Positions 1-42,633 of a stretch of DNA of 42,633 bases are shown here, one piece after another. The translations under genes were made by a program, and so were the position numbers. The first letter of the stretch is position 1, and every line of letters begins with the position of its first letter. The notes beneath the pieces are model-generated. The model ran no database searches. It was not told the DNA's origin and saw only the letters and a program-made list of their open reading frames with translations. The stretch is from Candidatus Omnitrophota bacterium (GTDB taxonomy: Bacteria > Omnitrophota > Gorgyraeia > 1-14-0-20-64-10): NCBI GenBank assembly GCA_023248155.1, contig JAHFFE010000006.1, forward strand, positions 46,523 to 89,155, read 5' to 3'.

Positions 1-930
1 CGTTTTCCAAACGCGCGCATTACCTATATGACAGCCAGCCGTTCGGCCGATCTGGCCCGGTATTTTTCCGGTATCGACGAGGTAATTACATTCGATCGCA
101 AGGGAAAAGATCGCGGAGTGATGGGGCGGATTCGTCTGATGGCGCGCTTGTTGAAACGACGATTTGATTTCGCGGTTGTGTTGAAAGATTCGGTGACGCA
201 CAAATTTTTGGGAATTTGGCATTTCTGGAGTTTGCGCGACTACTTGAACTGCCGTCCGTCCGATCGTCGCGTCCACGTGGTCGACAGCTATCTTGATTTT
301 CTAAGGCATCATGCCGTTTCGGTCGAGAAAGCGGAGTTTCTGTTTGAGGCCACAACGGAGGAACAACAGTTTGCCGATCAGTTTTTGAAAACGCATGGTG
401 TCCAGCCGAGTGACCGGTTGGTCGGGATATTGCCGATTTCGGCCTGGTCTTTAAAGAACTGGCCTGTTGAAAAATTTAATCAGCTGGCGGCCCGTTTGCG
501 GGAGGAGAGCGGTGTCAAAACAATCGTTTTCGGTAAAAGCGGGGAAGACCAACTGGGAGAATGGGTAACTGCGCGGCTTTCTCCCGATCTGATCAGCGCC
601 GTCGATAAAACCAATTTAAGGCAGGCGATGGCGTTGATTCGTCGATGCTCTCTTTTTATTGGGCCGGACTCCAGTTTGATTCATTTGGCCAGTTGCATGG
701 GTGTTGTTTCGCTCGGACTTTATGGTCCTACGCCGACCGATTACAATTACCCCTATTTTCACCGCGATCAGATTCTGGTGACCGATCATCCGCCCGATTG
801 TTTACCGTGCTATCCGTCGATGCGTTATGTTCCTTGCAAGAATAAATTTCTCTATGGCGCCTGCATGGAAGATATTGCTTTCGAAACGGTTTTACGGAAA
901 GTAAACGAACTGCTGTTAACAAAAGCCTAA
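1..930 (+). CDS. Glycosyltransferase family 9 (ADP-heptose:LPS heptosyltransferase-like), 5' truncated by window edge
   Basis: Frame is open from base 1 (RFPNARITYMTASRSADL...); GT9-like C-terminal motif GPDSSLIHLASCMGVVSLGLYGPT... Confidence 0.85.
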   Translation, partial: RFPNARITYMTASRSADLARYFSGIDEVITFDRKGKDRGVMGRIRLMARLLKRRFDFAVVLKDSVTHKFLGIWHFWSLRDYLNCRPSDRRVHVVDSYLDFLRHHAVSVEKAEFLFEATTEEQQFADQFLKTHGVQPSDRLVGILPISAWSLKNWPVEKFNQLAARLREESGVKTIVFGKSGEDQLGEWVTARLSPDLISAVDKTNLRQAMALIRRCSLFIGPDSSLIHLASCMGVVSLGLYGPTPTDYNYPYFHRDQILVTDHPPDCLPCYPSMRYVPCKNKFLYGACMEDIAFETVLRKVNELLLTKA

Positions 931-1487
931 TGGTTCGTCATGCTCTCGAGAATTTTTTGCACCAGTTCCATCGGAAGGCCCACCACGTTCGAGTAGGACC
1001 CCGTTACTTTTTTAATCACCGGATCTTTCGTCTCTTGAGCGGCGTAGCAGCCCGATTTATCGAGGTTCTTTTTTGCGAAGCGGGCGATTTCAGCAGCGGT
1101 GAGTTTGCGCATCGTCACGTGCGTACTCATATGCGCCACCTTCTTTTTGCCGGTTTTCGCGTTGACCAGCGCGATTCCGGTAACGACGCGGTGCGTGGTT
1201 CCTTGCAGGCGTCCCAGCATCGCGCGGCCCGCGGCTAAATTAGCCGGTTTCCCGAGAATATCTCCGTTGTGCACCACGATGGTATCGGCGCCCAGCACCC
1301 AGCCGGTTTTTACTTTTTTCGCGACGGCCAATGCTTTAGCCAATGCCAGTTTTCGGGTATAGGCCGGGGGAGTCAGCTTCCCGGGAGGCGGTTCATGGAT
1401 GCGGCTGGGAACAACGCGAAACGGAATTTTATATTCTTTGAGCAGTTGTTTTCGCCGGGGACTGGCCGATGCCAGGATCAGCATCAA
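927..1487 (-). CDS. maf: Maf-family nucleoside triphosphate pyrophosphatase
   Basis: N-terminus MLILASASPRRKQLLKE, GADTIVV motif, typical length 186 aa. Confidence 0.93.
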   Translation of the reverse strand: MMLILASASPRRKQLLKEYKIPFRVVPSRIHEPPPGKLTPPAYTRKLALAKALAVAKKVKTGWVLGADTIVVHNGDILGKPANLAAGRAMLGRLQGTTHRVVTGIALVNAKTGKKKVAHMSTHVTMRKLTAAEIARFAKKNLDKSGCYAAQETKDPVIKKVTGSYSNVVGLPMELVQKILESMTNH

Positions 1488-2479
1488 GAGTTGAGAGAAA
1501 TCGGAACTTTGGGCTGGGGCGCGGCCGGTTTTTTAGGCTGCATCGGATCGCCCTGGATATTCTTTTTCGGATTGGCCCGCTTCATCAGATCTTGATACCA
1601 GGCGATGTAATTCTTGAATTTTTTCTGCTGTTCAACTTGCGCTGCCATTTCTTTTCGGGCTTTGTCGTCGAGTTTCTTCGGATCAGCCGGCTGAATTGTT
1701 TTCACGCGCGCGATGATGAACTGATCCTTGCCGGTCGGGAACGGGCCGCACAGCTCGCCTTCTTTCTTGTCGAACGCCAAATAAAAGGCAGTGGCCGGAG
1801 GGCCGAGGTCGGTTGATTTGTCAGTCAGTTTGAAAAAACCGGTGGTTTGCGGGAAAGGTTTTGGATCGGTCTTGGCATCTGCCAATGCTTTTTCGGCTGC
1901 CTTGGCATCGGAAAATTTCGCGTATTCCAGTTTGATCGATTTATTTTCCCGTTCAAACGCCTCGGTAATCTCTGCGTCGGTCGGGGCGGCGCTGCTGATC
2001 GCTTTGTTGATTAATTTGCGAATTATTAATTCTTCGCGCATATCTTCTTCGAACCGGCGCGGGGTGGTGCCCAATCCATATTGAACCATGGCCTGGTAGC
2101 TGCTGTTATCAAACCGGCCTGATTTGTCCTGGAACAACGGTTCCGCCAGCATCTGGGCGCGCACTTCTTCATCAGAAGCGTTGAGGTGCAGACGTCGCGC
2201 TTCGGCCAGAAGAATCAGCCGTTCCCAGGACTGCTGCTGCAGAATTTCGGGGGAGACTTTTTCCTGATACTTGTCTCCGTAGCGGAGGATTGCCTGACGG
2301 CGGGCCGATTCTGTTGATGTGATGAGGTTTGCCAGCGAGACTGGCGCTCCGAAAATCGTTCCGGCATCGTTGTCGTTCATGGAATGTATGCTGGAAACAG
2401 CGGAGGTTCCCATCCAGGCCACGGTGCCAACGACTGCGATAATCGCCAGCCAAAAAATGTTTTTGCGGATCCAGTTCAT
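1484..2479 (-). CDS. SurA/PpiD-like membrane-anchored periplasmic folding factor (SurA_N-type domain)
   Basis: N-terminal TM anchor, SurA_N-like helix region (LILLAEARRLHLNASDEEVRAQML...F.....Y), C-terminal PpiD-like tail. Confidence 0.7.
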   Translation of the reverse strand: MNWIRKNIFWLAIIAVVGTVAWMGTSAVSSIHSMNDNDAGTIFGAPVSLANLITSTESARRQAILRYGDKYQEKVSPEILQQQSWERLILLAEARRLHLNASDEEVRAQMLAEPLFQDKSGRFDNSSYQAMVQYGLGTTPRRFEEDMREELIIRKLINKAISSAAPTDAEITEAFERENKSIKLEYAKFSDAKAAEKALADAKTDPKPFPQTTGFFKLTDKSTDLGPPATAFYLAFDKKEGELCGPFPTGKDQFIIARVKTIQPADPKKLDDKARKEMAAQVEQQKKFKNYIAWYQDLMKRANPKKNIQGDPMQPKKPAAPQPKVPISLNS

Positions 2480-2590
2480 TCGGTTATTGTACAGAATTCA
2501 CCGTAATATTCAATAACAATTTAAAAATCCATGAATTAGAAGTAGCGAAAACTTTAATATATCAAAAATGTTAGAACACGCTGTTTTCAG

Positions 2591-2619
2591 TTGACGGATG
2601 AGACAACCTCCTATATAAT
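2591..2619 (+). promoter_or_regulatory. Sigma70-type promoter for hisG operon
   Basis: TTGACG (2591-2596), 17 bp spacer, TATAAT (2614-2619). Confidence 0.75.
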
Positions 2620-2657
2620 AATCGTTTTCATGCAGTTACCAGGAGGGATGACGAACC

Positions 2658-3530
2658 ATGAGGCTTAAACTCGGCTTACCCAAGGGGAGCCTTCAGGAAT
2701 CAACAGTTCAGCTGTTTCAGCATGCCGGTTTCCAGCTGGGCGTGAAAGAGCGTTCCTATTTTCCCACCATTGATGACGAAGAAATTGAGATTACACTGCT
2801 GCGCGCGCAGGAGATGTCGCGTTATGTTGAGGCCGGCGCTTTAGACGGCGGGATTACCGGCAATGACTGGATTCTGGAAAACGGTTCCGATGTGGTGAAG
2901 GTGGCCGAACTTCCGTATTCCAAGAAGAGCATGGACCCGGTCCGCTGGGTGTTGGCGGTTCCGGTTGATTCCAAAATCAGCCGCCCGAAAGATCTGGAAG
3001 GCAAGCGGCTGGCGACCGAACTGGTCGGCATGACGCGCGCTTATCTGAAAAGCCATAAAGTAAACGCCACGGTTGAATTTTCGTGGGGCGCCACCGAAGC
3101 CAAGGTCAGTACCGGGTTGGTGGATGCCATCGTTGAATTAACCGAAACCGGTTCTTCACTGCGCGCCAACAAGCTGCGTATCGTGGATACGATCTGCACC
3201 TCGTCCACGCAGTTGATCGCCAACAAGCTTGCCTGGAAAGATGCCTGGAAGCGCCGCAAGCTGGAATCGATGGCGACGCTGTTGAAGGGGGCGATTGCCG
3301 CGCGCGGGAAAGTGGTTATTAAAATGAATGTCGCCAAGAAGAATTTGAAAGATGTGCTGAAGGTGCTTCCGGCGATTCGCAAGCCGACGGTTTCTCCGCT
3401 GAGCACCACGCCATGGTTTGCCATTGAAACGGTCCTGGATGAAAAATCAGTCCGCACGCTGATTCCGGAATTGAAAAAAGCCGGCGCCGAAGGGATTATT
3501 GAATTTCCGTTAAGTAAAATTATCTATTAA
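2658..3530 (+). CDS. hisG: ATP phosphoribosyltransferase, long form with C-terminal regulatory domain
   Basis: [13 protein letters not shown]..., [37 protein letters not shown]; HisG_C-like ending. Confidence 0.93.
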
Positions 3531-3542
3531 GAAGGAGGACCG

Positions 3543-3632
3543 ATGGGCAGTCTCGTCAAGAAGCGCCGCAAAAAGATCAATAACCACAAGAGAAAAAAGC
3601 GGCTTCGGTTAAATCGCCACAAGAAGAGTTAG
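3543..3632 (+). CDS. bS22-like / AURKAIP1-COX24-domain small basic ribosomal protein (29 aa)
   Basis: ORF MGSLVKKRRKKINNHKRKKRLRLNRHKKS* preceded by AAGGAGG; not in supplied ORF track because it is short. Confidence 0.75.
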   Translation: MGSLVKKRRKKINNHKRKKRLRLNRHKKS

Positions 3633-3659
3633 GCCGGTTTTCGTCAAAAGGAGACAGCG

Positions 3660-5228
3660 GTGAGTCAACATCGATTGCGTTGGCTGGGCTGTCTCCTTTT
3701 ATTTTTCTGTCTGGCCGGTTGCACGAATAAGCCTCAGGTTCCGCAAGAAAAACCGGCGCCATCCCAAAAACTGATTTTTGACGCGCCTCCCTCGCGGGAA
3801 CTTAATAAAGATCAACGGTCGCTGGCTACGTATATGGCGGGGTTGATGCGCGAGTCCGGCGGAGAATTCGCGCAGGCCCAGACTGAGTATGAGAATGCCA
3901 GCCGCGTCAGTCCGAATAACGCGCAGATCCTTTTGCGGCTGGGCATCGTGCAGCTGCAGCGCAACCAAACCGCCGCCGCCATCGTTTCTCTTGAAAAAGT
4001 ATGCGCGCTGAATCCCGAAGATATCCGGCCCCGGTTTTTGCTCGGTGTTGTTTACGGCAACCAGCAGCAGTATGAAAAATCAATTGAGCAGTATGTTCAG
4101 ATTCTCGAGAGAGAACCGGCCAACCTGGGCGCTCTGACGCAGCTGGCCGATTTGTATATTTTGCAGGATAAGACGCTGGAAGGCATCGACATTTATGAAC
4201 GGCTTTTGCGGGAACGGCCGCGCGCGCCGGTCGCGCATTTTAATCTGGCCGTGCTCTACGCCAAGCGCCAATATTGGAAATCGGCGATTACGCATATGCG
4301 CCGGGCGCTGGAAGAAGACCCTGATTATCTTGAAGCGCGGCTCGGCTTGGCGGTCTGTCTGGAATTGTCGGGCGATCTTTCCGGCGCCGAAGAACAGTTC
4401 CGCGCGGCGCTTAAGCAGGAGCCGGCCAATACCCGTTTAATGCGGGTGCTCGCGCGGATTTCTTACCGGATGGGTGATCCGGAAGAATCGCATAAGTGGG
4501 TTACCCGTTATTTAAGTTTTAATCCGAACGATTCAGAGGCGCACCTGGAGCTGGCTTATCTGTTGATCGAGATGGGGCGATGGGAAGAAGCCGTCGCGCA
4601 GGCGCAGCGGACGCTTCGTCAACCCAGCGAAGATTCTGAGATTGCGGTTCAGGCCTGGGTCGCCGCGGGTACCGCGTACCAGAACGGCGGTCAGTATCCG
4701 CACGCGCTCGACGCGTTTAAAAAAGCGCTGGCTGCCGCGAATTCGTCGAATGCGCTTGAAGTGCGTGAACGGATTGTGGTGCTGTATCAGAAAATGGGGC
4801 GCCACGACCGGGCCGAACGGGTTTTAAAACCGATGCTGGCGGCCGATCCGGAAAATCCGGAACTGCTGAACAGCCTGGGGTATGTGTACGCCGAGTGGGG
4901 ACGCAATCTTCCCGAGGCCGAGCGGCTGGTGCAGGCGGCATTAAAGAAAGATCCGGAAAATGCCGCTTATCTGGATTCGCTGGGCTGGGTCTATTTCAAA
5001 ATGGGTAAAAGTCAAGCGGCGAAATCGCTGCTGGAAAAAGCGGCTGCGAAAAATAAAGATTCCGCAGTATTGGAACACTTGGGTCGTGTATACTTAATGC
5101 TAAGGGAAACAGCGCGCGCCCGCGAGGTTTGGGAACAGGCGCTCGCTCTGGAACGGAGCGATACGGCTCTCATTCATCAGTTGAATCGTGATTTGGCGGA
5201 ACTGGCCCACCAACAAAAAGGACGATAA
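3660..5228 (+). CDS. TPR-repeat lipoprotein
   Basis: GTG start; lipoprotein signal WLGCLLLFFCLAGC; many tetratricopeptide repeats. Confidence 0.88.
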   Translation: MSQHRLRWLGCLLLFFCLAGCTNKPQVPQEKPAPSQKLIFDAPPSRELNKDQRSLATYMAGLMRESGGEFAQAQTEYENASRVSPNNAQILLRLGIVQLQRNQTAAAIVSLEKVCALNPEDIRPRFLLGVVYGNQQQYEKSIEQYVQILEREPANLGALTQLADLYILQDKTLEGIDIYERLLRERPRAPVAHFNLAVLYAKRQYWKSAITHMRRALEEDPDYLEARLGLAVCLELSGDLSGAEEQFRAALKQEPANTRLMRVLARISYRMGDPEESHKWVTRYLSFNPNDSEAHLELAYLLIEMGRWEEAVAQAQRTLRQPSEDSEIAVQAWVAAGTAYQNGGQYPHALDAFKKALAAANSSNALEVRERIVVLYQKMGRHDRAERVLKPMLAADPENPELLNSLGYVYAEWGRNLPEAERLVQAALKKDPENAAYLDSLGWVYFKMGKSQAAKSLLEKAAAKNKDSAVLEHLGRVYLMLRETARAREVWEQALALERSDTALIHQLNRDLAELAHQQKGR

Positions 5229-5233
5229 CGATT

Positions 5234-6865
5234 ATGTCTTTCTTTCGGAAAATCAAAATTTGGGTAGTCGACCATTGGATTGTGGTTTCTGTCGTTGGGG
5301 GTGTCCTTCTTTGTATAGGTTTGACATGGTGGGGAATGTCACAGTTGGAGTCGTTCTACCGCACGATGACTCTGGCGACTATGCCGATGACCATGTTGAT
5401 GTGGTTGGTTTCCTCGGTTATCTCCGCGTTTGTCTACGTTTCGATCATGTTCGGTTATTTTTCAAGAATGGATAAGAAACAGGTTAAATCGTCCAGTGTG
5501 AATGTCCGGTTTGACGATGTGCTTGGCATTGATGAATCCAAAGACGAAGCGCGCGAAGTGGTGGCGCTGTTGAAAGACCGCACGCGGCTGAAAAATGTCG
5601 GCGGAAAAATTCTGCGCGGTATTTTAATGCAGGGGCCCCCCGGCTGCGGAAAAACATTTCTGGCCAAAGCGATTGCCACCGAAGCCGGTATTCCATTTCT
5701 GTCGTTAGCGGCCAGTGATTTTGTTCAGGTTTTTGTCGGCGTGGGCGCCAGCCGGATCCGGAAAGTTTTTAAAGACGCGCAGCGGCAAGCCTACGCGAGC
5801 GGGGCGTGCATCATTTTCATTGATGAGCTCGACGCCATTGGGCGGGCCCGAACCTATAGTTCGATGGGCGGTCAAGAAACCGACCAGACACTCAACGCGC
5901 TGCTGGTTGAGATGGACGGTTTGCAGGGGCGCCAGGAGAGCATTGTGGTGATCGGCGCCACCAACGCTCCGGAAGGTGTTCTGGACGCGGCGCTGCTTCG
6001 GCCCGGACGGTTTGACCGCAAAATTTATGTCGACCGCCCGAACCTGAAAGGGCGCGAACAGGTTTTTGGCTACTACCTGAAAAAAGTCCAGTATGATCCG
6101 TCGCTCGATATTCCGCGGCTTGCGCGCCGCGCCGTTGGGAAAACGCCGGCTGAAATTGAGAATATCGTGAAAGAAGCGGCGTTGATTGCCACGCGCCAGG
6201 GTCGCGATAAGGTAATCTTCAGCGACCTTTCCGAAGCGTTCGAGCGCGTTGACCTGGGCATCAAGCACCGCCGCAGCATGACCGATACTGAGAAAAAGAT
6301 GACCGCCTATCATGAGACGGGTCATTTGATGGCTACTTACTTTTTGCACCCGACCGACGATGTGTTCAAGGCCTCGATCATCGGTCGCCGCGGTACTCTC
6401 GGCGTGGTCTGGAAAGTTCCACGCGAAGAACTGCATTCGCACACGAAAGTGCATTTATTGGCCAACATCAAGGTCTCGCTGGCCGGCTATGCGGCCGAGC
6501 GTATGGTCTTTAACACCAGCACCAGCGGCGTTTCAGCCGATTTTGAGAACGCGATGGCGATTGCGCACAACATGGTCTGGCAGCTGGGCATGGGCAAGAA
6601 ATATATCGGCGACTGGGAAATGGTGGCCAATTCCGCCAACGGGTCGCTAAATATTTCCGAGTCGGCCCGCACCGAGCTCAACGAAGAGACCAACCAAATC
6701 TTGCAGGAATGCTTGAAAGAGGTTGAGGAGCTATTGACGAAAGAGCGGCCGCTGATGGACCGGTTCGTGCTCGAGCTGCTGCGCAAAGAAGAGCTGGAAT
6801 ATGATGAGATCGAAGCGATTTTCCGCGATGCCGGAAAAGCCCGAGGAATGCTGCCGGGATTTTAA
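5234..6865 (+). CDS. ftsH: FtsH-family AAA+ ATP-dependent zinc metalloprotease, compact membrane domain
   Basis: Two N-terminal TM segments, Walker A GPPGCGKT, Walker B IIFIDELDAIG, SRH RPGRFDR, HETGH zinc motif. Confidence 0.88.
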   Translation: MSFFRKIKIWVVDHWIVVSVVGGVLLCIGLTWWGMSQLESFYRTMTLATMPMTMLMWLVSSVISAFVYVSIMFGYFSRMDKKQVKSSSVNVRFDDVLGIDESKDEAREVVALLKDRTRLKNVGGKILRGILMQGPPGCGKTFLAKAIATEAGIPFLSLAASDFVQVFVGVGASRIRKVFKDAQRQAYASGACIIFIDELDAIGRARTYSSMGGQETDQTLNALLVEMDGLQGRQESIVVIGATNAPEGVLDAALLRPGRFDRKIYVDRPNLKGREQVFGYYLKKVQYDPSLDIPRLARRAVGKTPAEIENIVKEAALIATRQGRDKVIFSDLSEAFERVDLGIKHRRSMTDTEKKMTAYHETGHLMATYFLHPTDDVFKASIIGRRGTLGVVWKVPREELHSHTKVHLLANIKVSLAGYAAERMVFNTSTSGVSADFENAMAIAHNMVWQLGMGKKYIGDWEMVANSANGSLNISESARTELNEETNQILQECLKEVEELLTKERPLMDRFVLELLRKEELEYDEIEAIFRDAGKARGMLPGF

Positions 6866-8272
6866 ATGATGAATCAAGATGCTCTTCAACAGAAGGGGCT
6901 GTCACTCTTTTTGGTGGCAGTCTTTTCGTTCGCGCTGACGTCCTGCGGCGGCAGTTCCTACCCGAAAGATCAGCTGACCCAGCGGCTGGCCGAGGTTTGC
7001 AAACGGGAATACGGCCTGACCGTTCGCGCGCAGGTCTCCGGCACGACGCTGGGTGTTTTGGTTGAACTTCCCGGTTTAGTCGACGAACTGCGCAAGAGCG
7101 CCTCGGCCGATGAGCGCGCGCTGATGGACCCGCCGCTGTCGGTGGAAGGCCGCTATACCGAAGGGGCATTTGATTTCCGCGTGGAAGTAAAAACGCCGTT
7201 TAAACTGAAGCATCCGGGTCTGGAAGATGATCCGGACGACGGCAAGAAAGAACCTTCCGACGTCATGAAGAAACTGCGGCGCGTTTCGCATATTGTTTTA
7301 CGCGCCTGCCTTTCGACCGACGCCAAAATTGATTTTTACACGATTATCGCGCGCGATCCCGGCTCTGAAAAATACGATCTGATTTTTTCCGGTCATGTGC
7401 TGGATACCAAGATGATGCAGTACTACGCGATCTCGATGGGCGAGTTCCGCCGCCGCAGTGAATACTCGGTTCGCCGCCAGCCCGAAGCGCTGGCCGCTGA
7501 AATCGTCGAAGCATTCCTGATTGATCTGCGCCGCCGCTCGGTGCCGGAATTGCTGAGCGCCTACACAGCGCGCACCAAACGATTTGAAGCAATGCTGCCG
7601 AAGATGATTGATGTGGCCACCATTGTTCAGGGCAACGAGCAGAAATTATTTGATCAGCCGTGGTATTCGCGGCAGATTGATGAAAAGACCGTGCTGGTCG
7701 CCGTGCCGCTAAAGCCGCTGGCCGACCCGGGAACTTTGCTGTTTGTCGTGGAAGTGAAAGAGGGGATGGGCAATCCGCGCGAAATGCCGGGCGCTTTACT
7801 GGACATACTCCGTTTGGGCAACCGCGAACTGCTGCCGGAAGCGTACCAAAAATATGGTCCTCCTGAAACCTGGAAAGACTCCTTCTATTTGGAGCCGCTC
7901 TCGCTGCCGGTTTTTATCGCCAAGCAGGTGGCTCGCCGCGCGCTGGCTTCGGCCGAGCCGATTCCTGATGAGAAAGAGGAGGCCGAACTGAAAAAACTTC
8001 CCAAGGATGCTCAGAAAATGAAACGGCTTCTCAAGAAAAACAAACCGGCTCCCGTTGTGAAAAAACCGCTTCCGCCCGGAGCGGCTACGCTGCAGGATCT
8101 GGCGCAATGGGTCACTGCCGATCTGGCGTATGTCACGAAGATTTATCAGTTTAATCAATACCGTGAAATGAGCCTGGTTGATGTCGAAAAGGGAACCCGC
8201 TGGCAGGTTCCGGCCGCGCAGGTCGAGCTGTTCCGCAAAAAAGATCCTCCGAAAATCAGCCCGGTACCGTGA
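6866..8272 (+). CDS. Putative lipoprotein of unknown function
   Basis: Signal with lipobox (FALTSC), no recognised domain. Confidence 0.6.
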   Translation: MMNQDALQQKGLSLFLVAVFSFALTSCGGSSYPKDQLTQRLAEVCKREYGLTVRAQVSGTTLGVLVELPGLVDELRKSASADERALMDPPLSVEGRYTEGAFDFRVEVKTPFKLKHPGLEDDPDDGKKEPSDVMKKLRRVSHIVLRACLSTDAKIDFYTIIARDPGSEKYDLIFSGHVLDTKMMQYYAISMGEFRRRSEYSVRRQPEALAAEIVEAFLIDLRRRSVPELLSAYTARTKRFEAMLPKMIDVATIVQGNEQKLFDQPWYSRQIDEKTVLVAVPLKPLADPGTLLFVVEVKEGMGNPREMPGALLDILRLGNRELLPEAYQKYGPPETWKDSFYLEPLSLPVFIAKQVARRALASAEPIPDEKEEAELKKLPKDAQKMKRLLKKNKPAPVVKKPLPPGAATLQDLAQWVTADLAYVTKIYQFNQYREMSLVDVEKGTRWQVPAAQVELFRKKDPPKISPVP

Positions 8273-9132
8273 AGTCGGTCGTTCTCGAGTCTTACGCCAA
8301 AGTCAATTTGTTCCTCGATGTGCTCCAGAAATTTCCGGACGGCTATCATGAATTGCTCACCGTTTTTGAGCGCGTCAGTTTGGCCGACCGGGTGACCGTC
8401 GAACGTGTTTCCGGGTCAGGGATCGGTCTCGAATGCGATGCGGCCGGAGTTCCGGCCGACGAAACCAACCTGGCCGTGAAAGCGGCGCTGGCGTACCGGG
8501 CGGCATGCGGTTGGAGCGACGGTCTGCGCATCATGCTGCAAAAAAATATCCCGGCCGGCGGCGGAATGGGCGGGGGATCGTCCAACGCAGCGGCCGTTTT
8601 GCTGGCGCTCGATCAGCTCAGCGGGCAGGCGCTGCCGCGCACTGCGTTGATCGAATGCGCGCGAGAGTTGGGCGCCGACGTCGCCTTCTTTATGGAGCAG
8701 ACCCCGTTCGGAATCGGCCGCCATCGCGGCGACGTAATCGAGCCGCTGGCATTTCCGGATACCCGGCTCTGGCACCTGCTGGTGACGCCCGAGTTCCCGG
8801 TGCCGACCAAGACCGTTTATCAGTCGCTTCGCTTGACACCCAAACACCCCGATGTTAAAATTATTTTAGGTGCCCTGGAGCAGCGGCAAATTCCCAGGGT
8901 ACAGACATTACTCTACAACGCATTAGAGCCTACCGTGGAAACTCTCTTTCCTGCGATTGCGCGGGTTAAAGATCGAATGATGAAAGATGGGGGAGTGTCC
9001 TCTCCGGTTGTTTCCGGAAGCGGATCGACGGTTTTTTCCGTCTGCGCTTCGGAAGCCGAAGCGAGACAAGCCGCGGAGCGTCTTCAAAAGCTGCAGCCGG
9101 ATTGGCGGATTTTTGCCGCCCGGACAGTCTAG
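8269..9132 (+). CDS. ispE: 4-diphosphocytidyl-2-C-methyl-D-erythritol kinase
   Basis: SYAKVNLFLDVL, GHMP kinase motif PAGGGMGGGSSNAAA; GTG start overlapping upstream stop. Confidence 0.92.
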   Translation: MKSVVLESYAKVNLFLDVLQKFPDGYHELLTVFERVSLADRVTVERVSGSGIGLECDAAGVPADETNLAVKAALAYRAACGWSDGLRIMLQKNIPAGGGMGGGSSNAAAVLLALDQLSGQALPRTALIECARELGADVAFFMEQTPFGIGRHRGDVIEPLAFPDTRLWHLLVTPEFPVPTKTVYQSLRLTPKHPDVKIILGALEQRQIPRVQTLLYNALEPTVETLFPAIARVKDRMMKDGGVSSPVVSGSGSTVFSVCASEAEARQAAERLQKLQPDWRIFAARTV

Positions 9133-9161
9133 GAGGCAGGCAGGGTCTTCAATAAATCGTT

Positions 9162-9235
9162 TGCCCTGTCGTCCAACGGTAGGACGCCAGATTTTGGGTC
9201 TGGTTATCTAGGTTCGAATCCTAGCGGGGCAACCA
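9162..9235 (+). tRNA. tRNA-Gln (anticodon TTG), CCA encoded
   Basis: Cloverleaf: acceptor TGCCCTG/CGGGGCA, anticodon arm CCAGA-TTTTGGG-TCTGG, T arm CTAGGTTCGAATCCTAG, encoded ACCA. Confidence 0.95.
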
Positions 9236-9244
9236 CTTTAGTGG

Positions 9245-9285
9245 TGTCATTTAAGATGCTGAGCAAAGACGATCTCAGCATGACA
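9245..9285. repeat. Dispersed palindromic repeat copy 1
   Basis: tgtcatttaag-ATGCTGAG-caaagacgat-CTCAGCAT-gaca, related to copy at 21714-21781. Confidence 0.75.
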
Positions 9286-9411
9286 GCTTGGGCAGGATTC
9301 GAGGGGAGCTGCGACTTGGTTCAGGGAGGTCTGACCGAATAGAGAAGACCGACTTCTTTGGGAGCAGCGGGTGGCCGACCTGGAATTCCGCTGATGCGGA
9401 ATGGAAGGCGC

Positions 9412-9432
9412 CGAATCCTAGCGGGGCAACCA
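9412..9432 (+). repeat. 21-bp direct repeat of tRNA-Gln 3' end (CGAATCCTAGCGGGGCAACCA)
   Basis: Identical to 9215-9235, with 176 bp between copies; att-like arrangement. Confidence 0.9.
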
Positions 9433-9448
9433 TTTTTGTTGTAGGAGA

Positions 9449-9925
9449 ATGCAGATGAATTGTCCTAAATGTACGATCGGGAAATTAGAGGAAAAAATAG
9501 TCCGCGGGTTGAAAGTAAAGGACGAGATCAACAGCCTGACCGTGGACCAATGTTTTGCCTGCGGGGGTGTTTGGTTCGATGCTGACGAACTGGATCAAGC
9601 GATCAAGCAATGGGTGATTGATGATTTGGAGCAATCATTCTCCATCATTTCCAGCGATCAGAAAGAAAGAAAAGAATTTGATGACCGGTCAATAAAATGC
9701 CCTCGTTGTGCCGGCAAAACCTTATTCAAGAAAAAGATGCACAAGACTGTTGTAGATGTCTGCGGCACATGCAAAGGGATTTGGCTGGATGGAGATGAGT
9801 TGTCTAAATTCGATTCCGGCGATGAGGCGATGCAAGAAGCTCTCGAAGAGGGCGTCAATGATCCGAAATTTGTAGTCCGCTTTGCTGCCAAACTCTTGCT
9901 CTTGTTTCGGAAAAGACCCAATTGA
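9449..9925 (+). CDS. Double TFIIB-type zinc-ribbon protein
   Basis: Two CPxC...CxxC-GxWxDxDEL modules (CPKC..CFACGGVWFDADEL; CPRC..CGTCKGIWLDGDEL). Confidence 0.8.
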   Translation: MQMNCPKCTIGKLEEKIVRGLKVKDEINSLTVDQCFACGGVWFDADELDQAIKQWVIDDLEQSFSIISSDQKERKEFDDRSIKCPRCAGKTLFKKKMHKTVVDVCGTCKGIWLDGDELSKFDSGDEAMQEALEEGVNDPKFVVRFAAKLLLLFRKRPN

Positions 9926-9949
9926 CAAACAAAGCAATAAATTAAATCA

Positions 9950-11239
9950 ATGGTAAATACGACCAACACACTCAAAGAAAAATGCTCATTTTGCGGGCGC
10001 GGCCGCGAACGGATCCAGAAACTGTTCAGCGGTCCGGGCGGCGTCTATATTTGCGACCTCTGCGTGAAATTATGCGGACAGATCCTCACCAAAGAAGAGG
10101 AAGTCGCCCAAACTTCCAAAAAAGCGCCGACGCTGCAGGAGCTTCCGAAGCCGGTTGAGATCAAGCAGCAGCTCGATCAATATGTGATCGGACAGAACCG
10201 CGCCAAGCGGCAGCTGGCCGTCGCGGTATACAACCATTACAAGCGGATTTGGGCGCCTCCTTCCGAGCATGACACCGATGTCGAGCTGGAAAAATCAAAC
10301 ATTTTACTGGTCGGTCCGACCGGCTGCGGCAAGACACTGATGGCTCGCACGCTGGCGAAAATTCTGGATGTGCCGTTCGCGCTGTGCGACGCCACGCCGC
10401 TGACCGAGGCCGGATATGTCGGCGAAGATGTCGAGAACGTGCTGCTGCGGCTGCTGCAGAACTGCAACTTTGATGTGAAGCGCGCGCAGATGGGCATCAT
10501 TTACATTGATGAAATCGATAAGATCGGCAAGACGCAGGAAAATGTTTCAATTACGCGCGATGTGTCCGGCGAGGGTGTTCAGCAGGCGCTCTTGAAAATC
10601 GTCGAGGGGACCATCGCCAATGTGCCGCCCCAGGGCGGGCGCAAGCATCCGCAGTCGGAATATCTGCAGGTCGACACCTCCGGCATTTTGTTTATTTGCG
10701 GCGGAACGTTCGTGGGCCTCGACAAAATCATCAGCCGCCGGCTGGGCAAAAAGGTGATCGGTTTTGAGTCGTCGGATAAAGCGTCTGACGTCGCGCAGCC
10801 GATTCAGGATCCGTCGTTCAATGAAATAATCCAGCGGGTTCAGCCGGAGGATATGATCCGGTACGGCATGATTCCGGAGTTCATCGGCCGTTTTCCGGTC
10901 ATGACGCCCTGCAGTTTGCTCAGCGAAGATGAACTGGTGGAAGTAATGATGAAACCGAAAAACGCCGTGGTCCGCCAATATATGAAATTTTTTGAAATGG
11001 AAGGCGTTACGCTGACCGTTCAGCCGGAAGCGCTGCGCATGATTGCGCGGCAGTCGATGGCCAAAGAAACCGGCGCGCGCGCGATCCGCGGCATTCTCGA
11101 AGAGTTGATGATGGAAGTGATGTTCGACCTGCCGGGGCAAAAAGATGTGGTGGAGTGTGTGATTACGCCGGACTGCGTCGCCGGAAAAGCGCCTCCGTTG
11201 TTGATTTCCCGCGGAGACGGCAAGGAGCGCGTCGCTTAA
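9950..11239 (+). CDS. clpX: ClpX ATP-dependent protease ATP-binding subunit
   Basis: N-terminal C4 zinc domain CSFCGR...[26 protein letters not shown]. Confidence 0.95.
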
Positions 11240-12450
11240 TGGCGGTTTCAAAGCGCCCGATCGCGGCGGTCATTCTGGCCGCCGGAGACGGCACCCGGAT
11301 GTTGTCGCGCATTCCGAAAGTAATTCACGCGCTGTACGGCAAGCCGCTGATCGGCCATGTGCTCGATGCGATTCGCGCCGTCGGCATTGTCAAGATTGTC
11401 GCCGTTTTGGGTTACCGTTCTGATCTGGTGCGCAGTCATCTGGGAACCGGCGTTCAGGTGGTCATTCAGCGGTCGCTGAAAGGGACCGGTCACGCGGTGG
11501 CCCAGGCACTTCCGAAACTCAAAGGGTTTAAGGGCGATGTCGTGATACTCTATGGCGACACGCCGCTGCTGACGCCGCAAACGGTCCGCGGATTGATTGA
11601 GGCGCATCAAAAATCGGGCGCGGCCTGCACGCTGCTGACGGCCCAGTTGAAAGATCCGGCCGGGTACGGCCGCATCGTGCGCGACCGGACCGGGCGCGTG
11701 GTGCGCATCGTCGAAGATGCCGATGCCACGCAGGCCGAGCGGATGATTGAAGAGATTAATGTCGGCGCCTACTGTTTTCAGGCGAAGGCGCTGACGACGG
11801 CGCTGAAGTCGGTTCGTCCGGCACCGAACGGCGAATATTATCTGACCGATACGATTGCCGCTCTGGTCCGGACCGGCCAAAAATTATCGACGGCTCCGAC
11901 GCGCAGCGTGGGCGAATTCATGGGCATCAACACGCGGGCCGATCTGGCGCGCGTCCAGACGATCATGCGTTCGCGCATTCTGGAGCGGTTCATGCTGGGC
12001 GGTGTGACGATCATTGATCCGTACACGACCTACATTGATGGGTCGGCCGTGATCGGGCAGGACACGGTGATTTATCCGCACACGGTGATCGAGCAGGGCG
12101 CCCGAATCGGCAAGCGCTGCCAGGTGGGGCCGTTTTGCAGGATCGGGCCGGGTACCGTGCTGGAAAATGATGTGACGGTAGCCAATTTCGTCGATCTTTC
12201 GCGCAGCCGCGTGGGCGCGCAGTCAAAAATTTTGCATCACAGTTATATCAACCGCGCGCGAATTGGAAAGCGCGTGACAGTGGGTGCCGGTACTGTGACG
12301 GCGCTGGGCGAAGGGCATGGGTCCGGCGGGAGTATGATCCGGGTCGGTGACCGAGTGGAGATTGAAGGGGGAGCATTGTTTCTCGGACCGGTATCGGTCC
12401 GGGCTGGCGTGGTGGTTCCTGCGGGTTCGGCGCTTGGGAGGAAATCATGA
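11239..12450 (+). CDS. glmU: GlmU-like UDP-GlcNAc pyrophosphorylase with left-handed beta-helix domain
   Basis: AAVILAAGDGTRMLSRIPKVIHALYGKPL; hexapeptide repeats; ATG overlaps clpX stop. Confidence 0.87.
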   Translation: MAVSKRPIAAVILAAGDGTRMLSRIPKVIHALYGKPLIGHVLDAIRAVGIVKIVAVLGYRSDLVRSHLGTGVQVVIQRSLKGTGHAVAQALPKLKGFKGDVVILYGDTPLLTPQTVRGLIEAHQKSGAACTLLTAQLKDPAGYGRIVRDRTGRVVRIVEDADATQAERMIEEINVGAYCFQAKALTTALKSVRPAPNGEYYLTDTIAALVRTGQKLSTAPTRSVGEFMGINTRADLARVQTIMRSRILERFMLGGVTIIDPYTTYIDGSAVIGQDTVIYPHTVIEQGARIGKRCQVGPFCRIGPGTVLENDVTVANFVDLSRSRVGAQSKILHHSYINRARIGKRVTVGAGTVTALGEGHGSGGSMIRVGDRVEIEGGALFLGPVSVRAGVVVPAGSALGRKS

Positions 12451-13478
12451 ACGAATATCTGAATAACAAGCCGTTGATTTTTTCGGGGAACGCGAACCGG
12501 GCGTTCGCGGCTGAAGTGGCCGCGGACCTGGGGCTGACCGTGGCCGATGCGCTGGTGGGAAGCTTCAGCGAGGGAGAGGTTCGCGTCAAGATCAATGAAA
12601 ATGTGCGCGGCCGCGATGTTTTTATCATTCAGCCGACCTGTCCGCCGGTCAACGATCATTTGATGGAACTGTTGATCATGATCGACGCGATCCGCCGCGC
12701 CTCGTCGCGCCGGATCACGGCCGTGATTCCGTATTTCGGTTACGCGCGCCAGGACCGCAAGGACCAGCCGCGCGTTCCGATTACGGCGAAGCTGGTGGCC
12801 AATCTGATTACGGTGGCCGGCGCCGATCGCGTGCTGACGATGGACCTGCACGCCGGACAGATTCAGGGTTTTTTTGATATTCCGCTCGATCATCTGTTCG
12901 CCGTGAATGTATTTGTCGATTATTTTACGAAACAGCGTCCGCTCGAGGACCTGGTGGTTGTTTCTCCGGATGTGGGCGGCATCAAGATGGCGCGCGCCTA
13001 CGCGAAGCGGCTCAAGGCCAGCCTCGCGATGGTTGACAAGCGCCGCATCAGCCATATGGATACCGAAGTGATGGATATCATGGGCGAGGTGAAGGGCAAA
13101 ACGGCGCTGATCGTCGATGACCTGGTCTCGACGGCCGGATCGCTGGTTCAGGCCGCGCGCGCGTTGAAGGACGCCGGCGCGAAAGAAGTCTATGCCGCGA
13201 TTTCGCACCCCGTGTTGTCCGGGCCGGCCATTGAACGGTTGGCCACGTCCGAATTGAAAGAATTGGTGGTAACGAACAGCATTCCGCTGACGGCTGAGCG
13301 GCACCTTCCGAAAATCAAGGTGCTCTCGGTCGCGCCATTATTTGCCGAAGCGATTCACTGCATTCATGATGAAGCTTCGATCAGCGGGTTGTTTCAGGAT
13401 CATTGGGAAGAGGACGGTAAAAAAGAGGCTTCCGACAAGAAACCGGAAGCGAAGACAAAGGTTAAGGTCAAGCGATGA
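12447..13478 (+). CDS. prs: Ribose-phosphate pyrophosphokinase
   Basis: PRPP synthase motifs YARQDRKDQPR and VDDLVSTAGSLVQAARALKDAGA. Confidence 0.94.
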   Translation: MNEYLNNKPLIFSGNANRAFAAEVAADLGLTVADALVGSFSEGEVRVKINENVRGRDVFIIQPTCPPVNDHLMELLIMIDAIRRASSRRITAVIPYFGYARQDRKDQPRVPITAKLVANLITVAGADRVLTMDLHAGQIQGFFDIPLDHLFAVNVFVDYFTKQRPLEDLVVVSPDVGGIKMARAYAKRLKASLAMVDKRRISHMDTEVMDIMGEVKGKTALIVDDLVSTAGSLVQAARALKDAGAKEVYAAISHPVLSGPAIERLATSELKELVVTNSIPLTAERHLPKIKVLSVAPLFAEAIHCIHDEASISGLFQDHWEEDGKKEASDKKPEAKTKVKVKR

Positions 13479-14230
13479 AACAGAAAACAGAAAAAGTGGT
13501 ATTGGAAGCTTCGGTTCGTGCGCTTTCGACGAAGGGTGCTTTGGCGGTTGTTCGCGAAAAGGGATTGGTTCCCGCCGTGGTTTACAAAGAGGGCGAGTCG
13601 GCCGTTTCCATTCAGGTGGTCGCCAAGGAACTCAGCCATGTGCTGCATTCCAAGGCCGGAGAGAATGCGCTGATTACGCTGAAGTTTGATTCCGAGTCGA
13701 AACCGGCGCTCAAGGGACACGCGAGCCTGTCCAGCGGCGAGAATGTGGTGCTGATCAAGGAACTGCAGCATCATCCGGTCACGCATCAGTTGCTGCACGT
13801 CGATTTTCACCAGGTTTCTCTGACCAAACGGATCACGGTTTCCGTGCCGCTGTCGGTCAAGGGTGAGTCGATCGGCGTCAAGCAGTTCGGCGGCGTGCTG
13901 GAACATTTGCGCTGGGAGGTGGAAGTTTCCTGTCTTCCGACGGAAATTCCGGCGGAAATCACTGTCGACATCACCGATCTCGGTCTTGGAAAAACGCTGC
14001 ATGTCTCCGATTTGAAACTGCCGGAAAACGTGACGGTCACGACTGACTCGCATCAGCCGATTGTGGCTTGTATCGAGCCGAAGGCCGAAGTGGCTCCGGC
14101 TGAAACGGAAGCGCCTGCGGCGACCGAGCCGGAAGTGCTCAAGCAGAAGAAGCCTGAGGAAGAAGCGGCTGCTGAAGGCGACGCCAAGAAGGGCGGCGAG
14201 GCCAAGCCGAAAGCGGAGGCCAAGAAATAA
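13475..14230 (+). CDS. rplY: 50S ribosomal protein L25 / general stress protein Ctc
   Basis: L25/TL5 fold pattern (LPAVVYKEGE..., HVDFHQVS), Ala/Lys/Glu-rich tail. Confidence 0.9.
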   Translation: MKQKTEKVVLEASVRALSTKGALAVVREKGLVPAVVYKEGESAVSIQVVAKELSHVLHSKAGENALITLKFDSESKPALKGHASLSSGENVVLIKELQHHPVTHQLLHVDFHQVSLTKRITVSVPLSVKGESIGVKQFGGVLEHLRWEVEVSCLPTEIPAEITVDITDLGLGKTLHVSDLKLPENVTVTTDSHQPIVACIEPKAEVAPAETEAPAATEPEVLKQKKPEEEAAAEGDAKKGGEAKPKAEAKK

Positions 14231-14232
14231 GG

Positions 14233-14814
14233 GTGAAATGGATTGTTGGGTTGGGGAACCCCGGCAACGAATACGCGGGAACCCGGCACAACATCGGTTT
14301 CATGGTGCTGGAACGGCTGGCCAAACAATGGTCGGCCGGTCGGCCCGAGAAAAACAGCGTCGCGGAAATTCGCGAGGCCCGCGTCAATGGAGAACCGGTA
14401 TTGCTGGTCCGGCCGGTCACCTTCATGAACGCCTCGGGAAAAGCGGTGAAGTTTTTGATGGAACAGCGGCAGTTGGCGCACGAATCGATGCTGGTGGTCT
14501 GCGACGATCTGGCGCTTCCGCTGGGGATGATCCGGATTCGCTCGGAAGGTTCGTCGGGCGGACAGATGGGTTTGGTTTCGATTGCCGAAACAATCGCAAC
14601 GGAACAGTTCGCGCGGCTTCGCGTGGGCATCGGATCCGGCCCGGATTCGGTGCGCGGGGATTTGACTCCGAAAGTGCTGGGGGCTTTTTCCCGCGGCGAG
14701 CAGCCGGCGTTGGAAGAGGGTTTAACGCAAGCCGAGGAAGCCTGCGCAATTTGGATCGCGCAGGGAACTTCCGCGGCGATGAATCGGTTTAACAGAAAGG
14801 TAACGGAGAGTTAA
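14233..14814 (+). CDS. pth: Peptidyl-tRNA hydrolase
   Basis: VGLGNPGNEYAGTRHNIGFMVLE. Confidence 0.95.
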   Translation: MKWIVGLGNPGNEYAGTRHNIGFMVLERLAKQWSAGRPEKNSVAEIREARVNGEPVLLVRPVTFMNASGKAVKFLMEQRQLAHESMLVVCDDLALPLGMIRIRSEGSSGGQMGLVSIAETIATEQFARLRVGIGSGPDSVRGDLTPKVLGAFSRGEQPALEEGLTQAEEACAIWIAQGTSAAMNRFNRKVTES

Positions 14815-14816
14815 TT

Positions 14817-15164
14817 ATGGCAGGTTTATTAAGGGAGTACGACGCGCTTTTAATTGTCGACCCGGCGCTCAATGAAGAGAGCCTGGCTCAGTTGAAAACG
14901 CAAGTGGGGGACTTGGTCGCCAAGAACGGCGGCAAGGTCCAGGAGAGCACCGTTCTCGGAAAGCGCCGGCTGACGTTTAAGATCGGTAAATATTCCGAGG
15001 GCAATTACATCCAGGTTCGCATTCAGATGCCGGCTGAAACGGTCGAGCCGTTCAAGCGGACCGTCAATCTGATCGAGCCGGTCGTTCGGGTTATGGTTCT
15101 GACCAGCACCGGTCTTCCGCAGGCGCTGCCGCAGCCGGCCGCCGCGGGCGATGACGAGGATTAA
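14817..15164 (+). CDS. rpsF: 30S ribosomal protein bS6
   Basis: RREYDALLIVDP-like N-terminus, KRRLTFKIGKYSEGNYI; operon with ssb-rpsR-rplI. Confidence 0.92.
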   Translation: MAGLLREYDALLIVDPALNEESLAQLKTQVGDLVAKNGGKVQESTVLGKRRLTFKIGKYSEGNYIQVRIQMPAETVEPFKRTVNLIEPVVRVMVLTSTGLPQALPQPAAAGDDED

Positions 15165-15167
15165 TTG

Positions 15168-15635
15168 ATGGCCAATCTGAACAAGGTGTTTATGATTGGA
15201 AATCTGACGCGGGATCCGGAATTGCGGTATATCCCCAGCGGGACCGCCGTCGCCAGTTTCACGCTGGCGTCGAACCGGGTTTATAATTCCGCTGCCGGCG
15301 AAAAAAAGGAAGAAACCTGCTTCGTGCGGATCGTCGCATGGGCGCGCCAGGCCGAGTTATGCGGAGAGTACCTCACCAAAGGAACGCCGGTGTTCGTCGA
15401 GGGGCGGCTGCAGAGCCGTTCGTGGGAGACGCCCGACGGTCAGAAACGGTCGACCTTGGAGGTTGTAGCTCAGAACATACAATTCTTGGGGCGTGCCAAA
15501 GGCGCGGGGGATTCGTCCCGTGCCGCTAAGCCTTCGGATTCCGGCATATTGCCGGATGAACCGCCGGCTGGATCCGACACAGCAGCAGATCTTCCTCCGG
15601 AAGGAGAAGAAACATCAGGAGAGGTGCCGTTTTAA
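15168..15635 (+). CDS. ssb: Single-stranded DNA-binding protein
   Basis: [30 protein letters not shown]; acidic tail GEVPF. Confidence 0.93.
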
Positions 15636-15910
15636 TGAGAGACAATAAACCGAAGAAGAAAATCGTCAAGAAGTCCTTTTCGTCGGATCGCCGGCGCGTG
15701 CTCCGTAAAAAGGTCTGCAAGTTTTGTTCTGCCAAGTCGCCGGCGCTGGATTTCCGCGACTCGCACCGGCTACTGAAGTTCACATCCGAACGGGGGAAAA
15801 TTCTTCCGCGCCGGATTTCGGGCAACTGTTCCCGTCATCAGCGGACGCTGGCCCGCGCGATCAAGCGCGCGCGTTCCATCGCGTTGATGCCGTATTTAGC
15901 TGCCGGCTAA
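15635..15910 (+). CDS. rpsR: 30S ribosomal protein bS18 (cysteine-containing)
   Basis: [13 protein letters not shown]...[30 protein letters not shown]. Confidence 0.93.
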
Positions 15911-15911
15911 A

Positions 15912-16355
15912 ATGGATGTGGTTCTGCTGAAAGACGTGCAGGGAATCGGAAAAACCGGCCAGACCGTTTCAGTAAAGGACGGGTATGGCCGGAATTTGCT
16001 GATTCCGCGCGGGTGGGCCGTTTCGGCCTCGGCCGGCGCCGCGGCTCAGGCGAAAGCACAGCAGGTGGTTCAGCAGAGAACCGCGCAGGTCAACCGCCAG
16101 CGCGCCGAAGAAATTGCGCGCCGCATCGAAGCCGCGCCGTGTGTCATTACGGTTCCGGTCGGCGATCAGGGAAAACTGCACGGCGCCGTGACCTCGTCGG
16201 GCATAGCCAGTTCGCTGCAGAAGCAGGGCCTTGAGGTGGACAAGCAGCAGATTCTTTTGGAAAAACCGCTGGCCCAGCTGGGCGAATATGCGGTGCCGGT
16301 CCGTCTGCATCCGGACGTGAAGGCGACGGTCCGCGTGATCCTATCGAAAGCGTAA
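15912..16355 (+). CDS. rplI: 50S ribosomal protein bL9
   Basis: MDVVLLKDVQGIGKTGQTVSVKDGYGRNLLIPRGWA. Confidence 0.95.
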   Translation: MDVVLLKDVQGIGKTGQTVSVKDGYGRNLLIPRGWAVSASAGAAAQAKAQQVVQQRTAQVNRQRAEEIARRIEAAPCVITVPVGDQGKLHGAVTSSGIASSLQKQGLEVDKQQILLEKPLAQLGEYAVPVRLHPDVKATVRVILSKA

Positions 16356-16371
16356 GCGAGAGAACACTGTT

Positions 16372-17718
16372 ATGCCAACCATGACCGATTCATTGCTCGA
16401 GAAAGTCCCTCCGCACAACCTTGAAACGGAGATGGCCGTCCTCGGCTCAATGCTGATGGATGAAGAGGCGGTTCCGGCCGCGCTCGAGCTTCTTGAATCG
16501 AAAAACTTCTACCGCGAATCCCACCGCAAAATTTTCCAGGCGATGATGCAGTTATTTCATCGCCAGCGGCCCGTTGATCTGGTCACCGTGACCGAAGAAC
16601 TTAAAAATCTCGACCAGCTTGAATCGGTCGGCGGCGCGCATTACCTGGCGTCGCTGACGGCCGTGGTTCCGACGGCCGCGAACATTCAGCATTACGCCAC
16701 GATCGTGAAAGAAAAAGCGATGCTGCGCCAGCTGATTTCGGCGGCCACGCAGATCGTGGGTGAGTGCTACGAGAATCAGGATGAGGTGGGGTCGCTGCTG
16801 GACCGCGCCGAACAGGTGCTGTTTGAGATCGCGCATAAATCGGATAGCGGACAGGCCGTTCTGCTGAAAGAAATGCTCAGCCAATCGATCGAAACGATTG
16901 AACGGTTGTATCAGCGCAAAGAATTGGTGACCGGCGTTGCGACCGGTCTGCATGATCTGGATGTGATGACGGCCGGACTTCAGCCGTCCGATTTGGTGAT
17001 TCTGGCCGGACGTCCTTCGATGGGTAAGTCGGCGCTGGCCTGCTGCATTGCCGAACATGTGGGCGTGGTCGAGCGGGTGCCGGTGGCGATTTTTAGTTTG
17101 GAAATGTCGAAAGAACAGCTGGTGCACCGTCTGCTTTGTTCGCACGCGCGCGTGGATGCGCATAAAGCCCGGACCGGATTTTTGGCGCAGTCCGACTGGC
17201 CCAAGCTGACCAACTCGGCCGGAAAATTATCGGAAGCCCCCATTTTGATTGATGACACGCCCGGTCTTTCCGCTCTGGAGTTGCGCGCGAAGGCGCGCCG
17301 TTTGCGCGGGCAGTACAAGCTGGGTCTGATCGTGGTGGACTACCTGCAGATGATGCGCGGTTCGTTCCGTTCCGAAAACCGCCAGCAGGAAATTTCCGAT
17401 ATTTCCAAATCGCTGAAAGCGCTGGCCAAGGAACTGCATGTCCCGGTGCTTGCGCTCAGCCAGCTTTCGCGCGCGCCGGAACAGCGCGAAGACAAGCGTC
17501 CGCAGTTGTCCGACCTGCGTGAATCGGGTGCCATTGAACAGGACGCCGACCTCGTCATGATGTTGTTCCGCGAGGAAGTCTATCATCCAACTGAAGAGAA
17601 CCGCGGCAAGGCCGAACTGATCGTGACCAAGCAGCGCAACGGCCCGATTGGAACAGTGCCGGTGGCGTTTTTGCGCGAATATACCCGCTTCGAGAGCATC
17701 TCCCCCCGCACCTCGTAA
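16372..17718 (+). CDS. dnaB: Replicative DNA helicase DnaB
   Basis: PPHNLETEMAVLGSMLMDEEAV, LAGRPSMGKSALA, VDYLQMM. Confidence 0.96.
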   Translation: MPTMTDSLLEKVPPHNLETEMAVLGSMLMDEEAVPAALELLESKNFYRESHRKIFQAMMQLFHRQRPVDLVTVTEELKNLDQLESVGGAHYLASLTAVVPTAANIQHYATIVKEKAMLRQLISAATQIVGECYENQDEVGSLLDRAEQVLFEIAHKSDSGQAVLLKEMLSQSIETIERLYQRKELVTGVATGLHDLDVMTAGLQPSDLVILAGRPSMGKSALACCIAEHVGVVERVPVAIFSLEMSKEQLVHRLLCSHARVDAHKARTGFLAQSDWPKLTNSAGKLSEAPILIDDTPGLSALELRAKARRLRGQYKLGLIVVDYLQMMRGSFRSENRQQEISDISKSLKALAKELHVPVLALSQLSRAPEQREDKRPQLSDLRESGAIEQDADLVMMLFREEVYHPTEENRGKAELIVTKQRNGPIGTVPVAFLREYTRFESISPRTS

Positions 17719-17758
17719 ATCGTTGTCTTTCTTCCTCTATTGGGTTAAAATAGACGGC

Positions 17759-20104
17759 ATGCATACGAAAATTCTGAAGCAAACTTTTGCGGCTCTTTTT
17801 GTCTTTTTTCTTTCATTAATCGCTGTCTCCGTCTGCCCGGCATTTGCCGAAGAGGGGACTGCCGCCGTTGTATCGGCTCCGTCCAAGTCGGGAGAGCAGG
17901 TTTCGTCGGTTGAGGTGGAAGGCAACAAGATCGTTTCGACGGCCACGATCCTGACCAAGATCCGGACCCGGCCCGGCGATTCGCTGAATCAGGAAACGGT
18001 TGATGAAGATATCAAGCGCCTGTACGGCACCGGTTTCTTCACCGATGTTTCCACCGAAATACGCCCCTACAAAAACGGCAAGCTGGTCCGCTTCAAGGTG
18101 CAGGAGCGCCCGCTCGTTTCCAGCGTAGTGGTCACCGGAGCCCGCCATTTCCGCGAATCAAAAATCCGTGAAGAGTTGAAAACAAAAGAGCAGGAACTTT
18201 TAGACCGCCGCGAACTCAAGCAGGATGTTGAACGGATCAAACAGCTGTACCGCACCAAAGGTTTTTATCTGGTTGATGTAGCCCAGGATGTGAAGGTGGA
18301 TGAAGCCACCAACAAGTCGACCGTTTTCTTCGCGATCACGGAAGGCCGAAAATTGAAAGTCCGCAGCATCTCGTTTGAAGGCAATGAACATATTTCGGCC
18401 GGCCGTTTGCGCAAAGCGATGGCGACCAAGCAGGCCTGGTCGTTTATTACGCCCGGTTATTACCGCCCCGAAGTGATGAGCGAAGATGAGGAGCGGATCA
18501 AGAGCTTGTACCGTTCAGAAGGGTATTCCGATGTGGAAGCCAAAGTTGAAAACCATTTTGACGAACAGAACCGGTACATGACGGTTCATGTGACGGTGAA
18601 AGAAGGTTCCCGCTACCTGGTGGGTTCCGTGTCGTTCCAGGGCGTTCAGAAAATTCCGGTTGACCAGTTAATGAAAGAACTGAAGCTCAAGGGCGACGCG
18701 CCGTTCAGCCAGGACAAATTGTATGCCGATGTCGCGAAAGTGCAGTCGGCCTATTTCGCCAAAGGTTACATGGCCGCGTCGGTTGATCCTTCCACGGCGC
18801 TGAATCCGGATACCAAGCGCGTTGATATTACCTATTCCGTTTCAGAAGGTGCGATCGCCTATGTGGGCCGGATTATTATCAAAGGAAATGTGAAAACGCG
18901 CGACGCCGTCATCCGCCGCGAACTGCGCATTGCGCCGGGCGAACGGTTTGACGGCGAAAAATTGCGCCGGTCCAAAGAGCGGATTTATAACCTCGGCTAC
19001 TTTGAAGAGATCAATATGGAAACGGCTCCCGCTGATAAGCCGGACCAGCGTGATTTGGTGGTGACCGTCAAAGAATCCAAGACCGGTGAATTCTCGTTCG
19101 GCGGCGGGTTCAGCTCGGTGGACAGCTTTATCGGATTTGCTGAAATTGTTCAGCGCAACTTCGACTTGTTTAACTGGCCGACGTTTGTGGGCGGCGGGCA
19201 GGAATTGCGCATCAATGTCAGCGCCGGAACGCGTCGCCGCAATTTGCTGCTGTCGTTTACCGAACCCTGGATTTTTAACCGGCCGTATTCCGCCGGCTTC
19301 GATCTGTTCAATACGACGCGTACGCGCGGTGAAGGCTACAGCTTTGAACTGCAGCGGCTCGGCGGCGATCTTCGGTTGGGCCATAACTTTAACGATTATA
19401 ATAAAGTCGGCTTTACCTACCGTTTGGAGCAGGTCAAAGTCAGCGATGTGGAGAGTGATGCTTCCAGCGCTTTGAAGGCCGAAATCGGCAAGAACACGAT
19501 TTCCGCCGGAAAATTCTCGGCTTCCCGTGATACGCGCGACAATGTGTTTAATCCGAAGCGCGGTTATCTGCTCGAATCGGACATAGAACTGGCCGGAACC
19601 ATTTTCGGCTTCGACAAAGATTTCTGGAAATGGACCGGCTCGGGCGGTGTTTTCTTCGAGCCGTTTGTTGAGAACCAGGTGCTTGAGTTTCATACGCGCC
19701 TGGGTTTGGTAAATGAGCTGGAAGATTCCACCGCGGTTCCGATTTTTGAGCGGTTTTTCGCGGGCGGCGCTGATTCCATCCGCGGTTATCGCGAACGCCG
19801 CGTCGGTCCGAAAGATCCGGCCAACCGTGATCCGATCGGCGGTGAATCGCTTTATCTTTTCAGTACCGAGTATACGGTTCCGCTGGTTGATTTCCTGAAG
19901 GTGGCCGGGTTCTATGACGCCGGCAATGTGACCAGCAGTTACGAGGATATTCTGCAGTCCGGCTTTAAGTCGGGCGCCGGAGCCGGCGTCCGTATTAAGA
20001 CGCCGTTTGGTCCCGTGAAACTTGATTACGGATGGCCGATCAATCCGGATGACGGCGAACGCAAGACCGGCCGCGTCCATTTTTCCGCCAGTCGAACATT
20101 CTAA
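17759..20104 (+). CDS. bamA: Outer membrane protein assembly factor BamA
   Basis: Five POTRA-like repeats, C-terminal Omp85 barrel with RGY motif (SIRGYRERRVGP); ATG at 17759 followed by signal peptide. Confidence 0.94.
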   Translation: MHTKILKQTFAALFVFFLSLIAVSVCPAFAEEGTAAVVSAPSKSGEQVSSVEVEGNKIVSTATILTKIRTRPGDSLNQETVDEDIKRLYGTGFFTDVSTEIRPYKNGKLVRFKVQERPLVSSVVVTGARHFRESKIREELKTKEQELLDRRELKQDVERIKQLYRTKGFYLVDVAQDVKVDEATNKSTVFFAITEGRKLKVRSISFEGNEHISAGRLRKAMATKQAWSFITPGYYRPEVMSEDEERIKSLYRSEGYSDVEAKVENHFDEQNRYMTVHVTVKEGSRYLVGSVSFQGVQKIPVDQLMKELKLKGDAPFSQDKLYADVAKVQSAYFAKGYMAASVDPSTALNPDTKRVDITYSVSEGAIAYVGRIIIKGNVKTRDAVIRRELRIAPGERFDGEKLRRSKERIYNLGYFEEINMETAPADKPDQRDLVVTVKESKTGEFSFGGGFSSVDSFIGFAEIVQRNFDLFNWPTFVGGGQELRINVSAGTRRRNLLLSFTEPWIFNRPYSAGFDLFNTTRTRGEGYSFELQRLGGDLRLGHNFNDYNKVGFTYRLEQVKVSDVESDASSALKAEIGKNTISAGKFSASRDTRDNVFNPKRGYLLESDIELAGTIFGFDKDFWKWTGSGGVFFEPFVENQVLEFHTRLGLVNELEDSTAVPIFERFFAGGADSIRGYRERRVGPKDPANRDPIGGESLYLFSTEYTVPLVDFLKVAGFYDAGNVTSSYEDILQSGFKSGAGAGVRIKTPFGPVKLDYGWPINPDDGERKTGRVHFSASRTF

Positions 20105-20123
20105 GAGGAGCTCAACCACTCGC

Positions 20124-20633
20124 ATGAAACGAATCTCCCTTTTTCTCGCGGTTATTTTTTGCGCGACACTGGCATCGGCGGCGTTTGCTGATGATGTCAA
20201 ACCGATGAAAATCGGAGTCGTTGATTTAACGCGTGTTTTTAAGGAATACAAGAAAACGCAAGTGATGGAGTCTCAGCTGGAAACTCTTTCCAAGTCCAAG
20301 CAAGTTGAGCGCGAGAAGCTCGTATCGGAGATCAAAGATCTCAAGGATGAGCTGGCGCTGATGAGCGAGGAAGCCCGCAATCAGAAGCGCGAGGCGTTTG
20401 AAGAGAAGCTCAAAGGATTAAGCCAGTTTGACCAAGAGACCAAAGAAAAACTGGTCTCGCAGCGCGAGCAGGCGCTGGATGGTCTTCTGAAGGAGATTGA
20501 AGCGGCGGTATCGGCCTATTCCAAAAAGAACGCGTATGATCTGATCCTAAGCGACCGCGCGATTTTATACCGAATCGACAGCGCCGATATCAGCACCGAT
20601 GTTATTGCCATTTTGAACCAGAAATCCTCATGA
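20124..20633 (+). CDS. OmpH/Skp-family periplasmic chaperone
   Basis: Signal peptide then KIGVVDLTRVFKEYKKTQVME and coiled coil; downstream of bamA. Confidence 0.9.
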   Translation: MKRISLFLAVIFCATLASAAFADDVKPMKIGVVDLTRVFKEYKKTQVMESQLETLSKSKQVEREKLVSEIKDLKDELALMSEEARNQKREAFEEKLKGLSQFDQETKEKLVSQREQALDGLLKEIEAAVSAYSKKNAYDLILSDRAILYRIDSADISTDVIAILNQKSS

Positions 20634-21712
20634 AAAAAACGGCATTACGGCATTCCGGCGGCGGGTTGAACGGGGACTGCACGAAAACGCTGGCAGAACT
20701 GGCCGCGCTGGTCGGCGGAAAAGTGGTTGGAAACGCCGCGCTGCGCATCAGCGGCATCTCCGGGATCCGCGAAGCCGGCCCCGGTCAGTTGACCTTTGTA
20801 GCCAATCATAAATATCTGCCGTTGCTGGAATCGACGCGCGCATCGGCGGCCGTTATTTCGCAGGATGTGAAGAAGGCACCGATCCCAATCATCCGAACCG
20901 AAAATCCGTCGCTGGCTTTCGCGAAGATCGCCTCGGCGCTGAATTTGGTGGAAGATAACCATCCGGAAGGGATCAGTCCAAAAGCGCAAATCGCCAAGGG
21001 CGCCAAGCTGGGCAAGGGCGTCTCGGTTCAGGCGTTTGCTGTTATCGAAGCGTGCGCCGTCATTGGCGACCGCACCGTAATTTATCCCGGCTGTTATGTG
21101 GGCCGTTCCGCACGGATCGGCAACGACTGTGTTTTGTATTCCAATGTATCTGTTCGTGAACGGGTCGAGATCGGGCATCGCGTGATCATTCACTCGGGAA
21201 CCGTGATCGGTTCCGACGGGTTCGGGTTTGCGATGGTCGGCGGCGTGCACCATAAAATTCCGCAGATCGGCACCGTTTCTATTGAAGACGATGTGGAGAT
21301 CGGCGCCAACGCCGCCATTGACCGCGCCCGGTTCGGTAAAACGGTCATCGGCAAGGGAACCAAAATTGATAATCTGGTTCAGATTGCGCATAATGTGGTG
21401 GTCGGTCCCAACTCTATTTTAGTCGCCCAGGCCGGCGTTTCCGGTTCAACAACACTGGGCAGTCATGTGGTGCTGGCCGGACAGGCCGGTGTGGTGGGAC
21501 ATATTTCGATCGGCGATGGCGCGATGATCGGCGCGCAGGCCGGTGTGACGAAAGATATTCAGGCCGGCGTGCAGGCATGGGGAACTCCCGCGAAACCGCT
21601 CGATCAGGCCAAGCGGACCAACGCCGCTTTGCAGCGGCTTCCCGAATTGCACAAGAAATTATCCGTTCTTCAACGAAAAATCGAAGCGCTGGAGAAGCGA
21701 AAACAGCGGTAG
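20630..21712 (+). CDS. lpxD: UDP-3-O-acylglucosamine N-acyltransferase
   Basis: LpxD N-domain (GQLTFVANHKYLPLL), hexapeptide repeats, DGFGFA..HHKIPQIG. Confidence 0.94.
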   Translation: MKKTALRHSGGGLNGDCTKTLAELAALVGGKVVGNAALRISGISGIREAGPGQLTFVANHKYLPLLESTRASAAVISQDVKKAPIPIIRTENPSLAFAKIASALNLVEDNHPEGISPKAQIAKGAKLGKGVSVQAFAVIEACAVIGDRTVIYPGCYVGRSARIGNDCVLYSNVSVRERVEIGHRVIIHSGTVIGSDGFGFAMVGGVHHKIPQIGTVSIEDDVEIGANAAIDRARFGKTVIGKGTKIDNLVQIAHNVVVGPNSILVAQAGVSGSTTLGSHVVLAGQAGVVGHISIGDGAMIGAQAGVTKDIQAGVQAWGTPAKPLDQAKRTNAALQRLPELHKKLSVLQRKIEALEKRKQR

Positions 21713-21713
21713 A

Positions 21714-21781
21714 TGTCATGCTGAGAGGGTAGTTCCTCAGCATCTTGAAAGATTCCGAGCAGGGACGATCTCGGAATGACA
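21714..21781. repeat. Dispersed palindromic repeat copy 2 (two hairpins)
   Basis: ATGCTGAG-n10-CTCAGCAT then ATTCCGAG-cagggacgat-CTCGGAAT, flanked by TGTCA/TGACA. Confidence 0.8.
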
Positions 21782-21797
21782 GGCATGGAGGAGTTCG

Positions 21798-23162
21798 GTG
21801 GCAGAAGCGCATTTGGAAGAAGTTCAGGTAGCGGTCCGGCAGCGAACGATTCGCGCGCCCGCCCGCGTCGAGGGTCTCGGTCTTCATACCGGCGCGCAGG
21901 TTCGCATTGAATTCAAGCCGGCTCCTCCCGACAGCGGAATTTCCTTCGTGCGGACCGACTTGGCCGGAACACCGCCTGTTCTGGCTTCCGTTCAGAATGT
22001 GCTCGATTCTTCCCGCCGCGCCCGCCGTACCTCGGTCGGACAGGGTCCCGTTGAAGTTCATACGGTTGAGCATTTGATGGCCAGTTGTTTCGGCGCCGGG
22101 ATTGACAACCTGCTCGTGGAAATCAGCGGCGAAGAAGTTCCCGGTCTCGACGGCTCCGCCTATCCGTTTCTGGAAATTTTCCGGCGCGTCGGTTTGCAGG
22201 AACAACCGGTTTCCAAACGGGCCATTCCGATCCGTGAAGTCGTATGGATTGAAGAAGGCTCCTCTGCCATCGCCGTCTTTCCGTCGGATTCATTCAAAAT
22301 TTCCTACACGCTGAGTTATCCGATTCCCGGAATGTCGGCGCAATTTTTTACCAGTGAAATAACGCCGGACTGTTTTGAAAAGCAAGTCGCTCCGGCGCGC
22401 ACTTTTTGTCTGGCGCAGGAAGCCGAGCAGTTGCGCAAAGTAGGGCTGGGCAAGGGCGCCAATTACGAGAACACTGTGGTGGTCGATGCCTCCGGCCGCG
22501 TGATCAATAATACGCTGCGATATGCCGATGAATGCGTGCGCCACAAAGTGCTCGACCTGATCGGCGACCTGTATCTGCTGGGCCGCCCGATCGTGGGCCA
22601 TGTGGTGGCGATCCGGTCCGGTCATGCGATGAACATCAAATTGATCCAGCGGCTGCGGCAGGTGATCGAGCGCGCCCGGGAGAGCGGCATTCAGGCGCAG
22701 CAGGTTCTTCCCGAAGCAAAGGCGATGGATATTGAAACGATCCAGCGAATTTTGCCGCATCGCTATCCATTCCTGTTGCTGGATCGCGTGATCGAATTGG
22801 TTCCGGACAAGCGGGCCGTCGGCATTAAAAATGTGACGGTCAACGAACCGTTTTTTCAGGGCCATTTTCCGAAGCGCCCCGTGATGCCCGGTGTTTTGAT
22901 GGTGGAGGCGCTCGCGCAGTTATCCGGCATCCTTTTGTTGAACAAGCCGGAAAACCTGGGAAAATATACCTATTTTGTAGCGCTCGACAATGTCCGCTTC
23001 CGCCGGACCGTGTTGCCGGGCGACACGCTTTATTTGGAAACGGAAGTGCTGCGGATTCGCGCCAAGACCGGGCAGATGCGCGCCCGCGCATTGGTTGAGG
23101 GCAAGGTGGCTGTCGAGGCCGATCTGATGTTCGCGCTGTTGGATGGAGACGACCGGCTGTAA
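21798..23162 (+). CDS. lpxC/fabZ: Bifunctional LpxC-FabZ fusion (UDP-3-O-acyl-GlcNAc deacetylase / hydroxyacyl-ACP dehydratase)
   Basis: LpxC motifs HTVEHLMAS, DGSAYPFLE, HKVLDLIGDLYLLG; FabZ motif ILPHRYPFLLLDRV...FFQGHFPKRPVMPGVLMVEALAQ. Confidence 0.93.
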   Translation: MAEAHLEEVQVAVRQRTIRAPARVEGLGLHTGAQVRIEFKPAPPDSGISFVRTDLAGTPPVLASVQNVLDSSRRARRTSVGQGPVEVHTVEHLMASCFGAGIDNLLVEISGEEVPGLDGSAYPFLEIFRRVGLQEQPVSKRAIPIREVVWIEEGSSAIAVFPSDSFKISYTLSYPIPGMSAQFFTSEITPDCFEKQVAPARTFCLAQEAEQLRKVGLGKGANYENTVVVDASGRVINNTLRYADECVRHKVLDLIGDLYLLGRPIVGHVVAIRSGHAMNIKLIQRLRQVIERARESGIQAQQVLPEAKAMDIETIQRILPHRYPFLLLDRVIELVPDKRAVGIKNVTVNEPFFQGHFPKRPVMPGVLMVEALAQLSGILLLNKPENLGKYTYFVALDNVRFRRTVLPGDTLYLETEVLRIRAKTGQMRARALVEGKVAVEADLMFALLDGDDRL

Positions 23163-23200
23163 AACCGGCGCAGTTTTTCAAACAAGCAATAACATCGCGC

Positions 23201-23219
23201 AGCCGGCAAAAAGCCGGCT
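23201..23219. other. Intergenic hairpin between lpxC/fabZ and lpxI
   Basis: AGCCGGC-AAAAA-GCCGGCT stem-loop. Confidence 0.6.
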
Positions 23220-23237
23220 GTTGCGCTTAGGAGAACG

Positions 23238-24041
23238 ATGCGTTTATTGGGAATCATCGCAGGCAACCGCTCATTTCCGCTGCATGTGGCCCGCGCCGCG
23301 AAAGCGCAGGGCTATTCGGTGGTTGCCGTCGGGTTGAAAGAAGAGACCGATCCGCTTCTTGAAAAGGAAGTGGACCGGATGCATTGGGTCTCTTTTTCTG
23401 AGATCGGATCGATTCCTGGATTATTGAAAGAGGCCGGCGTCCGCGAGGTTGTGCTGGCCGGACAGATCCGTCCCGAACGGCTGTTGGGTAAAGAACTCCG
23501 TTTGGATGGGATTGCTGCCGGATTATTGCGCGCTGTTCCGGACCGTTCCGGTACGACGGCGATGCAGATGGCCGTCCGTTATCTGGAGTCCAAAAAATTC
23601 CGAGTACTGCATTCCGGTATTTTTTTGAAAGAATGGATTCCGGCCCGCGGTTGCCTGACGAAACTTGATTTTACGCCGGAACAAAAAGCTGACGCGTTAT
23701 TCGGATTCACCGTGGCACGCCAAATGGCGCGCTGGAAAATCGGACAGACCGTGGTGGTGCGGCATAAGGCGGTTGCGGCGGTTGAAGCGATGGAGGGGAC
23801 CGATGAAACGATCCGCCGCGCCGGTCAGCGCGTCGGTCCGGGTTGTCTGGCCGTTAAGGCCTGTGAGCCGGGACATGATATGCGTTTTGATATTCCGGTG
23901 ATCGGCCCGGATACGATTCGCGCGCTTTCTGAATCGGCCGCGGTGGGCATTGCGGTCCAGGCGGGAAAAGTTCTTTTGTTCGAACGCGAGCAGGTGATTC
24001 AGGAAGCCGACCGGCTCGGTTTGCGGGTCGTGGCGTTATGA
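23238..24041 (+). CDS. lpxI: UDP-2,3-diacylglucosamine pyrophosphatase LpxI
   Basis: LGIIAGNRSFPLHVARAAKAQGY, VVLAGQIRPE, KACEPGHDMRFDIPVIGPDTI. Confidence 0.9.
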   Translation: MRLLGIIAGNRSFPLHVARAAKAQGYSVVAVGLKEETDPLLEKEVDRMHWVSFSEIGSIPGLLKEAGVREVVLAGQIRPERLLGKELRLDGIAAGLLRAVPDRSGTTAMQMAVRYLESKKFRVLHSGIFLKEWIPARGCLTKLDFTPEQKADALFGFTVARQMARWKIGQTVVVRHKAVAAVEAMEGTDETIRRAGQRVGPGCLAVKACEPGHDMRFDIPVIGPDTIRALSESAAVGIAVQAGKVLLFEREQVIQEADRLGLRVVAL

Positions 24042-25723
24042 ATCATTCTGTGAATATTGCGCTGGCCCAATTAAATCTGACGGTCGGCGCTCTGAATGCC
24101 AATGGCGATAAAATTGTTGATTGGCTCGGTCGCGCGAAGCGGCAGGGTGCATCGCTGGTTTTGTTTCCGGAATTGACGATCACCGGATATCCTCCCGAAG
24201 ATCTGTTGTTCAATCCATCATTCATCCGAGATAACCGGACGGTTTTGCGGCATGTGGCTGCCGCTGCTCGAGGGATCGCCGCGTTGGTCGGTTTTGTCGA
24301 TCGCGACAAAGATGGGGCTTTATATAACGCGGCGGCTGTGTTGGCGCAGGGGCGTGTGTTGACTGTCTACCGCAAGATGAAACTTCCCAATTACGGCGTG
24401 TTTGATGAGCGGCGCTATTTTTCGACCGGTTCCGATTCGTTGTTGCTGCGTTTTGGCCGGACCGGGCCTATCGCCGGTCTTTCAATTTGTGAAGATATCT
24501 GGGTAGAGGATGGCCCATTTCTTGCCGAGGCGAAATCGGGCGCATCACTGCTTTTGAATTTGTCGGCCTCACCGTTTCATGCCGGCAAGTGGAAAGTCCG
24601 CGAACAGCTGCTGGTGCGGCGCGCTCGGGCTACAAAAACCAGCATTGCCTACGTTAATCTGGTCGGGGGACAGGATGAGCTGGTGTTTGACGGCGGAAGC
24701 ATGGTTGCCGATTCTTCCGGTATTCGTTACCGGGCGCCGCAATTTGAAGAATCGTTGTCGGTCCATTCGTTTCCGGCCAAAGCCGCCGGCGATCACGCGG
24801 CAGCTGTTTTTGTTCCGGTTCCTGTCTCTGCGCGGAAAATTTCAAAGGCCCGTTCGACCCCGCGTCTTTCTGCCGACCGGGAAATTTTTCAGGCGCTCGT
24901 GCTCGGATTGAAAGATTATGCGGTCAAGAACGGGTTTGAAAAAGTTGTTTTTGGAATGAGCGGCGGAATTGATTCGGCGCTGACGGCGGCGCTGGCCGTG
25001 GCCGCGCTGGGGAAAGAAAATGTCACGGCGGTTTCGATGCCGTCGCGTTATTCGTCCGACGAAACGCGTTCCGACGCCCGGGCTGTTTCAAAGGCGTTGG
25101 GCATTCGTTTTCTGGAAATTCCGATCGAGCCGGCTTTCGCGGCTACGCTGCAGATGCTTTATCGTGCCCTGGGAAAGCCGCTGGAAGGTTTGCCGGCAGA
25201 AAATCTGCAGGCGCGCATTCGCGGCCTTCTGTTAATGGCGCTTTCGAATAAAAACGGCTGGCTGGTATTGACGACCGGCAATAAGTCGGAACTCTCGACC
25301 GGCTATTGCACGCTGTATGGCGACATGGTCGGCGGATTTGCGCCGATCAAGGATCTGCCGAAAAAGATGGTTTATCAATTGTGCGGCACGGCCAACCGGT
25401 TTTTCAAAAAGTCGGTTATTCCGCGTTCAGTCTTCGTGCGGGCGCCAACGGCTGAGTTGCGTTTCAATCAGACCGATCAGGATACGCTGCCGCCGTATGA
25501 TTTGCTGGATCAGGTGGTGCGATTGTATGTGGAAGGGCGCGTTCCGTTGTCGGAATTGAAAAAGAAAATGCCATCCTCCAAAATTAATCCGGAGCGTCTC
25601 GTCCGAATGATTAACTTAAACGAATACAAGCGGCGGCAGGCGGCCGTTGGTGTTAAAATAACGCCTTTGGCTTTTGGCCGGGACCGGCGGATGCCGATTA
25701 CGAACGGGTATCGGGAGAAATGA
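24038..25723 (+). CDS. nadE: Glutamine-dependent NAD+ synthetase
   Basis: N-terminal nitrilase-like domain (FPELTITGYPPEDLL), C-terminal FGMSGGIDSALTAALA, TTGNKSELSTGYCTLYGDMVGGF. Confidence 0.94.
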   Translation: MNHSVNIALAQLNLTVGALNANGDKIVDWLGRAKRQGASLVLFPELTITGYPPEDLLFNPSFIRDNRTVLRHVAAAARGIAALVGFVDRDKDGALYNAAAVLAQGRVLTVYRKMKLPNYGVFDERRYFSTGSDSLLLRFGRTGPIAGLSICEDIWVEDGPFLAEAKSGASLLLNLSASPFHAGKWKVREQLLVRRARATKTSIAYVNLVGGQDELVFDGGSMVADSSGIRYRAPQFEESLSVHSFPAKAAGDHAAAVFVPVPVSARKISKARSTPRLSADREIFQALVLGLKDYAVKNGFEKVVFGMSGGIDSALTAALAVAALGKENVTAVSMPSRYSSDETRSDARAVSKALGIRFLEIPIEPAFAATLQMLYRALGKPLEGLPAENLQARIRGLLLMALSNKNGWLVLTTGNKSELSTGYCTLYGDMVGGFAPIKDLPKKMVYQLCGTANRFFKKSVIPRSVFVRAPTAELRFNQTDQDTLPPYDLLDQVVRLYVEGRVPLSELKKKMPSSKINPERLVRMINLNEYKRRQAAVGVKITPLAFGRDRRMPITNGYREK

Positions 25724-26400
25724 TCGAGTCAATTTTACTTGTCGGCGAACTGTCCGCCGACTTAAAACGGTTGAAAGCTCATCTGCTGAAGCAGGGATTC
25801 CGTGTTTTTTGCGCCGAGCTGGACGGGCTGGATGATTTGCAGTCGGGCAAACAGCGGTTTATGGCCTGCGCTTGGGATGCCGCCGGTGTTGTCCGTTTAG
25901 CCGATGGCTTGAACCGCCTGCGTTCAGAATCGGCTGTTAAAGAACTTCCGCTGATGGTGCTTATTAAGGAAGGCCAGATTAAGGATTTTCTGTCGCAGAA
26001 GGGAATTGATGATTTTGTGTTTGTGCCGGCTTCTGCCGAAGCGATCGAAGCGCGGCTCCGGTTTCTGCTGGGCCGCCTTAATCATCCGATGCCGGGCGAT
26101 GGAGCACGGATCGGCGCTCTTGAGATCAATATGGACCGTTACGAAATCCGGCTGGAAGGGGAGCCGCTGGAGTTAACTTACAAAGAATTTGAACTATTCC
26201 GGTTCCTCGCGACGCATCCGGGCCGGGTATTCAGCCGTGATCAGCTGTTAAACCAGGTCTGGGGCTATAACTTTATCGGCGGCACGCGCACCGTCGATGT
26301 CCATGTTCGCCGCCTGCGGTCCAAGCTGGGACCCAAATATGCCGCGCTCGTCGATACGATCCGCAACGTCGGCTACCGCTTCAATGAAAACCTCCGCTAG
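25720..26400 (+). CDS. OmpR/PhoB-family winged-helix regulator with degenerate receiver; GlnR-like orphan regulator
   Basis: Trans_reg_C helix: [53 protein letters not shown]; receiver begins [10 protein letters not shown] (no DD pocket). Confidence 0.85.
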   Translation: [226 protein letters not shown]

Positions 26401-26414
26401 CTGATTTTAAAAGA

Positions 26415-26720
26415 CAACCTGTGTTTCGAGTCGGTCCGGGTATGGGGACCGTGGACACTCTAGGAATCGACTACCGATTCCGTCGCTCTGTCTCCGGCCT
26501 TGCCGAATAATAATTCGTTTCGGCCTCCGCCAAGGTCCACTTGCCCCATATCCCGATCCTCCTCTTGAATACGCAGGCGCTTCGGGTGACGCGGGCGGGA
26601 GAGGCCTCTGCCGCCACGCGCGCAGCGAAGCGAGCACGGACGGCGGAGAGTGTCCCCGAGCGGCAGGACCCGAAGCGACAGAGATGTATGGTGGCCCGAG
26701 CTGACTCGAAACACAAGTTG
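26415..26720. repeat. Inverted-repeat-bounded structured intergenic element
   Basis: Ends CAACCTGTGTTTCGAGTC (26415-26432) and GACTCGAAACACAAGTTG (26703-26720), 17/18 complementary; several internal stems. Confidence 0.7.
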
Positions 26721-26742
26721 CCTGACGGAAGGGCTTCCATTC

Positions 26743-26804
26743 CGTAATATCGATTTAACATAACAGTTATTTTCCTGTAACGCTTCTTTTCTATCCTGTT
26801 ACGC
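26743..26804 (+). promoter_or_regulatory. Candidate OmpR/GlnR-type operator upstream of porin-amt-PII operon
   Basis: GTAAT(26744)-n6-TTAAC-n6-GTTAT-n6-GTAAC(26777), plus GTTAC at 26798. Confidence 0.6.
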
Positions 26805-26867
26805 ATTCGTAAGTAGTTCGTCTTGTTTCATATCGTCAACCCAACGCTGAAATGAAAGGATCAACTC

Positions 26868-28115
26868 ATGTTGTTTGTCACTCCCCGATTGCTTCAAAGA
26901 ATGGCGGTTCTTGTTCTATCTGTTTTTGCATTTGCGCAGCAGGCTTCAGCTGCTGAGGTGAACGGAGTTTGGACGGAAGCCTCTACCAAGGACCTGGGTG
27001 AGTGGTCCGGCGTTAAAGAACTTGAAAAGATTAAAGTGCGTGGCTGGTTGGAGTCGGTATTCGTGCATAATTTTAACGAGCCTTCTCGCACCACGGTCAA
27101 TGCGAACCAGGGTTCCTCCATCGTGAAGGTCAATAACGATACGATTGAAGGACGCGTTTTCGACACCAACAGCGACGCGGTCCGCATCAGTTTGGCCGAA
27201 GTCGAATTCGAGAAAGTTCCAACGCTGGGCGAGTGGGGTGGGTTGGGTTTCAAGGCCGATGTGGAAGTCGGCGATGATCCGCAGATCATTTACGACACCA
27301 TCATCGGCGGTCTCGGCAAAAGTTTGAATTCCAACGATAAATGGCTTCAGCACGCGACGGTCGGCTGGGTGGCGCCCATCGGCAAAGGGCTTCGCCTCGA
27401 TGCCGGCAAGATGGTGACGCATATCGGCGGTGAGACGATTGAGGGAATCAAGAACAACAACCTCTCGCATGGTCTGTTGTTCACCTATGCCATTCCGTTC
27501 CAGCAGACCGGTGTCCGCCTGGATTACGTCTGGTCCGACAAGTTTGTGACCGATTTCTATGTACTGCGCGGCTGGAATGTCACAACGCGTGATAATAACA
27601 GCGGCGTGACGGTGGGGCCGTCGTTTGGATGGCTGCCGACCTCGTGGTTCAATTTTTACCTGAACTATCTGGCAGGTCCGGAACAGCGCAACAATGAATC
27701 AAATTACCGGCATTTAGTCGATTGGCAAGCGTTGTTCAATACACCGATTCCGAAACTGAATCTGATATTGTTCGGCGATATTGCGTTTGAAGAAGAAGCG
27801 GTGGCCGGGCGGAATGCGGCCTGGAACGGCATTGGTGGTGTGGCACGCTACAAGCTGACCGATGATCTGGAACCGGCGCTGCGGCTTGAGTATTTCAACG
27901 ACCGGGACGGTTTCGCCACCGGCGTTGATCAGAAGATGGTGGAAATCACGCTTTCGTTAAATTATAAGATCGCGTTGAAGAAAGGTTTCAGCCTGCTGAT
28001 TCGCCCCGAGTATCGATACGATAAATCCTCGGAAGGGTTTTTTACGAAAGAGACCACATTCCGCTCTGAGAAGGATCAGCACACGGTCGGCATCGGCACC
28101 TATCTTTATTTCTAA
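26868..28115 (+). CDS. Putative outer-membrane beta-barrel porin (BBP2/OmpL-like)
   Basis: Signal peptide, barrel-like alternating pattern, ends in F (GIGTYLYF); precedes amt. Confidence 0.75.
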   Translation: MLFVTPRLLQRMAVLVLSVFAFAQQASAAEVNGVWTEASTKDLGEWSGVKELEKIKVRGWLESVFVHNFNEPSRTTVNANQGSSIVKVNNDTIEGRVFDTNSDAVRISLAEVEFEKVPTLGEWGGLGFKADVEVGDDPQIIYDTIIGGLGKSLNSNDKWLQHATVGWVAPIGKGLRLDAGKMVTHIGGETIEGIKNNNLSHGLLFTYAIPFQQTGVRLDYVWSDKFVTDFYVLRGWNVTTRDNNSGVTVGPSFGWLPTSWFNFYLNYLAGPEQRNNESNYRHLVDWQALFNTPIPKLNLILFGDIAFEEEAVAGRNAAWNGIGGVARYKLTDDLEPALRLEYFNDRDGFATGVDQKMVEITLSLNYKIALKKGFSLLIRPEYRYDKSSEGFFTKETTFRSEKDQHTVGIGTYLYF

Positions 28116-28152
28116 TTGAATAGAAGAAAAGATTAACAACGGAGGGTTTGTG

Positions 28153-29697
28153 ATGCGTAGGAAATTGGTAAGCGGTTTATTGTTGGGGATGCTGGCGCTG
28201 GGATTGGCCTTGCCGGTGTTGTCATGGGCGGCGGGAGATCCTACCGGAGCGAATACCGGAACAATTGCCGATGTTTCGGCTGCTACGGCTGGGGCCCCAA
28301 CGCTGGAGGAAGTGGCCGCCACGGCGGGCCATAACAAAGTGGCAATCAACATGATGTGGGTGTTGATTACCGGATTTCTGGTCATGTTTATGCAGGCCGG
28401 GTTTGCGATGGTGGAGACCGGTTTGACCCGCGCCAAAAATGTCGCGCATACAATGGCGATGAACTTCATGGTTTATCCGCTGGGGATGCTGGGGTTCTAT
28501 GTCTGCGGGTTCGCCCTCATGTTTGGCGGTATGGGCGCGCTCGGGACGATGGGCGGTTACGCGGGTCTGAATCAGGAATTCACGCTGCATCTGTTCGGCA
28601 AAGATTTCGGCTTGTTTGGCATGACCGGTTTTTGCCTGTCCGGCCATTACGATGTGGCGGTTTTCGCGATGTTTTTGTTCCAGATGGTTTTTATGGACAC
28701 AACGGCGACAATCCCGACCGGTGCCTGCGCGGAACGGTGGAAATATTTAGCGTTCTTTATTTACGCCCTGTTTGTCGGATCGGTGATCTACCCGATTTTC
28801 GGAAACTGGGTCTGGGGCGGCGGCTGGCTGGCAACGCTGGGCAAGAATTTTGCCTTGGGGCATGGCCATGTGGACTTCGCCGGTTCATCAGTAGTTCATA
28901 TGACCGGCGGCGTGATCGCGCTGGTCTTTGGTTGGTTGCTGGGTCCGCGAATCGGGAAGTATAACAAGGATGGGAGCATTAACGCGATTCCGGGGCACAA
29001 CCTTCCGATGGCGATTATCGGCACGTTCATTCTGGCGTTCGGCTGGTTTGGATTTAATCCCGGTTCCTCATTGGCCGGAACGGATCTGCGTATTGCCGTG
29101 GTGGCAGTCAATACGATGTTGGCCTCTGCAACCGGAGCGGTTGCTTCTACGCTTTGGATGTGGCGCGTTCGCGGCAAGAAGCCGGATCCGAGCATGATGT
29201 GCAACGGGATGCTGGCTGGTCTGGTTGCCATTACCGCGCCCTGTGCTTTTGTCAATTCGATCAGCGCCTGCTTGATCGGTTTGATTTCGGGTGTTTTGGT
29301 CGTCGAGGCGGCGTTCTTCATTGAGCGTAACCTGAGAATTGATGACCCGGTGGGTGCTATCGCGGTGCATGGCGTCAACGGCGCTTGGGGCTGTTTGGCG
29401 CTGGGTTTGTTTGCTGACGGCACTTATGGCGACGGCTGGAACGGCGTGGCGGGTACCGTGAAAGGTTTGTTCTACGGTGATTCGTCCCAGTTTATCGCCC
29501 AGTGCGTTGGAGTAACAGCCAACATCATCTATGTGGGCGCGATTTCATTCGTCATCTATAAACTGATCGATAAGTTAGTGGGTCATCGGGCGGATCCGGC
29601 GGCGGAGGTTCACGGTCTGGATGTTCCCGAAATGGGAGTTCCGGGCTATGTGGGAGTCAAGATGGATAAATTCTCCGAAACGCCGTTGTCCCGATAA
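28153..29697 (+). CDS. amt: Ammonium transporter (Amt family) with N-terminal signal sequence
   Basis: AGFAMVETGLTRAKN, DFAGSSVVHMTGG, GWFGFNPGSSL, AVHGVNGAWG. Confidence 0.95.
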   Translation: MRRKLVSGLLLGMLALGLALPVLSWAAGDPTGANTGTIADVSAATAGAPTLEEVAATAGHNKVAINMMWVLITGFLVMFMQAGFAMVETGLTRAKNVAHTMAMNFMVYPLGMLGFYVCGFALMFGGMGALGTMGGYAGLNQEFTLHLFGKDFGLFGMTGFCLSGHYDVAVFAMFLFQMVFMDTTATIPTGACAERWKYLAFFIYALFVGSVIYPIFGNWVWGGGWLATLGKNFALGHGHVDFAGSSVVHMTGGVIALVFGWLLGPRIGKYNKDGSINAIPGHNLPMAIIGTFILAFGWFGFNPGSSLAGTDLRIAVVAVNTMLASATGAVASTLWMWRVRGKKPDPSMMCNGMLAGLVAITAPCAFVNSISACLIGLISGVLVVEAAFFIERNLRIDDPVGAIAVHGVNGAWGCLALGLFADGTYGDGWNGVAGTVKGLFYGDSSQFIAQCVGVTANIIYVGAISFVIYKLIDKLVGHRADPAAEVHGLDVPEMGVPGYVGVKMDKFSETPLSR

Positions 29698-29711
29698 GAG
29701 AGGAAACAGAG

Positions 29712-30050
29712 ATGAAAAAAATTGAAGCCATCATTCGTCCCGAAAAGCTGGCAGAGGTCCGCGCGGCGCTGGAGAAAGTGGGATTTCCCGGCCTGCATGT
29801 CTGTGAGGTGGAAGGGCATGGCAAGCAGAAAGGGGTAGTTCAGCAGTGGCGCGGAGACCAGTACCGGGTGGAGATGCTGCCTAAGGTGAAACTGGAAATC
29901 GTGGTCAGCGATAAGGATGTAAAGAAAATCGTCCAGGCGATTGTCGAAACGGCAAAGACCGGATCGGTCGGAGACGGCAAGATATTCGTTTCTCCTGTGG
30001 ATGAGGTTATTCGGATTCGCACCAACGAGTCCGGCGAATCGGCGTTGTAA
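29712..30050 (+). CDS. glnK: Nitrogen regulatory protein P-II
   Basis: MKKIEAIIRPEKLAEVRAAL; T-loop RGDQYRVEMLPKVKLEIVV; TGSVGDGKIFV. Confidence 0.95.
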   Translation: MKKIEAIIRPEKLAEVRAALEKVGFPGLHVCEVEGHGKQKGVVQQWRGDQYRVEMLPKVKLEIVVSDKDVKKIVQAIVETAKTGSVGDGKIFVSPVDEVIRIRTNESGESAL

Positions 30051-30061
30051 GCAGGCGGATT

Positions 30062-30091
30062 GGGGCCGGAGGGGAACCTGTCTCCGGCCCC
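30062..30091 (+). terminator. Strong hairpin after glnK (terminator/processing stem-loop)
   Basis: GGGGCCGGAG-GGGAACCTGT-CTCCGGCCCC; no clear U-tract. Confidence 0.55.
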
Positions 30092-30098
30092 AAAACCG

Positions 30099-30137
30099 CG
30101 TAATATAGATTTAACATTCCCGTAACTCGTCCTTAAT
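30099..30137 (+). promoter_or_regulatory. Candidate OmpR/GlnR-type operator upstream of glnA
   Basis: GTAAT(30100)-n6-TTAAC-n6-GTAAC-n6-TTAAT; 18/19 match to CGTAATATMGATTTAACAT at 26743. Confidence 0.6.
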
Positions 30138-30216
30138 CCAATTTTGAGACCTTAGTGGTTCGTCTTTGTCATTACGAATCAGCAGTTAACCAATAAATCA
30201 GGAGGCATGTTCTACG

Positions 30217-31707
30217 ATGGTAAAGAAGCAGTCGTCAAAGAAAGTGTCTGGCGGTTCGTCCAGCGACGCCTTTCAGGTGAAGCCGAATACGGCCGCGATT
30301 GAGCGGGCGTACAAGCTGATCAAAGATTATAAAATTGAGATCGTCGATCTAAAATTCTGCGACCTTCCGGGAACCTGGCAGCATGTGTCGGTTGCGTTGA
30401 GCATGCTGTCTCCGTCCAGCTGGGTTGACGGTTTCGGGTTTGACGGTTCTTCAATCCGCGGCTTCAAGAAGATCAATGAATCGGACATGCTGCTGATTCC
30501 GGACGCGACGACCGCGATCGTCGATCCGGTCCACCAGATCCCGACCTTGTCGCTGGTCTGCGATATCATCGATCCGATCACGCGCAAGCCGTACAGCCGC
30601 AGCCCGCGCTACATCGCGCGCAAGGCCGAAGCGTTCCTGAAGACAACCGGTTTTGCCGATACCGTTTATTTCGGGCCGGAAGCCGAATTTTTCCTGTTCA
30701 ACGACGTCCGTTACGCTCAGAACCAGCACAGCGGTTATTACTACATCGATTCCGTCGAGGGCGAATGGAACACCGGCACCGATGAGAAGCCGAACCTGGC
30801 CTACAAGACGCGCAACAAGGAAGGATATTACCCGGTTCCTCCGAGCGATACGCTGCAGGATATCCGCAGCGAGATGGTGCTCTCGATGATCAAGTCCGGC
30901 ATCACGGCCGAGATCCATCATCACGAAGTGGCGACGGCCGGCCAGTGCGAGATCGACATGAAGTTCGATTCGCTCACCACAATGGCCGACAAGCTGCTGC
31001 TTTACAAATACATCGTCAAGAATGTGGCCCGTAAGCATAACATGGTGGCGACCTTCATGCCGAAGCCGTTGTTTGCCGATAACGGATCAGGCATGCACTG
31101 CCACCAGTCGCTCTGGAAGAACGGGGAGCCGCTCTTCTACGATGCGAAGGGTTACGCGTTGATTTCGCAGATGTGCAAGTGGTACATCGGCGGTTTGATC
31201 AAGCACGGCAAGTCGCTCATGGCAATCTGTGCTCCGACGACCAACTCCTACAAGCGGTTGGTTCCGGGCTACGAAGCGCCGGTCAACCTGGTCTACAGCC
31301 AGCGCAACCGTTCGGCCGCCTGCCGTATTCCGACTTACTCGGCGAGCCCGAAAGCCCGTCGCGTGGAGTTCCGCCCGCCGGACCCGTCCGCGAACCCGTA
31401 CCTGGCGTTCTCGGCGTTGATGATGGCCGGTATTGACGGCATCATCAACAAGATCGACCCGGGTCAGCCGGTCGATGAGGATTTGTTCGAATTATCGAAA
31501 GAGCGGTTGGCGAAAATTCCGACCGTTCCGGGTTCCTTGCCGGAAGCGTTGGACGCACTGGAGAAGGATCACGAGTACCTGCTCCGCGGTGGCGTCTTCA
31601 CGCAGGATGTGATCGATACCTGGATCGACTACAAGAAGGAAAAAGAGTCCGATCCGGTTCGCCTGCGGCCGCATCCGTGGGAATTCTATCTCTACTTTGA
31701 CGTTTAA
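30217..31707 (+). CDS. glnA: Glutamine synthetase type I, GSI-beta-like length
   Basis: GFDGSSIRGF, EAEFFLF, NGSGMHCHQSLWK, NSYKRLVPGYEAPV, C-terminus PHPWEFYLYFDV. Confidence 0.95.
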   Translation: MVKKQSSKKVSGGSSSDAFQVKPNTAAIERAYKLIKDYKIEIVDLKFCDLPGTWQHVSVALSMLSPSSWVDGFGFDGSSIRGFKKINESDMLLIPDATTAIVDPVHQIPTLSLVCDIIDPITRKPYSRSPRYIARKAEAFLKTTGFADTVYFGPEAEFFLFNDVRYAQNQHSGYYYIDSVEGEWNTGTDEKPNLAYKTRNKEGYYPVPPSDTLQDIRSEMVLSMIKSGITAEIHHHEVATAGQCEIDMKFDSLTTMADKLLLYKYIVKNVARKHNMVATFMPKPLFADNGSGMHCHQSLWKNGEPLFYDAKGYALISQMCKWYIGGLIKHGKSLMAICAPTTNSYKRLVPGYEAPVNLVYSQRNRSAACRIPTYSASPKARRVEFRPPDPSANPYLAFSALMMAGIDGIINKIDPGQPVDEDLFELSKERLAKIPTVPGSLPEALDALEKDHEYLLRGGVFTQDVIDTWIDYKKEKESDPVRLRPHPWEFYLYFDV

Positions 31708-31741
31708 GCGCCGGTAGGGAAACGATTAGTTTTGTGGGTGG

Positions 31742-31769
31742 GGGGTGCCAGGATTAATCCTGGCACCCC
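31742..31769. other. Perfect 28-bp palindrome between the two glutamine synthetase genes
   Basis: GGGGTGCCAGGATTAATCCTGGCACCCC. Confidence 0.85.
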
Positions 31770-31789
31770 TAATCATCTAAAAGGAAATC

Positions 31790-33133
31790 ATGGCACATAC
31801 GCAGCGAAAAGATAAAGAGTATGTTCTGCGCAAAGCGCGCGACATGGGCGTCAAATTCATCCGCCTCTGGTTTACCGATATTTTGGGCTCGCTCAAAAAT
31901 GTCGCGATCACCATTGAGGAATTGGAAGAAGCGCTGGAAGAGGGCGTCGGGTTTGACGGTTCCGCCGTAGAAGGTTTCGCGCGCGCCGAAGAATCGGATA
32001 TGATCGCGCTGCCGGACCCCAACACTTTCGCGATCCTGCCGTGGCGCCCCAAAGAAAATGCCGTGGCCCGCATGATCTGCGACATCGTCAAGCCGGGCGG
32101 AAAGCCGTTCGAGGGCGATCCGCGCTACATCCTTAAGAAAAACCTGAAAGAGGCGGCCAGCCTCGGCTATACCTATTATGTGGGTCCGGAACTGGAACAT
32201 TTTTATTTCAAATCATCCGACAATCCGGAACCGATTGATACGGGCGGTTATTTTGATATGACGCCGCTCGACCTGGCCACTGACCTGCGCCGTGAAACCA
32301 TCCTGGCGATGGAAGAGCTGGGCGTCGGCGTGGAATTCAGCCATCATGAAGTGGCGCCTTCCCAGCATGAAATTGATTTCCGTTACGCCGATGCGCTGAC
32401 GATGGCCGACAGTTTAATGACCTACCGGCTCGTCGTGAAAGAGATCGCGCTCAAGCACGGCTATTACGCCACCTTTATGCCGAAGCCGTTGGCAGGACAG
32501 AACGGTTCCGGTATGCATGTGAACATCTCTCTTTTTGAGGGAGATAAGAATGTTTTCTTCGATCCGAAAGGCCATCATGGTCTCTCCGAGATCGGCAAGA
32601 GGTTTCTCGCCGGAATTCTGACGCATGCGCGCGAATTTACGGTTGTGACCAATCAGTGGGTCAACTCCTACAAGCGGCTGATTCCCGGATATGAAGCGCC
32701 GGTCTATGTCACCTGGGCTTATACGAACCGTTCTGATCTGGTCCGCATTCCGACGAATAAACCGGGGAAAGAATCGGCGTTCCGCATTGAGCTGCGCAGT
32801 CCTGATCCGGCCTGCAACCCGTACCTGGCATTCGCTGTGATTTTGGCCGCCGGTCTGGAGGGGGTAAAATCCAAAAAACCTTTAGTGCTTCCTGCTCCGG
32901 CCGATACGAATGTCAGCCGGCTTTCAAAGGAAGATCGCCAGAAGCGGGGCATTCAATCACTGCCGCGTGATTTGGGCGAAGCGATTGAAATTGCCGAAGG
33001 ATCCGAGCTTTTACGCAAAGCGCTCGGCGAGCATGTCTTTACCTCTTTCATTGAGAACAAGAAAATTGAGTGGGAGCAGTACCGCGCCGCCGTGACCGAT
33101 TTCGAGCGCAAAACCTACCTGCCGCTCTTGTAA
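31790..33133 (+). CDS. Glutamine synthetase type I, GSI-alpha-like (447 aa)
   Basis: GVGFDGSAVEGFAR, GPELEHFYF, NGSGMHVNISLF, NSYKRLIPGYEAPVYVTWAYTNRS. Confidence 0.93.
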   Translation: MAHTQRKDKEYVLRKARDMGVKFIRLWFTDILGSLKNVAITIEELEEALEEGVGFDGSAVEGFARAEESDMIALPDPNTFAILPWRPKENAVARMICDIVKPGGKPFEGDPRYILKKNLKEAASLGYTYYVGPELEHFYFKSSDNPEPIDTGGYFDMTPLDLATDLRRETILAMEELGVGVEFSHHEVAPSQHEIDFRYADALTMADSLMTYRLVVKEIALKHGYYATFMPKPLAGQNGSGMHVNISLFEGDKNVFFDPKGHHGLSEIGKRFLAGILTHAREFTVVTNQWVNSYKRLIPGYEAPVYVTWAYTNRSDLVRIPTNKPGKESAFRIELRSPDPACNPYLAFAVILAAGLEGVKSKKPLVLPAPADTNVSRLSKEDRQKRGIQSLPRDLGEAIEIAEGSELLRKALGEHVFTSFIENKKIEWEQYRAAVTDFERKTYLPLL

Positions 33134-33164
33134 TTCCGCACTGGTTTTGTGGTATCTTTCATCT

Positions 33165-34934
33165 ATGCGCCAAAAAGAGCCGTTCTTTCTTGGACGAATT
33201 TTAACGATTTTTTTAATCGTTAATTTTCTGCTGCCCAGCTCCGCTTTTGCGCTGCGCGCGATGACCGGGGAGGGGGCCGGAACCGAAGAGTTGGGAAACC
33301 GCCTTAATCCTTCGAGAACGGCGGCCGGCCAGGAGGAATCAAACGGAAAGGTTCTTTCGTACCGGCATCTGATTACGCACCGTCATTCGCAGGTACCCCC
33401 GGTCCAGCTTTATCTGGGAAACAACAGTTCGGCGCCGCTCTTTTTGCCTTCCAGCCGTCCGTTATTTATTCCGTCCTCATTGATGGCCGATACCACCGTT
33501 CGCGTTGTTCACGAGCGGGACATGAATTCGATCATTCATTCGGGCGATCAGTGGTTCGACCTTCATATCCTTCCGTCCCGCGACAGGGATATCCGTCTGC
33601 GCATTCTTAAGCATTCGGATGATGCGTATTTAAAACAAGCGGTTGTTGAAACCCATTGGCTTACGAATCGAGACGAGTTGTATTCGGACAAACGGCTCCA
33701 GATTAGAAAAACGCGTAATGGTGTTGTTGTGACTCCAAAGAAAAACAAGACCCTGTATACCGAATGGTTCCCCGATGAAATCCGGCTGACGGTTAACCAA
33801 TGGGCGCGGTTCGGTTCCGTGATCGAAAAGATCAGGGATGACAGTGGTGAAATCAGTCAGTCGCTGGGCCGTGTTCCTGCCACTGAACTGGTGGAATATT
33901 GGCATGGCGACGGAAAAGAGCGGCAGATTCGTATTGTCCGGACCGGATTAATGCCTTTGCCGGACGGAGATGGTCTTGGCCCGCAGTTGTTTGTCTTGAT
34001 CCCTCCAGGCCGGTGGGATCCAAAACAGTTGGAAAAACTGCTTGGATTTTCTTTGCAACCGGGAAAAATAACCGGTCTGTTACCGATCCGCGCTTCGGAT
34101 GGTCCTCGGCTGCTGCGCGTCGGCATTCAACATGAACCCAGCGGTCTATTGCGTATTATGACGCCTCCTGAGCCGATTATTGGTTTGCCGAACGATTTAA
34201 GAATTTTGGTTCGTCTGTTGGCTTATTTGACAGAGCCGGAGCGTGCTCCACGATACGATGGCAATACTCCAACCGCCAAGTTGAAAGAAATCATTCATAG
34301 GCATGAACAAAAGGGAGCCTCGTTTGATCCGGATCCGTATCCGATTCGGTATGAAGCGACCTGGGCGCTGGCCCGCCGGCCGGAAGCGACTGATTTTTTA
34401 TTGGAACGGTTGCGGGTTGGAAGCAAAGAGTGGGAAAAAACACCAACAATCCGCCGCATGATTATTGCCGAATGGGTCTACGCGCTTGAAAGAGACAGTA
34501 AGCTGTTTTCTCTGGATCAAAAGGCCAGGATATGGACTGCGCTGGCCGGCTTATTGACCGGTTTGCGGCTCGATAATTCATTAGCTCCTCTGTATGAACA
34601 GGATTCCAGTGAGCAGGTGCAGTGGGCCGCGCTGCAGGGGTTGGTCCGTTTTGTTCCTCCGGCAGAAATTCCTGATACTTTAAATGCTTATCAGCTTCAG
34701 ACTGTCCATGCGCTCGACTTTGCGATGTATCACAGCTCTTTTGAATTGGTGCGCGACGAAGCCGATCAATTTTTAATAGCGATTAAGAGCGGTAAGCCGA
34801 TCCGCATCGGATTCTGGCAGGGCGCTTCTCTGGAAGATCTGCCGGGCCGCCAGAGTAGTTTTTCTTCCGGCGGCATGGAGGAATGGGTTCAAACGGCCGG
34901 CGAAAACCGCGAATATTTCGGAAGCCAGTCTTAA
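33165..34934 (+). CDS. Exported protein of unknown function
   Basis: Signal-peptide-like N-terminus (ILTIFLIVNFLLPSSAFALRAM); no recognised domain; start 33147 or 33165 uncertain. Confidence 0.55.
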   Translation: MRQKEPFFLGRILTIFLIVNFLLPSSAFALRAMTGEGAGTEELGNRLNPSRTAAGQEESNGKVLSYRHLITHRHSQVPPVQLYLGNNSSAPLFLPSSRPLFIPSSLMADTTVRVVHERDMNSIIHSGDQWFDLHILPSRDRDIRLRILKHSDDAYLKQAVVETHWLTNRDELYSDKRLQIRKTRNGVVVTPKKNKTLYTEWFPDEIRLTVNQWARFGSVIEKIRDDSGEISQSLGRVPATELVEYWHGDGKERQIRIVRTGLMPLPDGDGLGPQLFVLIPPGRWDPKQLEKLLGFSLQPGKITGLLPIRASDGPRLLRVGIQHEPSGLLRIMTPPEPIIGLPNDLRILVRLLAYLTEPERAPRYDGNTPTAKLKEIIHRHEQKGASFDPDPYPIRYEATWALARRPEATDFLLERLRVGSKEWEKTPTIRRMIIAEWVYALERDSKLFSLDQKARIWTALAGLLTGLRLDNSLAPLYEQDSSEQVQWAALQGLVRFVPPAEIPDTLNAYQLQTVHALDFAMYHSSFELVRDEADQFLIAIKSGKPIRIGFWQGASLEDLPGRQSSFSSGGMEEWVQTAGENREYFGSQS

Positions 34935-36076
34935 GCGGCAGAAAGCTCTTTTAGAATGGCTTCGGCGGCGCGATGGTCGGCGCCCGGTTCTCCAAGGGAT
35001 TGCCGCACGGTCCGGTAGGCATCCACCAGCTGTTTTCGTTTTTCAGCCGAATTCCAGAGCGACAGCACGGTTTCCGCGATTTTCTTGGGCGAGGCGTTTT
35101 TTTGGATCAGTTCCGGCACCGCTTTTTTGCCCAGCACCACATTGACCAGCCCGATGTACGGAATCCGAATCAGCAGTTTTGAAAGCGCGTAGGTGCCCCA
35201 CGATGTTTTATAGACAATTACCATCGGCCGTTCCAGCAGCGCGCATTCCAGCGTCGCGGTTCCAGAGGCGACCATCACCAGATCGCAGGCGTAGATGCAG
35301 TCGTAGTCCCAGCGTTCGACTACTTTCGGCGTTAACGAGGAAGCGGCCAGGATCGGTTTGTAAATTTCCCAGGGCAGGTGAGGCGCCTTAATCAAAATGA
35401 AGCGCGCGCTCGATGGAAGTTTCTCTTTTAATTGCTCGCTTGCTTTGAGCAGCGTCGGCAGAATACGCCGGATCTCTCCGGCGCGCGAGCCGGGCAGCAG
35501 CCCGATCACCGGCAGGCCGTCTTCAAACCCCAGTTTTTCCAGCGCGGCGATGCGAGTCTGTTTGGGCTGTGCCACTTCCAGCAGCGGATGCCCCACGAAG
35601 GTGACCGGCACGCCGGCTTTCTCATACAGTTCCTGTTCGAACGGAAAAACAACCAGCATCCGGTTCACGAGGCTCCGGATCGAGTGAATCCGTCCCGGGT
35701 TCCATGCCCAGAGTTGCGGGCTGATGTAATAGACCAGCCGGATGCCCCGTTTTTTAACTTCGCGCGCGAACCGCAGGTTAAATCCGGGGTAATCAATCAG
35801 AACAACCAGGTCCGGTTTTTCATCATCGAGCGCCTGCACGGCGCGGCGGAACAGCGCTCGGAATTTCGAGAGATGTTTGAGCACTTCCACTACGCCGATG
35901 ACGGCGATCTGCGTGGGGTCTTCCAGTACGCGGACGCCGGCCGCTTTCATTTGCGCGCCGCCGAAGCCGGTCAGTTCCAGACGGGGGGAAAGAGTTCTTA
36001 GCGCCGAGGCAATCTTGGCGCCATGCAGGTCTCCCGACGGTTCACCGGCAAAAAAGAAAAGTTTTTTCCCGGACAT
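34931..36076 (-). CDS. lpxB: Lipid-A-disaccharide synthase
   Basis: FFFAGEPSGDLHGAKIASALR, YYISPQLWAWNPGRI, GLLPGSRAGEI. Confidence 0.95.
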   Translation of the reverse strand: MSGKKLFFFAGEPSGDLHGAKIASALRTLSPRLELTGFGGAQMKAAGVRVLEDPTQIAVIGVVEVLKHLSKFRALFRRAVQALDDEKPDLVVLIDYPGFNLRFAREVKKRGIRLVYYISPQLWAWNPGRIHSIRSLVNRMLVVFPFEQELYEKAGVPVTFVGHPLLEVAQPKQTRIAALEKLGFEDGLPVIGLLPGSRAGEIRRILPTLLKASEQLKEKLPSSARFILIKAPHLPWEIYKPILAASSLTPKVVERWDYDCIYACDLVMVASGTATLECALLERPMVIVYKTSWGTYALSKLLIRIPYIGLVNVVLGKKAVPELIQKNASPKKIAETVLSLWNSAEKRKQLVDAYRTVRQSLGEPGADHRAAEAILKELSAA

Positions 36077-36082
36077 GGTGGG

Positions 36083-37003
36083 TTACCGTTTTTTGTGGAT
36101 CAACTGCGTGATCTTCAGTGCGACGGCCAGCGCTTCGCGCGCTTCTTCGCCGGAAACGGCCGGCCGCTTTTTATGCCGGATCGAATCGAGGAAAGAGGAT
36201 AGCTCTGCCTTGAGCGGTTCTTCTTTCGGGATTTCCAGTTTCTCGTACTGGATCTGAAAATTTTCGTGGCGGAACAGATCAACCGACTGCGTCATTAAAT
36301 CAATCGAGACATAGGCGTCCGGTTGAAAAATGCGGAATTTGCGGACCGCTTCGCGCGAAATGCGGCTGGCCGTCAAATTGGCCACCGCGCCGTTGGCGAA
36401 GGTAAGCCGCGCGTTGGCGATGTCTTCAAATGCCGAAAGCACTTTTACGCCGACGGCATCCACGCGCTTGATTGGGCTGGGCACCAGGCCCAGCAGCATA
36501 TCGATGTCATGGATCATTAAATCCAGAACCACGCCGACCTCGGTGCCGCGCACCTGGAACGGCGCCAGCCGGTGAACTTCAATAAAGCGGGGATCGGTCA
36601 GCGAATCGCGGATTTTGCGGAATGCCGAGTTGAACCGTTCCACATGTCCGACCTGCAGCAGCGCTTTTTTCTTTTTGGCCAACGCCAGCAGCGCGTCGGC
36701 CTCTTTCAGCGTCGAGGTGATCGGTTTTTCGATCAGCGTATGGATGCCATGCTTCAAAAATTCGGAGGCCACGGTAAAGTGAGCGGTGGTCGGCACTGCG
36801 ATGGAAACCGCGTCCACGCGGCCGATCAATGCGCGGAAATCGCGCACGATGTCACAATCGTATTGCCCGGCGACCATGGCCGCTTTATCGGGCAGGGAAT
36901 CGCAGACGGCAACGAGCTGCGCTTCGGGCAGCTGCGAATAGATGCGGGCATGAATGGACCCCAAATGGCCTGTGCCTATTACGGCGACTCGAATCGGTTT
37001 CAT
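36083..37003 (-). CDS. Gfo/Idh/MocA-family oxidoreductase (possible GnnA-like)
   Basis: Rossmann VAVIGTGHLGSIHARIY, EKPITSTLKEADALL; adjacent to lpxB. Confidence 0.85.
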   Translation of the reverse strand: MKPIRVAVIGTGHLGSIHARIYSQLPEAQLVAVCDSLPDKAAMVAGQYDCDIVRDFRALIGRVDAVSIAVPTTAHFTVASEFLKHGIHTLIEKPITSTLKEADALLALAKKKKALLQVGHVERFNSAFRKIRDSLTDPRFIEVHRLAPFQVRGTEVGVVLDLMIHDIDMLLGLVPSPIKRVDAVGVKVLSAFEDIANARLTFANGAVANLTASRISREAVRKFRIFQPDAYVSIDLMTQSVDLFRHENFQIQYEKLEIPKEEPLKAELSSFLDSIRHKKRPAVSGEEAREALAVALKITQLIHKKR

Positions 37004-37041
37004 CGGCTTAGTATAGCATGGTAAAATAAAAACGAATCCTC

Positions 37042-38850
37042 ATGAAACATTACCGGAAACTGCTTCGTTACCTTCGCCCCCATTGGGCTTTGCTGGTTTG
37101 GGCCACGGTCTGCATGGTGGCGTCCAGCTTGCTCAAAGGCGTTTCTCTGGGCATGCTCGTCCCGTTAGTTGATTTTATCCTGCTGAACCGTGCGCTGACC
37201 GTTCCGGAATGGGTTCCCGGGCCGGTTCATGCCTGGGCCAACCATTTTCAATCGCTGCCGATGGACTTGCGTTTGCACTGGCTGGCCGGCACCGTGCTTA
37301 TTCTTTCTCTGCTGAAAGCGGTTGTTTTTTTCTATCAGTCCTATCTGACCGATAATGTGGCGCTGCTTTTCTTGCGCGATATGCGCAACGCGCTCTACAC
37401 CCATTATCAGCGGCTGTCGCAGGATTTTTTTTCGGGCGAGCGGACCGGCGATCTGGTCTCGCGCATGACCACCGATGTTTCAATCATCCAGAACACGCTC
37501 AGCGAAGGGCTGACCAACCTGATTTACCAGAGCGCGCAGGTGGTGGTGTTCGGGGCGATCATTTTCAGCATCCACTGGAAAATGGCGCTCGGTGTTTTAT
37601 TGTTGATGCCGACGATCGGCTACCCGATCGTACAGATCGGCAAGGCGCTGCGTAAACTGGGCATGACGGCGCAGCAGCGGATGGGCGACCTCAACAGCCA
37701 TTTGATTGAAACGCTGCAGGGGATCCGGATTATCAAGGCATTTACCGCCGAGCGCAAAGTGCAAACCCGGTTCGCGCTGATCAACCAGGAATATTACAAA
37801 GCCAACATCAAGACCGTCAAGCGGCGGGAGATTTTAGCCAGCATTATTGAACTGATGGGCATGGTGGGCGGGCTTCTGGTTTTGGAGGTGGGCGGCCGCG
37901 CTGTTTTACACGGAGAAATTTCTCCGGGCACCGTGATTTTCTTTTTGGCGGCGCTGCTTTCGCTTTACGAACCGATCAAGAAATTAAGCCGGCTTCATTC
38001 GGTCAACCAGCAGGCCATTGTGGCGGCTCGCCGTCTGGTTGAAATTTTAGAGACAGAACCGTCGGTCAAAGAAGCCCCCCATGCCGTTGAAGCGCAGCCG
38101 TTTTCCAAATCGATCGAGTATCGCCAGGTTGGGTTCCGGTATGGAAAATCGAACGTGGCGCAAGAACGCCAGATTTTGCGCGGCATTAATCTTACAGTGC
38201 CGGCCGGCGAAATGGTGGCGATCGTCGGTTCCAGCGGCGCCGGCAAAACGACGCTGGTCAATCTGCTGCTGCGGTTTTATGATCCAACCGAAGGCCAGAT
38301 TTTAATGGACGGCATCGATACAAAAACAGTCTCGCTGCATTCGCTGCGCGGACAGATCGGGCTGGTGACGCAGGATCCGTTTCTGTTTCACGACTCGATC
38401 CGCGCCAACATCGCGTTCGGCAAGCCGGACGCATCGCTCGATGAAATCGTCAAAGCAGCCCGTGCCGCCAACGCCGATGAATTTATCCGCGGTCTGCCGA
38501 GAGGGTACGACACCGCCGTGGGTGACCTGGGCAGTAAGTTGTCGGGCGGCGAGCGGCAGCGGATCGCCATCGCGCGCGCGATCCTGAAAAACCCGCCGAT
38601 TTTGATTCTCGATGAAGCGACTTCACAGCTCGATTCCGAATCGGAACGGTTGGTTCAGCAGGCGCTTGAGCGGTTGCTGAAAGGGCGAACGGCGCTGGTG
38701 ATCGCGCACCGGTTTTCCACGATCCGCGCGGCTGACCGCATACTGGTGCTGGACCAGGGAACCATTGCCGACAGCGGTACCCATGACCAGCTGCTCCTTC
38801 GGTCCAGCCTTTATAAAAAACTATATGAATTACAGGTTGCGTTTGAATAA
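37042..38850 (+). CDS. msbA: ABC transporter, MsbA-like lipid flippase (TM-NBD)
   Basis: Six-TM exporter domain, Walker A GSSGAGKTT, signature LSGGERQRIAIARAIL, ILDEATSQLD. Confidence 0.88.
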   Translation: MKHYRKLLRYLRPHWALLVWATVCMVASSLLKGVSLGMLVPLVDFILLNRALTVPEWVPGPVHAWANHFQSLPMDLRLHWLAGTVLILSLLKAVVFFYQSYLTDNVALLFLRDMRNALYTHYQRLSQDFFSGERTGDLVSRMTTDVSIIQNTLSEGLTNLIYQSAQVVVFGAIIFSIHWKMALGVLLLMPTIGYPIVQIGKALRKLGMTAQQRMGDLNSHLIETLQGIRIIKAFTAERKVQTRFALINQEYYKANIKTVKRREILASIIELMGMVGGLLVLEVGGRAVLHGEISPGTVIFFLAALLSLYEPIKKLSRLHSVNQQAIVAARRLVEILETEPSVKEAPHAVEAQPFSKSIEYRQVGFRYGKSNVAQERQILRGINLTVPAGEMVAIVGSSGAGKTTLVNLLLRFYDPTEGQILMDGIDTKTVSLHSLRGQIGLVTQDPFLFHDSIRANIAFGKPDASLDEIVKAARAANADEFIRGLPRGYDTAVGDLGSKLSGGERQRIAIARAILKNPPILILDEATSQLDSESERLVQQALERLLKGRTALVIAHRFSTIRAADRILVLDQGTIADSGTHDQLLLRSSLYKKLYELQVAFE

Positions 38851-38873
38851 CTGATTTGATAAGATAGCAAGCT

Positions 38874-39779
38874 ATGGAAATCGAACCGTTAGTCAAAGAA
38901 TTGTTGGAAGCAGGGGTCCACTTTGGGCATCAAACCCGCCGTTGGAATCCGAAGATGAAGCGTTTTATCTTCGCGGCCAAGAACGGGATTTACCTATTGG
39001 ATCTCGAGAAGACCGCGAGCGGACTGAAGGAAGCCCAGGAGTTTCTGCGCAAGGTGGCATCTGAAGGAGGGCCAATCTTGTTTGTGGGAACCAAGCGGCA
39101 GGCTCAGTCAATCATCGCCGATGAAGCGATCCGCTGCGGACAGTACTATGTCAATTACCGCTGGATGGGCGGCATGTTGACCAATTTTCAGACCGTCAAG
39201 AAGTCGATCGACCGGCTGCAGACGCTGCAGACCTGGAAGGAAGACGGCACCTTTGATGCGATGACCAAGAAAGAAGCGGCTTTGGCCCAGAAAGAGATGG
39301 ACAAGCTGTTTCGCGTTTTGAAAGGCATCGCGCATATGCCGCGCTTACCCAAGGCGATCTTCCTGATTGACGCCAAGCGTGAAGACACTGCCATTAAAGA
39401 AGCGGCCCGCCTCGGAATTCCGGTGGTCGGGTTGGTCGATACGAACAGCGATCCCGATCCGATTGCCCATGTGATTCCGGGCAACGACGACGCGATCCGG
39501 TCCCTTCAGCTGGTCACCCGGCTGCTGGCCGACGCGATCATTGAGGGACAGCAGGCCTATTTGGCCGGCGTGGCCGAGAAAAAGGCCGCCGCCGATGCCA
39601 TACTCGCGGAGAAAGCCGCCGCTGAAGAAGCGGCTGCCGCCGCCGCTGCCGCTGTGGCTGCGCGCACCATTGACCAGGTCGAGGAAATCGTCCCCGAATC
39701 CACGCTGAAAGCCGTTATCGATCCGTCCGAAGGGAAGAAGAAAGCTTCTTCTCCGGCCAAGTCGACCAGCAAGGAATAG
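38874..39779 (+). CDS. rpsB: 30S ribosomal protein uS2
   Basis: [26 protein letters not shown]; operon with tsf-pyrH-frr. Confidence 0.96.
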
Positions 39780-39786
39780 TCCCGTG

Positions 39787-40401
39787 ATGGCGAATGTAAC
39801 CACCGACCAAATCAGAGAACTGCGCGAAAAAACCGGCGCCGGTATCATGGAATGCAAAAAGGCGCTGACCGAATCGGGCGGGAAGATGGACGATGCGCTG
39901 CATATCTTGCGCGTCAAGGGAGCCAAAATTGCCGATGAGAAGGCCGGCCGGGCTGTGCGCTGCGGAAAGATCGGCAGCTACATCCACGGCGACCGCATCG
40001 GTGTTTTAGTCGAGGTCAACTGCGAAACCGACTTCGTCGCGCGCACCGAACAATTCCAGAAATTCGTCCATGAAATCTGCCTTCAGATCGCCGCGATGAA
40101 CCCCAAGTATGTTTCCCGCGACGATGTTCCGATGGAGGAAGTCGGCAATGAGCTGGCGATTCTGCACGAACAACTGGAAGGGATCGATGAAGAATCGACT
40201 CAGCCGATGCAGCAGTCGCACATGGAAAAATTCTACCGCGAACGGGTTTTGCTGGACCAGCCGTATGTGAAAGACGGCTCTAAGTCGATTCAGGACCTGC
40301 TTCATGATCTCGTGACCAGTCTGCGCGAAAATGTGGTGATCAGCCGCTTCAAGCGCTTTTCTCTCGGCGAAGAAACGGCGGCTTCGGGAACAGCGCAATG
40401 A
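39787..40401 (+). CDS. tsf: Translation elongation factor Ts
   Basis: [25 protein letters not shown]. Confidence 0.95.
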
Positions 40402-41153
40402 TCGGCGGGAAGAAGGCTTCTTCTTCCCAAAAAGTAAAGCTGCCTTACCGGCGTATTATCCTCAAATTAAGCGGCGAGTGCCTGCAATCCAAGGCCAAGG
40501 GTTACGGAATTGATTCCGCTGTTACCCATGAAATCGCCGCCCAGATCAAGGAAATCCAGCAGATCGGCGTCCAGGTCGGCGTCGTCATCGGCGGCGGCAA
40601 TATCTTTCGCGGCACCGGTGTTACGGCCAACGCACAGGGCATTGACCGAACCACTGCCGATTACATGGGCATGCTGGCCACCGTTATCAACTCCATGGCG
40701 CTGCAGGACGCGCTGGAAAAGCAGGGCTGTTTCACGCGCGTGTTGACCGCCATTCAGATGGAACAGCTGGCTGAACCGTACATCCGCCGCCGAGCGATCC
40801 GCCACCTCGAAAAAAAGCGCGTGGTTATTTTCGCGGCCGGCACCGGCAACCCTTATTTCTCGACTGACACGGCCGCCGCATTGCGCGGTATTGAAGTCGG
40901 CGCGCAGGCGCTGTTGAAGGCCACCAAGGTCGACGGCGTTTATTCGTCTGATCCGAAGAAAAATCGGCAAGCCCGCCGCTTTGCGCGGCTCTCCTATATG
41001 GATGTCATCAAGAAAGGGCTGCGTGTCATGGATACGACGGCGGTGACGCTGTGCATGGACCACAAACTTCCCATTCTGATTTTTGATATGAACAACAAGG
41101 GCAATATCAAGCGGACCGTGCTGGGGCAGGCGACCGGCACGCTGATTTCGTAG
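40398..41153 (+). CDS. pyrH: UMP kinase
   Basis: [45 protein letters not shown]. Confidence 0.95.
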
Positions 41154-41165
41154 GAGGAACAGACA

Positions 41166-41753
41166 ATGGCTTCAGATCCGAAATTGATGGGCATGAATGT
41201 TCAGGATGTTTTAAAGGATGCCGAAACAAAAATGACCAAGGCGCTTGAGTCGCTGAGCCGTGAATTCGCGTCGATCCGGACCGGCCGCGCCTCTCCGGCG
41301 CTGGTGGATGGGATTCGTGCCGACTATTTCGGCACGCCCACGCCGCTGAAGCAGCTGGCCAACATTACGGCCTCCGATCCGAAGATGCTGCTGATTCAGC
41401 CCTGGGACGTCAACGCGATCCAGGAAATTGAAAAAGCGCTGTTAAAATCCGAGCTGGGCCTTCAGCCGCTCGTCGATGGAAAGGTGATCCGCATTCCGAT
41501 CCCGCCGTTATCCACCGAACGCCGGCAGGAACTGACCAAGCTGGCGCACAAGGTATCTGAGGAGGGGCGTGTTTCCGTCCGCAACATCCGCCATGGCGCC
41601 AAGGAATCGATCGAAAAACTTTTCAAGGACAAGTCGATCACGGAAGACGACAAATTCAAGAATCTTGATCAACTGCAGAAACTGACAGACCGCTACGACG
41701 CCAAAATCAGCGAGACGCTCACCGCGAAAGAAGCGGATCTGAAAACCGTTTAA
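41166..41753 (+). CDS. frr: Ribosome recycling factor
   Basis: MTKALESLSREFASIRTGRASPALVDGI. Confidence 0.95.
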   Translation: MASDPKLMGMNVQDVLKDAETKMTKALESLSREFASIRTGRASPALVDGIRADYFGTPTPLKQLANITASDPKMLLIQPWDVNAIQEIEKALLKSELGLQPLVDGKVIRIPIPPLSTERRQELTKLAHKVSEEGRVSVRNIRHGAKESIEKLFKDKSITEDDKFKNLDQLQKLTDRYDAKISETLTAKEADLKTV

Positions 41754-41769
41754 TCCCCCGTGTTTTGCT

Positions 41770-41841
41770 GGGCCGATAGCTCAGTAGGAAGAGCGCCAGA
41801 CTTTTAATCTGGTGAGCAGAGTTCGAATCTCTGTCGGCCCA
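41770..41841 (+). tRNA. tRNA-Lys (anticodon TTT), CCA not encoded
   Basis: Acceptor GGGCCGA/TCGGCCC, anticodon arm CCAGA-CTTTTAA-TCTGG, T arm AGAGTTCGAATCTCT. Confidence 0.95.
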
Positions 41842-41879
41842 TATCTTTTATTTTCCGCAGGTCTGTTATAATATCCCTT

Positions 41880-42633
41880 ATGCTGGACATCAAACGAGTT
41901 CGCGAACAATCCGAGCAGGTGAAGACCGCTCTTAAAAACCGCAATTCCAAGTCGGACTTGGAATTACTTTTATCCTCTGATACTTTGTCCCGCGGCAAAA
42001 TGCTTGAGTTGGAGAATATCCGCCACGAGAAGCGGGTTATTTCCGACGAGATCGGCCGGCTTAAGCGGGAGTGCAAGGCGGTTAATTTGCAGGAGGCTCA
42101 GGTAAAGGCTTCTGCGCTGACCGCTTCCGAAAAAACGTTGAGCGCCGAAGTGGCTGAGCTTCAACAGACGATTGAGCGCGAACTATTGATGATTCCGAAT
42201 GTTCCGCACGAATCGGTTCCGGTCGGCAATCCTCCTGAGGCCAACCAGGTGGTCCGTTCCTGGGGCAAGCCGCGCCAATTCAGTTTTAAACCGAAAAACC
42301 ATGTCGATCTTGTTGAACAGCTGGGGCTGATCGATTTTGCGCGCGCCACCAAACTGTCCGGTTCTCACTTTGTGTTGTTTACCGGCATGGGCGCCCGCCT
42401 CGAGCGCGCGCTGATTCAGTTCATGCTCGATTTGCATACGAAACAACACCGGTATATCGAGATGGCCCCGCCGCTGCTGGTCAACCGCGCTTCAATGACC
42501 GGAACCGGCCAACTGCCGAAGTTTGAAGAAGACATGTACCGCCTCAAGGACGACGATCTTTTTTTAATCCCGACGGCCGAAGTTCCGGTGACCAACGCGC
42601 TGGCGGGGGAGACGCTCGACGAGAAACAGATCG
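41880..42633 (+). CDS. serS: Seryl-tRNA synthetase, 3' truncated by window edge
   Basis: MLDIKRVREQSEQVKTALKNR N-terminal arm; FKPKNHVDLVEQLGLIDFARATKLSGSHFV; frame open to window end, so absent from ORF track. Confidence 0.93.
   Translation, partial: MLDIKRVREQSEQVKTALKNRNSKSDLELLLSSDTLSRGKMLELENIRHEKRVISDEIGRLKRECKAVNLQEAQVKASALTASEKTLSAEVAELQQTIERELLMIPNVPHESVPVGNPPEANQVVRSWGKPRQFSFKPKNHVDLVEQLGLIDFARATKLSGSHFVLFTGMGARLERALIQFMLDLHTKQHRYIEMAPPLLVNRASMTGTGQLPKFEEDMYRLKDDDLFLIPTAEVPVTNALAGETLDEKQI

Follow-up and report, generated by a model that had tools for sequence, protein, structure and literature searches.

The openly accessible literature that we searched describes GlnR as the nitrogen regulator of Actinomycetes, with its nitrogen sensing unsettled, along with an unrelated GlnR of Firmicutes, and gave no GlnR for Omnitrophota or Chloroflexota. 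Actinomycete GlnR is known structurally from Mycobacterium tuberculosis (8hih), from the DNA-binding domain of the Saccharopolyspora erythraea protein (8hig, 8hml) and from receiver structures (4o1h, 4o1i). It is an orphan regulator of the OmpR family whose receiver has lost the pocket residues and kept the Asp, and it targets amt, PII and glnA. Its Asp50 is held by Arg52 and Thr9 in a network stabilising the homodimer, and its activation complex has four sites (review PMC10704036). The published GlnR box is gTnAC-n6-GaAAC repeated, with t/gTAAC in mycobacteria. Atypical receivers working independently of phosphorylation, some of them intrinsically dimeric, are furthermore found in NnaR, ChxR, HP1043 and RitR (PMC12632262). 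The PhoB/MtrA/RegX3 type has the same domain architecture and uses tandem 11-bp half-sites just upstream of the -10 element, but is distinguished by a full phosphorylation pocket and a cognate kinase.

Here we analyse an OmpR-family gene from an uncultivated bacterium of Candidatus Omnitrophota that lies among nitrogen genes, and compare it with these systems. The protein is, very probably, a GlnR-type nitrogen regulator independent of phosphorylation, predicted to bind two operators of four half-sites each and thereby to control porin-amt-PII and glnA-glnA. The initial annotation had proposed a GlnR-type regulator outside the classical phylum; sequence and structure searches, phylogeny, pocket residues, synteny and operators all bear out this proposal.

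Results

Gene neighbourhood of the regulator

The window, that is, the whole stretch of 42,633 nucleotides that was analysed, contains the features collected in Table 1. The ATG of the regulator gene overlaps the nadE stop codon (ATGA, 25720-25723), so that the two genes are probably both translated and transcribed together. As had been stated before, no histidine kinase gene is adjacent: the neighbours were identified and none is a kinase, nor is one recognisable among the open reading frames listed in the window.

Table 1. Coordinates of the regulator, its domains, its neighbours and the predicted control elements in the window.
Feature	Position	Strand	Basis
nadE, glutamine-dependent NAD synthase	24038..25723	+	ORF and family matches
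GlnR-type orphan regulator, 226 aa	25720..26400	+	ORF, Pfam, PDB search, tree, Foldseek
Pseudo-receiver domain, residues 1-121	25720..26082	+	REC fold kept, Asp53 in phosphoacceptor column
Winged-helix DNA-binding domain, residues 129-222	26104..26385	+	Pfam, Foldseek, identities
Recognition helix, residues 188-203	26281..26328	+	AlphaFold model, identities
Repetitive element, ~330 bp	26405..26735		46 genome matches, inverted-repeat ends
Predicted operator array 1, porin-amt-PII promoter: GTAAT-n6-TTAAC-n6-GTTAT-n6-GTAAC	26744..26781	+	Pattern search, alignment of arrays
Candidate -10, TATCCT, 10 bp past fourth half-site	26792..26797	+	Inferred, geometry kept in relatives
BBP2-family (OmpL-like) porin	26868..28115	+	First gene of presumed target operon
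amt, ammonium transporter	28150..29697	+	ORF and family matches
PII signal protein (GlnB/GlnK type)	29712..30050	+	ORF and family matches
Predicted operator array 2, glnA promoter: GTAAT-n6-TTAAC-n6-GTAAC-n6-TTAAT	30100..30137	+	Pattern search, alignment of arrays
glnA, type I glutamine synthetase	30217..31707	+	ORF and family matches
Second GlnA-type glutamine synthetase	31790..33133	+	ORF and family matches

The regulator was correctly placed upstream of porin-amt-PII by the initial annotation; the distance from its stop to the porin start is 467 bp instead of the 468 bp given. Between the regulator stop and array 1 sits the repetitive element, which is MITE-like, with imperfect inverted-repeat ends of 29 nt; the 1.9-Mb genome holds 46 matches to it, many of them partial. 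Several relatives have the operator only 8-25 bp past the regulator stop, and the long gap in the window would thus be due to this element.

The order nadE-glnR-porin-amt-PII-glnA-glnA is kept in the family of the window (f1) and, with an extra small open reading frame, in family f10; family f8 has lpxI-glnR-amt-PII-glnA or lpxI-glnR-glnA. The genes for LpxC-FabZ, LpxD, LpxI, BamA and OmpH upstream of the regulator are consistent with a Gram-negative envelope. The string bamA-ompH-lpxD-lpxC/fabZ-lpxI-nadE-regulator is kept in relatives, and in the window its LpxC-FabA/FabZ fusion protein is encoded at 21798-23162. Past the second glutamine synthetase lies a large open reading frame (33147-34934, 595 aa) that looks secreted and has no Pfam match.

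The small open reading frame of family f10, located near glnR or between it and the porin gene (L043 ~7432-7692, minus strand; L044 ~9004-9330, minus strand; L147), encodes 111-122 residues with a Trans_reg_C domain and no receiver, and in L043 and L044 it has an operator array of its own upstream. Its product might modulate the GlnR-type protein or compete with it. L044 also contains an extra, divergent PII-like gene (8615-8914, minus strand; 44% identical) between this small winged-helix frame and the porin gene.

Two predicted operator arrays at the nitrogen genes

Two 38-bp arrays, GTAATATCGATTTAACATAACAGTTATTTTCCTGTAAC at 26744 and GTAATATAGATTTAACATTCCCGTAACTCGTCCTTAAT at 30100, each consist of four [G/T]TnA[C/T] half-sites separated by 6-bp spacers, hence with a spacing of 11 bp. 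The four-half-site pattern occurs in the window at exactly these two positions and in none of 200 simulated windows, and the same arrays stand at the same two promoters in relatives. In their sequence, the arrays match the published layout of the GlnR box, including the 11-bp pitch and the four half-sites in a row, with the difference that TTAAC (GATTTAAC) takes the second position, where the Actinomycete box has GAAAC. The target operon also differs from that of Actinomycete GlnR, in that it begins with a BBP2 porin.

The regulator most likely activates porin-amt-PII and glnA-glnA under nitrogen limitation. We infer this direction from a single feature, the PhoB-like position of the operator just upstream of the -10 element, in place of a -35 element. 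Such replacement of the -35 element by the array is the PhoB-type activating geometry. Among 40 aligned arrays, many of those at porin or amt promoters are followed, about 9 bp further on, by a TAnnnT-like -10. The same protein might, with identical binding, act mainly as a repressor that is released on nitrogen limitation. Steric repression would fit arrays that lie over the -35 position and leave 9-10 bp to the -10, and repression of some targets by Actinomycete GlnR is reported (PMC4140684); we nonetheless consider this reading unlikely, as the array stands in for the -35 element and the four-site layout is the one that PMC10704036 gives for GlnR in its activating complex.

Distribution of the arrays among genomes

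A search of the 1.9-Mb genome with a pattern of three half-sites gave two perfect matches, those at this locus, and with just these two the circuit is apparently local. Allowing two mismatches gave five matches, compared to two for the reversed pattern, and as far as examined these are about background. Across 296 genomes, sites were found in 28 of the 54 that carry the regulator gene and in 2 of the 242 that lack it (Fisher p = 4.9e-22, a value that overstates the independent evidence because the genomes are related); the reversed pattern, used as control over the same 296 genomes, had sites in one. About half of the gene-carrying genomes are without a perfect match to the strict pattern, several of these having looser arrays, and the operator was not made out in f19 and in the second f2 genome. 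The fourth half-site, which is outside the search pattern, is present in 34 of the 40 aligned arrays, whereas neither of the two arrays of gene-free genomes has it.

Sites also occur on two contigs without a regulator gene: the one in G044 (L181:1501) precedes an amt gene in a cluster of tandem amt-PII copies, the one in G037 (L178:1501) a gene with a nitrite/sulfite-reductase domain (Pfam 6.6e-19). The latter adds, as predicted from sites, a nitrite-reductase gene in a relative to the targets resembling those of Actinomycete GlnR. The former cluster (L181, G044:C1, 1081-2973) has the arrangement amt-PII-amt(-PII), with the array at 1501 between the copies.

We regard it as very unlikely that another OmpR-family regulator binds the arrays, the window protein being a mere bystander among these genes. 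The genome does have two other full OmpR/PhoB proteins (L002, L003), and tandem half-sites at 11 bp are a general trait of the OmpR family. However, the array tracks the regulator gene in the proportions just given, and canonical paralogs are common in genomes free of arrays. The regulator gene is moreover syntenic with the arrays, and a recognition helix of GlnR type goes together with half-sites that match the published GlnR box.

The DNA-binding half is that of GlnR

The C-terminal half of the protein is a Trans_reg_C domain (Pfam 1.4e-26), in agreement with its earlier description as an OmpR/PhoB winged helix, and the closeness to GlnR that had been noted for this half proved real. In a phmmer search of the PDB, GlnR came first (8hih, 5e-45; 8hig, 1.6e-44), and the next family, RegX3, followed at 1.5e-24. 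The AlphaFold model, a check that had been suggested for the receiver, has a mean pLDDT of 84.6 and keeps the REC fold in the receiver; with it, Foldseek ranks GlnR 8hih first, RitR structures being among the weaker matches. The DNA-binding domain superimposes on that of S. erythraea GlnR at 0.8-1.1 A with 60-64% identity; since domain orientation differs, full-length TM-scores are low and the superposition of this domain alone was used. Identity in the domain is 54-64% to Actinomycete GlnR compared to 29-51% to canonical regulators, and it increases to 81-94% in the recognition helix, which together with its flanks (19 residues) differs from Actinomycete GlnR in one residue. The Pfam model GlnR_1st scored 22.5 bits, under its cut-off of 27, and was dropped as evidence, having also given weak matches in E. 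coli and other unrelated control genomes.

Phylogeny and relatives in other phyla

The main tree comprised 71 proteins, including 33 canonical OmpR/PhoB regulators, with NnaR, ChxR, HP1043 and RitR standing outside this set. The canonical regulators form one clade with 100/100 support on a long branch. Outside of it, Omnitrophota are represented by the window protein and 16 more, Chloroflexota by two proteins and Actinomycetes by GlnR. The regulator thus falls outside the phosphorylatable PhoB/PhoP clade, placement within which had been named as a possible refutation. Window protein and Actinomycete GlnR group at 97/94, and the split between canonical and GlnR-type proteins is repeated in trees of the receiver only (99) and of the DNA-binding domain only (85). 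As to the root within the GlnR-type proteins and the order among phyla, transfer and common descent would both fit the tree. Profile matches in 296 genomes of the class fell into two groups with a clear gap between them, GlnR-type proteins at 238 bits or more (54 genomes) and canonical ones at 185 bits or less.

GlnR-type proteins occur in at least those phyla that are among the matches listed in the scan of genome contigs. In Chloroflexota, GlnR-like regulators adjoin glnII-glnA-gltB (L133, 6821-14980), glnA (L109, 2648-4072) and amt (L218, L220). The intergenic arrays of these four loci include GATTTAACATATATGTAAC and GTAACATACCTGTTAC as well as GTAAC-n6-TTAAC-n6-GTAAT-n6-GAAAC (L220), the last half-site of which, GAAAC, is the Actinomycete b-site.

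The likeness to GlnR could have arisen by convergence, an unrelated orphan protein of the OmpR family having gained a similar recognition helix and operator. The receivers are equally far from Actinomycete GlnR and from canonical regulators, and rapid decay of the receiver can attract long branches. To convergence we nevertheless assign a slim chance, considering the identity of the DNA-binding domain to GlnR, the recurrence of the split in the tree built from that domain only, and the fact that protein, context and operator are common to the Chloroflexota relatives.

A receiver without the phosphorylation pocket

Pfam Response_reg has no match in the regulator. G9-E10 stands in place of the acidic pair, D53 in that of the Asp, an Ile in that of the Thr/Ser and V102 in that of the Lys, which confirms the two losses, of acidic pair and Lys, that had been read from the sequence initially. 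By alignment, acidic pair, Asp, Thr/Ser and Lys are all kept in each of the 33 canonical regulators, and neither Thr/Ser nor Lys in any of 38 GlnR-type proteins. The acidic pocket, an intact form of which would have spoken against GlnR type, is therefore not intact. The earlier view that no phosphoacceptor is left in a DLxLP context was half correct: these surroundings are gone, but the Asp is not absent, since D53 fills the column as in Actinomycete GlnR. In some Omnitrophota orthologs the column holds Glu, Cys or Asn, unlike Actinomycete GlnR in this respect, which argues that phosphorylation of the Asp is not needed.

The receiver also differs from that of Actinomycete GlnR in the missing T9-D50-R52 network, as A-A-G follows D53 and the Thr column holds Gly in the alignment. 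Its mean identity to Actinomycete GlnR receivers is 19%, that to canonical receivers 21-22%. A structure search with the receiver only put generic receivers on top, GlnR receivers coming in 28th and 50th place; it was unspecific, and we set it aside as evidence of class. As the receiver is no nearer to GlnR than to canonical regulators, the assignment to GlnR is based on DNA-binding domain, tree, context and operator. Given the missing network and the GlnR_1st score below its cut-off, we class the protein as a GlnR-type variant, one that would, as we hold, still work like GlnR. With NnaR, ChxR, HP1043 and RitR it shares a pseudo-receiver within the OmpR family, but no link of these proteins to the operator or the synteny of the window was seen.

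D98 and R112 are the invariant receiver residues in the 38-row alignment A3; the D98 column is Glu in two f8 orthologs. Our own alignment pairs them with D101 and R115 of PhoB, residues of its alpha4-beta5-alpha5 dimer face, and this match suggests that the protein may dimerise constitutively through that face.

That the protein is a conventional phosphorylated response regulator of PhoB/MtrA type, its kinase encoded elsewhere, is most improbable and was rejected on tree and pocket residues: Asp53 in the phosphoacceptor column, a receiver model resembling the PhoB receiver and PhoB as best full-length NCBIfam match (116 bits, far under the cut-off of 296) are outweighed by the loss of acidic pair, Thr/Ser and Lys, the replacement of the Asp by Glu, Asn or Cys in some orthologs and the exclusion from the canonical clade at 100/100.

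Other nitrogen control in the genome

The genome, 98.5% complete, was searched for NtrC and GlnD. It has no NtrC output domain, the NtrC model matching receiver positions only (up to 128 of 463), and no GlnD, for which two short pieces remained below cut-off. Nitrogen control by NtrBC/GlnD was rejected because the genes for the NtrC AAA+ output and GlnD are missing. RNA-based control at the locus was also looked for; Rfam gave two tRNAs only in the window, and no nitrogen riboswitch. With NtrC output domain, GlnD and riboswitch, which were those looked for, all missing, the GlnR-type protein is the evident candidate for nitrogen regulator. An intergenic stretch downstream of the f29 regulator (L045, 7500-7756, minus strand) looks, by eye, like a riboswitch of c-di-GMP type.

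Discussion

The mechanism proposed for the GlnR-type regulator has the winged-helix domains binding the arrays head-to-tail, so that four DNA-binding domains would occupy each array. The nitrogen signal would reach the protein without phosphorylation of the Asp, perhaps by way of PII, glutamine synthetase or a metabolite. An extension of this mechanism, which we offer tentatively and consider rather doubtful as it stands, is that GlnR-type control represents an old circuit of Omnitrophota, Chloroflexota and Actinomycetota, not an Actinomycete invention, in which the pseudo-receiver senses nitrogen not by phosphorylation but by means of a ligand or by directly contacting the PII protein or glutamine synthetase encoded beside it.

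Judged from sequences, GlnR-type nitrogen control has a far wider distribution than the literature searched describes. Omnitrophota and Chloroflexota, in which DNA-binding module, operator and target genes are all of the GlnR kind, provide an independent and compact version of it, in a genome without NtrC output domain or GlnD; in the reference genome, the compactness amounts to one regulator and two operators. Features of the receiver, even the Asp, can apparently be lost while the circuit persists, which would narrow the problem of how nitrogen is sensed. Lastly, our study suggests a predicted regulon for the phylum Omnitrophota, of which hardly any members are in culture.
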